Assembly: GCA_022562275.1 (NCBI GenBank)
Contig: JADFPP010000014.1
Location: 1-53,987 of the forward strand
Length of the DNA stretch: 53,987 nt
Direction: 5' to 3'
DNA from: Bacteroidota bacterium
GTDB taxonomy: Bacteria; Bacteroidota; Ignavibacteria; Ignavibacteriales; Ignavibacteriaceae
Shown: positions 1 to 53,987 of the stretch, one piece after another
Position numbering within the stretch: position 1 is the stretch's first letter
Layout: every line of letters begins with the position of its first letter
Program-made: the position numbers and the translations under genes
The notes under the pieces: generated by a model
What the model saw: the letters and a program-made list of their open reading frames with translations, nothing else
The model's database searches: none
Told to the model about the DNA's origin: nothing

Positions 1-512
1 AAACTATTTTTGTTAACTCAATGAGTGACTTGTTCCATAAAAATGTTCCGTTAGAATTTATACAAAAAGTATTTGATGTAATGAACAAAACACCCTGGCA
101 TACTTACCAGGTATTAACTAAAAGATCAGATAGATTGAAAGAATTAAATAAAGAATTAATTTGGGGGAAAAATATCTGGATTGGAGTAAGTGTAGAAAAC
201 CAGGAATATACTTACCGTATAGAGGATTTAAGGAATACCGGTGCTTATATAAAATTTTTATCTATTGAACCATTGATAGGTCCTATAAGAAAATTAAAAT
301 TAAAAAATATCCGGTGGGTGATAGTTGGCGGGGAATCAGGACCCAAAGCGAGACCAATGAATGAGGAATGGGTATTAGATATAAAAGACCAATGCAAAGA
401 AGCTGGAGTGCCATTCTTCTTTAAGCAATGGGGCGGAACAAACAAAAAGAAAGCAGGAAGAATCCTTGAAGGAAGAACCTGGGATGAATTGCCAATATTA
501 AAAGCAGGATAA
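1..512 (+). CDS. DUF5131 (phage Gp37/Gp68) family protein, 5' truncated by the window edge
   Basis: This is the C-terminal part of a DUF5131 (phage Gp37/Gp68-like) protein. The frame is open from base 3 and reads TIFVNS before the first ATG at base 21. [10 protein letters not shown] is a conserved internal stretch of the family, so the ATG at 21 is an internal methionine and the gene begins outside the window. Other family signatures are GVSVENQ, the FLSIEPL strand, VGGESG and FFFKQWGG near the C-terminus. Full family members carry an N-terminal cysteine-rich CxxCYA-type segment, which is not visible here. The biochemical role of the family is not settled; members occur in phages and genomic islands. 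The stop codon abuts the ATG at 513, close to the start of the binding-protein gene. Confidence 0.85.
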
Positions 513-527
513 ATGAAAGGTGATAAA

Positions 528-1627
528 ATGAAATTAAAAAATTATTTGATATTATTTCTTATTGCAATTTTGTTGGCTGGATGTGGAAAGAAGGAAAGTA
601 AAGTAATAAATATTGGAGTTATCCTATCCTTATCTGGGGATAGAGGGGCTTATGGAAAATCTTCAAAGAAGGGGATTGATTTGGCTATTGAGGAGATTAA
701 TAATTCAAGTGAAACATACAAAATCAATCCTATTTATGAAGATACAAAAAGTCAGTCTCGTGATGCTGTATCTGCAATAGAAAAATTGACAAGTATAGAT
801 AAAGTAAAAATTATAATTGGGCCAATATCAAGTTCTGAAGTATTGGCTATTGCACCTATAGCTGAAAGAAATAAAATCTTGCTTTTGTCTCCAGGGGCTT
901 CATCTCCAGAAATTACGAATGCAGGAGATTATATATTTAGGAATGTTTCTTCTGATTTATACGAAGGTGCTTTGATGGCCGAATTTGCATTTGATTCAAT
1001 AAAGCTGAAAAATATCTCTATTGTATTTATCAATACTGATTATGGTATAGGTGTAGAAGAAACATTCAGAAATAAATTCAAGACCTTTGGAGGAATAATT
1101 CTTCAATCTATTTCATATAATGATGGAACAAGAGACTTTCGTTCCATTGCGCTAAAATTAAAACAAAATAAAGCAGATGCTATTTATTTAATTGGTTATA
1201 AAGAAATGGGAATAATAGTAAAGCAATTTAGGGAACTGGGTATAAAAACAAGGGTTATTAGTACTGCAATTTTTGAAGATCCGGATATCCTAAAAACCGC
1301 AGGAAAATCGGCAGAAGGTATAATATTTACATCTATCACTTTCGATCCAGATCCCACTAATCCACGTGCCCGGAAATTTGTTAATAGTTTTGAAAATAAT
1401 TATACACAATACCAGATGGTTACGCTGCTGTGGCCTATGATGCAGTATATATGATTTGGCAATCTTTAAAATCTATAAAGTTTGACCAAAATAAAATAAA
1501 GGAACAGTTGTATAAGCTAAAAGATTTTGAGGGATTACTAGGGAAATTTTCTGTGGATAATAATGGAGATGTTCTTCTTCCAATCAAATTGAAAAAGGTA
1601 AGTAATAATAAATTTGTAAAATATTAA
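528..1627 (+). pseudogene. Liv-type ABC transporter substrate-binding lipoprotein, frameshifted
   Basis: The product would be a periplasmic lipoprotein that binds branched-chain amino acids or related ligands for the LivHMGF transporter downstream. It starts with a lipoprotein signal ending in the lipobox LLAGC, followed by the family opening INIGVILSLSG and a type 1 periplasmic-binding fold. I prefer the ATG at 528 over 513 because AGGTG sits just upstream and it gives a normal signal peptide. At about 1411-1416 the frame breaks: the first frame stops at 1454, while the frame entered at 1415 continues with GYAAVAYDAVYMIW, the expected family sequence. One missing base (TACCAGAT for TACCCAGAT) would explain it. 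Restored, the protein is about 366 aa, a normal length. The break is not in a homopolymer. Confidence 0.8.
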
Positions 1628-1636
1628 GGAGTAATT

Positions 1637-1798
1637 ATGCCTGGTCTTAAATTTTCAAGAATAACAAAACTGAATCAAAAAAGTTCTTTTACAAAAAAAG
1701 AAAAAAATAATATTGCGCTTACATCTAATTCTGAAGTTAAAGGTGTTTTATCCATAAAAAGAAAAAAATCGTATGAAAATAGAACAAAGAATTTTTAA
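1637..1798 (+). CDS. 53-aa basic peptide ORF overlapping the isoprenyl synthase gene
   Basis: This short ORF begins nine bases after the binding-protein stop. It has a strong Shine-Dalgarno, AAGGAG at 1626-1631, six bases from the ATG. The peptide (opening MPGLKFSRITKLNQ, closing YENRTKNF) is rich in lysine, serine and asparagine, has no cysteine or tryptophan, and has no signal peptide or membrane segment. It overlaps the next gene by 26 bases, which suggests translational coupling. A small peptide gene overlapping an isoprenyl synthase recalls ComX/ComQ pheromone loci, where the peptide is prenylated on tryptophan; the missing tryptophan argues against a strict ComX. It could be an unrelated peptide, a leader ORF or a chance ORF. 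I do not recognise any homologue. Confidence 0.45.
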   Translation: MPGLKFSRITKLNQKSSFTKKEKNNIALTSNSEVKGVLSIKRKKSYENRTKNF

Positions 1799-2750
1799 CG
1801 AATCTGTTGGATCAAAGCAAAACATTATTCATTTTGTGTCCAAAAACTTGAGAGGTTTATCGGAGTCGAAAAAGAATATTATTGACTCACTTAATAGTAA
1901 CCTGGAGTTATGTGAAGAAACTTTTCTGTTTAATCAAATAGCAAAGTCATACAAACTTAAATCGGATGAAATATTTCTTGTTTCAATAGCCTCAGAATTG
2001 TTAATGCAAGCTGCTTTTATAAGTGATGATGTGTTTGATAATAATTTCGCTAGAAATAATAAAAAAAATCTTTTCTGTTTATTCGGTCAAAATAAAGCTA
2101 TTATTATTTCAACAATTTTGTATGGTATCTATTTCAAAATAATTAGTTCAATAACTAACCAAAAAATTCGCGAACTGCTAGTTGATGCATATCTTAAATT
2201 GAATTATGGTCAGTTCCTAACTGAGAATTTCAATGATTATTCTAAACTAAACTTACAAATATTAGATCAAATTGCATTTTTAAAATGTGGTAAACTAATG
2301 TCTAACGCTGCCTCAATTCCTGCGATAATAGCTGATGAAAAAAAATCAATTATTAATAAACTTAGCGAATATGGTAAATTGATTGGAATAGCGCTTCAGC
2401 ACAGAGATGATATTGTTGAATTTATGCCTTCCGAATATTCGCTTGGTAAACCATCTTTTCAAGATTTAGAAAATCATCAACCTAATTTGGTTCTATATTT
2501 TTTATATCAAGAGTTATCGTCCGTTAAAAAAAATAAAATGACAAATCGATTATTTATAAAAACTATAAGTGACAATTTAATTAATCAGGAAAATCATAAT
2601 AAATTTATTCTTTACTCAAATGCTATTAAATCCTCTAAAAAACTATTAAACGTAATTTGTTTAAAAGCTAAGAATATTGCAAATGCATTTCCGACTAATT
2701 TTCCTAGAAATTCTTTAATTCAATTAACTCGGTTAATATCAAATGTATAA
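1773..2750 (+). CDS. Polyprenyl synthetase-family protein (ComQ-like candidate)
   Basis: A 325-aa class I trans-isoprenyl synthase fold. The first aspartate-rich motif is DDVFD (residues 85-89), the second is DDIVE (212-216), followed by LGKPSFQDL and PNLVLYF, which match the family's GKPxxQDLxxxxPTLPL segment. KCGKLMSNAA (171-180) matches the KTGxLF helix. Two substrate-binding features are altered: the arginine pair after the first motif is reduced to one (R94 then N95), and the last aspartate of the second motif is glutamate. Ordinary prenyl diphosphate synthases keep both, so this may be specialised, as ComQ is. The ATG at 1773 is the only start, because the frame has a stop at 1755. Base composition is far more AT-rich than in the housekeeping genes, which suggests transfer. 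It sits between the peptide ORF and a membrane protein, inside a split liv operon. Confidence 0.75.
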   Translation: MKIEQRIFNESVGSKQNIIHFVSKNLRGLSESKKNIIDSLNSNLELCEETFLFNQIAKSYKLKSDEIFLVSIASELLMQAAFISDDVFDNNFARNNKKNLFCLFGQNKAIIISTILYGIYFKIISSITNQKIRELLVDAYLKLNYGQFLTENFNDYSKLNLQILDQIAFLKCGKLMSNAASIPAIIADEKKSIINKLSEYGKLIGIALQHRDDIVEFMPSEYSLGKPSFQDLENHQPNLVLYFLYQELSSVKKNKMTNRLFIKTISDNLINQENHNKFILYSNAIKSSKKLLNVICLKAKNIANAFPTNFPRNSLIQLTRLISNV

Positions 2751-2780
2751 TTTTACCATACCTTAGGGGTACATAAAAGA

Positions 2781-3932
2781 ATGATTAAACAAACTGGTCA
2801 AAGAAAAACTTCAGAAATATCTTTTAAAATGATCTTGAATAATTTTATATCTAATTGGAAATCTTTGTTCCCTATTAACTTGAGAAAAGTAATTATTTTG
2901 ATTCTCTTATTAATATTTGTAATCGAAATACTTACTGATTTTATTAGAACCGAAACAGATATAGGGATTAACGATAAATACGATTTCGTAATTCTTTCTC
3001 TTCTTTTCTTTTACTTATCATTTAAGCAACAAATCAATAACCTCAAGTTTCTCGATCCCTTCAAAAGATTTTTTGGACCATTTATTAGAAAAGATAAGCT
3101 TCTTTCTTTTATGTGGTTTCTTCTACTTCCTATTGCAGCAATTTTTTTCCATCACTTTATCCTTAGGAATTTATTTTTAGGCCCATTTCAAAACTGGGAC
3201 ATTTTACAAGAATGGAGTTTTGTAGATATTACACTATTGTGGTTAGCAATTGCTGCTTTGTTCATTGGAGCAAAAATATATTTTGAAATTAAAGAATCTA
3301 AAACTAATACTCTTGAAGATTACTTAAGAAAAACTATTGATATTTTGTCTGACTCCAAAAAAGATGATGAACTATATATAGTTATACCTACAACTTTTCT
3401 AGGTGAAATGACAGATAATCCACTTAAAAATAATTATAAAAATCTTATTAAACAGAAGGCAAATAGTGGTGTAAATGTCACGATTGGTATTTATAATTTT
3501 GATTTAAGCCATATTAGGAAAATGATTAATAATAATAACTTAATTAAAAATATAACCAAATTTGATAATTTTTGGAACAAACTTATTAATGATAAAAATC
3601 AGTTATTACTTGCTTTTCATGACTCATTTTTTAAGCAGAGAGAAGATAATTATTTTGGGCAAAAACATTTAGATAGAATTAACTATTTCAGAAGATTACT
3701 TAATCATCTAATAGAACTGGTTAATGCAAAAAATATTAAGATAGAAAGGTTAAAGAATATGACTTCAAAAAATGGAAAAAATAGAATTGAATCTGGCTTT
3801 TTTGCGGTTGCTAATTTTACTTCTGGTTCTTACTATTTTGGTCAAATTGAAATATATAACTGGGAAGAACAACACTTTAATGGGACTTATTTCCAAAACT
3901 CTCATATTAGAGAGCAAATGAAGCGATGTTGA
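2781..3932 (+). CDS. Unknown protein with four N-terminal membrane helices and a large soluble C-terminal domain
   Basis: A 383-aa protein I do not recognise. Hydrophobic helices lie at about residues 36-54, 67-82, 107-128 and 147-169; the remaining 210 residues are soluble and lysine-rich. The soluble part alternates strands and helices (YIVIPTTFLGEM near 200, SGVNVTIGIYNF near 230) and ends with FFAVANFTSGSYYFGQIEIY and HFNGTYFQNSHIREQMKR. The ANFTSGS segment faintly recalls phospholipase D-like folds, but no HxKxxxxD motif is present. It follows the isoprenyl synthase by 30 bases with the same high AT content, so the two probably travel together. A sensor, exporter or effector linked to a modified peptide is possible but not shown. 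No histidine-kinase motifs (H-box, N, G) are visible. Confidence 0.6.
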   Translation: MIKQTGQRKTSEISFKMILNNFISNWKSLFPINLRKVIILILLLIFVIEILTDFIRTETDIGINDKYDFVILSLLFFYLSFKQQINNLKFLDPFKRFFGPFIRKDKLLSFMWFLLLPIAAIFFHHFILRNLFLGPFQNWDILQEWSFVDITLLWLAIAALFIGAKIYFEIKESKTNTLEDYLRKTIDILSDSKKDDELYIVIPTTFLGEMTDNPLKNNYKNLIKQKANSGVNVTIGIYNFDLSHIRKMINNNNLIKNITKFDNFWNKLINDKNQLLLAFHDSFFKQREDNYFGQKHLDRINYFRRLLNHLIELVNAKNIKIERLKNMTSKNGKNRIESGFFAVANFTSGSYYFGQIEIYNWEEQHFNGTYFQNSHIREQMKRC

Positions 3933-4003
3933 ATAGTCATTTTAATGAAAATGCCTTTTAAATTATCAATTCTCAATCGTAGATGATAAACCACCTAATA
4001 TTC

Positions 4004-4158
4004 AATAGCATTATTTCGGCTAGTATTTAATTGTTGCTATAGGTTTTACTATTATATATCCTACAAGTTGTTTCTTCAATTTTACGCAAGCTGTGATTTA
4101 CATATCTGGCGCTTATTTTGCATTATTGTTTTTTCAATACTCATCGCCTGATGCTTGA
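4004..4158 (+). pseudogene. Degenerate 5' fragment of a second livH
   Basis: Translation of 4024-4155 gives YLIVAIGFTIIYPT, then FFNFTQAVIYISGAYFALLF. This aligns residue by residue with the N-terminal region of the LivH that starts at 4405 (YTLVAIGFALIYQT and FFHFAHAVIFTSGAYFVFLF). The preceding codons, read in another frame from 4004, give NSIISASI against NIIIAGAI in the intact copy, so at least one frameshift separates the two parts. No start codon is usable and the frame stops at 4156. This is a decayed partial copy lying 400 bp upstream of the better preserved gene. Confidence 0.75.
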
Positions 4159-4404
4159 CTGGTTTCTGTTTAGAAACACAAAAACTCCTGGCAAAACCGA
4201 GAATGTTTTCAAGAGTATAGTAACACTTTTGTACATGTTTTACTCATTAATACTATTTCAATGAGGTCTTGCATAGGAAATGTGAGTTATAAACTCACAC
4301 TTCTAATATGAAAAAATATATATAGTTGCGGTCTAAGCACTTCTTTTTCATTTAAACTTCTATTAATTTTGTTTATAGTTAGAAAGCAAATAAAAAACAA
4401 TTAA
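4159..4404 (+). other. Non-coding stretch with two perfect short hairpins
   Basis: No gene is visible between the livH fragment and livH. Two perfect inverted repeats stand out: GTTTCT-GTTT-AGAAAC at 4162-4177 and TGTGAGTT-ATA-AACTCACA at 4281-4299. Neither is followed by a T tract, so they are not obvious terminators. The second could be a protein-binding palindrome. Confidence 0.45.
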
Positions 4405-5282
4405 ATGCTTAACCAAATTATCATCAACATAATTATCGCAGGGGCTATATACACACTTGTAGCTATTGGGTTTGCGCTCATTTATCAAACAACACGTTTC
4501 TTCCATTTCGCCCACGCAGTAATTTTCACTTCCGGCGCTTACTTTGTATTTTTATTTATTCAAATATTGGGCTGGTCTTATTACACAGCTATTCCTGCTG
4601 CTATTTTTTTGTCTTTATTCCTTGGTGGTTTAATAGAGTTTTTTATTTATAAACCTTTAAGGAAAAAAAAGCTTCTGCAATTATACTACTTCTTACTTCA
4701 CTAGGTATTTACATTGTTCTGCAAAATGTTATTTCAATGGTTTTCGGTGATGACACAAAATCCATCCGCACCTGGGAAGTTAAGGAAGGACTTAATGTTT
4801 TTGGCGCATATATAACTCCTGTGCAAATAATTATTATCGCAACGAGCATAATATTAGTGATACTGGTTTCCGGATACTTGTCTTGGGCAAAGACAGGTAA
4901 AGCTTTGCGGGCGGTTGCCATATCACAGGAGCTGTCAAAATTTTCCGGTATAAAAAGTGATAAAATAATTTTAATAAGTTTTGCAATCGGTTCAGCACTT
5001 GCGGGTGTTGCAGGCATACTTGTTGCATTAGATGTAGACATGACGCCTACAATGGGAATGAATATGCTTTTAATGGGAGTGGTTGTAATGATAGTCGGCG
5101 GAGTTGGCAGCATTTGGGGAATTGTTCTTGGTTCACTTCTTCTTGCAACGGCACAAAACCTTGCTGTGTGGTATATAAGCTCTCAATGGATGGATGCGAG
5201 TGCGTTCGCACTACTGTTGGTATTTCTATTATTTAAACCTGAGGGATTCTTGGGTAAGAAGATTCGCAAAGTAGAAGTCTGA
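4405..5282 (+). pseudogene. livH: LivH-type branched-chain amino acid ABC permease, frameshifted at an A8 tract
   Basis: This is an inner-membrane permease subunit of a Liv-type importer. The first frame encodes residues 1-99 and stops at 4702-4704. The second continues with ASAIILLLTSLGIYIVLQN, then the family's central LRAVA-type stretch (GKALRAVAISQ), and the C-terminal GGVGSIWGIVLGSLLLATAQN and GFLGKKIRK. The frames join at eight A residues (4663-4670): one more A, or a -1 ribosomal shift, restores a 292-aa protein of normal LivH length. The zero-frame codons AAA AAA AAG form the heptamer A AAA AAG, the class of slippery site used in E. coli dnaX. The gene could therefore be dead, rescued by slippage, or a sequencing artefact. 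It belongs with the binding protein upstream and LivMGF downstream. Confidence 0.85.
4663..4671 (+). other. A8G slippery run at the livH frame break
   Basis: Eight A residues followed by G lie exactly where the two halves of livH change frame by -1. In zero frame the codons are AGG AAA AAA AAG. No stable stem-loop is evident immediately downstream, so programmed shifting lacks its usual stimulator. Transcriptional slippage on the A run remains possible. Confidence 0.5.
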
Positions 5283-5573
5283 TACCGGATGCCGGATACC
5301 GGATACTGGATATTGGATGAATCATTGTTCAGTTGTCATTTATAGTCATCAAATGGTCAATCAGTTGTCATTGGTTATTAACCGGAAGGGTGTATGGGGA
5401 AGAAGGTTCGTAAAGCAGAAGTTTAATTGATTTCAAAATTGAAAAATTACAAGATCCAAAAATTGTGAAAATAGTCATTGGTCATTCAGTAGGCATTCAA
5501 TAGTCATTTAGTTTTCATTAGTCATTGGTTGTAAGGGTTTTTGGGGAAGAAGATAAGGAAGGCGGTGGTGTGA
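5241..5573 (+). repeat. Three in-line copies of the livH 3' end, about 145 bp apart
   Basis: The last 14 codons of livH (5241-5282, GFLGKKIRKVEV then stop) recur at 5385-5426 (GCMGKKVRKAEV then stop) and at 5532-5573 (GFLGKKIRKAVV then stop). Each copy is exactly 42 bases with the stop kept. The spacing is 144 and 147 bases. The DNA between them shares words such as GTCATTGGTT before copies 2 and 3. These are remnants of tandem duplication at the livH 3' end, or of several lost livH copies. Confidence 0.8.
5281..5320 (+). repeat. Heptanucleotide tandem repeat (GATACCG type)
   Basis: Five consecutive 7-base units, GATACCG, GATGCCG, GATACCG, GATACTG and GATATTG, start inside the livH stop codon and run to 5315. 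A partial unit follows. Related words recur at about 5582-5600 and just before the antiporter gene at 15305, so this is a dispersed intergenic repeat type. Confidence 0.7.
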
Positions 5574-5720
5574 GCTGGCGGCTGGATGCCGGATATTGGA
5601 TTCTGAATTTAAGATTGAATTATTACAAGACCTGTCCGGTGGAATGCCTGCCCGGCGATGCTTAAGCAAAGACGGGAAATGAAGTCGGATTGAAAAACTG
5701 TTCAATTAGCAAGTTTCAGG

Positions 5721-5760
5721 TTTATATACAAAAGTATATATTTATATACAAAAGTATATA
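5721..5760 (+). promoter_or_regulatory. Tandem double palindromic operator of the MNT/HEPN cassette
   Basis: TTTATATACAAAAGTATATA occurs twice back to back (5721-5740 and 5741-5760). Each copy contains the perfect dyad TATATAC-AAAA-GTATATA. The pair ends ten bases before the ATG of the winged-helix nucleotidyltransferase gene. Two identical dyads next to a gene with a DNA-binding domain are what an autoregulated toxin-antitoxin operator would look like. Confidence 0.7.
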
Positions 5761-5770
5761 AAATAAAGTT

Positions 5771-6382
5771 ATGGTAATACATAGAGTTTTTAATGAAGTG
5801 TTCAGAACGCGGTCTAATGTGGCTGTCATACGTGCATTGTTAGATACCAATACCGGCTTTACAGGAAATGAAGTTGCCCGCGTATCCGGTATGCATCCAA
5901 GATCGGCATTCAAAGCTTTAACATTATTGGAAGGACTTGGTATTGTAAACAGACAGCGGGGGGGCAGGGATCACATATTCAGTTTAAACCGTGAGCATTT
6001 TTTAGTCCAGGAGGCTATTCTTAAAATTTTTCAGGTTGAAAGTAAGTTCCCGGCAGAAGTTATAAATACCCTCGCGTCAATACTTAAAAAACAAGTTTAT
6101 AGTGCAGTAATATTTGGCAGTGCTGCAAGAAGAGAAGAAAACATTTTATCAGATCTGGATATTTGCTGTATTGTTAATTCAGTTAGGGAAAGATTATTCG
6201 TCAGTGATACGCTGAATAAAAAATCACAAATATTATATAATAAGTTTGGTATTAACCTGGCACCGATATTTTTTACGAAATCTGAATTCATTAGAAAGAG
6301 GAAATCTCAATTGGTAAAAAGTATAGCAAACGAAGGGATAATCATTACAGGAAAGAATCCTAAAGGATTATTAAATGGCTGA
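5771..6382 (+). CDS. Winged-helix plus minimal nucleotidyltransferase (MNT) protein
   Basis: A 203-aa two-domain protein. Residues 1-75 look like a winged helix-turn-helix (TGNEVARVSGMHPRSAFKAL followed by a wing at GLGIVNRQRGGRDHIF). Residues 108-200 are a minimal nucleotidyltransferase with GS at 116-117 and SDLD at 127-130, the signature FGSAARREENILSDLDI. MNT proteins paired with HEPN partners act as antitoxins that nucleotidylate or otherwise neutralise the HEPN RNase; here the fused HTH suggests it also represses its own promoter. The next gene begins eight bases before this stop, the tight overlap typical of such pairs. The cassette interrupts the liv operon between livH and livM, so it is probably an insertion. 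Confidence 0.8.
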   Translation: MVIHRVFNEVFRTRSNVAVIRALLDTNTGFTGNEVARVSGMHPRSAFKALTLLEGLGIVNRQRGGRDHIFSLNREHFLVQEAILKIFQVESKFPAEVINTLASILKKQVYSAVIFGSAARREENILSDLDICCIVNSVRERLFVSDTLNKKSQILYNKFGINLAPIFFTKSEFIRKRKSQLVKSIANEGIIITGKNPKGLLNG

Positions 6383-6785
6383 ACGAAGAGGAAGAAAATC
6401 TGTTCCTCGCCATCGTTTCAGGGAATATTAGAATGTTGCCGACCACTTTTATGAAGCTGCTAAAGATTCAATGGAGTTGGAATATTGGACAGCCACAGGA
6501 GTTCTTATTGTTCATTCTGCAATTGCATTTGCTGATGCATTATGCATAAAATTATCAGGGGTTAAAAGTGTTGGCGAGAATCATGAGGATGTTGTAGGAT
6601 TGGTTGAACGCATTGTTGCAGATGGAGAAGGAAAATCAAAAGCAATAAACCAGCTTAGACGAATCATTGAAGAAAAAACAAAAGTATCTTACTTAGGGGA
6701 ATTATATTCCCCTTCTCAAACGAAAGGAATGTGGAAACGATTGGAGAGATTCAGAAATTGGGCAAAGGAAATCTTAACAAGGTAA
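6375..6785 (+). pseudogene. HEPN-like partner gene with an in-frame amber codon
   Basis: An ATG at 6375 overlaps the MNT stop. The frame reads MAERRGRKSVPRHRFREY, meets TAG at 6429-6431, then continues in the same frame as NVADHFYEAAKDS to a stop at 6783-6785. The later part (LIVHSAIAFADALCIKLSG, GENHEDVVGLVERI) looks like a small all-helical HEPN domain. Without the amber codon the protein would be 136 aa. Starting at the internal ATG (6471) would give 104 aa but lose the first helix. The RxxxxH catalytic motif of active HEPN RNases is not clear. A nonsense mutation in the toxin-like partner of an otherwise intact pair fits inactivation. The HEPN assignment is from pattern and context only. 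Confidence 0.6.
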
Positions 6786-6789
6786 TATA

Positions 6790-7696
6790 TTGGAATACCT
6801 TCTTCACATACTAATCCTGATCTGCATTTACACAATTCTTTCTGTGTCGCTCAATCTTCTTGTTGGTTATACGGGAATTCTTTCCATTGCTCACGCAGCT
6901 TTTTACGGTGTAGGTGCTTATGTAGCTGCTTTAATGGCTTTGAGACTTTGAGAGCCCATTTTTACTTAATTTAGGTCTGGCAATTGTTTGTACAGCAATT
7001 ATCGGAGCAATTGTAGGCATTCCTTCCCTACGCCTAAAGGATGATTATTTTGTAATTGCTACATTTGCGTTTCAGATAATCATATTCAGTATATTAAATA
7101 ACCTTGTGGATTTTACTGGCGGTCCGCTTGGTCTTCCGGGTATTCCACAGCCGGAGATATTCGGTTTTGTAATTTCAACTCATATTGAGTTTCTAATTTT
7201 AGCCGGTTTACTTGCATTATTTACTTATTGGTTTTCAAACAGAATTGTAAAATCACCTTTCGGGCGTGTACTAAAAGCTGTAAGAGAAGACGAAGTATTT
7301 TCGCAGGCGGTTGGAAAAAATGTTGCATCCTTCAAAGTACAGGTATTTATGGTAGGTGCAGGACTTGCTGCAATTGCCGGTGTTATTTACGCTACCTATA
7401 TAACTTACATAGACCCTACAAGCTTTACCATAATGGAATCAATATTTATAATTTCAATTGTTATTATCGGCGGAGCTGGAAACCTAAAAGGTTCTGTTGC
7501 TGGTGCTGTTGTTTTAGTGGCATTACCGGAGCTGCTCAGGTTTATAGGACTGCCCAATGCCATCGCTGCTAATGTAAGACAGATTTTGTATGGTGCACTG
7601 TTGGTAATATTTATGTTATGGCGTCCGCAGGGATTTATCGGGGAGTATGCATTTAATACGAATACAGAAGATAGAAATAAGAAATCAGATGGATAA
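6790..7696 (+). pseudogene. livM: LivM-type branched-chain amino acid ABC permease, frameshifted
   Basis: This is the second permease of the Liv-type importer. The frame opens at a TTG (6790) with LEYLLHILILICIYTI, then the family hallmark NLLVGYTGILSIAHAAFYG, and stops at 6949-6951. A second frame continues from about 6953 with FLLNLGLAI, then GIPSLRLKDDYFVIATFAFQ and GGPLGLPGIP, ending at 7696. The shift is +1 (or -2) near 6943-6950, not in a long homopolymer. Repaired, the protein is about 301 aa, normal for LivM. The TTG stands where related proteins have ATG-Glu-Tyr, and it lies four bases after the HEPN-like stop, so the inserted cassette ends right at this gene. The final codons overlap livG by eight bases. 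Confidence 0.85.
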
Positions 7697-8444
7697 AATT
7701 TTAGAAGCACATAACCTGCATAAAAAATTTGACGGAATTAGTGCGCTGAGTAATTTTTCCTGTTTCGTTGAAGAGAATGAAATTTTAGGATTAATTGGTC
7801 CAAATGGTGCGGGAAAAACTACACTCTTTAATGCAGTTACAGGATTCCTACCTTTAGATTTAGGGGAAGTTTATTTTTACGGAAAGCAAACTAACAATAA
7901 GTCTCCATATAAAATTGTTGCTGATGGTATTAGCAGAACATTCCAGGATTTAAGATTAATAAGGCAACTGCCTGTGATGGACAACGTATTATTATCTTTT
8001 CAGGATCAAACAGGTGAAAAACTTTCCAGCGTGTTTTTTCAGAAGAATAAAATTTCCCAAACTGAATCGTGGAATAGAATGAAAGCCGAATCGTTATTAG
8101 AATATACTGACTTATCCGAACTGGCGAATGAATTGGCAGGTAACTTATCATACGGACAACAAAAACTTTTGAGTATAGTCTGCTGTCTTGCAACGGATGC
8201 TAAATTATTTTTGTTGGATGAACCGGTTGCAGGAATAAATCCTGCAATGCGGGAAAAAATACTTTCCATTATTGAAGACCAGAAGAAGGAAGGAAAATCA
8301 ATAGTAATTATTGAACATGATATGGATTTTATAATGGAGATCTGTAACAGGGTAATTTTTATGGATGCCGGAGAAAAAATAAGTGAGGGAACACCCGATG
8401 AAGTGAGGAATGATCCGAAAGTTATTGAGGCGTACCTTGAATAG
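7689..8444 (+). CDS. livG: LivG-type ABC transporter ATP-binding protein
   Basis: A 251-aa cytoplasmic ATPase of the Liv-type importer. Walker A GPNGAGKT is at residues 37-44, the Q-loop glutamine near 86 (RTFQDLRL), the signature LSYGQQK at 153-159, Walker B LFLLDEP at 173-179 and the switch histidine in IIEHDMDF at 210. The insert between Walker A and the signature (SSVFFQKNKISQTESWNR) is the LivG-type helical region. I chose the ATG at 7689, which overlaps the livM stop by eight bases; a longer in-frame start at 7647 lies inside livM and is unlikely. Unlike the permeases, it is intact. Confidence 0.92.
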   Translation: MDKILEAHNLHKKFDGISALSNFSCFVEENEILGLIGPNGAGKTTLFNAVTGFLPLDLGEVYFYGKQTNNKSPYKIVADGISRTFQDLRLIRQLPVMDNVLLSFQDQTGEKLSSVFFQKNKISQTESWNRMKAESLLEYTDLSELANELAGNLSYGQQKLLSIVCCLATDAKLFLLDEPVAGINPAMREKILSIIEDQKKEGKSIVIIEHDMDFIMEICNRVIFMDAGEKISEGTPDEVRNDPKVIEAYLE

Positions 8445-8500
8445 ATTCTGGATACAGGATTAATGAATCATTTGTAAAAAGCAAATACTTTTGAATTGTC

Positions 8501-8541
8501 ATTCCCACAGCCTGTCCCGTTTTATCGGGAAAAGTGGGAAT
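8501..8541 (+). repeat. Nested hairpin between livG and livF
   Basis: ATTCCCAC (8501-8508) pairs with GTGGGAAT (8534-8541), and inside it TCCCG (8515-8519) pairs with CGGGA (8526-8530). The 148-bp gap between the two ATPase genes is wide for this operon. No T tract follows, so an RNA-processing or REP-type repeat is more likely than a terminator. Confidence 0.55.
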
Positions 8542-8592
8542 CTATTAATAATTAAAGTGAATTTGAGAACGAGTCCTGAATGACAATAAGAG

Positions 8593-9294
8593 ATGTTAGA
8601 AATTAAAAATTTAAATACAGGTTATGATAAAAAACAGGTTCTGTTTGAGGTAAATATAATAGCAGAGAAAAATAAAATTACTGCTATCATCGGACCAAAC
8701 GGCTCTGGAAAATCTACTCTCTTAAAGGCAGTCTGCGGTGCTATACCCTCGTGGGCAGGTGAAATAAACTTTAATGGATCTAAATTGAATGGGAATGAAC
8801 CTCCGGAAAACTTAAAGCTGGGAATAAGTTTTTGTCCACAGGGAAACAGAGTATTTGATGAACTTAGTGTGAAAGAAAACCTGGAGATTGGTGGTTACAT
8901 TCTCAAGAAGAAAAAAGCCAGGGAGCGAATTGAGGAAGTTCTGGAAATATTTCCTGTTTTAAAGGAAAGACTTAAGCAGGATGCCGGAACTCTCAGCGGA
9001 GGAGAACAGCAAATGCTTGCAGTAGCCTGTGCCCTCATTCCGAAACCCAAATTGCTTTTACTGGATGAGCCTTCACTTGGATTAGCACCAAATCTTGTTA
9101 AGGATATATTTGAAAAATTCGTTGAGCTTAATAAGAAACTCGGAATTGCAATTCTGATTGTAGAACAGAAAGTGAATGATGTGTTAAAAATTTCTGATAG
9201 GGTTTATTCTCTAAAACTTGGCAGGGTAGTCTTTGATGGCGTGTCAACAGAACTAATGGGGAACAAAGAGAAATTAAAAGAAATCTTCCTATAA
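8593..9294 (+). CDS. livF: LivF-type ABC transporter ATP-binding protein
   Basis: A 233-aa ATPase, the second nucleotide-binding subunit of the Liv-type importer. Walker A GPNGSGKST is at residues 34-42, the signature LSGGEQQ at 134-140, Walker B LLLLDEP at 154-160, followed by SLGLAPNLV. The switch region reads IVEQKVND with glutamate in place of histidine, which is characteristic of LivF rather than LivG. It is shorter than LivG because it lacks the helical insert, as expected. It is intact and closes the operon; after it comes about 150 bp without genes before the asnS promoter. Confidence 0.93.
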   Translation: MLEIKNLNTGYDKKQVLFEVNIIAEKNKITAIIGPNGSGKSTLLKAVCGAIPSWAGEINFNGSKLNGNEPPENLKLGISFCPQGNRVFDELSVKENLEIGGYILKKKKARERIEEVLEIFPVLKERLKQDAGTLSGGEQQMLAVACALIPKPKLLLLDEPSLGLAPNLVKDIFEKFVELNKKLGIAILIVEQKVNDVLKISDRVYSLKLGRVVFDGVSTELMGNKEKLKEIFL

Positions 9295-9382
9295 TATTAA
9301 TCTTGTCTACTATTTTTTTCAATTATTCGCGTAGATTTTCGTATCCTACTAACACTAAATTATATCTCAATATATAGCGCAC

Positions 9383-9432
9383 TAACAGTTTAACAATCCA
9401 GCAATTCAGCAATAAAAACCATTCAACAATCA
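9383..9432 (+). repeat. Word-like low-complexity intergenic repeat
   Basis: Short words recur (AACAATCC, AGCAATTC, AGCAATAA, TTCAACAATC) in the gap before the asnS promoter. Similar strings occur at about 23494-23532 and 53814-53836. They do not form hairpins and look like degenerate short-word expansion. Confidence 0.35.
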
Positions 9433-9440
9433 CGTATTAT

Positions 9441-9471
9441 TTTGCTTTTACTATGCCTCTAATTATATTTG
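9441..9471 (+). promoter_or_regulatory. Bacteroidota-type promoter of asnS
   Basis: TTTG at 9441-9444, a 19-base spacer and TATATTTG at 9464-9471 match the -33 TTTG / -7 TAnnTTTG consensus of the Bacteroidota primary sigma factor. The element ends 33 bases before the asnS ATG. Confidence 0.75.
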
Positions 9472-9504
9472 GTAATTAAATTTTTGGTAAAAAGCTGTTA
9501 ATTA

Positions 9505-10800
9505 ATGCAGAAAGTTCTTATTTGTGACCTGAAAAAATATATAGGGCAAGAGATTACACTTCGGGGATGGCTTTTCAACAAAAGATCAAGTGGTAAAGTA
9601 ATATTTGTAATTTTAAGAGATGGTACGGGTTATCTTCAGTGTGTTTATTTTAAAGGTAATGTTAGCGGTGAAACTTTTGATGCCGCTGATAAAATAGGGC
9701 AGGAGTCTTCTATTGAGGTTACCGGAAAAGTTAAAGAAGAACCTCGTGCAGAAGGTGGTTATGAACTTGATGCAACAGATCTTAAAGTTATTCAAAATAC
9801 TCACGATTATCCAATCACCCCTAAAGAACACGGAATCGAATTTCTTCTTGATAACAGACATTTATGGCTTCGTTCCAAAAAGCAAGTTGCAATATTAAAG
9901 ATTCGCCACAGAATTGTTAAAGCTATTAGAGATTTTTTTGATGACAAGGGATTCACGCTTATGGATCCGCCCATCCTTACACCAAATGCAGTTGAAGGTA
10001 CATCAACTCTTTTTGAAACTAAATATTTTGATCTTGGAAGTGCATATCTCACCCAATCCGGACAGCTTTATGCGGAAGCAGGTGCCATGGCTCTTGGTAA
10101 AGTTTATACCTTTGGTCCAACTTTCAGAGCTGAAAAATCTAAAACAAGAAGACATCTTACTGAATTCTGGATGGTTGAGCCTGAAGTAGCATTTGCTGAT
10201 TTGAATGATGATATGGATCTTGCAGAAGAGTTTTTAGAGTATATAGTTCAAACTGTTTTAAAAAATAATATAGATGAACTAAAAACGCTCGAACGGGATA
10301 TATCAAAACTAAAAAATGTAAAAAAACCTTTACCAAGAATCACTTACGATGAAGCAATTGAAATCTTAAAGAAAAAAAATATTGAACTGGAATGGGGAAA
10401 AGACATTAGCGGTGCAGATGAAACAATTATTTCTAACCAGTTTGACAGACCTGTAATTGTACATCGATATCCGGCAGAAATAAAAGCGTTTTACATGAAA
10501 CGCGATCCTGAAAACCCGAAGGTAGCACTTGCAATGGATGTACTTGCACCTGAAGGTTACGGTGAAATAATAGGCGGAAGCCAGAGAGAAGATGATCTCG
10601 ATGAACTACTTAAAAGAATCAAGGAACACAATCTTCCTCAAGAAGCATTCGATTGGTATTTAGATTTAAGAAGATACGGATCTGTTCCTCATTCAGGGTT
10701 TGGATTAGGATTGGAAAGAACAGTTAGCTGGATTTGCGGACTCGATCATCTAAGAGAAGCAATTCCATTCCCTAGAATGATTTACAGAAATACACCTTAA
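9505..10800 (+). CDS. asnS: Asparagine--tRNA ligase
   Basis: This enzyme charges tRNA-Asn with asparagine using ATP in the cytoplasm. The 431-aa class IIb synthetase has an N-terminal OB-fold anticodon-binding domain (about residues 14-100, with LRGWLFNKR and VEGTSTLF at the hinge to the core). Motif 2 is [20 protein letters not shown] (207-226) and motif 3 is [15 protein letters not shown] near the C-terminus. The RRHLTEFW sequence and the ending RMIYRNTP distinguish it from AspRS. The length is on the short side for AsnRS but complete. A consensus promoter precedes it, and nuoJ follows after 20 bases, so it may share a transcript with the complex I genes. Confidence 0.95.
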
Positions 10801-10820
10801 TGATATTAATCTAATAGACG

Positions 10821-11336
10821 ATGAATTTAGAATTTATTTTATTTATAATATTTGCTGCAATTAGTGTTTCATCAGGATTATTAATGATTACAAGGGTAAA
10901 CCTTGTTATTGCCGCATTACTTCTTGTAGTAAATTTCGCTTCGCTTGCGGGTCTTTATTTAATTCTCAATGCTCAGTTTATAGCTATTGCACAGGTAATT
11001 ATTTATGCCGGTGCAATTATGGTTTTCTTCCTGTTTGTAATCATGCTAATCAATCCCGAACATGAAAAAAAGTTTATGGATTACAAACCGCAGCTAAAGA
11101 TTTTTGGTGTAATTATTTCCATACTGGTTTTTATTCAACTAACATATATAATACTACTCTCAAAACCATCAGAAGGTGTTAGCAGGGAAGTGGAAGCAAG
11201 TGTTAAAGCTGGGACCATTGAACAAATCGGCAGAGAACTTTTTACAAATTATGTTCTTCCATTTGAAGCAGTAGCTTATTTACTTTTAGCTGCCGCCATT
11301 GGTGCATTAGTATTAGCAAAAAAGAAGTTTAATTAA
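10821..11336 (+). CDS. nuoJ: NADH-quinone oxidoreductase subunit J
   Basis: NuoJ is a small membrane-arm subunit of complex I, next to the quinone end of the proton-pumping arm. The 171-aa protein has five hydrophobic helices. The conserved third helix contains AQFIAIAQVIIYAGAIMVFF, including the glycine of the pi-bulge region, and LINPEHEKK follows. The last helix (AVAYLLLAAAIGALVLAKKK) is also typical. It begins 20 bases after asnS and is followed after three bases by nuoK, the usual order. Confidence 0.93.
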   Translation: MNLEFILFIIFAAISVSSGLLMITRVNLVIAALLLVVNFASLAGLYLILNAQFIAIAQVIIYAGAIMVFFLFVIMLINPEHEKKFMDYKPQLKIFGVIISILVFIQLTYIILLSKPSEGVSREVEASVKAGTIEQIGRELFTNYVLPFEAVAYLLLAAAIGALVLAKKKFN

Positions 11337-11339
11337 GTT

Positions 11340-11645
11340 ATGCAAATTCAGATAGAATACTACCTTATATTAAGTGCCGCACTTTTCATTATCGGTGTAA
11401 CCGGTGTATTGATCAGAAGAAATGCAATCGTGGTTTTTATGTGTATTGAATTGATGTTAAATTCTGCAAATTTAACTTTAATTACATTCTCTTCTTATCT
11501 TGGTAATTCAATAGGGCAATTATTCGTTTTCTTTGTTATGGCTGTGGCTGCTGCAGAAGCTGCTGTTGGTCTGGCAATCATCATTGCTTTGTTCCGTAAT
11601 AAACGAACCGTGAACATAGATGAAATAAACATTTTCAAGTGGTAA
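11340..11645 (+). CDS. nuoK: NADH-quinone oxidoreductase subunit K
   Basis: NuoK is a three-helix antiporter-like subunit of complex I, related to MrpC. The 101-aa protein shows the expected helices, with the conserved glutamate in [14 protein letters not shown] and a second one in [19 protein letters not shown]; both are needed for proton transfer in studied homologues. It is intact and of standard length. nuoJ is immediately upstream. The gap to nuoL (162 bp) is unusually long for this operon and holds a palindromic repeat. Confidence 0.94.
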
Positions 11646-11807
11646 TAAGGAGGCTTCGCGAAACCTTGTTTATTAAAAAAATCAATTATCTAAAACCTGC
11701 CTGCCGACAGGTTGGCAATACTTATTGTATTCAAACATTTTTTTTTGCTGCGCCACCTTTTTCGGGGCTTTGCAAAGGTTTCACTAAGATAAAAGCTATA
11801 TTTTTTT
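11646..11807 (+). repeat. Spacer between nuoK and nuoL with a CCTGCC-type palindrome
   Basis: AACCTG (11694-11699) and CAGGTT (11708-11713) bracket a CCTGCCGA loop. CGAAACCTT near 11659 is matched in reverse by AAGGTTTC near 11775. The same CCTGCC core recurs at 27197, 31169 and 51696. The spacer appears to be a repeat insertion that did not break the operon; no gene is present. Confidence 0.6.
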
Positions 11808-13778
11808 ATGATTGATCTAATTTATTTAGCTGTATTTCTTCCGTTGTTAGGCTTTTTAATTAACGGAATTTTTGGGAGTAAAATTAAAAATGTTGAACGA
11901 AGTAAAATCCCGTTTCTCGGGGAGAAGATAATTGGGCTGATCGGCAGCGGCGCAATTGGTATAGCTTTTCTTATTGTTATCGGAGCATTCTTCGAAACAC
12001 TTTCCCTTCCTGCAGATCAGAGAACAAATTATGTTAACTTATTTACGTGGATGAAAGTTGGTGCTTTGGATGTAAGCTTTGCATACCAGGTAGATCAACT
12101 TTCTCTAATAATGGCGTTAGTGGTTACAGGTGTTGGTTTTATCATCCACGTATATTCAATTGGTTATATGCATGGCGATAGATCTTTCTGGAGATTTTTT
12201 GCATATCTTAATCTTTTCATCTTTGCTATGATGAATCTGATACTGGCAGATAATTTTGTTCTGATGTTTTTAGGTTGGGAAGGCGTTGGTCTCTGTTCAT
12301 ATTTGCTGATTGGGTTTTGGTACGATAAAGATTTTGAAAAGAGCACTACATCAGCTGCGGGATTAAAAGCATTTGTTGTTAACAGGATTGGTGATGTTGG
12401 TTTTCTTCTTGGAATGTTTCTTATATATCTTTTTTTCGATTCATTAAAATTCTCAGAAGTTTTTTCAAGAGCAGTTTCATTTGATGTACCGGAACATATT
12501 TTCACACTTATTACATTGTTTTTGTTTATAGGTGCCATAGGAAAATCAGCACAAATTCCTCTTTATGTTTGGCTGCCGGATGCAATGGCAGGTCCTACTC
12601 CCGTATCTGCATTAATCCACGCTGCAACTATGGTTACAGCAGGTGTTTATATGGTTGCCAGGACTTCTGTACTTTATGCAATGGCACCAACTACAATGAT
12701 GATAGTTGCGGTGATTGGTGTTTTCACTGCCTTCTTTGCTGCAACAATTGGTTTGGTTCAAAACGATATTAAAAAGGTTCTTGCTTATTCTACCATCAGT
12801 CAGTTGGGCTATATGTTTTTGGCGATGGGTGCAGGTGCTTTTTCAGCAGGGATTTTTCATCTTATGACTCATGCTTTTTTCAAAGCATTACTCTTTTTAG
12901 GAGCGGGTTCGATTATTCACGCAATGCACGAACAACAAGATATTCAGCATTACGGCGGATTGAAAAAATATTTGCCCATAACCTATGGAACATTTTTAGT
13001 AGCTGCTATGGCTATATCAGGCATTCCTCCTTTATCAGGATTTTTTAGTAAGGATGAAATCCTTTGGTTCTCATACACAAATCTTGGTTTTGTTTTCTGG
13101 CTGATTGGAGTTCTCACAGCTATGATGACTGCTTTCTACATGTTCAGATTATACTTTTTAACTTTCGATGGAAAGCCGCGCTTTGATGAAAAGCAAACTC
13201 ATCCGCACGAATCACCAAAAATGATGACTGTACCGTTAATCGTACTTGCAGTTCTGTCAGCAATTGGCGGGTTTATCGGTATCCCCGAAATTTTCTCAGG
13301 TGCTCATGGAAATGCATTTCACTCCTGGCTATCACCAATATTCAAATCAGCTAATTTAAAACTCAGTTACTTTGGTGCTCATTCTCACTTTGAAGAATAC
13401 TTGTTGATGGCAATATCAGTTGCAGGTGCTTTAGGCGGAATTTTGGGTGCTGCATATATTTATCTCAAGCGTCCTTCAATTGCAGTAAACACTGTCGAAA
13501 AGTTCAAATCAATTTACACTACCTTGTGGAATAAATATTATGTTGATGAAGTTTATGATGCTACTGTTATTAATCCAATCGTAAATTCTTCAAGATCATT
13601 TTTATGGAAGCTATTTGATAACAAAATTATTGATGGATTGGTAAATGGTATGGCAAGATCGGTGGGTGATGTTTCAGCATTAATAAGAAAATTGCAAACC
13701 GGGATTGTACAATCTTATGCGTTAGTTATGATGATCGGTATTTTATTAGCAATGTTCTGGCTCATTTTAAGTTTTTAA
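11808..13778 (+). CDS. nuoL: NADH-quinone oxidoreductase subunit L
   Basis: NuoL is the distal antiporter-like proton-pumping subunit of complex I. The 656-aa protein has about 15 hydrophobic helices. Conserved segments are GWEGVGLCSYLLIGFW (156-171, with the key glutamate in helix 5), KSAQIPLYVWLPDAMAGPTP (246-265, with the helix-7 lysine) and VSALIHAATMVTAGVY (266-281), then VLAYSTISQLGYMF. The C-terminal part carries the long lateral helix region and a final membrane anchor. All charged residues expected in the discontinuous helices appear present. nuoM follows after three bases. Confidence 0.95.
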   Translation: MIDLIYLAVFLPLLGFLINGIFGSKIKNVERSKIPFLGEKIIGLIGSGAIGIAFLIVIGAFFETLSLPADQRTNYVNLFTWMKVGALDVSFAYQVDQLSLIMALVVTGVGFIIHVYSIGYMHGDRSFWRFFAYLNLFIFAMMNLILADNFVLMFLGWEGVGLCSYLLIGFWYDKDFEKSTTSAAGLKAFVVNRIGDVGFLLGMFLIYLFFDSLKFSEVFSRAVSFDVPEHIFTLITLFLFIGAIGKSAQIPLYVWLPDAMAGPTPVSALIHAATMVTAGVYMVARTSVLYAMAPTTMMIVAVIGVFTAFFAATIGLVQNDIKKVLAYSTISQLGYMFLAMGAGAFSAGIFHLMTHAFFKALLFLGAGSIIHAMHEQQDIQHYGGLKKYLPITYGTFLVAAMAISGIPPLSGFFSKDEILWFSYTNLGFVFWLIGVLTAMMTAFYMFRLYFLTFDGKPRFDEKQTHPHESPKMMTVPLIVLAVLSAIGGFIGIPEIFSGAHGNAFHSWLSPIFKSANLKLSYFGAHSHFEEYLLMAISVAGALGGILGAAYIYLKRPSIAVNTVEKFKSIYTTLWNKYYVDEVYDATVINPIVNSSRSFLWKLFDNKIIDGLVNGMARSVGDVSALIRKLQTGIVQSYALVMMIGILLAMFWLILSF

Positions 13779-13781
13779 ATA

Positions 13782-15305
13782 ATGGAAAACAGTTTACTAC
13801 TAACATATTTATTACTCATTCCGTTTATAGGATCGATAGCATTACTTTTTATTAAAGCAGAAAAAGAAAATCTTATCAGATATTTTGGACTCGGAATTTC
13901 TGTAATTGCTTTTCTTTTATCGCTTGTTATCTATTTTAATTTTGATCCGTCAAATTCATCTTTTCAATTTGTACATAAATTTAAGTGGATTGAAAATCTT
14001 AATATCAATTATTTCGTTGGAATTGACGGAATGGCGCTGCTGCTGCTTGTTCTCACAACCTTTCTAACTCCTTTAACTTTAATTTCAAGTTGGACAAGCA
14101 TTAACAAAAAAGTAAAAGAGTTTACGTTTTTTATGCTCTTCCTTGAATTAGGAATGCTCGGTGTTTTTGTTTCTTTAGATCTCTTCCTCTTTTATTTCTT
14201 CTGGGAAGCAATGCTTATCCCTATGTATTTTATTATAGGAATTTGGGGCGGACAGGAAAGAATTTATGCAGCGGTTAAATTTTTTATTTATACGATGGCA
14301 GGCAGCCTGGTTATGTTGGTTGCAATTATCTGGCTTGCAATACATGCATCAAATTATCTTGGAAAATTCACAACAGACCTGGTTGAGTTATACAGTGTTG
14401 CCCCGCTTTTCGATCTATCGATACAAAATTATTTGTTCATTGCATTTGCACTTAGCTTTGCAATAAAGGTACCGTTATTTCCATTTCACACATGGCTTCC
14501 CGATGCTCACGTTCAGGCGCCAACTGCAGGAAGTGTTATTCTTGCAGGCGTTCTGCTTAAGATGGGTACGTATGGTTTATTAAGATACAACCTGCCTTTG
14601 TTCCCTGCGGCATCATTACACTTTGCATCTTTTATGTCAACCCTTGCAGTAATCGGAATTATATACGGCGCCTTGGTTGCCATGGTTCAAACCGATATGA
14701 AAAAACTTGTAGCTTATTCATCGGTTGCTCACCTCGGTTTTGTTGTGCTTGGTATTTTTGCAATGACACAGGAATCCATGCAGGGTGCAATTATCCAAAT
14801 GATTAACCATGGATTATCAACAGGCGCACTCTTCTTGTTAGTTGGAATGCTTTACGAAAGAACACATACAAGAGAAATATCTTACTATGGAGGAATAGCA
14901 AAACTGGTTCCTGTTTATTCATTCTTTCTTCTATTAGTTTCGCTATCATCAATTGGCTTACCCGGGTTAAACGGTTTTGTTGGTGAGTTTTTAATATTAC
15001 TCGGTTCATTTAAATCTACAGTTTTGAACAGTTGGTGGTATACTGTTTTTGCAACAACCGGAGTGATTTTTGCGGCTGTGTATCTGTTGTGGATGTATAA
15101 GCGAGTTGTTTTTGGTAAAGTTGTTAATCCCAAACTCAATGATCTTACAGATTTAAATAAAAGAGAAATATTTGTTTTAGTACCGATAATAATATTTATA
15201 GTTTGGATTGGCATTTATCCAGGTACCTTCCTGAATGTTTCTGAAAAAACTTCAGATAAAATAATTGAACGGGTTTTTGAACCTCCAAAAGTGGAATTAA
15301 AGTAG
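13782..15305 (+). CDS. nuoM: NADH-quinone oxidoreductase subunit M
   Basis: NuoM is the middle antiporter-like pump subunit of complex I. The 507-aa protein has 14 or so hydrophobic helices. Characteristic stretches are FFWEAMLIPMYFIIGIWGG (glutamate of helix 5), KVPLFPFHTWLPDAHVQAPT (lysine of helix 7) and KKLVAYSSVAHLGFVVLG. FNGFVGEF-type wording appears as GLNGFVGEFLIL. Length and layout are standard. It follows nuoL by three bases and is followed after seven bases by an NhaD-type antiporter gene instead of nuoN. Confidence 0.95.
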   Translation: MENSLLLTYLLLIPFIGSIALLFIKAEKENLIRYFGLGISVIAFLLSLVIYFNFDPSNSSFQFVHKFKWIENLNINYFVGIDGMALLLLVLTTFLTPLTLISSWTSINKKVKEFTFFMLFLELGMLGVFVSLDLFLFYFFWEAMLIPMYFIIGIWGGQERIYAAVKFFIYTMAGSLVMLVAIIWLAIHASNYLGKFTTDLVELYSVAPLFDLSIQNYLFIAFALSFAIKVPLFPFHTWLPDAHVQAPTAGSVILAGVLLKMGTYGLLRYNLPLFPAASLHFASFMSTLAVIGIIYGALVAMVQTDMKKLVAYSSVAHLGFVVLGIFAMTQESMQGAIIQMINHGLSTGALFLLVGMLYERTHTREISYYGGIAKLVPVYSFFLLLVSLSSIGLPGLNGFVGEFLILLGSFKSTVLNSWWYTVFATTGVIFAAVYLLWMYKRVVFGKVVNPKLNDLTDLNKREIFVLVPIIIFIVWIGIYPGTFLNVSEKTSDKIIERVFEPPKVELK

Positions 15306-15312
15306 ATACCGG

Positions 15313-16749
15313 ATGAGTAGAAATAAAATCATACTGATAGCATTATCATTTTGCATCATCTTTATTCTTGGCGAAAATGTTTTTGGAGGGAACAATGATA
15401 TTGCTATTAAGGATACAGTAACAAAAGTTATATTATCTGAAGAGACCGGAGAGGAACATGAATTGCCGGAATTATTTATAGTAATTCCATTTATAACTCT
15501 TCTTTTGATGATTGCAACCGGTCCTATATTTTACCACCACTTTTGGGTACATCATTATCCTAAGGTTGCTATTGCGCTTGGAATTGTTACCGTAGTATAT
15601 TACTTAGCCGTTCTGAACGACCCTCATAGTCTGCTTCACTCTCTGGCTGAATATCTTTCATTCATTGCATTGCTAGGCTCTCTGTTTGTTGCAGCGGGAG
15701 GGATATTTGTAAGAGTGAATAAAAAGGCAACACCATTTGTTAACGTTTTATTCCTGCTATTCGGTGCTCTAATTTCAAATGTAATCGGTACAACCGGTGC
15801 CTCAATGCTTTTGATACGACCATACATTATAATGAACAGGAACCGTATAAAACCGTATCATATTATTTTCTTTATATTTATAGTAAGTAACATTGGTGGA
15901 GCTTTAACTCCTATCGGGGATCCTCCTTTGTTTTTAGGGTTTTTACGAGGTGTTCCATTCTTCTGGGTGTTTGGAAATGTTTGGTATATATGGCTTCCAA
16001 CATTAATTCTTTTGTTATTTGTTTTTTATGTGTTCGATTCTTTTAATAAAGGAAACAATAATAACCAGGAAGAAGAATTTACAGGCAAGATAGAATTTAA
16101 AGGGATGAAGAATGTCGGCTATCTTGTAATAATTATATTATCGGTATTTATCGATCCCAACGTTTTTAGTTGGGTTCCAAGTTTAGCTCCATTACCTTTT
16201 GGTATTCGTGAGATAATAATGTTTTCAGTGATGTTCTTTGCTTTTAAAGGAGCTGATCAGGAAATCTTAAAAGCGAACGAGTTCGACTTTGAACCTATTA
16301 AAGAAGTTGCATATCTTTTTATCGGAATTTTTATAACTATGATTCCGGCATTACAGCTTATTGCTAACGTAGCAACTGAACGCGCCGATATTTTAACCGC
16401 CGGAGTTTTTTATTGGGCTACAGGAGCGTTATCCGGTTTCCTCGATAATGCACCAACTTATCTGAACTTTTTAAGTGCTGCAATGGGAAAATACAGTCTC
16501 GATATAAATGTAAAAGCAGATGTTCTTGAATTTGTCCAACACGATATAATTTATTTAAGAGCTATTTCTGTGGCTGCGGTATTCTTTGGTGCAATGACTT
16601 ACATAGGGAACGGACCGAATTTTATGGTTAAATCAATTTGTGAACGCGCAGGAATTAAGATGCCGAGTTTCTTCAGCTATATGTTTAAGTATTCTATTCC
16701 TATTTTAATTCCTATTTTTATTATTGTTTGGGCAATTTTCTTTAGATAA
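15313..16749 (+). CDS. NhaD-type sodium:proton antiporter (ion transporter superfamily)
   Basis: A 478-aa inner-membrane transporter of the NhaD/ArsB/CitM superfamily. A hydrophobic N-terminal segment (5-22) may be a signal peptide or first helix. The family hallmarks are GTTGASMLLIRP (159-170) and NIGGALTPIGDPPLFLGFL (193-211) in the first half, mirrored by GFLDNAPTYLNFL and GAMTYIGNGPNFM in the second. NhaD proteins exchange Na+ for H+; the precise ion here is not provable from sequence. Its position between nuoM and nuoN, seven bases after nuoM, implies co-transcription with complex I and a role in interconverting proton and sodium gradients. Confidence 0.85.
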   Translation: MSRNKIILIALSFCIIFILGENVFGGNNDIAIKDTVTKVILSEETGEEHELPELFIVIPFITLLLMIATGPIFYHHFWVHHYPKVAIALGIVTVVYYLAVLNDPHSLLHSLAEYLSFIALLGSLFVAAGGIFVRVNKKATPFVNVLFLLFGALISNVIGTTGASMLLIRPYIIMNRNRIKPYHIIFFIFIVSNIGGALTPIGDPPLFLGFLRGVPFFWVFGNVWYIWLPTLILLLFVFYVFDSFNKGNNNNQEEEFTGKIEFKGMKNVGYLVIIILSVFIDPNVFSWVPSLAPLPFGIREIIMFSVMFFAFKGADQEILKANEFDFEPIKEVAYLFIGIFITMIPALQLIANVATERADILTAGVFYWATGALSGFLDNAPTYLNFLSAAMGKYSLDINVKADVLEFVQHDIIYLRAISVAAVFFGAMTYIGNGPNFMVKSICERAGIKMPSFFSYMFKYSIPILIPIFIIVWAIFFR

Positions 16750-16765
16750 TTATGAGATAAGTATT

Positions 16766-17131
16766 ATGCATTCAATAGAAGAAGTTTTAAGTAAAAAATT
16801 ATACGGGCTTCATTATTACAACAGAATTATTCTTCCTTTCAAAGCCCATTTCCTTAAAGTAATTGTATCCGATGATATAATTACCGATTTTTCTACGACC
16901 TCCAAAGGAATATACATCAGGGAAGAAGAAGAGTTTACAGATGTCTATTTTCTCGAATATAAAGATTTAAAAGATAAACTATCAAAATACGAAGCAATTA
17001 AAATGGTTATAGTTGAAAAAGGGAAAGATGTTTTCGATTTCAAAAATCATATTAAATTGTCTTTATATCTTGAAGGAAAACATAAGGTAAAAATCGAAGA
17101 AAGTGATCACGATATTATCTTTTTAGAGTAA
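16766..17131 (+). CDS. Small soluble protein of unknown function in the nuo operon
   Basis: A 121-aa protein with no recognised domain. It is charged and has no signal peptide or membrane helix. The sequence suggests alternating strands (RIILPFKAHFLKVIVSD, FTDVYFLEYKDL, KHKVKIEESDHDIIFLE), perhaps a small alpha/beta fold. I chose the ATG at 16766; a longer in-frame start at 16724 would run into the antiporter gene. It ends two bases before nuoN, so it is embedded in the complex I operon. A cytoplasmic partner or regulator of the neighbouring antiporter or complex is possible but unproven. Confidence 0.7.
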   Translation: MHSIEEVLSKKLYGLHYYNRIILPFKAHFLKVIVSDDIITDFSTTSKGIYIREEEEFTDVYFLEYKDLKDKLSKYEAIKMVIVEKGKDVFDFKNHIKLSLYLEGKHKVKIEESDHDIIFLE

Positions 17132-17133
17132 TT

Positions 17134-18564
17134 ATGCTAAACAACATACAAGAATTTTACAATATTTTACCGCTGGTAATCATTGGCGGGCTTATTCTAA
17201 TTTCTGTCGTAATTGAAATCTATTGGGATAACAGTGAAAAGTTTCTTCCGTGGTTTTCTATAATAGGCTTTCTTTCTGCTGGAATTTATGCTCTGATCGA
17301 TGTTAGTAACACATCCATCATATTTCAAAACATGCTGGCTACCGGCGGTGTGGTAAATATTTTTTGGCTGATCTTTAATGTAAGTGCTGCAATAGTGTGT
17401 CTTCTCTCAGTCAATTATATCAAAAAGTATGGTGCTTATTATGGTGAGTATTATATAATTATTCAAACCTCTGTACTTGGTATGATGTTAATGGCAGGAG
17501 CGAAAGATTTGATAATGATATTTCTCGGTTTGGAAATAATGTCAATTTCGTTTTATGTTCTTGCTGGTTTTAACAGAAAACTTTCTTCCGCAAATGAAGC
17601 TTCACTTAAATATTTTTTACTTGGTGCATTCGCAACCGGATTTTTAGTTTATGGTATAGCACTTATTTACGGTAAGGCAACTACAACTTCAATTGATGTA
17701 ATCAGTTCAAACTTTAGTGCATTAAGTGGAAATGTTTTGTTCCTTGCAGGAGTTCTCCTTTTTTTAATAGGTTTTTCTTTTAAGATAGCTGCATTTCCAT
17801 TTCATATGTGGGTACCGGATGTTTATCAGGGCTCTCCCACAACAGTTGCGGGCTTATTTTCAACTGCCGGAAAAGCTGCCGGATTTAGTGCTTTAATTGT
17901 TACATTTGGTGCTTTGTTCGGCGGAGCATATAGCCATCTTTTTACTCCTTATCTTTCTGCAATAGCCGTATTTTCAATGTTGTTTGGAAGCATTGTTGCT
18001 ATTATTCAAACTGATATAAAAAGAATGCTTGCTTACTCATCCATTGCTCATGCAGGATATATGTTGATAGGATTAGCATCCGGGAATATTGATGGTGTTG
18101 CCGGCATTATCTTTTACCTTGCTGCATATACATTTATGAACCTTGCAGCATTTGGAATTGTTTCTATTGTTGAGGGTAAAGACGAAACTAATCTCGATTT
18201 AGATTCGTATGCAGGTCTTGGAACCCGCAGTCCGTTTCTAGCAGGTTTATTTGCACTTATTATGTTTGCGCTTGCCGGTATTCCACCGTTCGCCGGATTT
18301 TTTGGAAAGTACTACGTTTTTATTGCAGCCATTAAAGCCAACTTAACATGGCTGGCAATAGTAGGAATAATCTCAAGTGCAATCAGTATTTATTTTTACC
18401 TGAGGATTGTAGTTATAATGTACTTTAAATCTTCAGAATCTGAGGATAAACCTTCATATTTAAATAGTGAAATAATTGCAGTAATAATCTCTGTTGCTCT
18501 CATTATAATTCTTGGTTTAGTTCCGGGTTCTTTTATAGATTTGATTACTTCGTTTTTAAAGTGA
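17134..18564 (+). CDS. nuoN: NADH-quinone oxidoreductase subunit N
   Basis: NuoN is the proximal antiporter-like proton pump of complex I. The 476-aa protein has about 14 helices. Diagnostic stretches are FLGLEIMSISFYVLAGFNR (glutamate of helix 5), KIAAFPFHMWVPDVYQGSPT (lysine of helix 7) and KRMLAYSSIAHAGYMLIG. SLKYFLLGAFATGFLVYG is typical of NuoN as opposed to NuoL or NuoM. The gene is complete and starts two bases after the small unknown gene. It closes the complex I block; the NAD(P)HX repair gene follows after 40 bases. Confidence 0.95.
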   Translation: MLNNIQEFYNILPLVIIGGLILISVVIEIYWDNSEKFLPWFSIIGFLSAGIYALIDVSNTSIIFQNMLATGGVVNIFWLIFNVSAAIVCLLSVNYIKKYGAYYGEYYIIIQTSVLGMMLMAGAKDLIMIFLGLEIMSISFYVLAGFNRKLSSANEASLKYFLLGAFATGFLVYGIALIYGKATTTSIDVISSNFSALSGNVLFLAGVLLFLIGFSFKIAAFPFHMWVPDVYQGSPTTVAGLFSTAGKAAGFSALIVTFGALFGGAYSHLFTPYLSAIAVFSMLFGSIVAIIQTDIKRMLAYSSIAHAGYMLIGLASGNIDGVAGIIFYLAAYTFMNLAAFGIVSIVEGKDETNLDLDSYAGLGTRSPFLAGLFALIMFALAGIPPFAGFFGKYYVFIAAIKANLTWLAIVGIISSAISIYFYLRIVVIMYFKSSESEDKPSYLNSEIIAVIISVALIIILGLVPGSFIDLITSFLK

Positions 18565-18604
18565 TCTATTGCTAAGTTTCACTTTTCAAAAAATATTTTA
18601 AATA

Positions 18605-20158
18605 ATGATTCCTTTATATTCCACGAAACAAATACGTAAAGTTGATGATTATGCAATCAACCGGCTGGGTTTACCGGGTGTTGTCTTGATGGAGAATGCT
18701 TCAATAGAGATCTTTCAAATAATAAGAGAATATTTTGAATTTTCTTCTGTTGGATTTGTTTGTGGAAAGGGAAATAACGGCGGCGATGGTTTTGCAGCAG
18801 CAAGGCACTTTGTAAATGCAAGTTACAAAGTTAAAGTTATATATCTGGGTACGAATAATGAGATGTCTCCTGATTGCAAAATGAATTTTTTCGTACTAAA
18901 AAAAATGGAGAAATCACACAAAAATCTTTCAGTTGTAAAATATACATCGATAAGAAACATTATATCACTTAAAAGTTGTGACTTAATTTGTGATGCCCTT
19001 CTCGGCAGTGGTGCAAAAGGAAAACTTCGCGAACCATATTTATCTATTATTCATTCATTAAATAGAATGCGAAAATTTAAAGTTTCAATCGATATTCCAA
19101 CCGGACTGGACGTAGATAAAGGATACGGTGAAGATATATTTCATTCCGATTTAACTATTACACTTGGCGGATTAAAAAAAGGATTATTTTTTGGCGATGG
19201 ATATTCTTATGCAGGTTCAATCGAAAAGGGAAGTATCGGAGTGTCTGATGAATATCTCAAATCACTTTACACTCAGGAATATTTAATTGAACCTGAGGAT
19301 GCACTTGCAGGATTACCTGAGAAACAAAGGAATATTCATAAATATTCAGCCGGTAAAGTATTAAGCATTTGTGGTTCAGAATCATATCCAGGTGCCGCAG
19401 TTCTTACATCAAAATCTGTATTAAAAATTGGAGCCGGAGCATGCATTTTAGTTTTTCCTAAATCTCAACGAAATCTTATACAAAAAAAGCTTGGTGAAGT
19501 TGTTGTGAAAACCTACAACGATAAAAATTCAGGCTATATTTCCGTTGAAAATATCGATGATCTCACAGAGAAAATTCTATGGTCAGATGTACTTGTAATC
19601 GGGCCCGGGATTGGTAGAAGTAATGAATCACAAAAGGCTGTAATAAAAATACTTAGGGAAAGAAAGTTCAAAAAAATTGTACTTGATGCTGATGCTATTT
19701 ACGCCTTTAAAAAAGGAAAATATAAGAGCCTGAATTTAAAGAGTGTTATTCTAACACCTCATCATGGCGAATTTGCAAACCTGATTGGCATTTCTGTATC
19801 TGAACTTAAAACAGATATTCTTAAATATGGGCGAAATTTTACAAAAAGAACGGGAGCATATCTGGTTCTTAAGGATGCTCCCACAATAATTTTTACACCG
19901 GCTGGTGATGCTTTAATAAATTCTTGTGGTAATCCGGGACTTGCAAAATTTGGTACCGGCGATGTTTTAACTGGAATAATTGCGGGGGTGCTTTCTCAAC
20001 AAAATGATACAGAAAAAGCAGTAATTGCAGCAGTTTATATCCACAGTTTTGCCGCGGATCTTCTTGTTGCAAGGAAAACAGAGTATTCATTAATGGCTGA
20101 AGACTTAATAAACTATATACCTAGTACAATTAACTTTTTAAGGAATTCGTTTGTTTGA
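18605..20158 (+). CDS. nnr: Bifunctional NAD(P)H-hydrate epimerase / ADP-dependent NAD(P)H-hydrate dehydratase
   Basis: This enzyme repairs damaged NADH and NADPH: the epimerase interconverts R and S hydrates and the dehydratase restores NAD(P)H using ADP. The 517-aa protein carries both domains. The N-terminal YjeF_N domain (about 1-215) shows CGKGNNGGDGFAAARH (53-68) and SIDIPTGLDVDKG. The C-terminal ribokinase-like domain (about 225-515) shows TPHHGEFANL and NPGLAKFGTGDVLTGIIAG, the nucleotide-binding and catalytic aspartate region. Standing directly after complex I genes makes metabolic sense, since both handle NADH. The stop overlaps the TTG start of the VanZ-like gene. Confidence 0.93.
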   Translation: MIPLYSTKQIRKVDDYAINRLGLPGVVLMENASIEIFQIIREYFEFSSVGFVCGKGNNGGDGFAAARHFVNASYKVKVIYLGTNNEMSPDCKMNFFVLKKMEKSHKNLSVVKYTSIRNIISLKSCDLICDALLGSGAKGKLREPYLSIIHSLNRMRKFKVSIDIPTGLDVDKGYGEDIFHSDLTITLGGLKKGLFFGDGYSYAGSIEKGSIGVSDEYLKSLYTQEYLIEPEDALAGLPEKQRNIHKYSAGKVLSICGSESYPGAAVLTSKSVLKIGAGACILVFPKSQRNLIQKKLGEVVVKTYNDKNSGYISVENIDDLTEKILWSDVLVIGPGIGRSNESQKAVIKILRERKFKKIVLDADAIYAFKKGKYKSLNLKSVILTPHHGEFANLIGISVSELKTDILKYGRNFTKRTGAYLVLKDAPTIIFTPAGDALINSCGNPGLAKFGTGDVLTGIIAGVLSQQNDTEKAVIAAVYIHSFAADLLVARKTEYSLMAEDLINYIPSTINFLRNSFV

Positions 20159-20570
20159 TTATTTAGAAAAAAGAAAAGTATATCTTGTATATATTCCATT
20201 GATAGTCTATTGGATATGTTTATTAATTGCAACGTCTTTACCAACTGCTGATCTTCCCTCTGTAGCAATTAGTGATAAATTAAAACATTTTGGTGCTTTT
20301 TTTGGATTATCCATCTTGTTAGCACTCACTTTACATTATCAGAATAAATTTCTATTATTCAAAAAATACTTTCTTGTTGCAGCGTTGGTAATAACATCAC
20401 TTTATGGTTTACTTGATGAGATTCATCAGAGTTTTATTCCTGGTAGATATAATGAATTTATGGATTGGGTTGCCGACTCATTAGGAGCGATTGCAGGAAT
20501 TTTACTTGTATTTTACTTAATGAAGAAATTAGATTATTTACCGCGAACAGTGATAAAAATATCTGAATGA
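20151..20570 (+). CDS. VanZ-like family membrane protein
   Basis: A 139-aa membrane protein of the VanZ-like family. Four hydrophobic helices lie at about residues 11-29, 47-62, 73-88 and 110-123. The family signature is DEIHQSFIPGRYNEFMDWVA, followed by DSLGAIAG. Function is unclear; VanZ confers low-level teicoplanin resistance, but most relatives are uncharacterised. The start is a TTG at 20151, supported by AAGGA at 20141-20145 and by its eight-base overlap with the upstream stop. No ATG gives a full protein. Confidence 0.8.
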   Translation: MFDYLEKRKVYLVYIPLIVYWICLLIATSLPTADLPSVAISDKLKHFGAFFGLSILLALTLHYQNKFLLFKKYFLVAALVITSLYGLLDEIHQSFIPGRYNEFMDWVADSLGAIAGILLVFYLMKKLDYLPRTVIKISE

Positions 20571-20668
20571 GCAGTTTGCGTATACCAAGGTATGGGAGGA
20601 ATTTCCGGGAACTAATTAGATTTCCTTTAGTAAAAGAAACGAAATCTTTATTGACAATAAATTTATCA

Positions 20669-20698
20669 TTTAGTAAGTTGATCCAGCATTTATATTTG
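20669..20698 (+). promoter_or_regulatory. Probable Bacteroidota-type promoter of the TonB-like gene
   Basis: TATATTTG at 20691-20698 fits the -7 TAnnTTTG element, with TTTA at 20669-20672 as an imperfect -33 element 18 bases upstream. The -7 box ends 11 bases before the ATG, which would leave a very short leader. A TTGACA at 20651-20656 is an alternative -35-like word. Confidence 0.45.
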
Positions 20699-20709
20699 GA
20701 GTACAATCA

Positions 20710-21354
20710 ATGAAATTAAAAAATCCAAAAGCAGATTTGAGAAGGACCTATAAAAGGGTGTTGGAAATTTGTACAATTATTTCACTAGCAATATTGATTG
20801 TGGCATTTAAATTTTTTCCGCATCTCAGTAATAAAGGAATGACTATTGAAGGTCCTCAGGAACTTTTTACTGTTAAAGATATTCAACAGACCAAGCAGGA
20901 GACCAGACCACCACCACCACCAAAACCACCTATTCCAATTGAAGCCCCTTCTGACGATGTATTGGAAGACATAGAAATTGAGGATACAGAAATTGATTTT
21001 GAAGCTGAAATTGAAGCTCCGCCTCCGCCAAAAGAAGAGATAGAAGAAGAACCTACCTATTTTGTTGCAGTTGAAGAAATGCCTTCACCAATTGGAGGGA
21101 TCTTAGCAATTCAGAAAAGAATTGTGTATCCGGAGATTGCAAAAAGAGCTGGTGTAGAAGGTAAGGTTTATATACTTGCATTTGTTGATGAGCAGGGAAT
21201 TGTAACCAAAGCACAGGTAATTAAAGGAATTGGTGCTGGTTGTGATGAAGCTGCTCTTGATGCAGTTTTAAAAACCAGATTTTCTCCTGGTAAGCAAAGG
21301 GGAAAACCCGTTAGAGTTCAGGTTTCCATTCCAATTTTATTTAAGTTAAAGTAA
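20710..21354 (+). CDS. Energy transducer TonB-like protein
   Basis: A 214-aa TonB-type protein that would pass proton-motive energy from an inner-membrane ExbBD motor to outer-membrane receptors. It has a short cytoplasmic N-terminus, one membrane helix (about 19-37), a periplasmic linker with proline runs (TRPPPPPKPPIPIE, 65-78) and acidic stretches, and a C-terminal TonB domain (about 125-214: GGILAIQKRIVYPEIAKRAG, VEGKVYILAFVDEQG). The alternating proline and glutamate linker is typical for this phylum. No ExbB or ExbD gene is adjacent. A terminator follows, so it is probably transcribed alone. Confidence 0.88.
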   Translation: MKLKNPKADLRRTYKRVLEICTIISLAILIVAFKFFPHLSNKGMTIEGPQELFTVKDIQQTKQETRPPPPPKPPIPIEAPSDDVLEDIEIEDTEIDFEAEIEAPPPPKEEIEEEPTYFVAVEEMPSPIGGILAIQKRIVYPEIAKRAGVEGKVYILAFVDEQGIVTKAQVIKGIGAGCDEAALDAVLKTRFSPGKQRGKPVRVQVSIPILFKLK

Positions 21355-21360
21355 TTAATA

Positions 21361-21383
21361 AGCGTCCAATGGGCGCTTTTTTT
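21361..21383 (+). terminator. Rho-independent terminator after the TonB-like gene
   Basis: AGCGTCC (21361-21367) pairs with GGGCGCT (21371-21377), with one G-T pair and an AAT loop, and runs into seven T residues ending at 21383. It lies six bases after the TonB-like stop codon. Confidence 0.85.
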
Positions 21384-21494
21384 CTTCTTCGTACTTTGCA
21401 CAGTTCTACTGTTTTGTGATATCCATCACCCTTCTTATTAATTCCCGTAATTTGATTTTGATGTAATTATGTGAATACATAGTATTGATTATGA

Positions 21495-21626
21495 ATGGGA
21501 ATTACAGTGATATTTGGTTTAGCATTTGCAACTGTATTAACTTTGGTTATCGTTCCCACGTTTTATTCTACGCTTGATGATGTAGTTAATGTTACACGGA
21601 ATTTTGTAAAAAAACATTTAAGATAA
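21495..21626 (+). pseudogene. Orphan C-terminus of an RND efflux pump
   Basis: A 43-codon frame reads MGITVIFGLAFATVLTLVIV, then PTFYSTLDDV and a lysine-rich tail. This is the typical last membrane helix and end of AcrB/MexB-type RND transporters (VIFGLxFATxLTLxxVPxxY). Nothing upstream in this interval encodes the other roughly 1000 residues, so it is a remnant of a deleted pump gene, not a functional protein. The rest of 21385-21783 shows no gene. Confidence 0.75.
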
Positions 21627-21783
21627 AATAAATAAAATTGAATTGTTAATAACAATCAGAAATTTCCTTATCGTAGTGCGGAGTGGTATTTTTATAATAT
21701 GATTAAATAAATGTTATTTTCTGTTAGAAACTTTATTTTTGTCAGGATAAACCAAATGTTCTTACTCAGATAACAAGTTAAAA

Positions 21784-22803
21784 ATGTTAATGAAAAATAA
21801 TAATCATAAAATAGTAACTATATTTTTAAGTTTTGCTCTCATCTTAAACCTCTTTTTTCTTTATTACATAAAATATGCAAATCAGAAGTTACCAATAACC
21901 GAATTTTCTCTTGCAAATATTGGAAACATTTTTAATCTCGTTATCATATTTACAATAATAATCGGGGTTGTGTTTTATCTTAGAAAAAAAAGATCCGACA
22001 GCAGGCAAATAATTTATTTTGTATTGATTTTATTTCTTTCATTAATTGTTACATACATATTGACTTTTATTGTGTTTCCTTCCGGAGATTTGTATTTCCT
22101 AAATCAAACTGAAGATAAAATTATTGATGCAGCGATGTTCAGTATCTACCAATTTATACTATTTACTTTTTTATCTTTTATATGGTTAAAAGTTATCGGT
22201 TCAGATCGAATGGTTTTATTCCGATCTTTGGTTAACGGTGCATTAGCTATGTTACTCTTTTTAGTTCTTACATATCTTTATATTCAAACGCGGGGTTACA
22301 GTTCAAATAACTGGGCTCTCACAAAGAGCAGTAAAAATATTGCAGTTGTTTTAGGGGCGGCAGTTTGGTCTGATAACCAGCCAAGTCCGAGTCTTTCAAG
22401 CAGGGTTGATCGTGCTATCGAATTACAGTATGGAGGGTATGCAGGCAGAATTTTGCTAACAGGGGGAAATGCACCCGGCGAACGAAGTGAAGCTCAGGTT
22501 GCCTTCGAATATGCAAAACAAAAAGGTATTGATACGTCTAAAGTGCAATATGAATCATTAACAACTTCTACAACAGAGCAAATACTTTATATTAAGAGAA
22601 ACCTGGTAAGTGATAAAAGAATAGATGACATTATTATTGTTTCGGATGCGTATCATTTAATAAGAGTTTTAGAGATCAGTAAATTTTATAACATTAACAT
22701 TAAAGTAGCCGCATCAAAATTACGGTTAAATTTTGAGCAGAAACTCTTCTGGCAGATCCGCGAAAGTATTGCACTTATTGTGTTCTGGAGTTTTGCTTTG
22801 TAG
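21784..22803 (+). CDS. YdcF/SanA-like (DUF218) membrane protein
   Basis: A 339-aa protein with about five hydrophobic helices in the first 170 residues and a DUF218 domain at about 185-335. The domain shows NIAVVLGAAVWSDNQPSPSL, SSRVDRAIELQYGG, RILLTGGNAPGERSEAQV and IIIVSDAYHLIRV, the conserved motifs of YdcF/SanA proteins. SanA is linked to envelope barrier function in enterobacteria and YdcF binds S-adenosylmethionine; neither role can be assigned here. It uses ATG at 21784 (or ATG two codons later). The gene stands alone, with nusB 56 bases downstream. Confidence 0.82.
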   Translation: MLMKNNNHKIVTIFLSFALILNLFFLYYIKYANQKLPITEFSLANIGNIFNLVIIFTIIIGVVFYLRKKRSDSRQIIYFVLILFLSLIVTYILTFIVFPSGDLYFLNQTEDKIIDAAMFSIYQFILFTFLSFIWLKVIGSDRMVLFRSLVNGALAMLLFLVLTYLYIQTRGYSSNNWALTKSSKNIAVVLGAAVWSDNQPSPSLSSRVDRAIELQYGGYAGRILLTGGNAPGERSEAQVAFEYAKQKGIDTSKVQYESLTTSTTEQILYIKRNLVSDKRIDDIIIVSDAYHLIRVLEISKFYNINIKVAASKLRLNFEQKLFWQIRESIALIVFWSFAL

Positions 22804-22859
22804 TAGGTGGTATTACGAAATGAATTTTTTAACAATTAAAGAATATTCCTTTTTTCAGA

Positions 22860-23342
22860 ATGTATAAAAAATTTAAAAGAAGAATAATCAGAGAAAAAGT
22901 TTTGCAGGTCTTATTCGCTAATGAGATGAACAAAGGTTTATTGAAATTTTTAATGGATGATATTTTAAAAAGCATATCTAATCAGCCTGATAGAGAATTT
23001 GCTAATGACCTGATAAACAAAATCCTTTTGCATGCTGATGAGTTGGACGATAAGATCAAAGAACGTGTTAAGAATTGGGAAATGAACCGTATTGCATTGA
23101 TTGATAGAATATTGCTGCGCATGGGAGTTTGTGAAATGCTCTATTTCCCTGATATCCCGCCAAAAGTTTCAATAAATGAATCTATTGAGATAGCAAAGGA
23201 ATACAGTACAGCAGGGAGTTCGAAATTTATTAATGGTATTCTTGATGCTATCCTTTCAAATGAAAAAAAATCAGGCAGAATACATAAGCAGGGAAGAGGG
23301 CTAATTGAGGAATCAATTATAAAAAATCGGGATGATAAGTAG
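22860..23342 (+). CDS. nusB: Transcription antitermination factor NusB
   Basis: NusB, with NusE, binds boxA in rRNA leader transcripts and supports processive antitermination. The 160-aa all-helical protein has RREKVLQVLFANE-type opening (IIREKVLQVLFANEM), WEMNRIALIDRILLRMGVCE and the highly conserved KVSINESIEIAKEYSTAGSS followed by KFINGILDAI. Length is normal, with a short charged tail after the fold. The ATG at 22860 is the first in frame. It is followed by about 220 bp without genes. Confidence 0.93.
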   Translation: MYKKFKRRIIREKVLQVLFANEMNKGLLKFLMDDILKSISNQPDREFANDLINKILLHADELDDKIKERVKNWEMNRIALIDRILLRMGVCEMLYFPDIPPKVSINESIEIAKEYSTAGSSKFINGILDAILSNEKKSGRIHKQGRGLIEESIIKNRDDK

Positions 23343-23560
23343 TTAATGGAACAAGTTAATAAAGATATTGATAGACAAGATGATAATAATATTTGTGAAA
23401 TGATGATATGCAAGAAATTTTGATTGTATAATTTCAATGATGTATGAGAAAATTTTTATAAACATTATTATTGTGTATCCAAAATTCATTACACACAACC
23501 ATACAAGCATTCAACCATACATTCATACTTAACCAAGGTTGAAATTGGAATCAAACACAT

Positions 23561-24781
23561 ATGAAAAACAAGCGGAAGATCTTTTTATGGACGTTATTTG
23601 ATTTTGCTAATACATCATTTTCAATAGTTGTCGTTACTTTTCTTTTTGCCGTTTATTTCAAAAACATAATAGCCGATGGAAAACCAATTGGTGATCTATA
23701 TTGGAGTTTTGGCACTTCAATTTCGATGATAGTAACGGCTATAATATCTCCTGTATTAGGTGCGATTGCTGACTTCTCTGCGGGTAAGAAAAGGTTCCTT
23801 TTATTCTTTACAATAATTTGCATTACTGCAACTGCATCTTTGTTCTTTGTGGGTCCGGGGCAAATTGTATTAGGACTGATTTTATTCATAATAGCAAATA
23901 TTGGTTTTGAAGCGGGTTTGGTTTTCTACGATGCTTTTCTTCCCGAAGTAACAGTGCCGAAAAATTACGGCAGAGTAAGCGGATATGGCTTTGGTATGGG
24001 CTATCTCGGTTCATTGGCTACGCTTGCCATTGTTTATCCGTTCATTCAAAGCGATATGATAAAAGAAACTTTTCCCGTGGCTGCGCTTTTCTTTTTAGTT
24101 TTCTCTCTTCCATTTTTCTTCTTCATCCGCGATTCAAGAAAAAAAATAGTTAAAGTCGAGCCATATCATATAATAGGATTGAAAAGAGTATGGTCTACTA
24201 TCTCCCATCTAAAAAATTATAAAAATCTTGCATTATTTCTCTTAGCGTATTTCTTTTATATCGAAGGTGTTAATACAATAATTTTCTTTTCTGGTATTTA
24301 TGCAAGTACCACTTTAGGTTTTACCGATTCTGAACTATTGATTTTCTTTTTAACTGTTCAAACAACAGCTATTGGCGGCTCGGTGGTTTTTGGAATAATT
24401 GCAGATTCTATTGGACAGAAAAAAACAATTATGATAACCTTGTTTATGTGGCTGATAACTGTTGCTCTTGCATTTTTTATTCATGACAAATTTGGGTTTT
24501 ATTTTGTTGGTTTACTTGCCGGCGCGTCAATGGGTTCAAGTCAATCTACAAGCAGAAGTATGATGACTAAACTTACACCCGAAGATAAAAAAACAGAGTT
24601 CTTTGGTTTTTATTCTTTCTTTGGTAAAAGTTCGGCAGTAGTAGGTCCACTGGTATTCGGTTTGGTCAGTTATTTATCAGGTAGTCAGAGGATAGCAATT
24701 TTATCTGTTGGTGTATTTTTTATAATTGGAATGTTGATACTAAGCAAAGTGAAAGACCCTGATGTAAAGCTGGAATCTTAA
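23561..24781 (+). CDS. MFS transporter, UMF1/Atg22-like family
   Basis: A 406-aa major-facilitator protein with 12 hydrophobic helices. The opening LWTLFDFANTSFSIVVVTF, then GAIADFSAGKKR in the loop after helix 2 and NYGRVSGYGFGMGYLGS, mark the UMF1 family related to the vacuolar effluxer Atg22. The repeated loop GIIADSIGQKKTIM precedes helix 9. The substrate is unknown; Atg22 exports amino acids from the yeast vacuole. Its last four bases overlap the end of the convergent CDF transporter gene, with no room for a separate terminator. Confidence 0.88.
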   Translation: MKNKRKIFLWTLFDFANTSFSIVVVTFLFAVYFKNIIADGKPIGDLYWSFGTSISMIVTAIISPVLGAIADFSAGKKRFLLFFTIICITATASLFFVGPGQIVLGLILFIIANIGFEAGLVFYDAFLPEVTVPKNYGRVSGYGFGMGYLGSLATLAIVYPFIQSDMIKETFPVAALFFLVFSLPFFFFIRDSRKKIVKVEPYHIIGLKRVWSTISHLKNYKNLALFLLAYFFYIEGVNTIIFFSGIYASTTLGFTDSELLIFFLTVQTTAIGGSVVFGIIADSIGQKKTIMITLFMWLITVALAFFIHDKFGFYFVGLLAGASMGSSQSTSRSMMTKLTPEDKKTEFFGFYSFFGKSSAVVGPLVFGLVSYLSGSQRIAILSVGVFFIIGMLILSKVKDPDVKLES

Positions 24782-25776
24782 TTATGGATTTTGAAAACAG
24801 CATCACCTGTAAGTTTTTTTACATCCCAGTTAAAATTTATAGATCTTTTTTCCTTTCTAACAGTACAAACATCATAGGCACAGAAGGGGCAGAATTCAGG
24901 AGTGCAATAATCAAAATGAATTTTTATCTGTGGATTACTGAATTCATTTTTTAATTTCGCAGCGATATTTACTTCTTCTTTGTGGCTTTGTTCAATTGTA
25001 AAGAAATATGGAAAGAAAATATGGAAATCAATAAAAATTCTGTCGCCCGATTTCCAATATCTTAATTCGTGAATGTCAATCCAAAAATCTTTTTTCATTC
25101 CAACTAAAATATTGGTGATCCTTTTAAGAATATTAGGATCAGTTTCCATCATTAAACCCCCAATTGATTCCCTCATTAATTTATAACCGGTAACCAATAT
25201 ATTAAGTGCAACAGCCATTGCTATAAACGGATCTAATATGGTAATGCTGGTAAGCAGAACTAATATTAATCCTACAATTACACCTATACTTGTTATTGAA
25301 TCTGTTAATATATGTTTTCCGTCTGCAATCAGAGTCAGAGAATCAGTGCTCTTACCGATTTTTATAAGATAAAATCCCAAAAAAAGATTGATTATTCCAG
25401 CACCTGCAATAACAACTAAACCGGTATTTAATGATGTTAAAACAGGACCGGCAATTAAATTGTTAATTGAATGATAGATTATAACAATCGCTGCAACAAA
25501 AATTAGTGCTCCTTCAATTCCGGCAGAAAAATATTCAACATTACCATGTCCGTATAAATGTGAGTCATCAGCAGGTTTAGAACTAATTATTATGCTGTAC
25601 AGAGCCATTGAAGTTGCCAGGATGTGAATAACGGATTCTGCGGCATCGGAGAAAATTGCTGCCGAACCAGTTATGAGGTAAGCCCATACCTTGGCGATGA
25701 ACATTAAGAAGCCTATGGACAAGGAAATATATGCCGCATTTTTCTTTATCTTATAGTTATTCAACTTATTCATCAA
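24778..25776 (-). CDS. Cation diffusion facilitator transporter with a C-terminal cysteine cluster
   Basis: A 332-aa CDF protein, expected to export divalent metals such as Zn2+, Fe2+ or Co2+ in exchange for protons. Six helices occupy about residues 12-205. Metal-site motifs are FSDAAES (42-48) in helix 2, HLYGHGNVEYFSAG after it, and ADGKHILTDS (151-160) in helix 5. The cytoplasmic domain (about 210-290) ends in HFDYCTPEFCPFCAYDVC, placing cysteines near 291, 296, 299 and 304. Such a four-cysteine cluster is not part of the basic CDF fold and may bind metal. The gene is read toward the MFS gene and overlaps it by TTAA. Confidence 0.9.
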   Translation of the reverse strand: MMNKLNNYKIKKNAAYISLSIGFLMFIAKVWAYLITGSAAIFSDAAESVIHILATSMALYSIIISSKPADDSHLYGHGNVEYFSAGIEGALIFVAAIVIIYHSINNLIAGPVLTSLNTGLVVIAGAGIINLFLGFYLIKIGKSTDSLTLIADGKHILTDSITSIGVIVGLILVLLTSITILDPFIAMAVALNILVTGYKLMRESIGGLMMETDPNILKRITNILVGMKKDFWIDIHELRYWKSGDRIFIDFHIFFPYFFTIEQSHKEEVNIAAKLKNEFSNPQIKIHFDYCTPEFCPFCAYDVCTVRKEKRSINFNWDVKKLTGDAVFKIHN

Positions 25777-25961
25777 ATTATTTTATGCATGGTAAAAGTC
25801 ATTCAAAAGGAATCCTTTCAATTTAAGAAAATATTCTTGTGATTTGATGAAACAATTATTTAACTAGAATTTTACTGATGGACAAGATTAATAAAAAAAG
25901 ATTTTGCACGATACACGTTATTGAAATGGATTCACTTAGAACCAAAATGCATATCTATAAA

Positions 25962-27113
25962 TCATAATTTTGAAAGTATATTAGCTGCTTCGATTAAAAC
26001 TTCATCACGTTTAGCAAAACATATACGGATAATCTTGTTTGTATCTCCTTCATCATAAAAAGGAGAGATAGGAATTACAGCAATTCCAACTTCTTTCGTT
26101 AAATATTCTGAAAATTTCATATCATCAAGTTCTGATACATCCGCATATTCTAGCAACTGAAAATAAGTTCCCATACAAGGCATCAATTTAAATTTAGAAT
26201 TTTTAATTCGCCCCCGGAATGTATCTCTCTTCTTCTGATAAAAATCACCTAAGGAATTATAGTGAGTTTCATCCTGCAGGTAATCTGCATAGGCATATTG
26301 TATTGGTGTATTAGCAGAGAATACTATAAACTGATGCATCTTTCTAAACTCATTTGTTAATAACTCAGGAGCTGCACAATAACCCATCTTCCAACCGGTT
26401 GTATGAAAAGTTTTTCCGAATGAGGAAATTACAAAGGATCGCCTAACAAGTATCTCAGATTCTGCAAAACTTATGTGTTTCTCTCCATCAAATACGATGT
26501 GCTCATAAACCTCATCACTTATAATCAGAATGTTTGTATTCTCAGTTAATTCTTCAAGCTGCTTTATATCGTCTTCAGATATAAGGCTCCCTGTAGGATT
26601 ATGCGGTGAGTTAAGGATCATTAATTTTGTTTTTTCAGAAATACTTCTTCGGATTTCATCCCAATTGTAAGAGTAATCCTGCGGATTTAGTTTAACGAAT
26701 ACCGGTATTCCTCCGGCTGCTTTAACTCCGGGGACGTACGAATCATACGCCGGCTCAATTATAATTACTTCATCACCGGTTTGCACTGTTGCAGTTATAG
26801 CGGTGTAGATTGCCTGTGTTGCTCCTGCAGTTATTGTTATTTCATTATCTTTGTCATAAGTTTTTCCATACAGTTTTTTTATCAATGCAGAAATTTGTTC
26901 TCTCAACTCTGGCACACCCGGCATCGGTGCATATTGGTTAAATCCCTTTTTTTGATAATGATTTACCAATTGAAGTAATTTGTTGCTGCAGTTAAAATCA
27001 GGAAAGCCCTGTGCCAGGTTTATTGCATTATATTCCAATGCCATTTTAGACATAATCGTAAATATGCTTGTACTGATTTCAGGAAGTTTTGATTGAAGAT
27101 TTACTTCACGCAT
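25962..27113 (-). CDS. PLP-dependent aminotransferase, methionine/kynurenine aminotransferase type
   Basis: A class I/II aminotransferase of about 383 aa. Diagnostic sites, numbered from the first possible codon, are NLAQGFPDF (37-45), GATQAIYTA (102-110), EPAYDSY, NSPHNPTG (173-180, substrate carboxylate and PLP ring contact), SDEVYEH (204-210) and the PLP-binding lysine in SSFGKTFHTTGWKMG (K239). The NLAQGFPDF opening and HTTGWKMGY place it with YbdL-like methionine and kynurenine aminotransferases; exact substrates are not certain. I use the ATG at 27113 rather than the TTG at 27128, since it gives the usual N-terminus MREVNLQSKLPE. The gene stands alone. Confidence 0.88.
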   Translation of the reverse strand: MREVNLQSKLPEISTSIFTIMSKMALEYNAINLAQGFPDFNCSNKLLQLVNHYQKKGFNQYAPMPGVPELREQISALIKKLYGKTYDKDNEITITAGATQAIYTAITATVQTGDEVIIIEPAYDSYVPGVKAAGGIPVFVKLNPQDYSYNWDEIRRSISEKTKLMILNSPHNPTGSLISEDDIKQLEELTENTNILIISDEVYEHIVFDGEKHISFAESEILVRRSFVISSFGKTFHTTGWKMGYCAAPELLTNEFRKMHQFIVFSANTPIQYAYADYLQDETHYNSLGDFYQKKRDTFRGRIKNSKFKLMPCMGTYFQLLEYADVSELDDMKFSEYLTKEVGIAVIPISPFYDEGDTNKIIRICFAKRDEVLIEAANILSKL

Positions 27114-27188
27114 AGCTATTGTTAACAATTACTTTTTAGTAAATAAAAGAGATTATAATTTATAAAATTATGGAATATGAATGAATTG

Positions 27189-27785
27189 CCACGTCTCCTG
27201 CCTACCGCAGGCAGGTTCAAGACGTGGATTAGAAAAGAGCAAGAGAGCGATGAGGTTTTAACCTCAACTTGTTTTTCTATTCAATTAATAAATTCTTGTT
27301 TGGGCTAATGCCCTGTGTTTTAACAGTTGTGGTTTTCCGTTCGCTGAAGTGAACGGGAATAGATAATTGATAAATCTATTAACAGATTGATGGTTTTTTA
27401 TTACTCATAAATTGCCGTCTGCTTTAAAGACCGTGTGAAAATTCGGATTATAATATTCTCACCCAAATTTATTTGGGTGAAATTGAGAAAAAACGAAATA
27501 TTCTCTAACCTGCTTTAGCTGGTTTAATCATTTTCACACAAGCTCTTTAGCTGACGGGAAATAAGAAGCACAAAACAAAAACGGCTTGCAGATAATCCTG
27601 TTTTTGTGAAAGTTTTCTTGACCCCAACGGGGTCAAAAGTTTGTAGAAAACAAAAAACGAAGAGGTCTAACAACCACATCGTGGTTGAATGTTTTAGCTA
27701 ATTATACAATTCACCTTCGATACCTTTGGCATCGTGCTAATTTTTTCTTTTTATTTCTTTACAAATGTTCGACTGCTTTGCAGTC
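27189..27785 (+). repeat. Dense array of at least ten hairpin repeats (REP/BIME-like)
   Basis: Nearly 600 bp without a gene, filled with inverted repeats: a nested pair CCACGTCT/AGACGTGG around CCTGCCT/AGGCAGG (27189-27227); TGAGGTT/AACCTCA (27251-27266); GGGC/GCCC (27302-27313); CCGTTC/GAACGG (27337-27356); AATCT/AGATT (27373-27388); TCACCCAAAT/ATTTGGGTGA (27459-27480); AACC/GGTT (27507-27524); CAAAAACGG with CCTGTTTTTG (27576-27606); TTGACCCC/GGGGTCAA (27618-27636); CAACCAC/GTGGTTG (27671-27687); CGATACC/GGCATCG (27718-27734); GACTGC/GCAGTC (27771-27785). Most have three- or four-base loops such as AAC, ATC or TTT. The stems differ in sequence, which rules out a simple tandem repeat. A REP-type transposase lies 3 kb away. 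Confidence 0.75.
27414..27558 (+). other. Candidate structured element closed by a long imperfect inverted repeat
   Basis: The segment 27414-27441 (GCCGTCTGCTTTAAAGAC, then CGTGTGAAAA) is matched in reverse by 27531-27558 (TTTTCACACAAGCTC, then TTTAGCTGACGG). This closes a roughly 145-nt domain holding two internal hairpins, at 27459-27480 and 27507-27524. The layout resembles a multi-branch RNA or a mobile-element end. Strand and function are unknown. Confidence 0.45.
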
Positions 27786-28024
27786 ATTATCTCATTTGAT
27801 ATAACTAACAAAATCTCGAACTCATGCTCCTCCATAACAGGTATTTTGATGTGCAGGAAGAAACAGAGATGAATAATTATTAAGTTTCAGTCCTAAAGAT
27901 TCTGCATGGTGGTCAAATGGCCTGCTTGTATTAATCAGGATATTGCTTGTTGCTATACAGAAATATACGGACAATGCACAGGTGACTTATGTTATCATGA
28001 TCTCTGGAATGAAGCTTATTAGCT
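27786..28024 (+). other. Non-coding stretch, nothing recognised
   Basis: No gene or clear repeat is visible between the hairpin array and the large surface-protein gene. A frame starting near 27893 is open into the next gene's antisense strand (SPKDSAWWSNGLLVLIRI), but it has no start codon or recognisable family. Confidence 0.3.
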
Positions 28025-30405
28025 TTAAGGATCAATCATGTTCACATTTCCAAGAATACGCTCTATCCCCTCTAGGGGCGGATAATTTTCACCAAGATGA
28101 CGCAATTTATTATCAAATGTGAAAAATGAACCATCTCCAGGTGTCGCACTCTCTAAAACAGTTAAATTCCTAAAGCGTGTATCTAACAGGTTGTTAGGAC
28201 CTGCTTCTCCTGTGAACAGCTCTTCAGCAGCATCATTCCAATAAAATCGATTCCCAATATACGCAAGTTTAGCAATCGCTTCATCAATAATCCCGTCATT
28301 GTTGAAATCAAACGCCGCCCCAGAGTAAGGACCCCCATTCGGCCTTATGAATATGATCCATTGTCCTCCTCCTTCTCCGATAGGTGTTGGGTCGTTAAGT
28401 CCTAGCTTTACAACTTGTGCTGGTTTTTGCATACCAAGGATATACGTAGTTACAAGATAATTTTCAACAGAATCTTGAAGTGCGGTTGAGACCGTATCTC
28501 CCAGATCATTGATGCCCGGAATGATGAATTTATGCCTCGATGTATCGCTTTTGTCCATGTATTTCTTTCCAAAATAGGGAAAATTTAATGCCTTATCATT
28601 AACGAGAAAGTAAAACATTTTGAAGAGTGGCATCTGGCCAGGTTCCATGCCGTAGGATGTAACTGGGTGGAGTATTATGTCAGATATGTCTTGGCTGGCG
28701 TCGAAGTCATGGCTTGATTCGAAGCTGAGTGTATTTAAGCCAATGATGTGCTGTGCTTTGAGGGTCACGTTTGGCGTTGCGGATATTCTAATGTTGAACA
28801 GGCCGTTGGTGGTGTAAATCTTCTGTCCTGTTGCTGATTCTTTCACGTATCCTGCTATGGGTGGTCCTGTGCTGCCGTCTACTAGCTTGAGGTAGAAGTC
28901 GTTGTCGTAGATGCCGCCGGACAGTGTGACCATGTCGGTGAGGTTTGCTATGATGTCTTCTTGGTTTTGTGTTCCTCCTGTGGCTTGTGCTATGAGTTGT
29001 ATGAGGATGTTTCCGTTGGCTTGGGGGGGTCGTTTGTCTTATAGAAGATGCTGTCCTGTGTTGATCTTGTCCGGTGCCATATTCCTGTGTTGAGGAGTAT
29101 TAGTGTGTCTAGTCCGTTGTTGTATGGGAAGTCTGCTTTTGCAACTCCTATTTCTTCTCCTTCTCTTCCTTGTAGGTTTCCGCCCTGGTAACCCGCATAA
29201 GTTTCCTGCAGTATTTTATTAACTTCTGCTGGAATCACTACACGCAAAGTTTCAGTATCTGCTCTGTTCTTAAGATCATTAAAGATCAGGTCTATTGATA
29301 CAGCCGCAATTGAATCTACTGCAAAGCTTCCGTCCTGCACAGTAATATCCCGATTGAGAAAATTGTCAAGAGTATCATAAGCTGCAACATCCACACTATC
29401 TAACGGCATTCCATTAGGTGTGGTCACAAATCCATAAACTAAACAAGTTTCTGCAGTTAGGTTAATATTTAATTCTGTTGTATCTGCTGTTGAGTGCAAA
29501 GCAGTTGTTTTAAGCTCAAGAGGAATTTGTCCGTTTAAGGATGTATCAATTGTTGCAAAGTATAAACTATCGGAAGTAGAGTTAATAAAATACCAGGTGT
29601 TTGTATTCATCAGTTCAATTGTATCCAACTGAGTTCCATAGATAAACCAACTCTTTGCAACTGCAATCTGCTCTCCTTCATCTCCAACTATCTGTGAAGG
29701 ACCTGTATAGGAAAATTCCTCATACAAGACCTGATGAATTTGTGCAGGAAGAGAAACAGTTATTTCTGTATAATCAACTCTGTTAAAAATGTTAATATCA
29801 ATAAACTTAACAAGATAATCTTCATTTATTGTACTGCCCTTATATGAAGAATAAAAACTACCTGAAATTGAAGTGCCGATTGCGTTTAAAGCTCCATTTA
29901 TTTTAAGCAGTTTAATATGTTTTGCATCTTTACCATTATCAAATCTTGCAAAGTAAACACCTTGAGCAACTTCATTACCAAAGCTGTTTCTGCCGTTCCA
30001 CTGAGCAACGTAAAATCCCTTTTGTCTGTAACCGCTAGTTAAAGTTGTAATCTTCTGTCCAATGCTGTTGTAAATAGTAATTGTTATTTCTTCAGGTTCA
30101 TTAACTTCATAAATAATGTTTGTCGTTTTATCAAAAGGTGAAGGATAATTAGGATAAAGTTCAAATGATGATGGTACAGGATTGGAAATGTTATTCACTC
30201 CTGTGACAATAGAATCAATTTCAAAGTAACCAAGCGAATCAGTAATTGTGCTTGTTATCTGCTGGTTGTTCTGCCATACTTCTACTCTTATAAGATCAAT
30301 ACCTACAGAATCTGGAAATGTTACAGTGCCTGATAAATCGGGTTGTGCGTTGAGAATACTCAAAGGAAAGATAGTGAAGAATAGATATTTAATGCTTTTC
30401 TTCAT
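28025..30405 (-). CDS. Large secreted protein with internal T9SS sorting-like domain, frameshifted at a C7/G7 tract
   Basis: The reading frame from 30405 encodes a signal peptide (about 1-20, ending LNAQ), a carboxypeptidase-regulatory-like fold (24-70), then residues 81-169 that match a type IX secretion type A sorting / FlgD-like domain (FELYPNYPSPFDKTTNIIYE, GFYVAQWNGRNSFGNEVAQG, VYFARF). That domain normally ends a protein, but here hundreds of residues follow. The frame breaks at seven C residues on the coding strand (plus-strand G at 29023-29029): the first frame stops at 28990, and the alternative frame continues QANGNILIQLIAQATGGTQN to 28025. A -1 shift or one extra base joins them into about 793 aa. 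Base composition changes inside the gene. No function is recognised; surface exposure is inferred. Confidence 0.65.
29023..29029 (-). other. Homopolymer (G7/C7) at the frame break of the secreted-protein gene
   Basis: Seven G residues on the plus strand, read as GAC CCC CCC AAG in the coding strand, lie exactly where the two halves of the gene change frame. A tract length of eight would put the halves in one frame. Homopolymers of this kind in surface-protein genes often vary in length, but sequencing error is an equal possibility. Confidence 0.55.
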
Positions 30406-30412
30406 AACAATA

Positions 30413-30420
30413 CAAATATA
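30413..30420 (-). promoter_or_regulatory. Possible -7 element of the secreted-protein gene
   Basis: On the minus strand TATATTTG (plus-strand CAAATATA) ends eight bases before the start codon and fits TAnnTTTG. The expected -33 TTTG is not present at the usual spacing, so this is tentative. Confidence 0.35.
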
Positions 30421-30478
30421 GTATATTTTTTAGGAATATCACCGCTCGCATTAGTTGATATACTTTATTGAATATTAT

Positions 30479-31125
30479 GAATAGCTCCGCCTTTCAAGGC
30501 GGAGATAAAAAACAATTGAAAACCATCTGGGCTTTAGCCCAAACTTATACAAACAATTAAAAACTTTTTCTATATTATTCCTATAATATTTTTAAAAATA
30601 AATCAAAAAATAAAAATGCCATACGTTAAAATTTGGATTCATCTTATATTTTCAACTAAAAACAGAGATAAACTTATCTCTAAACAACTAAAACTACAAT
30701 TGTTGAAACACATTAAGGAAAACTCAATTAAAAAGAATATTTATATCGATTTTATGAATTGTGTCAGTGATCATATCCATTTATTAATTTCCCTTAACTC
30801 TGAGCAGTCAATTTCAAAAGTTACTCAGCTAATAAAAGGTGAATCATCACATTGGATAAATAAAAACAACCTTATACCTAATAAATTCGAATGGCAGGAT
30901 GAATATATGGCTGTATCAATAGGTCATTCGCAAGTCGATAGAGTGAGAGAATATATCAAAAACCAAGAGGAACATCACAGGAAGAAAACTTTTAAGGAAG
31001 AGTATGATGAGTTTATTGATAAATACGGATTTGAGATAGTGCAAAAGTAGATCGATAAGTTGTGGTTAAAACCCCACACTACCGATCGCTGTTTTAATTC
31101 TCCGCCTTGAAAGGCGGAGCTATTC
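30479..31125 (+). mobile_element. IS200/REP-associated transposase unit with inverted 26-bp hairpin repeats
   Basis: A single transposase gene lies between two copies of a 26-bp sequence in opposite orientation: 30479-30504 and its exact reverse complement at 31100-31125. Each copy contains the hairpin CTCCGCCTT-AAGGCGGAG with a two-base centre. A further hairpin TGGGC-TTTA-GCCCA sits inside the left end (30528-30541). Inverted hairpin repeats around a lone Y1 transposase fit the REP-associated (RAYT) arrangement better than a classical IS200, which has unlike subterminal hairpins. Another palindrome, CCTGCC-GAAA-GGCAGG, lies just outside at 31169-31184. Confidence 0.75.
30616..31050 (+). CDS. 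IS200/IS605-family Y1 transposase (TnpA, RAYT-like)
   Basis: A 144-aa HUH single-strand transposase. The HUH motif is SDHIHLLISL (H53 and H55), and the catalytic tyrosine is Y113 in VREYIKNQEEHHRKKTF, with the conserved glutamine at 117. WINKNNLIPNKFEWQDEY between them is the typical linker of this clade. These enzymes cut and join single-stranded DNA at hairpins without generating double-strand breaks. The gene is intact and sits between inverted hairpin repeats, so it could act on them and on related hairpins nearby. No TnpB gene is present. The start is the ATG at 30616. Confidence 0.9.
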   Translation: MPYVKIWIHLIFSTKNRDKLISKQLKLQLLKHIKENSIKKNIYIDFMNCVSDHIHLLISLNSEQSISKVTQLIKGESSHWINKNNLIPNKFEWQDEYMAVSIGHSQVDRVREYIKNQEEHHRKKTFKEEYDEFIDKYGFEIVQK

Positions 31126-31168
31126 AAGAATATTTGTAGGCTGTTGTAGGTAAGATTCTTCACTACTG

Positions 31169-31184
31169 CCTGCCGAAAGGCAGG
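31169..31184 (+). repeat. CCTGCC-type palindromic repeat
   Basis: CCTGCC-GAAA-GGCAGG is a perfect six-base stem in the gap between the transposase and the Sel1-repeat gene. Relatives with the same core occur at 11694, 27197 and 51696, all outside genes. Confidence 0.65.
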
Positions 31185-31237
31185 TCGTTCAAAATAACTC
31201 ATCAGAACTTTTTATGGTAACTCTGAAATAAAAAATT

Positions 31238-32803
31238 TTAATTTAAACTGAACTCAGGATTATCGGGTCTGATTTCATCATACAATCTTTGCAGTTCGCG
31301 GTAAGCATATTGGCTTCCCCTTTGGGCAGCAATTCTATAATAATTTACAGTTTCCGATTTTGATTGCGCAGTTCCAATACCATTCTCATAACAATATGCA
31401 AGCGTAACCTGTGCTAATACAGAACCCTTATCAGATGCTTTCATTAATTCTTCAAATGCAAATTTATAATCTATTCCCGGGCTGTTACCATAAATATCAG
31501 CAGTAATTAATCTAACCATTGCTTCAGTGCTCCCCATTGATGCAGCTTTTTCCCAGTAATCAAGTCTTTCAGAAAAGTTATTAGATGTTATTCTTCCGGT
31601 GTAATATTTTAATCCTAATTCAATCATTGCCGGAATATAATCATCATCTGCAGATTTTTGGAGAAGATTTACAGCATCACTAACAACTAATTGTTTATCG
31701 TAATTAATTGAATTAAGCCCGTACCAAACAAACATTGCCTCCGCCTTATTATTTTTTGCTTCGTTTTGCAGCTTGGTAAGGAACCCGGTGTTTTTACTTA
31801 ATTGCCATAAAAGATAACGTGACTTTTGTGAACCAATTCTGAGTGCACGGAAATAATATGCTGCTGCAGTTATATCATTCTTATGAAAGTAAATTCCCTG
31901 TTCATACAATTGCCCGATAATAGTTTGTGCTTCAGGGCTTCCGCTTTCCGCAAGATGCAATAACTGTGCAACGTTATCAGATGTTGCCAACTCGGTTAAG
32001 AACTTTAGGGAGTCCAGTTTCATTTTTCTCACTACACTGTCAGCAAAAGTCAAATGGAGATCAGCAATTAACATACTGTCAGTTAGTGATGTAATAGAAT
32101 CTCCAAGAGATTCAAAATCAATAAATACTAATCCAACAGGTGAAGTTAGATTAGTGTTATCCTCGCGGGACAGATCTTTATTATAACTAATTTGTCCTTC
32201 TTCAATAGCTGCAATTGAATCAACTTTGGAATGGGATATTTTACGTTCAAGCTGATCGACTATTTTGGAAGCAGGTTCATAACCTTCGGATGAAGATCTA
32301 TTTATCCAGTAGTAGGCATAATTAAGATCGCGCTTAACAATAAGATTATCGGTATTAAGAATTCCAATTACATATTGTGCCTGTATCATTCCTGATCGTG
32401 CAGCTTTCTTAAAATAATTGAATGCGCTAAACGGATCCCAATCTGTTCCCCAACCATTGATTAAAAGTATTGCGTAGTTGTACTGTGCAGATGCTAAATT
32501 TTGATTGGCAGCTTTCTTTATCCAGTAAACAGCTTCTATTGTATCCGGTGACATTCCTTCACCCAAAAGGTATCTGAGACCAAGTTCGTGTTGTGCGAGT
32601 ACATCACCTGTATTTGCTTCCTGTGTAAGTTTAAACTGCTGCCAGATCTGATAACCCAAATCAGGTCTGTGAAAATATGGCGAGTGCCTGATAGGTTTAT
32701 TATTCTTAAATGCTAAGCTTCTGGTTGTATCCTGGGCAAAAGCTGAACTTGCCAGAATTAAAACTAATATTAAGGATCTAACTGGTTTTATATAATTTTT
32801 CAA
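31238..32803 (-). CDS. Secreted Sel1-repeat protein
   Basis: A 521-aa protein with a signal peptide (LILVLILASSAFAQ, about 11-24) and multiple Sel1-like repeats in two blocks. The first block (about 55-185) includes AQHELGLRYLLGEGMSPDTI, EAVYWIKKAANQNLASAQYN and AFNYFKKAARSGMIQAQY. The second (about 285-505) includes AQTIIGQLYEQGIY, AMIELGLKYYTGRI, AFEELMKASDKGSVLAQVTL and NYYRIAAQRGSQYA. Between them is a serine- and aspartate-rich non-repeat segment. Sel1 repeats form superhelices for protein-protein contacts; a specific role is unknown. It is a single-gene unit on the minus strand. Confidence 0.85.
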   Translation of the reverse strand: MKNYIKPVRSLILVLILASSAFAQDTTRSLAFKNNKPIRHSPYFHRPDLGYQIWQQFKLTQEANTGDVLAQHELGLRYLLGEGMSPDTIEAVYWIKKAANQNLASAQYNYAILLINGWGTDWDPFSAFNYFKKAARSGMIQAQYVIGILNTDNLIVKRDLNYAYYWINRSSSEGYEPASKIVDQLERKISHSKVDSIAAIEEGQISYNKDLSREDNTNLTSPVGLVFIDFESLGDSITSLTDSMLIADLHLTFADSVVRKMKLDSLKFLTELATSDNVAQLLHLAESGSPEAQTIIGQLYEQGIYFHKNDITAAAYYFRALRIGSQKSRYLLWQLSKNTGFLTKLQNEAKNNKAEAMFVWYGLNSINYDKQLVVSDAVNLLQKSADDDYIPAMIELGLKYYTGRITSNNFSERLDYWEKAASMGSTEAMVRLITADIYGNSPGIDYKFAFEELMKASDKGSVLAQVTLAYCYENGIGTAQSKSETVNYYRIAAQRGSQYAYRELQRLYDEIRPDNPEFSLN

Positions 32804-33066
32804 ATGTGTTTTTACGGTAGAAATTATCAGTTACAATAATTTAAATGGTACGTCAATAGATTATTCATTAATCATATATTTATATAATAAAATGATCAAC
32901 AAATTAACTATTTATTATTAAAAATAAACGGTGTAATTAAATATCCGTATAGTCTTAAGATTTGTGGTGAATGGATTCTGGCTATAAAAATAATGACCGG
33001 AAAGAGATTGGATTGATCAACTAGAAAGAAAAATAAGTGCTATGTTTGCGAAAAAAAGAACAAGCA

Positions 33067-33465
33067 TCATTTTGGCTTTTTAAAATATTTCTTCATTGGT
33101 TTGAAGTAATGATTTTTCCAACCTTTCTCATAATCTTTAGCTTGCCCATCGGGAATGCTTGTATGAAGTATAGTCACTCTTGTTCCACTATTTGCTTTTT
33201 CAAAAAGAATTTCCAATTTAGAATTAATTGCACCATCTGGAAAATCAGTTGATCGCCATGATTGCACTATTCTTCCGTAGGGTTGTAAAGCTAAATTTGT
33301 TCCGCTTATGTATCCGTCCCCTGCCGTAAATTTTGAACCAACATTAGGTTTGATGTTAGCCTTTACACCGGTGAAATTGGAATGTTCAATACTGTTCAGC
33401 CAGGCGTCAAATAGTCGCTTGGCACTAACAGGAAATAATTCTGATATTTTTATGGATTCTTTCAT
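33067..33465 (-). CDS. SRPBCC (AHSA1-like) domain protein
   Basis: A 132-aa soluble protein of the START/Bet v1-like (SRPBCC) superfamily, AHSA1 branch. The pattern is complete: an N-terminal strand and helix (SELFPVSAKRLFDAWLNS), a strand with KFTAGDGYISGTNLAL, then GRIVQSWRSTDFPDG, LEILFEKANSGTRVTILHTS and a closing helix ending KNHYFKPMKKYF. These domains bind hydrophobic ligands or, in Aha1, chaperones; the substrate here is unknown. A lone gene with about 260 bp free on its downstream side. Confidence 0.82.
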   Translation of the reverse strand: MKESIKISELFPVSAKRLFDAWLNSIEHSNFTGVKANIKPNVGSKFTAGDGYISGTNLALQPYGRIVQSWRSTDFPDGAINSKLEILFEKANSGTRVTILHTSIPDGQAKDYEKGWKNHYFKPMKKYFKKPK

Positions 33466-33605
33466 TTTATCTATTTGAATCTAAGAATAAGTAAAAAGTT
33501 AACTAATGGCAATTGATTATTTGAAATAATTTATTTTTTTGGGAGAAAAGCTTCATTTAAACTTCCTGATTAATAGTATTGATCGTCAGCTCAATTTCAT
33601 CATAA

Positions 33606-35291
<1,686 letters not shown>

Positions 35292-35339
35292 TAGTTATAT
35301 TTATAAGGATTAAAATTTTATTTTTATAAATTTTTATCT

Positions 35340-36872
35340 ATGATGTCACTTTTATTTAAGATCCTGTTCAACGTATTTATATTTCTTGCATCAAGTAATA
35401 TTTCATATTCCCAAAATCAATTGCATGATCCCCATCAAGAAAAAATAATTCTTAAGGGGCTGGAGGCGACATTCAATTTTAATTTTGATAAAAGTAGAAA
35501 GATTTTTAACAATTTAATCTTATCCAATCCGGAAGATCCAGCTGGTTATCATTTTAAATCAATAGAATTTTTATGGAAATTTCTGGATAATAAAAATGAT
35601 TCCGACTTGGCAAAATTCCTTGGATTATCTGACACTGTTATTAGCAATACGAACAGTTTACCGGACTCAATATCCGGGACTGCGTTTATAAATTATATAA
35701 TTGGTTCAACGTATTCATACCGTGCAATGGTGCATACACGTTTAGAAAATTATATGGATGTAATTCTTGCTACCCAGGAAGCTCTCTCTTATTTAAGTGC
35801 TGCAATTTTTGTGGATAGTACATTTTATGATGCTTATATGGGCTTAGGGCTATTCAATTTTATGATCGCCCAAACTCCTCCTGCGCTTAAATGGGCAATG
35901 CGTCTTACCGGCGTTAAAGGTGACAAAGTAAAAGGAATTAAATATTTAAAAATGGCTGCAGAGAATGGAAAGCTATCCAGGATTGAAGCACAATATTTTC
36001 TATCACAGATACTAACTGAATTTTACCAGGAGAATGAAGAAGCAGAAAAATTAATGTATGATTTAAACATCAGGTATAAAAACAACATGCTTTTTCAACA
36101 TTCGTTTGCTATCTTTTACTTACGTATGGCGAACCTAAATAGAGCCGAAAGAAGATTAAATAAATTAATTTCTTCAACCGATTCCTCTTTTGTTCAGTTA
36201 ATAAAATATTCAAACCTTTCATTAGGCGATGTATTTTTCTTTAGAAACGAGTTCGATAGTGCAAAATATTATTATAGTACATTTCTGCAGGATTTAAATG
36301 AAAATTACTATCACGGTATTGCAGCGCTTCGTTTGGGCTTATGTTTTTCATTTACAGGAGATAGTATATTCGCGGCAGAGAATTTCAATTTAGCCAATAA
36401 AGGAAATATTGATATTGACGATGATAGGTATGCAAGTGCAATGGCTGAAGAATATCTGGAAAACCCTCCGGATACAACAGAGCTAAAAATTATTTTTATT
36501 GATAATTTAATTAATGCCGGTAATTATGAAGAGGCAAAAGATTCTCTTTTAAGTCTGAGAAATATGGATTTTACTAATGATCTTTTGGCGGAAATTAATT
36601 TACAATTGAGTAATGTTTCATTCTATCTCGATAGTTTAATTCATTCATATAGTTATGCTCTTTCTGCAATTGCAAATGATGATGCCAAGCCAATGGTAAA
36701 GGTATTTGCATTTTATTATGCCGCTCGTGTAAGCTTAAAGCTTGGTTATCCTGCTGATGCAGAGATGTACATAGAAAAAATCGATAATTATTCAGATTAT
36801 TTTTATGAGAATAAGCTGGCAAATCTAATTAATGCTTTAGAATACAAACTAAAAAAACATAAAAACTTTTAG
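35340..36872 (+). CDS. Secreted tetratricopeptide-repeat protein
   Basis: A 510-aa protein with a signal peptide (about 1-24, ISYSQ) and TPR-like helical repeats through most of its length. Recognisable units are EATFNFNFDKSRKIFNNLIL followed by SNPEDPAGYHF, then AMVHTRLENYMDVILATQEA, AYMGLGLFNFMIAQ, AIFYLRMANLNRAERRLNKL and AALRLGLCFSFTGDSIFAAE. No catalytic domain is present. Such proteins usually scaffold assemblies in the periplasm or at the outer membrane; no partner is indicated by the neighbours. ATG codons at 35340 and 35343 are equally possible starts. Confidence 0.78.
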   Translation: MMSLLFKILFNVFIFLASSNISYSQNQLHDPHQEKIILKGLEATFNFNFDKSRKIFNNLILSNPEDPAGYHFKSIEFLWKFLDNKNDSDLAKFLGLSDTVISNTNSLPDSISGTAFINYIIGSTYSYRAMVHTRLENYMDVILATQEALSYLSAAIFVDSTFYDAYMGLGLFNFMIAQTPPALKWAMRLTGVKGDKVKGIKYLKMAAENGKLSRIEAQYFLSQILTEFYQENEEAEKLMYDLNIRYKNNMLFQHSFAIFYLRMANLNRAERRLNKLISSTDSSFVQLIKYSNLSLGDVFFFRNEFDSAKYYYSTFLQDLNENYYHGIAALRLGLCFSFTGDSIFAAENFNLANKGNIDIDDDRYASAMAEEYLENPPDTTELKIIFIDNLINAGNYEEAKDSLLSLRNMDFTNDLLAEINLQLSNVSFYLDSLIHSYSYALSAIANDDAKPMVKVFAFYYAARVSLKLGYPADAEMYIEKIDNYSDYFYENKLANLINALEYKLKKHKNF

Positions 36873-37032
36873 TAATAAATTTGATTAGTTTTTCTGAATG
36901 GATAAATTTTCTGATGAATACGCGGACCATAAATGTTTTTGAAATTGAACATTACGATCAAATCAATTTCAATATGGATTATTGATTATTCAACCTTGAT
37001 TAGGTAGATTTATATATTTAAAAAGTGCAATT

Positions 37033-37641
37033 GTGATAGGAGTTGCTGTTTTTGTTTCGGGTAGAGGTTCAAATCTTGAAGCGATTTTAAATTCTCCAAA
37101 ACTTAAAAAACTTGTTATTGTAAAGGCAGTTATTAGTGATAATGCTGAATGTCCGGCTTTTGAATATGCAAAGAAAAATTCCATTGATACTTATAATGTT
37201 GGTAAACAGGAAAATTTCATTCACTATTCAGACCTGGCAGAGTTTTTAAAATCACTTGATATCGGCTTAATTGTATTAGCAGGATTCTTGAAAATGATTC
37301 CTGAAACTGTAATTAAAAATTTTAATAATCGAATCATTAATATTCATCCCGCATTGCTGCCTTCGTTTGGAGGAAAGGGAATGTATGGTATGAATGTTCA
37401 CAAAGCAGTTTATAATTCCGGTGCTAAGGTATCAGGGGCTACAGTTCATTTTATTGATGAAGCTTACGATGAAGGAAAAATCATTGCCCAAAAAAAAGTT
37501 GATATATCGGATGTAAAATTTCCTGAACAAATAGCTGAACGGGTACTTAAAATCGAGCACGAATTACTGCCTTTTGTTATTGAGAAATTTGCCCGTAACC
37601 AAATTTCAGTTAAGAAGAATCGAATAATGTTGTTGAGATAA
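37033..37641 (+). CDS. purN: Phosphoribosylglycinamide formyltransferase (GART)
   Basis: PurN transfers a formyl group from 10-formyltetrahydrofolate to GAR in purine synthesis. The 202-aa protein shows the phosphate-binding FVSGRGSNLEAIL (8-20), LVLAGFLKMIP-type folate site (IVLAGFLKMIPE), and the catalytic trio region INIHPALLPSFGGKGMYG, then GATVHFIDEAYDEGKI carrying the aspartate. The start is GTG at 37033, which gives MIGVAVFVSGRG; no ATG is available before the first conserved strand. It is followed by purH, the next folate-dependent step, 35 bases downstream. Confidence 0.94.
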   Translation: MIGVAVFVSGRGSNLEAILNSPKLKKLVIVKAVISDNAECPAFEYAKKNSIDTYNVGKQENFIHYSDLAEFLKSLDIGLIVLAGFLKMIPETVIKNFNNRIINIHPALLPSFGGKGMYGMNVHKAVYNSGAKVSGATVHFIDEAYDEGKIIAQKKVDISDVKFPEQIAERVLKIEHELLPFVIEKFARNQISVKKNRIMLLR

Positions 37642-37676
37642 CATATAAATAAATTTTTAAATTGCGGATTAATAAT

Positions 37677-39194
37677 TTGAAAAAATTAGCATTAATAAGT
37701 GTTTCAGACAAAGCGAAAATCGCTGAACTTGCAAAGGGATTGAAATCTAATAATTACGATATTATTGCAACTGGTAACACTGCCAAAGTAATTAGAGATG
37801 CAGGAATAGATGTTACAGAAGTATCCGATATTACAGGATTCTCCGAAATTTATAATGGGAGGGTAAAAACTCTTCATCCAATAATCATTGGAGGAATATT
37901 ACTCAGAAAAGATAACGCTTTGGATAAGCAAGAAGCCGGGGAGAATAATATTAATCCAATTGACGTGGTGTGTGTTAATCTTTATCCATTTGTAAATGTT
38001 ACCAATAAATCGGATGTAGATCTTACTACTGCAATTGAAAATATAGATATCGGTGGTCCGTGTCTCATCAGGGCTGCAGCAAAAAATTACAAGTACGTTT
38101 CAATTCTCTCATCACCTAAGCAGTATGATTTATTTTTAGAGGAACTTAATAGAGGAGAAGTCTCGGAAAAAACTCGAAAAAAATTAGCAGTTGCAGCTTT
38201 TTCTCATACGGCAGATTACGATACGCACATTGCAAACTATTTTGAAAATAGATTTAATTTGGAGCCGACAGATCTTCGACTCAGTTTTCCCCTGAGTAAT
38301 AAATTGAGGTATGGAGAAAACCCTCATCAATCAGCGAACATTTATGGCAGCTTTTTTGAATATTTTAAAGTGTTGCACGGTAAAGAATTATCTTACAACA
38401 ATATTTTTGATTTAGTTTCAGCCCTGGAAGTAGTTGAAGAGTTGGGCAATAATTCTTGTTCCATAATTAAACATAGTAATCCGGCAGGTGCAGCGATTGG
38501 TAAAAATTTGCTCGATGCCTATGAAAAAGCTTTAAGGTGTGATCCGGTATCTGCTTTTGGCGGGATTGTTGCTTTTACCGAAACGGTTGATGAAGCATTA
38601 GCATATAGATTAAACGAAATTTTTCTTGAAGTTATATGTGCACCGGAGTTCACAGATGATGCACTGGCAATATTAAAGAAGAAAAAAAACAGACGTTTGC
38701 TCAAACAGCTTAAACCGATTAACGGAGAAAAACTCCTTGTAAAGAGTATCCCGGGTGGCATAATACTCCAGGACCCGGATAATGTTGATTTGATAGAGGA
38801 AAATTTTTTTGTGGCAACAAATATAAAACCGGGTGAGAAAGAGTTGAAAGATTTGTATTTTGCGTGGAAAGTTGCTAAACATACTAAATCTAATGCAATT
38901 GTTTTCGCAAAAGATAGTGCAACTTTAGGCATCGGTGCTGGTCAAATGTCACGGTTGGATTCAGCAAAGATTGCAATTATGAAAGCGAAAGAACATGGTT
39001 TGGATTTAAATAATTCTGCTGTGGCTTCGGATGCTTTTTTCCCTTTTGCAGATGGATTACTCGAATTAATTAAATGCGGCGCAACTTCCGTAATACAGCC
39101 CGGTGGATCGGTTAGGGATCAGGAAGTTATTGATGCTGCTAATAAAAATAATGTATCAATGGTATTTACCGGTATAAGACACTTCAAACATTAG
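37677..39194 (+). CDS. purH: Bifunctional AICAR formyltransferase / IMP cyclohydrolase
   Basis: PurH catalyses the last two steps of IMP synthesis. The N-terminal IMP cyclohydrolase domain (about 1-195) shows KKLALISVSDKAKIAELAKG, TEVSDITGFSEIYNGRVKTL and IDIGGPCLIRAAAKNY. The C-terminal transformylase shows LRYGENPHQSA, IIKHSNPAGAA with the catalytic KH pair, and DAFFPFADGLLELIKCG. I place the start at the TTG at 37677, giving MKKLALISVSDK as in relatives; an in-frame TTG at 37662 would add five residues. Length is about 505 aa, as usual. It ends seven bases before mreB. Confidence 0.95.
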   Translation: MKKLALISVSDKAKIAELAKGLKSNNYDIIATGNTAKVIRDAGIDVTEVSDITGFSEIYNGRVKTLHPIIIGGILLRKDNALDKQEAGENNINPIDVVCVNLYPFVNVTNKSDVDLTTAIENIDIGGPCLIRAAAKNYKYVSILSSPKQYDLFLEELNRGEVSEKTRKKLAVAAFSHTADYDTHIANYFENRFNLEPTDLRLSFPLSNKLRYGENPHQSANIYGSFFEYFKVLHGKELSYNNIFDLVSALEVVEELGNNSCSIIKHSNPAGAAIGKNLLDAYEKALRCDPVSAFGGIVAFTETVDEALAYRLNEIFLEVICAPEFTDDALAILKKKKNRRLLKQLKPINGEKLLVKSIPGGIILQDPDNVDLIEENFFVATNIKPGEKELKDLYFAWKVAKHTKSNAIVFAKDSATLGIGAGQMSRLDSAKIAIMKAKEHGLDLNNSAVASDAFFPFADGLLELIKCGATSVIQPGGSVRDQEVIDAANKNNVSMVFTGIRHFKH

Positions 39195-39201
39195 AGGTAT
39201 A

Positions 39202-40227
39202 ATGGGTATTTTTGATTTATTTGCTACTGACATTGCAATTGATCTTGGCACAGCCAATACTTTAATCTATGTTAAAGGTAAGGGGATAGTTCTTAACGAA
39301 CCTTCTATTGTGGCTTTTGATAAGAACACTAAAAGAATTATAGCTCTTGGCAATAAGGCTAAAGAAATGCTTGGCAGAGAGCATAAGGAAATTAGAGTTA
39401 CAAGACCAATGCGTGATGGAGTGATAGCAGATTTTGAAATTGCAGAAGGAATGATAAGAGCTTTTATAAAGAAAGTAAGAGCTGGTTTTTTAAATAGCAG
39501 GAAGGTTGTTATGGCTGTGCCCAGCGGTGTTACTGAAGTTGAGAAAAGAGCAGTGAGGGATAGTGCCGAACATGCCGGGGCAAAAGAAGTTCATCTAATT
39601 GCCGAGCCAATGTCTGCCGCTATAGGAATTGGGATTGATGTTGATGAAGCGGTGGGAAATATGATTATTGATATTGGCGGTGGTACAACCGAGATAGCAG
39701 TAGTTGCTTTGTCTGGAATAGTGAATGAGGAATCTATCCGTGTTGCCGGTGATGATATGAATTATGCTATTATGCAATTTTTTAAAAGAAATCATAATAT
39801 ATTAATTGGTGAAAGAACTGCAGAAGCAATTAAATGCGAAGTTGGATCGGCTGTTCCATTAAAAGAAGAAATTACTATCCAGGTAAAAGGAAGAGACCTT
39901 GTAGGGGGAATTCCGAAAATTACAGAAGTTAGCTCTGTTGAAATAAGAGAAGCCTTGAACGAATCAATCGTGCAGATTATTGATGCAATTAGACAAACCC
40001 TTGAAAGAACGCCTCCTGAATTATCAGCCGATATTTTAGACCGTGGTGTTATGTTAACCGGCGGAGGAGCTTTGTTAAAAGGTTTAGACGATAGAATCAG
40101 AATGGAAACTAATTTACCTGTGCATGTTGCTGAAGACCCGCTAACAGCCGTTGTTCTGGGTGCAGGTAAAGTGATTGATGATCTTAATCAATATTCGAAA
40201 GTACTTATCAGAACCAGAAGGTATTAA
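39202..40227 (+). CDS. mreB: Rod shape-determining protein MreB
   Basis: MreB is a bacterial actin that forms membrane-bound filaments guiding lateral wall synthesis. The 341-aa protein contains the phosphate 1 loop IDLGTANTLIYVKGKG, RPMRDGVIADFEIAEGMI, VMAVPSGVTEVEKRAVRDSA, phosphate 2 in DIGGGTTEIAVVALSGIV, and the adenosine motif LTGGGALLKGLDDRI. Length is typical. It opens a tight cell-shape block with mreC, mreD, mrdA and rodA, and its stop overlaps the mreC start by one base. Only seven bases separate it from purH, so purine and cell-shape genes probably share a transcript. Confidence 0.97.
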   Translation: MGIFDLFATDIAIDLGTANTLIYVKGKGIVLNEPSIVAFDKNTKRIIALGNKAKEMLGREHKEIRVTRPMRDGVIADFEIAEGMIRAFIKKVRAGFLNSRKVVMAVPSGVTEVEKRAVRDSAEHAGAKEVHLIAEPMSAAIGIGIDVDEAVGNMIIDIGGGTTEIAVVALSGIVNEESIRVAGDDMNYAIMQFFKRNHNILIGERTAEAIKCEVGSAVPLKEEITIQVKGRDLVGGIPKITEVSSVEIREALNESIVQIIDAIRQTLERTPPELSADILDRGVMLTGGGALLKGLDDRIRMETNLPVHVAEDPLTAVVLGAGKVIDDLNQYSKVLIRTRRY

Positions 40228-41060
40228 TGTTAAGGTTTTTATCTAAAGTTTGGGCTGACTTTAGAGAATACGTCGTCCTTATAATACTCGTCATCATAAG
40301 TCTATTACTCCTTTCACAAAATAAAAACCAGGATGTTCAAAAAGTTAGAGCAATTGCTTTTGGTAGTTTTGCAACAATTACTTCAATAATTTCCGATATC
40401 TTCAGTGTTACCGATTTAAAGAGAGAGAATAGAGAATTAAGGCATTCTAATGCTGCTTTAATGCTTAAGATTAGCAAATTAAGAAATTATGGCATTGTAA
40501 ATGACAATATGAGACATTTAATAAATTTTAAGGACACTACAGATCTTCCGTTAATACCAGCCAGAATTGTATCCAGGTCTCTTTCTATGACACAAAATAG
40601 TATAACTCTTAATGTTGGAAAGCAGGATGGCGTATTACCGGGCATGCCTGTATTAAATGATCAGGGCTTCATCGGGATCGTTCACGTATTATCGGATAAT
40701 TTTTCCATTGCGAGAACACTAAACAATGTTGATTTAAAATTAACCGTTATGGATGAGCGGAGTAGAATAAATGGAATAATGAAATGGACCGGTGAAGAAT
40801 TAACTATTATAAATATTCCTATCACTTTCGATGTAAAAGTTGGAGATAGAATTGTTACTTCGGTAATCAGCTCAATTGTTCCGATTTCAATACCAATTGG
40901 TATTGTTGAGGAATTTAGAACCGAGGAAGCAGGAGTTTTCAGTTACATAAGGGTGAAACCTTTTGCTGATCTTACACCAATTGAACATGTATTCGTTCTG
41001 GCTAAGGTAAAAAGCAAACAAATAGGAGATCTGGAATTAAATTTCTACAGGCGAAAATGA
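40227..41060 (+). CDS. mreC: Rod shape-determining protein MreC
   Basis: MreC is a bitopic protein that links MreB to the periplasmic wall-synthesis enzymes. The 277-aa sequence has a short cytoplasmic tail, one membrane helix (about 16-32), a coiled-coil segment (about 55-90, KRENRELRHSNAALMLKISK) and a beta-rich periplasmic domain with GKQDGVLPGMPVLNDQGFIG and KVGDRIVTSVISSIVP. This order is diagnostic for MreC. It follows mreB with a one-base overlap and precedes mreD by one base. Confidence 0.93.
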   Translation: MLRFLSKVWADFREYVVLIILVIISLLLLSQNKNQDVQKVRAIAFGSFATITSIISDIFSVTDLKRENRELRHSNAALMLKISKLRNYGIVNDNMRHLINFKDTTDLPLIPARIVSRSLSMTQNSITLNVGKQDGVLPGMPVLNDQGFIGIVHVLSDNFSIARTLNNVDLKLTVMDERSRINGIMKWTGEELTIINIPITFDVKVGDRIVTSVISSIVPISIPIGIVEEFRTEEAGVFSYIRVKPFADLTPIEHVFVLAKVKSKQIGDLELNFYRRK

Positions 41061-41061
41061 A

Positions 41062-41550
41062 ATGAAATGGGATTTTATTTTACCGTTACCGATCTTCCTG
41101 CTTGTTTTGCTGATTCAAATTACTATGGTCCCTCTTATTTCTATTGCCGGCGTGGTTCCCGATCTTATATTGATATTATTAGTTTACTATTCAATAATCA
41201 AAGGACAATTATACGGAACATTTTTAGGCGCATCTTTTGGATTATTTGTTGATTTGATTACGGGTGGTCTTTTAGGAAGTGCAATGTTATCTAAAACAGT
41301 AGTAGGATTTATAGCAGGATATTTTTCCAGTGAAACAAAAAGAGAAATAAATATCACTACATATTATTTTTCTTTGATAGTATTTATTTGTGCAATAGTA
41401 GATAGTGTGATATTTTCATTCTTTTCTACATTCGATTTACGAGCGAATATTTTCTCACTCTTTTTTGAACAAGCATTGCTACCGGCTTTATATACTGGAG
41501 TTCTAAGTATATTATTTATATTATCTCCTTTTAAAAGGAAATCATTTTGA
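41062..41550 (+). CDS. mreD: Rod shape-determining protein MreD
   Basis: MreD is a small polytopic partner of MreC in the rod complex. The 162-aa protein has five hydrophobic helices and family features VVPDLILILLVYYSIIKGQL, YGTFLGASFGLFVDLITGGL and a closing helix. Sequence conservation in MreD is low, so position carries weight: it lies between mreC and the PBP2 gene. Its stop overlaps the TTG start of mrdA by four bases. Confidence 0.9.
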   Translation: MKWDFILPLPIFLLVLLIQITMVPLISIAGVVPDLILILLVYYSIIKGQLYGTFLGASFGLFVDLITGGLLGSAMLSKTVVGFIAGYFSSETKREINITTYYFSLIVFICAIVDSVIFSFFSTFDLRANIFSLFFEQALLPALYTGVLSILFILSPFKRKSF

Positions 41551-43370
41551 AAAGCGAAAAATTTGCATCTGCTAGTCGGAAAACTTTTTTATCAGCAATA
41601 ATTATTATTGGTGCTGTTATTCTGGGATTACGTTTGTTCCAGATGCAGATTCTAAACCAAACTTCTTACGATGATAAAACTGCTGATAATAGTATCAAAA
41701 TGATCGAACTATCTCCACGCAGGGGTGTTTTTTTCGATCGCAATCTTAAGCTGCTTGTAAATAATATTCCCACTTATACCTTAAGAATAACTCCGGCTGA
41801 TTACAATAAAAAATTGAATGAAATCCTTGAATCAGTTCTGAAAGTTAAACCGGGATATATTAATAATGTATTAGATCAAAATAAAGTGTATTCAAAATAT
41901 TTACCCTTAAAAATTAAAAGAGGAATTAATTTTGATATTGTTGCCTGGCTGGAAGAAAATTCAGATAATCTTCCTGGGGTAGATTATATTGTGGATATGC
42001 ATAGGGGATATCCTGCGGGAGTATATGGTTCGCATATATTTGGATATGCCAAAGAAATCTCTAGAAAGCAATTAAAGAAAGAAAAGGAATTTTATAAATT
42101 AGGAGATTTTGTTGGATACAACAGTATTGAAAAGTCTTACGAGAAAGTACTTCGGGGAACAAAGGGCAGCAAATTTGTACTGGTTAATTCCAGCAGAAAA
42201 AAAATAGGTGATTATAAAAATGGTGCGGATGATATACCGGCCGTAAAAGGTAAGGATATTGTTCTTACTATTGAAGCGAAGACACAAAGAACTGCCGAGA
42301 GAGAATTTATTGGAAAAAAAGGTGCTCTTGTTGCCATAGAACCGGTGTCTGGAGAAATACTTGCAATGGTGAGTTCCCCGCAGTTCGATCTTAAAGAGTT
42401 TTCATATATCACCTCAAAAGATTTTCTTAATATATTATATAATGATCCGGGCAAACCATTATTTAATAGGGCAACTATGTCCGTCAAACCTCCGGGTTCA
42501 ACTTTTAAAATTATTGCTGCTGTTACAGCACTCGATTTGGGTATAATCACAACGTCAACCACATTCTTCTGTAATGGTGGATATACTTATGGTCGGCTTT
42601 TCAAATGCCATGGAGTCCACGGTAATGTTAATGTCATACAGGCTATTGAGAAATCTTGCAATGCATTTTTTTATCAGCTGATATTAAAGATTGGGATAAA
42701 CAAATGGTCTGAATATAGCAGGCGATTTGGATTTGGAAGTAAAACTAAAATTGATATCGGGCAGGAGAGTGCAGGTTTAATACCATATTCAAAGTACTAT
42801 GAAAAAATTTACGGCGTAAACTGGCCAAAAAGTATTTTGCTAAGTCTTGTGATAGGACAGGGAGAGGTTAGTGTAACTCCTCTTCAACTTGCACAATATA
42901 CTGCGTTGATAGCAAATAACGGCTTTGCTGTTCAACCTCATCTTGTTAAAGGATATATTGAAAATAATACAAAAGAGTTTGTGAGTAAAAACTACAAATC
43001 ATTTAATGTTGGAATTGATAAGAAAGTATTTGACATAGTAAGACATGGAATGTATTTGGTTGTACACGGGGCGGGAACTGCTACCCGGCTAAGGCATAGC
43101 AAATATGAAATATCGGGGAAAACAGGAACTGCCCAAAATCCTCACGGTGAGGATCATGCATGGTTTGTTGCATTTGCACCGTTTGATAATCCCAAAATTG
43201 CAGTTGCTGTAATAGTGGAAAATGTTGGATTTGGCAGTACATATGCTGCTCCAATTGCGCAAAAAGTTATTGAGGAATATTTGAATTCTCTTGAACCAGA
43301 TGAATCAGAAGAAGTTAAAACTATTTCGTTGCTGAAAAAAACAAAAATGGGTGAAGCTATTGCAAATTGA
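41547..43370 (+). CDS. mrdA: Peptidoglycan transpeptidase PBP2
   Basis: PBP2 cross-links peptidoglycan during rod elongation, working with RodA. The 607-aa protein has one N-terminal membrane helix (about 14-30), a dimerisation/pedestal domain opening with [20 protein letters not shown], and a transpeptidase domain with the three catalytic motifs: STFK (318-321, nucleophile serine), SCN (370-372) and KTGT (525-528). [20 protein letters not shown] is also family-typical. The start is TTG at 41547, with AAGGA seven bases upstream and a TTGA overlap with the mreD stop. rodA overlaps the 3' end by 20 bases, which suggests coupled translation of the enzyme pair. Confidence 0.95.
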
Positions 43371-44589
43371 TTATCACATAAATGATAAGTTTGACTTTGG
43401 ATTGTTGTTTCCCGTGATTATTCTTTTCTGCTTTGGATTAGCAGCAATATTCAGTGCTACATTTAATAATGCACTTGCGGATAGTAATTTCCAGAAGCAA
43501 TTAATTTGGGGATTTGTTGCTTTAATTGTATTCTTTATTACATACTCATTACCTACAAAATCTTTTAAACAATTAGCAATTCCTACTTTTTTAATATCGA
43601 TTCTGTTACTTATAGCGGTCATAATAATTGGTAAAAAAGTTTCAGGTGCACGAAGCTGGTTAGCATTCGGGGCGTTAGGTTTTCAGCCATCTGAATTTGC
43701 AAAGATCGGGACACTTCTTATGTTATCACGCTTCTTAAGTATGAATAATACAAATATTAATTCCTTCAGAGATCTTCTTATGGCATTAGGCATCGGGTTT
43801 TTACCTGTAGTACTTATACTTATGGAACCGGATATGGGTACTGCCATTGTTTTCCTGGCTATGATAATAACATTAATATTTTGGAAGGGTACAAGTGTCT
43901 TTGCACTGTTTGTTGTTCTGTCACCTGGGTTTGTTGCTTTTTCATCTTTGTTTGGAACATATTATTTTCTTGCAGCATTGTTTTTAATTTTGGTGATACT
44001 GTTTCTATTTAAGGAAAATATTTTCTTTAGTGGTTCTATTTTTGCTCTAAATCTAGCCAGCGGTTTTTTTGCGGATTATGTTTACGGTGCACTTAAACCT
44101 CATCAGCAGCAACGAATTCAAGCGTTTATTGATCCTATGTCCGACCCTCTTGGTTCAGGCTATAACACAATTCAGGCAAAAGCTGCAATTGGATCCGGTG
44201 GGTTTTTCGGCAAAGGCTTCCTCGAAGGTCATCAGACACAATTACAATTTATCCCTGAACAATGGACTGATTTTGTTTACTCTGTAATTGGAGAAGAATT
44301 CGGTTTTATTGGTACCATTATTATGCTTGGATTATTTACATTTTTATTTCTCAGGATATTGAAATTAGCATCACAATCCAAAAATGAGTTTTTAAGTTTA
44401 ACTTCGATTGGTATTCTCTCTATTTTTTTTACTCACTTTATCATTAATATTGGAATGGTTCTAGGAATAATACCTATAATAGGTTTACCCCTACCTTTTG
44501 TTAGCTATGGCGGCAGTTCATTGCTCGTTAACATGATAATGCTCGGAATTCTTGCAAACATTTACAGGACCAGAAAAAATTATAGCTGA
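43351..44589 (+). CDS. rodA: Peptidoglycan glycosyltransferase RodA
   Basis: RodA is a SEDS-family polymerase that extends glycan strands from lipid II. The 412-aa membrane protein has about ten helices. Markers are [33 protein letters not shown], the loop [19 protein letters not shown], ending [15 protein letters not shown], and [18 protein letters not shown], which includes the conserved catalytic-face residues. The start is GTG at 43351 inside mrdA; a TTG at 43360 is an alternative. A stretch near residues 195-230 adds extra hydrophobic sequence compared with short RodA proteins, which is common in this phylum. Confidence 0.93.
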
Positions 44590-44601
44590 TCTGTTTTAAA
44601 T

Positions 44602-45411
44602 ATGAAGGCTGTTGATAAATTACTCAATAAGAATTACCAGAAGAAATTTATTTGTGTAGGCTTAGATACCGATATTGAGAAAATCCCTTCATGCATGAAA
44701 TCATCTGAAAATCCTGTAATTGATTTTAATAAAAAAATTATAGAATCTACTATTGAAGATACAGCCGCATATAAAATCAACTTTGCATTTTACGAAAAAG
44801 ATGGTGTTGATGGAACAAAATCCCTTAGAAAAACACTCTCTTTTATCCCTTCAGATATTTTAATAATTGCGGATGCAAAACGTGGTGATATCGGGAATAC
44901 ATCAAAAATGTATGCGAGATCCGTATTTGAATATTTTAAGTTTGATGCTGTAACATTAAATCCGTTGATGGGTAAAGATTCAATAGAACCTTTTTTAGAA
45001 TACGAAGATAAACTCAGTTTTATACTTGCACTTACATCTAATAAAAGTGCAGATGATTTTCAAAAATTAAAATTAGAAAGCGGAATATTTCTTTATCAGC
45101 ATATTATTAAAAAAATAAATGAATGGAATTTACACGCTAATTGTGGTGTTGTTTTTGGTGCAACTAACATTACCGAGCTAAGGGAAAATATAATATCATT
45201 TTACTCTCTTCCTGTGCTGCTGCCCGGTGTAGGTGCACAAGGAGGAAGTTTGGAGGATGTTGTATCCCTCTTCAAAGCAGCAGGTAAAAAAATTTTTTTA
45301 ATTAACGTTAGCAGGGCATTATTATATAAAAGTGGCAAAGAGGATTTTGCCGATAAGGCAAGTGAAGAACTGCAGAGCCTTAATAAGAAAATTCGAGCAA
45401 TATTGAGTTAA
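44602..45411 (+). CDS. pyrF: Orotidine 5'-phosphate decarboxylase, type 2
   Basis: PyrF decarboxylates OMP to UMP in pyrimidine synthesis. The 269-aa protein is the longer type 2 form. The catalytic segment is IADAKRGDIGNTSKMYA, with the Asp-Lys-Asp array; FICVGLDTDIEKIP begins the barrel, AYKINFAFYEKDG carries another substrate contact, and LLPGVGAQGGSLEDVV is the phosphate-gripping loop near the C-terminus. It starts 12 bases after rodA, so it is probably the last gene of the purN-purH-mre-rodA run. About 235 bp without genes follow. Confidence 0.93.
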   Translation: MKAVDKLLNKNYQKKFICVGLDTDIEKIPSCMKSSENPVIDFNKKIIESTIEDTAAYKINFAFYEKDGVDGTKSLRKTLSFIPSDILIIADAKRGDIGNTSKMYARSVFEYFKFDAVTLNPLMGKDSIEPFLEYEDKLSFILALTSNKSADDFQKLKLESGIFLYQHIIKKINEWNLHANCGVVFGATNITELRENIISFYSLPVLLPGVGAQGGSLEDVVSLFKAAGKKIFLINVSRALLYKSGKEDFADKASEELQSLNKKIRAILS

Positions 45412-45646
45412 CACGTTTTAATTTATAAAGAGTAAAATTTCAAGTTTCTTTCCTAACAAATGTGATTTTATAACAATTCTGAATCATTATCAGAATTCTA
45501 ACAAAATTACTTAATTATTATTGGGTTGAATTAGGTATATAATTTTCTAATTACTTAATTTGAAATACAGCTTGCTTTGTACACGGCAATAATTTCGGAA
45601 GAAATTTGTAGTAGATAAAATGATCAACTTAGTTTGAGATTTAATA

Positions 45647-47140
45647 ATGTTTGCAGGAAATAAAATACGCGAAAAATTATTATATGAGATCTGGCTTAAT
45701 AAAAATTTTAATGCAGATATTCTAACTGTTACAGATGAGAAGATTGAAATAATTGATGTTGGTAATAATAATAAAGATTTAGCCGGACCGGACTTTCTTA
45801 ACGCAAGAATAAAAATTGGCAGCGTTACATTTAAAGGGGACGTTGAAATTGATATCCGGCACAGGGATTGGAAAGCGCATGGACATTATCTTCACAAAAA
45901 TTACAATAAAGTTATTCTTCACATTGTATTATCCAAAGAAAATTTTCAACCTTATGTGTACACGCAGGATGGTAGAAAAGTTAATGCTATTTGCTTAATG
46001 GATTTTATAAATGATGACTATCAGTCAGCATTAAGAAAGGCAATCATATCCGAACGAAATAACAGGGGGTTTGCAATGCCTTGCAAAGAATACAGTAATA
46101 ATGTTGCGCTTAAGAGTAAATTAAAATTTATTTCAACACTGGGAATTGAAAGATTCAAGAATAAAGAAAAAAGAATTCTGGATCGATTGAAAAAAATGAT
46201 TTACTTGAAAGAAATGAATATAAGAGAACCAATTATAAGGTATGATTTCGGAGAGGAATTTCAAAACAAAAAATTTTCTACCGATGAGTTTAATGATCCA
46301 TTATTGTGGCAGCAGTTAATTTACGAAATGATCTTTGAAGCGCTTGGATATTCAAAAAATAAGGAGATGATGTATAAACTTGCTAAAGCGGTAAATATCA
46401 ATTTTTTGAATAATTTTTATGCTGAAGAAAAATTTGAAGAGATAATTGAATGTTCATTATTAAATGTTAGTGGAATAGTATCAAATAATAATACGACACC
46501 GGATGAAAAAGCAACTGAATATTTGAGGAAGCTGGTTGAAAAATGGTCTGAAATTAAAACAGGGTATGATGGACCATACTTTCATAAAGAAAAATGGCAT
46601 TTCTTTAAACTGAGACCTCAAAATTTTCCAACGGTAAGAATCGCTGGCGGCAGCAGGATATTAAACAGATTATTAAAATACGATCTGTTTGGAAATATGA
46701 TTGCAGCCTTTACAAATAAAGAAGAAAAGAAAAAAATTATTTCAATGCTAAGAGATTTATTAATTGTTAAAGCAAGTGGCTTCTGGAAAACACATTACGT
46801 ATTTGAAAAGAACGCTAAAGAGGAAATAAAATATTTTGTAGGATTATCCAGAGCCGATGAAATAATTGTAAATGTTCTTCTGCCGATACTGACTGTTTAT
46901 TTTGATATATTTAACAATAAGGATGCTTCCACGGAAGTAAAAAGTTTGTACCTGAATTTTATTCAGAAAAGTGCAAACAATGTTGTAAGCCAGGTTGTGG
47001 AAAGTTTACATTTGAATAATTCCGGAATTCAGAGTGTTTATACTCAGGGGATGATAGAATTATTCAGTAACTATTGCGTTAAAGAGAGATGTTTGGAATG
47101 CAATATTGGGAAAGAAATATTTGTGGTTAACAGCGATTAG
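45647..47140 (+). CDS. DUF2851 family protein
   Basis: A 497-aa soluble protein of the DUF2851 family, which is widespread in Bacteroidota and related phyla and has no assigned function. The N-terminal quarter carries the family core: LAGPDFLNARIKIGSVTFKG, DVEIDIRHRDWKAHGHYLH and NYNKVILHIVLS, a pattern reminiscent of nuclease-like beta folds but not proven. Later parts include RPQNFPTVRIAGGSRILNRL and a C-terminal SNYCVKERCLECNIGKEIF, where three cysteines (CVKERCLEC) could bind metal. It is followed two bases later by the convergent bifunctional nuclease gene. Confidence 0.85.
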   Translation: MFAGNKIREKLLYEIWLNKNFNADILTVTDEKIEIIDVGNNNKDLAGPDFLNARIKIGSVTFKGDVEIDIRHRDWKAHGHYLHKNYNKVILHIVLSKENFQPYVYTQDGRKVNAICLMDFINDDYQSALRKAIISERNNRGFAMPCKEYSNNVALKSKLKFISTLGIERFKNKEKRILDRLKKMIYLKEMNIREPIIRYDFGEEFQNKKFSTDEFNDPLLWQQLIYEMIFEALGYSKNKEMMYKLAKAVNINFLNNFYAEEKFEEIIECSLLNVSGIVSNNNTTPDEKATEYLRKLVEKWSEIKTGYDGPYFHKEKWHFFKLRPQNFPTVRIAGGSRILNRLLKYDLFGNMIAAFTNKEEKKKIISMLRDLLIVKASGFWKTHYVFEKNAKEEIKYFVGLSRADEIIVNVLLPILTVYFDIFNNKDASTEVKSLYLNFIQKSANNVVSQVVESLHLNNSGIQSVYTQGMIELFSNYCVKERCLECNIGKEIFVVNSD

Positions 47141-47141
47141 T

Positions 47142-47735
47142 CTAATTATCGCTTGTCAAGCTGTTTATATCATCTCTAAGTTTTGCTGCTTGTTCATATT
47201 CTTCGCTGTCGATTGCCGCCTTTAACTTATCATGTAGTGCAGCTAGTTTTGCTTCTTTTGTTATAGGTGTTTTACTATAATCTGCATCCGGTTTTATACT
47301 TGAAACTTCCAGACCATCTTCATCGCCGGATGGGACGAAAGCCGCTGCGTCCATAACTGAAGCAGATACATAAATTGGTGCGTGCATTCTTACAGCTAAT
47401 GCTATTGCATCGCTGGGTCTTGCATCAATTTCTTGCGATAGTCCGGATGCCTCAAGAATTATTTTTGCGTAGAATGTATTCTCTTTCAATTCATCTACAA
47501 TTACTTCTAGAACCAAAGCACCAAGATTTTCGGTTATCTGTTTCAGTAAATCGTGCGTTAATGGTCGGGGTGGTTTTATTCCTTCAATCTCCAGAGCAAT
47601 TGCCTGAGCTTCAAATGCACCAATAATTATAGGTAACCTCCTGCTACCACCCATCTCCTTCAAGAGTATGGCATATGCACCACCCGTTGCAGGACTTGAT
47701 GATAATCCTAATATTTCACATTGTATTTTTTCCAA
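47142..47735 (-). CDS. Bifunctional nuclease (BFN) domain protein with C-terminal UVR motif
   Basis: A 197-aa protein with a BFN domain (DUF151, about 1-135) and a C-terminal UVR motif (about 160-195). BFN features are LPIIIGAFEAQAIALEIEGI, then RPLTHDLLKQITENLGA and RPSDAIALAVRMHAPIYVS. The tail KLAALHDKLKAAIDSEEYEQ, followed by AAKLRDDINSL, matches the UvrB/UvrC-type UVR helix pair. Plant BFN proteins show RNase and DNase activity, but bacterial roles are unclear. It lies 11 bases downstream of etfA on the same strand, so it may be co-transcribed with etfBA. Confidence 0.88.
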   Translation of the reverse strand: MEKIQCEILGLSSSPATGGAYAILLKEMGGSRRLPIIIGAFEAQAIALEIEGIKPPRPLTHDLLKQITENLGALVLEVIVDELKENTFYAKIILEASGLSQEIDARPSDAIALAVRMHAPIYVSASVMDAAAFVPSGDEDGLEVSSIKPDADYSKTPITKEAKLAALHDKLKAAIDSEEYEQAAKLRDDINSLTSDN

Positions 47736-47746
47736 TTGATTCCCGG

Positions 47747-48721
47747 TTATTCTTGTTTAACTTTTTTAATTTCCTCAGTTAGTGCAGGAAGAATTTCGAA
47801 TACATCTCCTGCAATTCCATAATCGGCTATATTAAATATTGGTGCGTCTTTATCTTTATTTATTGCAACAATATATTTAGCTGAAGACATCCCTGCAAGA
47901 TGCTGAATTGCACCGGATATTGCGCAGGCAACGTAAAGCGATGGTGAAACAGTTTTACCTGTCTGCCCAACTTGTTCTCCATGCGGTCTCCAGCCTGCAT
48001 CAACAACAGCCCTTGATGCTCCCACTGCCGCGCCTAAAGAATTTGCTAATTCTTCTATTAGATGAAAGTTTTCAGGTCCCTTCAATCCTCTTCCGCCTGA
48101 AACTATAATGTCAGCCTCAGCAACATCAAGCTTCCCCTCGGATTTCTTAAAATCAACGACCTTACATTTCAGATTCGGTGAATTTATTTCGATTACTTTA
48201 ACATCTGTATTGGAAGAGCTGCCTGTTTCTTTTGCTTTAAATACATTTGGTCTTATTGTAATAACTTTTTTAGTTGAATTACACTTAACATCAATCAAAG
48301 CTTTACCCGCATAAACAGGACGCGTAGCAATTAGTTCTCCCGAAGATGAATCTAGTTTTACGCAATCAATCAAACATCCCGCATTAAGAGCCACTGCCAA
48401 TCTTGGGGCAAGATCTTTTCCAAGAGCTGTGTTTGCAAAAAGAAGATAATCAGCATCAGTTTCTTTAGCATAATCTGCAATTGCGTCTCTATACCCGCTT
48501 GACGAATAATTTTCAAGTTCGGTACTCTTTAGATGAATAACTTTATCAATTCCATAATTTCCAATGTCGTTAATATTTGAAACTTCGTTTCCAACTACAA
48601 CCGCTTCTGCTCCAAGGTTTAATTCTGCTGCTAATTGTTTAGCCATGGTTACTGCTTCAAAAGCTGATCTTTTTAGTAAACCTTCTCTTTGTTCAAGTAT
48701 TGCCAGAATTTTGTTCGCCAT
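47747..48721 (-). CDS. etfA: Electron transfer flavoprotein subunit alpha
   Basis: EtfA binds the FAD that carries electrons from acyl-CoA and other dehydrogenases to the quinone pool. The 324-aa protein has an N-terminal alpha/beta domain (DADYLLFANTALGKDLAPRL, VALNAGCLIDCVKLD) and the C-terminal FAD domain with IIVSGGRGLKGPENFHLIEE, LGAAVGASRAVVDAGWRP, GQTGKTVSPSLYVACAISGA and HLAGMSSAKYIVAINKD. All signatures are present. It follows etfB by ten bases. No dehydrogenase gene is adjacent. Confidence 0.95.
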   Translation of the reverse strand: MANKILAILEQREGLLKRSAFEAVTMAKQLAAELNLGAEAVVVGNEVSNINDIGNYGIDKVIHLKSTELENYSSSGYRDAIADYAKETDADYLLFANTALGKDLAPRLAVALNAGCLIDCVKLDSSSGELIATRPVYAGKALIDVKCNSTKKVITIRPNVFKAKETGSSSNTDVKVIEINSPNLKCKVVDFKKSEGKLDVAEADIIVSGGRGLKGPENFHLIEELANSLGAAVGASRAVVDAGWRPHGEQVGQTGKTVSPSLYVACAISGAIQHLAGMSSAKYIVAINKDKDAPIFNIADYGIAGDVFEILPALTEEIKKVKQE

Positions 48722-48731
48722 ATTTTATCCT

Positions 48732-49484
48732 TTATAAAACCTTTGCTTCTTCTCTCAATAATCTTACCAATTCAGGAACCGCAGAACTGTCTGTTCCTAA
48801 AATTCTGCCGGGATTTTTTGGAGCTGGTAAATGCATTTTTATTAATTCGGTTAAATGTTCTGCTTCTGTTGCCGGTTTCTCTTCAATTGTTTTCTTTTTT
48901 GCTGCCATAATTCCTTTAAGAGAAGCATATCGCGGTTCATTTAAACCTTTTTGGGTTGTAATAACAGCAGGCAGTTTGCATTCAACAACCTCTCTTCCAC
49001 CTTCAATTTCTCTTTCGGCAGTAATTTTGCTCCCATTAATTTTTAAATCAACAACAACAGTGATGCAGGAATACTCTAATAGCTCTGCTATCAATTGTCC
49101 AATAATATTGTTATCATAATCTACTGATTGTTTGCCACAGAAAACAATTTCACATCCCTGTAATTTAATCTCATCAGCAAGTGCTTTTGCAACTCCGAAT
49201 GAATCTCGTTCCGTTTCATCCTTTAACAGTACAGCACTGTCGGCACCCATCGCCAGGGTTTTTCTTATTGATTCCTTAGAACTATCTGTTCCCAGAGAAA
49301 TAATTATCACTTCAGAATCATTGCCAAATTTTTCTTTTGTTTTTAGTGCCTCCTCAATTGCATATTCATCATAGGGATTTATTACATAAGTAACACCATC
49401 GGGATCAATTGTTTTTCCGTCTTGTCCTAACTTTATTCTAGTAGCTGTGTCTGGTACATGACTCACACATACTGCAATTTTCAT
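48732..49484 (-). CDS. etfB: Electron transfer flavoprotein subunit beta
   Basis: EtfB pairs with EtfA and in most ETFs holds AMP, or a second FAD in bifurcating forms. The 250-aa protein opens with MKIAVCVSHVPDTATRIKLG and contains VTYVINPYDEYAIEEALKTK, then the family signature CGKQSVDYDNNIIGQLIAEL and AVITTQKGLNEPRYASLKGI. The NPYDEYAIEEA stretch is standard; the data do not show whether this pair bifurcates. It is the first gene of the minus-strand unit etfB-etfA-BFN. Confidence 0.94.
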   Translation of the reverse strand: MKIAVCVSHVPDTATRIKLGQDGKTIDPDGVTYVINPYDEYAIEEALKTKEKFGNDSEVIIISLGTDSSKESIRKTLAMGADSAVLLKDETERDSFGVAKALADEIKLQGCEIVFCGKQSVDYDNNIIGQLIAELLEYSCITVVVDLKINGSKITAEREIEGGREVVECKLPAVITTQKGLNEPRYASLKGIMAAKKKTIEEKPATEAEHLTELIKMHLPAPKNPGRILGTDSSAVPELVRLLREEAKVL

Positions 49485-49619
49485 GTATACTCCGTATATT
49501 AAAAATAATTATAATATAAAATATAAAGACAGACCCTTATAAAATCAATTCAATCTAGATGCTGAATAAATTTTATTATTTTAAGGAGTATGATCTTTAT
49601 TATTAAATAAAATAATACT

Positions 49620-49910
49620 ATGGAATTACAAACAGAACAAACACCGGAAATAGAAATTATTGAAAAGGAAGACGTTAGCGTTGGTCTTCTGAGTAAAGTA
49701 ATTTTATATAATGACGAGTGGCATTCATTTGATGAAGTAATTATGCAGATAATTAAAGCCATTGGATGTTCGTTTAAGGATGCACAGGATAAAGCATTTG
49801 AAACTCATGTTAAAGGATTATCAACAGTATATACAGGCGAATTTAAAGAATCTTTACGTGTATCTTCTGTTTTAGAAGAAATTGCACTTCACACACAAAT
49901 TGTTACATAA
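49620..49910 (+). CDS. clpS: ATP-dependent Clp protease adaptor ClpS
   Basis: ClpS delivers N-degron substrates to ClpAP or ClpCP. The 96-aa protein has a disordered acidic N-terminal tail (about 1-20) and the ClpS fold: KVILYNDEWHSFDEVIMQII carries the N-end binding region (YNDEWHSF corresponds to the usual NDDxTP/HTF segment), then KAIGCSFKDAQDKAFETHVK and a C-terminal strand-helix. Histidine at the second helix (ETHVKG) is also conserved. It is transcribed away from etfB, and pepD lies 120 bases downstream. Confidence 0.87.
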   Translation: MELQTEQTPEIEIIEKEDVSVGLLSKVILYNDEWHSFDEVIMQIIKAIGCSFKDAQDKAFETHVKGLSTVYTGEFKESLRVSSVLEEIALHTQIVT

Positions 49911-50032
49911 TAAACAATAGCTCACTTTTTAGAACATCATTTTTTGTTTAAAGAAAAGTGTATATCTATATTTCATAACTATTTTTTGGAATAAAAATCA
50001 ATTTTATGCTGTAAATCATCAGGAGAAAAAAA

Positions 50033-51499
50033 ATGGCAGATGCAGTTGTTGCTGAATTAGAACCGAAACATTTATGGAAACAATTTTATGAACTCACGCA
50101 AGTCCCTCGTCCTTCAAAAAAAGAAGAGAAAATAAGAACACATATCAGAGAGTTACTCAAAAGCCTCAATACAGATTTTAAAGAAGATGCTGTGGGCAAT
50201 ATTGTTGCATTTGTACCCGCCACTGCCGGATACGAAAATGCACCGACAGTTGTGCTGCAAGGTCATCTTGATATGGTTTGTGAAAAAAATAAAGATAAAG
50301 TTCACGATTTTGAAAATGACCCTTTGGATGTATCAATAAAAGATGGTTGGGTAATTGCAGACGGGACAACTCTTGGAAGCGATAATGGAATTGGTGTGGC
50401 AGCAGGTTTGGCTGTTATTACGGATCAGGATATAATACACGGACCAATAGAATTATTATTTACCGTTGACGAAGAAACAGGACTAACAGGTGCTAAGAAT
50501 CTAGAACCGGGATTTATAACCGGGAAGATATTATTAAATATGGATTCGGAAGAGGACGGTGCCTTTTATGTTGGCTGTGCCGGCGGGGTTGATACTATTG
50601 CAACTATGAAATTGAAGACTGAAAAGAAAAAATCTTCTGCGTCAGCTTATGAGCTTAACATTACAGGCTTAAAAGGTGGGCATTCAGGATTGGATATTCT
50701 GGAGGGTAGAGGAAATGCAATAAAAATATTAGGCAGGGCTCTAAAAACATTGGATAAACTTGAATACAATATTGCCTCAATAGAGGGAGGCAGCTTACGT
50801 AATGCAATTCCGCGTGAAGCGGAAGTTATCCTATTTATGAATGAATCTGATTTTTCAACTGCTGAAAATTTAATAAATAAATTTCAAAAAAGTATTCAAA
50901 ATGAATTTCACGCAGTTGATAAGGGTGTAAAAATCCTGATTAAAAAAGCTGATTCAGATTTAAAGGATGATTTTACAAAAGAGTTTACTGCAAAAGTTAT
51001 TAACATTATTCTTGCCTTACCTCACGGAGTTATTTCTATGAGCCAGGATATTCCCGGTTTGGTTGAAACTTCTACAAATCTTGCTACGATTAAAATAGTG
51101 GACGGTAAGTTAAGAATTGGAACAAGCCAGAGAAGTTCTGTTGATAGTGCAAAGGATTATATTTCAGATAGTGTAGTTGCTGTTTTCAATCTTGCTGATG
51201 CAGAAGTAGAATTGAGTGATGGCTATCCGGGGTGGATGCCCAACATGGATTCTAAACTATTAAAAGTTTCAAAGCAAACATTTAAAAAGTTGTTCAATAA
51301 AGAACCTGAAATTAAAGCAATTCATGCCGGGTTGGAATGCGGGATTCTTGAAGGAAAGAATCCGGGTATAGATATAATTTCATTTGGTCCAACTATTGAA
51401 AATGCACATTCACCGGATGAGAGAGTAAATATTGAAACTGTTGCAAAATATTATGATTTACTTAAAGGAATTCTTCGGAGTTTAGCTAATACCAATTAA
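50033..51499 (+). CDS. pepD: Aminoacyl-histidine (cytosolic non-specific) dipeptidase
   Basis: PepD is a zinc M20-family peptidase that cleaves dipeptides in the cytoplasm. The 488-aa protein has the expected metal ligands: H78 and D80 in LQGHLDMVCEKN, D117 in TTLGSDNGIGVAAG, and E147/E148 in TVDEETGLTGAKN; a lid domain follows (GLKGGHSGLDILEGRGNAIK). A late histidine in GPTIENAHSPDERVN completes the set. Length matches PepD. AGGAG at 50021-50025 sits seven bases before the ATG, a strong ribosome site. A diverged repeat begins about 12 bases after the stop. Confidence 0.94.
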   Translation: MADAVVAELEPKHLWKQFYELTQVPRPSKKEEKIRTHIRELLKSLNTDFKEDAVGNIVAFVPATAGYENAPTVVLQGHLDMVCEKNKDKVHDFENDPLDVSIKDGWVIADGTTLGSDNGIGVAAGLAVITDQDIIHGPIELLFTVDEETGLTGAKNLEPGFITGKILLNMDSEEDGAFYVGCAGGVDTIATMKLKTEKKKSSASAYELNITGLKGGHSGLDILEGRGNAIKILGRALKTLDKLEYNIASIEGGSLRNAIPREAEVILFMNESDFSTAENLINKFQKSIQNEFHAVDKGVKILIKKADSDLKDDFTKEFTAKVINIILALPHGVISMSQDIPGLVETSTNLATIKIVDGKLRIGTSQRSSVDSAKDYISDSVVAVFNLADAEVELSDGYPGWMPNMDSKLLKVSKQTFKKLFNKEPEIKAIHAGLECGILEGKNPGIDIISFGPTIENAHSPDERVNIETVAKYYDLLKGILRSLANTN

Positions 51500-51511
51500 T
51501 CATGTTAGCAC

Positions 51512-51676
51512 ATTAAATTTAATATCTCAAACAATCAATTATTGAATGCCAGATAGCAAGTAATAAAAATCATAAAAAAATATTTGTAAACCCGTTTCTC
51601 TATAGGAAAAAAAACTTGAGAATGAGTAGGAACATAGCGTGCTATAGCCCTATGTTGTTAGTAATTATTTATTTAA
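51512..51676 (+). repeat. Left copy of a diverged direct repeat flanking the toxin-antitoxin pair
   Basis: This segment aligns in the same orientation with 52777-52920. Shared words in order are ATTAAATTTAA, CAAACAATCAA, ATTGA, AGATAGCAAGTAATAAAAAT (AAATAGCAAGTAATAAAAAT in the other copy), CATAAAAA (TATAAAAA), TCTATAG, ACATAGC, CTATGTT and TTATTTAA. The ACATAGC and CTATGT words form a hairpin in each copy. The copies are clearly related but not identical. Confidence 0.75.
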
Positions 51677-51695
51677 TGTTTACCTCCACAATTTT

Positions 51696-51737
51696 AACCT
51701 GCCTGCCGGCAAGAATAGTTTACCCCGCCAACGGCGG
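51696..51737 (+). repeat. CCTGCC-type repeat and CCGCC-AAC-GGCGG hairpin at the antitoxin 3' side
   Basis: ACCTGCCTGCCGGC (51697-51710) shares the core seen at 11694, 27197 and 31169. CCGCC (51725-51729) pairs with GGCGG (51733-51737) around AAC. The hairpin lies 20 bases past the antitoxin stop on its downstream side and may help end that transcript, although no strong T tract follows on the minus strand. Confidence 0.5.
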
Positions 51738-51757
51738 ACTGTCGCCTTTAGAACTTG

Positions 51758-52099
51758 TTATGTTTGATTAGTTTGTGCAGATGATTCAATACGATATTTT
51801 AGAATATTAGGATTCTTTCTAAGAAGTTCTAATAGTACTTTTGTTGAACCGGATGGTGTTCGTTTCCCTTGCTCCCATTGCTTTATTGAAGATGAGCTTA
51901 CATTTAATACTTTTGCAAATACACTCTGGCTCAACTTAATTTTTTCTCTAATCTCTTGAATATCCTTTGCATTTATTTCAACTTCAGGAATTATTATTCC
52001 AAGTTCTTTCAATTCTTTTTCTGAGAACGAAGTTTTTACACCTCTTCTAATTAGATCCTGGACTGTATCCCCAATTGCTTTTTTAATTGTTCCTCTCAT
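51758..52099 (-). CDS. higA: HigA-type helix-turn-helix antitoxin
   Basis: A 113-aa antitoxin candidate. The C-terminal half is a Cro/CI-type HTH: DIQEIREKIKLSQSVFAKVL, then NVSSSSIKQWEQGKRTPSGS, with the WEQGKRTPSG signature seen in antitoxins partnered with RelE-like (PF06296) toxins. The N-terminal half (about 1-45) is a likely toxin-binding and dimerisation region. It lies two bases downstream of the toxin gene, the toxin-first order typical of higBA. It is expected to bind the palindrome in front of the operon and repress it together with the toxin. Confidence 0.85.
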   Translation of the reverse strand: MRGTIKKAIGDTVQDLIRRGVKTSFSEKELKELGIIIPEVEINAKDIQEIREKIKLSQSVFAKVLNVSSSSIKQWEQGKRTPSGSTKVLLELLRKNPNILKYRIESSAQTNQT

Positions 52100-52101
52100 A
52101 A

Positions 52102-52470
52102 TTATTCCTTTAAGCTGATAAAATCACCTAGTTTCTCCAATTTTATATATTCATTTTTATTAATTTCTAATAAATCTTTTGCCAATTTCTTAAAGTATTT
52201 CAATTCTTGCTTATCCAAATTATCTTTGTTAGTCTTAGCAAATCCATAAACAAATATTGCAATATCCGCTTCCTTAAATACAACAACAGTTCTAAATCCT
52301 CCACTTTTCCCTTGTCCATATCTCGGTGTTCGAACTTTGTAAAGTCCTCCTCCTAAATCAACCGTTCCAAGATTATTTGATATATTTTCAAGTGTTTTTA
52401 GAAGTTTATTATCTGTGATAAAATTCTTTTTAGCCCACTTGTTGAACCATTTAGTTTTCAGTTTTAGCAT
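52102..52470 (-). CDS. higB: HigB-type RelE-family toxin
   Basis: A 122-aa RelE-superfamily toxin, expected to cut mRNA at the ribosome. The opening KTKWFNKWAKKNFITDNKLL, then LGGGLYKVRTPRYGQGKSGG, FRTVVVFKEADIAIFVYGFA and KTNKDNLDKQELKYFKKLAK follow the PF06296 (HigB2-like) pattern. The basic residues in RYGQGKSGGFR and the YGFAK stretch are the usual substrate-binding face. The start is the ATG at 52470, since residues before it would run into the operator. Whether it is active cannot be read from sequence, but nothing conserved looks missing. Confidence 0.87.
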   Translation of the reverse strand: MLKLKTKWFNKWAKKNFITDNKLLKTLENISNNLGTVDLGGGLYKVRTPRYGQGKSGGFRTVVVFKEADIAIFVYGFAKTNKDNLDKQELKYFKKLAKDLLEINKNEYIKLEKLGDFISLKE

Positions 52471-52474
52471 ATGG

Positions 52475-52504
52475 AATATATCACTTCGTGATATACTAAG
52501 TCAA
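52475..52504 (-). promoter_or_regulatory. Promoter and overlapping palindromic operator of higBA
   Basis: On the minus strand TTGACT (52504-52499) and TATATT (52480-52475) are spaced by 18 bases, a sigma70-like pair. Overlapping the -10 box and spacer is the perfect palindrome TATATCAC-TTC-GTGATATA (52477-52495). A bound antitoxin would block polymerase directly. The -10 box ends only four bases before the toxin ATG, so the transcript may be leaderless. Confidence 0.65.
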
Positions 52505-53166
52505 ATTAATTTTTGGAATTTTTCATTTGGTTTTTCGATCTATTATCGAGCCTAACTAATACTTAACAGGATTATAGGACCCTCCTCTAATCCTGATAAA
52601 AATCTGTCTCGTTGTATAAAAATTTATTTTTATTAAAATTCTCTTGTTCTAATTCCAGATATTATTCGTGAAAAGAAATTATTGGGATTTACGCCTTCTA
52701 AGCATATCAGGGTCACACATCTTATTTTCAGTGACATACTTGCAGATAAAATTGCCCTCATAAATTTATATTATAAAATTAAATTTAACAGCACAAACAA
52801 TCAAATATTGATCGCCAAATAGCAAGTAATAAAAATTATAAAAAATATTAGAAACTGTTTTCTATAGAATCATTGGGGTTGTAGGGACATAGCATTCTAT
52901 GTTTCTACTAATTTATTTAAGGCTTATAATACTCCTCAACTCTTAACTTAATTGCTTTTATTTTATACATATTCTGATATGTTCAAAATTCTCGGAGATG
53001 ATTTTGTGTAATTCTAAAATAATCCAGATTACTTTCTCTCCGTATAATTGATGGAGGAATTTTTTCTTTTCAATCACTCCAACAGATTAGTTAGAAATCC
53101 CTATCATCCTGTTACATAATAAGTGAGATGCAGAGCGATTTGTATTGTTGAATTTTATCTAACTGC
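52505..53166 (+). other. Gene-free stretch with a hairpin and the right direct repeat
   Basis: No gene is supported here. CAGGATTA (52567-52574) pairs with TAATCCTG (52588-52595) around 13 bases. The right copy of the direct repeat spans 52777-52920, and CATAG-CATT-CTATG forms a hairpin at about 52888-52901. A frame around 52658-52780 (REKKLLGFTPSKHIRVTHLI) is open without a start codon and matches no family I know. Confidence 0.5.
52777..52920 (+). repeat. Right copy of the diverged direct repeat
   Basis: This is the partner of 51512-51676 in the same orientation, about 1.27 kb away. Together they bracket higBA. This copy contains the cleaner hairpin CATAG-CATT-CTATG and is slightly shorter. 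Confidence 0.75.
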
Positions 53167-53460
53167 TCAGGTCATTGCAGAAACTATTTTTCTGTATTCG
53201 CTTTCTGAAAAAGATCGAAACGTTTCGGTTTTAACATTACCCATGGCACCAACCATAAGAGCCACTTTTGCAGTTGTTTCATCATCCGGTGCTTCCGAAA
53301 TCACAATTGCGTCATACTGACCCATTAGAAGATAGAAGTCTTTAATCTCAGCACCGGCAGCTTTAAAAACTTTTTTAGCAGCGTCCAGCCGATCGGGCCC
53401 CTGTTTAATATTCTTTATACCTTGATCTGTGAATTTGAGCAAAGTAATGTAAGTAGCCAT
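53167..53460 (-). CDS. GYD domain-containing protein
   Basis: A 97-aa protein of the GYD family, a ferredoxin-like alpha/beta fold of unknown biochemical role. The sequence YITLLKFTDQGIKNIKQGPD, AGAEIKDFYLLMGQYDAIVI, then EAPDDETTAKVALMVGAMGN matches the family, with the GQYDAIV segment in place of the eponymous GYD. The start is unambiguous: AAAGGAGGTG on the minus strand (53475-53466) lies five bases before the ATG, a near-perfect Shine-Dalgarno and the strongest in the window. The gene stands alone. Confidence 0.87.
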   Translation of the reverse strand: MATYITLLKFTDQGIKNIKQGPDRLDAAKKVFKAAGAEIKDFYLLMGQYDAIVISEAPDDETTAKVALMVGAMGNVKTETFRSFSESEYRKIVSAMT

Positions 53461-53987
53461 ATCATCACCTCCTTTATACTTATTTCCTGCACCTCACTTA
53501 GATGTAATTAAATTTTTATCTGCTCGAACTATCTGCTGTAACCGGTTGTAAAAAGTTTTTAATGATGGGTTTGCTTTTCTCCAAATTGCAAAAATTCTGT
53601 TTTTATTTTTTGCCGGTTACAGATGAAAAGTTCACTGATAAAATGTGCATAATTATATTTTAATGCAAGAGCCAGAAAGATAATAAACGGGTGATTAAAT
53701 CAGACGAATAATATTTTTTAATTGCATCTCATATTCAAAATGCGGCTGAAAAATATTAATCTTGTTTATATTTAAAAGCATGGTTCAGAACACTATCCTG
53801 AGCTACGTGTTTACCTCAACAATTCAGCAATTAATCCAGTATGTAGTTTCATTTTCACCTAAATAATTTCAAATTACTTTTTCCCTCCTGTTTTCAATAT
53901 AGACTTGAAAAAAGCCGCTTATAAATTTAGATTTCTAACTCACAATACAATTTCCTTGTTTGAAACCGGCTTATAAATTTATTTTAA
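53461..53987 (+). other. Gene-free right edge with an inverted repeat and a short direct repeat
   Basis: No gene is visible. CTGTAACCGG (53536-53545) is matched in reverse by CCGGTTACAG (53613-53622), a ten-base stem with a 67-base loop. Near the edge CGCTTATAAATTTA (about 53916-53929) recurs as GGCTTATAAATTTA (about 53968-53981). Word-like repeats (CAACAATTCAGCAATTAAT) lie near 53818-53836. Confidence 0.5.

Follow-up and report, generated by a model that had tools for sequence, protein, structure and literature searches.

A hairpin array in an Ignavibacteriaceae genome is probably a pile-up of small mobile DNA elements with ends fixed in shape, not in sequence

The hairpin cluster at 27186-27785 of the window, the 53,987-nucleotide stretch of DNA analyzed in this work, is probably an accumulation of small mobile DNA elements with ends fixed in shape and not in sequence, and the same shape was found beside one subclass of Y1 transposase genes in several phyla. 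We put the probability at roughly two in three that the array served as a landing pad, on which gene-less elements accumulated side by side and nested in one another, with arms read by Y1 proteins, alongside a second, DDE-like system. The evidence comes from the composition of the array, the geometry of the arms beside the genes, the association of hairpin code with transposase clade, an insertion into a hairpin loop with its duplication, and the absence of the block from two congeners, all of which were directly observed.

Composition of the hairpin array

The array is intergenic, with an aminotransferase gene (25962-27128) on one side and two ORFs on the other. Twelve hairpins with stems of 4-9 bp and loops of 3-5 nt were identified across 27186-27785, two of them split by insertions. 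A strict count (loops of 3-4, score of at least 13, zero mismatches) gave five hairpins, compared with 0.62 ± 0.74 in 300 dinucleotide shuffles (maximum of 4); 260 other 597-bp segments averaged 0.58, and their maximum, 5, equaled the array value. When one mismatch was allowed, the array still gave five, and another segment of the window reached seven. The first scans overlooked stems mismatched near the loop; the corrected scan (loops of 3-5, score of at least 15) found seven hairpins in the array, and the densest 597-bp segments of the 54 kb started at 27101-27301. RNA folding of the array region was strong and approximately equal on the two strands (z of -8.55 on the + strand and -6.78 on the - strand), and 0 of 20 shuffles per strand reached it. 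The initial annotation had described at least ten near-perfect inverted repeats in 600 bp, starting at 27189 and sharing one architecture (stem of 5-10 bases, loop of 3-4 bases). The number was borne out by the 12 hairpins (two interrupted), with both strands exceeding their shuffles, and 27189 proved to be the first stem base. The hairpins follow two codes (8-bp stem with TTYA loop, and triloop), not one.

Rather than one structure, the array comprises at least four gene-less elements arranged as a mosaic. Their features are as follows.

27186-27359: element 1, gene-less, four hairpins in mirror order, 8-bp (+) and 6-bp (+), then 4-bp (-) and 8-bp (-)
27189-27227, + strand: outer hairpin of element 1, CCACGTCT-TTCA-AGACGTGG, split between 5' stem and loop
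27197-27215: 19-bp palindrome CCTGCCTACCGCAGGCAGG (CCTGCCT-accgc-AGGCAGG), insert within element 1
27251-27266, + strand: inner hairpin of element 1, TGAGGT-TTTA-ACCTCA, with its loop 41 nt from the outer one
27301-27313 (stem-loop 27302-27313), - strand: inner hairpin of the opposite arm of element 1, (T)GGGC-TAAT-GCCC, read off the sequence
27337-27356, - strand: outer hairpin of the opposite arm of element 1, CCGTTCGC-TGAA-GTGAACGG, one mismatch
27412-27557, + strand: element 2, foot TTG and outer 8-bp hairpin CCGTCTGC-TTTA-GCTGACGG with one mismatch, split by element 3
27415-27557, + strand: split outer hairpin CCGTCTGC/GCTGACGG of element 2, read off the sequence
27427-27545: element 3 (D), 119-bp inverted-repeat MITE in the 4-nt loop of element 2
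27427-27442, + strand: left inverted repeat of element 3, AAGACCGTGTGAAAAT, from the sequence (the pattern scan places the repeat end at 27428-27443)
27459-27524, + strand: arm-like hairpin pair within element 3, loops 46 nt apart
27459-27480, + strand: hairpin TCACCCAAA-ttta-TTTGGGTGA of element 3, from the hairpin scan
27507-27524, + strand: hairpin AACCTGC-ttta-GCTGGTT of element 3, one mismatch
27530-27545, - strand: right inverted repeat of element 3, ATTTTCACACAAGCTC, from the sequence
27618-27785, - strand: element 4 (B), a triloop element without genes, whose four hairpins form two pairs (27618/27671 and 27718/27771)
27618-27636: hairpin TTGACCCC-aac-GGGGTCAA of element 4
27671-27687: hairpin CAACCAC-atc-GTGGTTG of element 4
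27718-27734: hairpin CGATACC-ttt-GGCATCG of element 4, one mismatch
27771-27785: hairpin GACTGC-ttt-GCAGTC of element 4

Element 1 has the feet TTG and GAA (TTC on the other strand), and its 19-bp palindrome sits at a loop edge. A copy of the split outer hairpin, 88% identical and split alike, was found at C113:12411-12508. The right arm of element 1 (27286-27359, - strand) was matched by a covariance model of the arm with an E value of 7.5e-4 and was the sole array arm to reach the model. For element 2, reading the hairpins of the array sequence revealed no intact inner hairpin; the region 27351-27424 is 75% identical to C17:6954-7030, next to a Y1 gene at C17:7166. The loop of element 2, TTTA, is present on both flanks of element 3 (27423-27426 and 27546-27549). 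The loops of element 4 are approximately 52 nt apart within each pair, and one of its arms shares 74-82% identity over 61-81 nt with copies at C57, at C75 and around the Y1 gene C122:33121; part of the linkers match the C122 copies, and its two outer stems differ from them.

No arm inside the array passed a strict arm scan. The arms of element 1 fail because the left outer hairpin is split and the right inner loop is TAAT, and elements 2 and 3 fail because the former is split and the latter has a mismatched inner stem. A genome-wide search for the hairpins, which had been proposed earlier, was carried out with a 701-bp array query (blast). Pieces of the array recurred at seven other places in the same genome, which has 15 Y1_Tnp matches; five of these places lie approximately 1 kb or less from a Y1_Tnp gene. 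One composite structure was also considered as a candidate and was ruled out by the blast and covariance-model hits, which show separable elements.

The genomic position of the array was compared among relatives. In G004 and G003, the orthologous aminotransferase gene (approximately 81-82% and 71-73% identity, respectively) directly adjoins a Sel1-repeat gene (70% and 60%), which in the window lies past the Y1 element. The 4.1-kb block, made up of the array, two ORFs, and the Y1 element, is therefore a variable part of the genome. The flank examined in G001 holds a run of N and yielded no Sel1 gene, and two congeners gave no match at the threshold. No empty site was found for the arm-bounded Y1 element alone, and the 4.1-kb difference also includes the two other ORFs. 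These are adjacent (28025-30405); one has an FlgD-Ig domain and matches T9SS sorting domains below the cut-off, and the other has no Pfam match. They may be a decayed gene or cargo.

Two-hairpin arms beside Y1 transposase genes

The Y1 element of the window, 3 kb away from the array, was delimited as follows.

30482-30541, + strand: left arm, TAG, CTCCGCCT-TTCA-AGGCGGAG, then TGGGC-TTTA-GCCCA
30616-31050, + strand: Y1 (HUH) transposase gene, motif YIKNQEEHH, Pfam PF01797 at 97.5 bits
31061-31122, - strand: right arm, foot TAG, CTCCGCCT-TTCA-AGGCGGAG, then TGGGGT-TTTA-ACCACA (one mismatch)

By its motif alone, the encoded protein is of the TnpA_Y1 subclass 1.2 type (Y---Q--HH motif with an IS200-like core). 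It scored 68.5 bits with the NCBIfam IS200/IS605 model and 30 bits with the REP-associated model, of which the cut-off is 80. Its nearest solved relative by sequence is the ISHp608 transposase TnpA (PDB 2a6m), and eight Y1 copies in the same genome are 34-87% identical to it. The left arm was the best covariance-model match of the genome (57.2 bits) and passed the strict arm scan with a spacing of 40; the mismatched inner stem of the right arm is not counted by that scan. The ends of this gene resemble element 1 of the array. GAATATT is present on both sides of the Y1 element (30470-31134), 8 bases outside each outer stem, as a possible 7-bp duplication. Elsewhere, a Y1 gene of the same family (L002 590-1445, G000:C113) is broken in two pieces by another hairpin element, and a Y1 gene at L005 from approximately 2040 onward (G000:C17) ends abruptly where the sequence changes and is G + C-richer by eye, possibly in a chimeric contig.

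Loci with subclass 1.2-type genes were fetched from genome contigs by protein pattern alone, and the best 80 of 566 were analyzed. They came mainly from Bacteroidota and Ignavibacteriota and also from Calditrichota, KSB1, Fidelibacterota, Acidobacteriota, and others. Full genes were present at 76 (four were dropped), and two more were dropped for short flanks, leaving 74 genes. Hairpins with a score of at least 18 were found within 300 bp upstream of 76% and downstream of 72% of these 74 genes; the corresponding values were 7% and 11% in shuffles, and 8.5% in 530 control segments. Among the flank tetraloop hairpins with stems of at least 6 bp at the best 80 of 566 loci, 165 of 183 had the loop TTYA or its complement, against 23 of 119 in the control. 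The stem was exactly 8 bp in 112 of these 165 TTYA-type hairpins, with a second peak at 4-5 bp. Exact 8-bp TTYA-type hairpins thus numbered 112 in 44,697 flank bases at these best 80 of 566 loci, compared with 13 in 198,625 control bases far from these genes.

TTYA prevailed upstream and its complement downstream, which indicates that the arms are inverted around the gene. The foot T[AT][AG] was present at 114 of 137 hairpins (best 80 of 566 loci); the canonical REP foot, GT[AG]G at the 5' side (0-2 nt), was tried as well and was present at 1 of 137. Of 215 outer hairpins, 115 had an inner hairpin 3' on the same strand, sought at a distance of 28-49 nt and found at 34-49 nt; the three mirror placements accounted for 1, 4, and 1 of the 215. 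The main-clade arm thus consists of a foot TWR and a stem of mostly exactly 8 bp with loop TTYA, followed after 34-49 nt by a shorter stem with the same loop. The stem sequence is free, with 77 distinct 5' stems among 136 (best 80 of 566 loci). The covariation analysis proposed in the initial annotation showed that 11 of 12 stem pairs vary on both sides in 20 arms, a biased figure in that these arms were preselected for pairing and a spacing of 37. Conservation of shape rather than sequence, the central claim of that annotation, was confirmed near subclass 1.2-type Y1 genes, where the shape is retained and the stem sequence is free.

The hairpin code differs between two clades of Y1 proteins. 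In the genome under study and the first relatives, the 8-bp TTYA hairpin accompanied 14 of 33 subclass 1.2-type genes, both clades pooled, and none of seven control genes from other Y1 classes. In a quick tree of 109 proteins, triloop hairpins fell in one clade (SH-aLRT 100; 16 triloop, three neither), and the TTYA code was found outside it; 15 of the 109 genes had neither code. The triloop label changed three times on this tree (shuffled mean, 15.2) and the TTYA label 13 times. A second set of 47 genes was obtained from 56 regions (nine without a recognized gene were dropped), and clades were cut from a FastTree tree irrespective of support. In this set, the 8-bp TTYA hairpin was present at 15 of 19 main-clade genes, 2 of 20 triloop-clade genes, and 0 of 8 genes from other classes; arms were present at 11 of 19 main-clade and 0 of 20 triloop-clade genes. 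The 3-nt loops of the sister (triloop) clade are approximately 53 nt apart; triloop pairs at 48-58 nt were found at 12 of 19 and 10 of 20 triloop-clade members, compared with 1 of 19 in the main clade of the second set.

The covariance model of the arm found 34 arms in the genome under study at E ≤ 1 and 27 at E ≤ 0.01. With stricter filters, arms were present in 34 of 41 genomes, at up to 92 per genome. With Y1 genes counted among the matches listed and kinship ignored, every one of the 20 genomes in which a main-clade gene was classified carried arms (mean of 24), and 14 of the 21 genomes without one still carried them (mean of 8 over the 21, up to 46). None of the seven arm-less genomes had a classified main-clade gene among the matches listed. 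Under the same conditions, the number of arms in the 41 genomes correlated with that of main-clade genes (Spearman 0.55) and hardly with that of triloop genes (0.07).

Insertion into hairpin loops and target duplications

Element 3 has the terminal inverted repeats and fixed-length target duplication of a DDE-type MITE. Forty distinct repeat ends were examined at loci from the genus (40 of 54 matches listed, some of them shared). Among the matches listed, 33 of the 40 MITE ends adjoined a listed loop (26 TTYA/TRAA and seven CTTA/TGTA), compared with 626 of 4150 random positions. At 15 of the 40 ends, from 12 loci, the loop was duplicated and the stem rejoined (at least six of eight bases), compared with 11 of 4150 random positions. 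In the genome under study, the repeat pattern of element 3 occurred 29 times against two for the reversed pattern (one mismatch allowed), and TTACGCAA-type ends 33 times against three. Inspection by eye of the ORFs at 17 of 20 loci identified no autonomous partner for element 3; a putative DDE-like transposase would be bounded by GAGNCTGTGTGAAAAT or TTACGCAA-type repeats. Pairs of CTGAAGTTACGCAA ends 151 bp apart (G000:C50:11067-11217, G000:C122:15447-15597, and others), where the covariance model found no arm, may represent a MITE family that lacks the hairpin module.

Five gene-less four-hairpin copies were seen by eye to have inverted repeats outside the hairpins and target duplications (L165, L169, L172, L178, and L135). 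The duplications are 7 bp in G027 (TAATTGA at L169, TTAATTA at L172, and TTAATAA at L165), 8 bp at L178 of G027 (TTAAATAA), and 7 bp at L135 of the genome under study (TTAATTA). L182 is an imperfect case by eye. Insertion of IS200/IS605 elements is not known to produce a target duplication. Since the duplications in the five gene-less copies are unexpected from Y1 transposition, a DDE-like transposase probably spreads part of this population. A further small palindromic insert, starting with ATCAC, was noted in the right outer hairpin loop at L165 (243-508), L172 (235-510), L178 (238-513), and L135 (1540-1600); inserts of at least two kinds therefore seem to be drawn to hairpin loops.

Among 49 Y1 elements, no common duplication of fixed length and place was found; L112, of which the protein is the same as that of L025, was left out of the duplication and spacer comparisons. 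A repeat of at least five bases was present at 20 of the 49, against 12 expected, and these are partly spacers of neighboring copies. Long direct repeats at L060, L095, L097, and L131 were rejected as target duplications, being by eye the spacer between neighboring copies of one and the same element. In 5 of 11 loci, the similarity between the spacers on the two sides exceeded the 95% level of random pairs. At L025, L058, L092, L095, and L131, the Y1 genes have partial copies on both sides with the same outer stems, as if by tandem integration.

Origin of the array and comparison with known systems

In the landing-pad reading, elements 1 and 2 would carry decayed or interrupted two-hairpin arms like those that bound main-clade subclass 1.2 genes, element 4 would carry the triloop arms of the sister clade, and element 3 would belong to an inverted-repeat MITE family that lands in hairpin loops. 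On single-stranded DNA, for example during replication, an arm may fold, and the Y1 protein would read not its stem sequence but the geometry of the hairpin, the TTYA loop, and the TWR foot; stems could then drift with their pairing kept. The protein would cut near the foot and move arm-bounded DNA with or without the gene, and a second, DDE-like transposase acting on inverted repeats would spread arm-carrying MITEs, with hairpin loops as targets. Our preferred reading, an inference, is that the Y1 protein recognizes the arms, since each of the two hairpin codes goes with its own clade of Y1 proteins. A more specific version is held tentatively, at clearly less than even odds: main-clade subclass 1.2 Y1 proteins may read a shape code (8-bp stem, TTYA loop, 34-49 nt, 4-6-bp TTYA stem, and TWR foot) with no fixed stem sequence, and a separate DDE-like system may have taken up the arms as cargo and use 4-nt hairpin loops as insertion targets, both together building nested arrays. 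The initial annotation had suggested REP elements moved by the Y1 transposase 3 kb away. The REP-like nature of the pieces, their tie to Y1 genes, and the resemblance of element 1 to the arms of that gene were upheld; a single mover was not. As the array holds elements of two Y1 clades and a MITE, that protein could account for only some of the pieces, and its movement of them is putative.

The hairpins might instead be passengers of DDE-type MITEs, with Y1 genes irrelevant to their spread and merely sharing a terminator-like decoration. The outer inverted repeats and 7-8-bp duplications of five copies, the inverted repeats and duplicated loop of element 3, the 33 TTACGCAA-type ends against three reversed in the genome under study, and the presence of arms in genomes that lack a classified main-clade gene (14 of 21, among the matches listed) are all consistent with this explanation. 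We consider it unlikely, however, in view of the hairpin code that tracks Y1 phylogeny, the inverted arms close to Y1 genes in several phyla (best 80 of 566 loci), and the greater number of arms in genomes with a classified main-clade gene (mean of 24 against 8, among the matches listed).

Two explanations that dispense with mobility or with shape recognition were judged far less probable. Strong folding and an intergenic location would suit a structured non-coding RNA or a bidirectional terminator cluster kept for the host, but both strands fold about equally, the block is missing at the orthologous site in G003 and G004, and pieces of the array recur elsewhere, nested by insertion. Rfam covariance models at gathering scores gave 0 matches in the window, and a tRNA search found none. 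Non-coding RNA, which the initial annotation had offered as an alternative, was accordingly rejected as a candidate: there was no Rfam match and no tRNA, both strands fold, and the pieces are nested and dispersed, 5 of 7 within approximately 1 kb of a Y1 gene. It is likewise very improbable that template-switch correction of quasi-palindromes, and not recognition of shape, is what keeps the stems perfect. Stem pairs do change freely on both sides, in arms chosen for pairing, as such correction would allow; correction alone, however, would not set an 8-bp stem, a TTYA loop, and a second hairpin at 34-49 nt, and the 13 exact 8-bp TTYA-type hairpins in 198,625 control bases contrast with 112 in 44,697 flank bases.

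If the landing-pad reading holds, subclass 1.2 TnpA_Y1, described as REP-less, gains a precise candidate substrate, and the arms offer a clean case for how an HUH enzyme could be shape-specific while sequence drifts. It would also explain hairpin clusters in Bacteroidota and their relatives that are open to being mistaken for RNA genes. The published signature motif of the subclass is Y---Q--HH, and Table 1 of the same study lists "no" for REP (Quentin 2018, PMC6006769). The automatic REP search described there required GTAG or GTGG near the hairpin foot (PMC6006769), which is probably why the substrate of subclass 1.2 was missed. The published trait "no REP or typical terminal hairpins" is contradicted by the flank hairpins found in this work. 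A literature search, with many subscription papers outside it, found no paper tying subclass 1.2 genes to such hairpin ends.

REPtrons (RAYT/TnpA_REP with REP; PMC6006769; Corneloup 2021, PMC8266576) share with the present elements inverted foot-bearing hairpins at a Y1 HUH gene, gene-less dispersed copies, and a hairpin type that follows the transposase group. The window Y1 HUH gene, flanked by inverted short hairpins, has this arrangement. REPtron proteins, in contrast, are of class 2 (Y---NP) and score above the cut-off of the REP-associated NCBIfam model, whereas the window protein has YIKNQEEHH and 30 bits against 80; it is of subclass 1.2 by motif, the foot is TWR and not GT[AG]G, each end consists of two hairpins of unequal stem, and the stem sequence is free. 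REPINs (Bertels and Rainey 2011, PMC3116915) are likewise gene-less inverted pairs of hairpin units with compensatory changes. They pair conserved REP sequences with a folding spacer, whereas the present elements have four hairpins of which the loop and stem length are kept but the stem sequence is not. TIRtrons also combine Y1 genes (TIRYT) with inverted repeats, some self-complementary and some in dimers or clusters, and the motif GGGGWSAS is common among them (Di Nocera 2013, PMC3733652); 20 of 26 TIRYT proteins are placed in subclass 2.1 (PMC6006769). The present proteins, in contrast, are of class 1 type with a TTYA loop code.

IS200/IS605 elements provide the closest solved relative (ISHp608 TnpA) and the matching NCBIfam model, and they share subterminal hairpins. 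IS608 has one hairpin per end. The present elements, in contrast, have two hairpins per end, and the Y1 copies in the genome under study are 34-87% identical to the window protein, whereas IS200 copies are near-identical within a genome according to Table 1 of PMC6006769. For IS1397, ISKpn1, and IS621 as well, a palindromic repeat (REP) serves as the insertion site of another element (PMC1525189). Unlike these, element 3 is a MITE without a recognized transposase; it lies in a hairpin loop of 4 nt, which it duplicates, and it contains an arm-like pair of hairpins.
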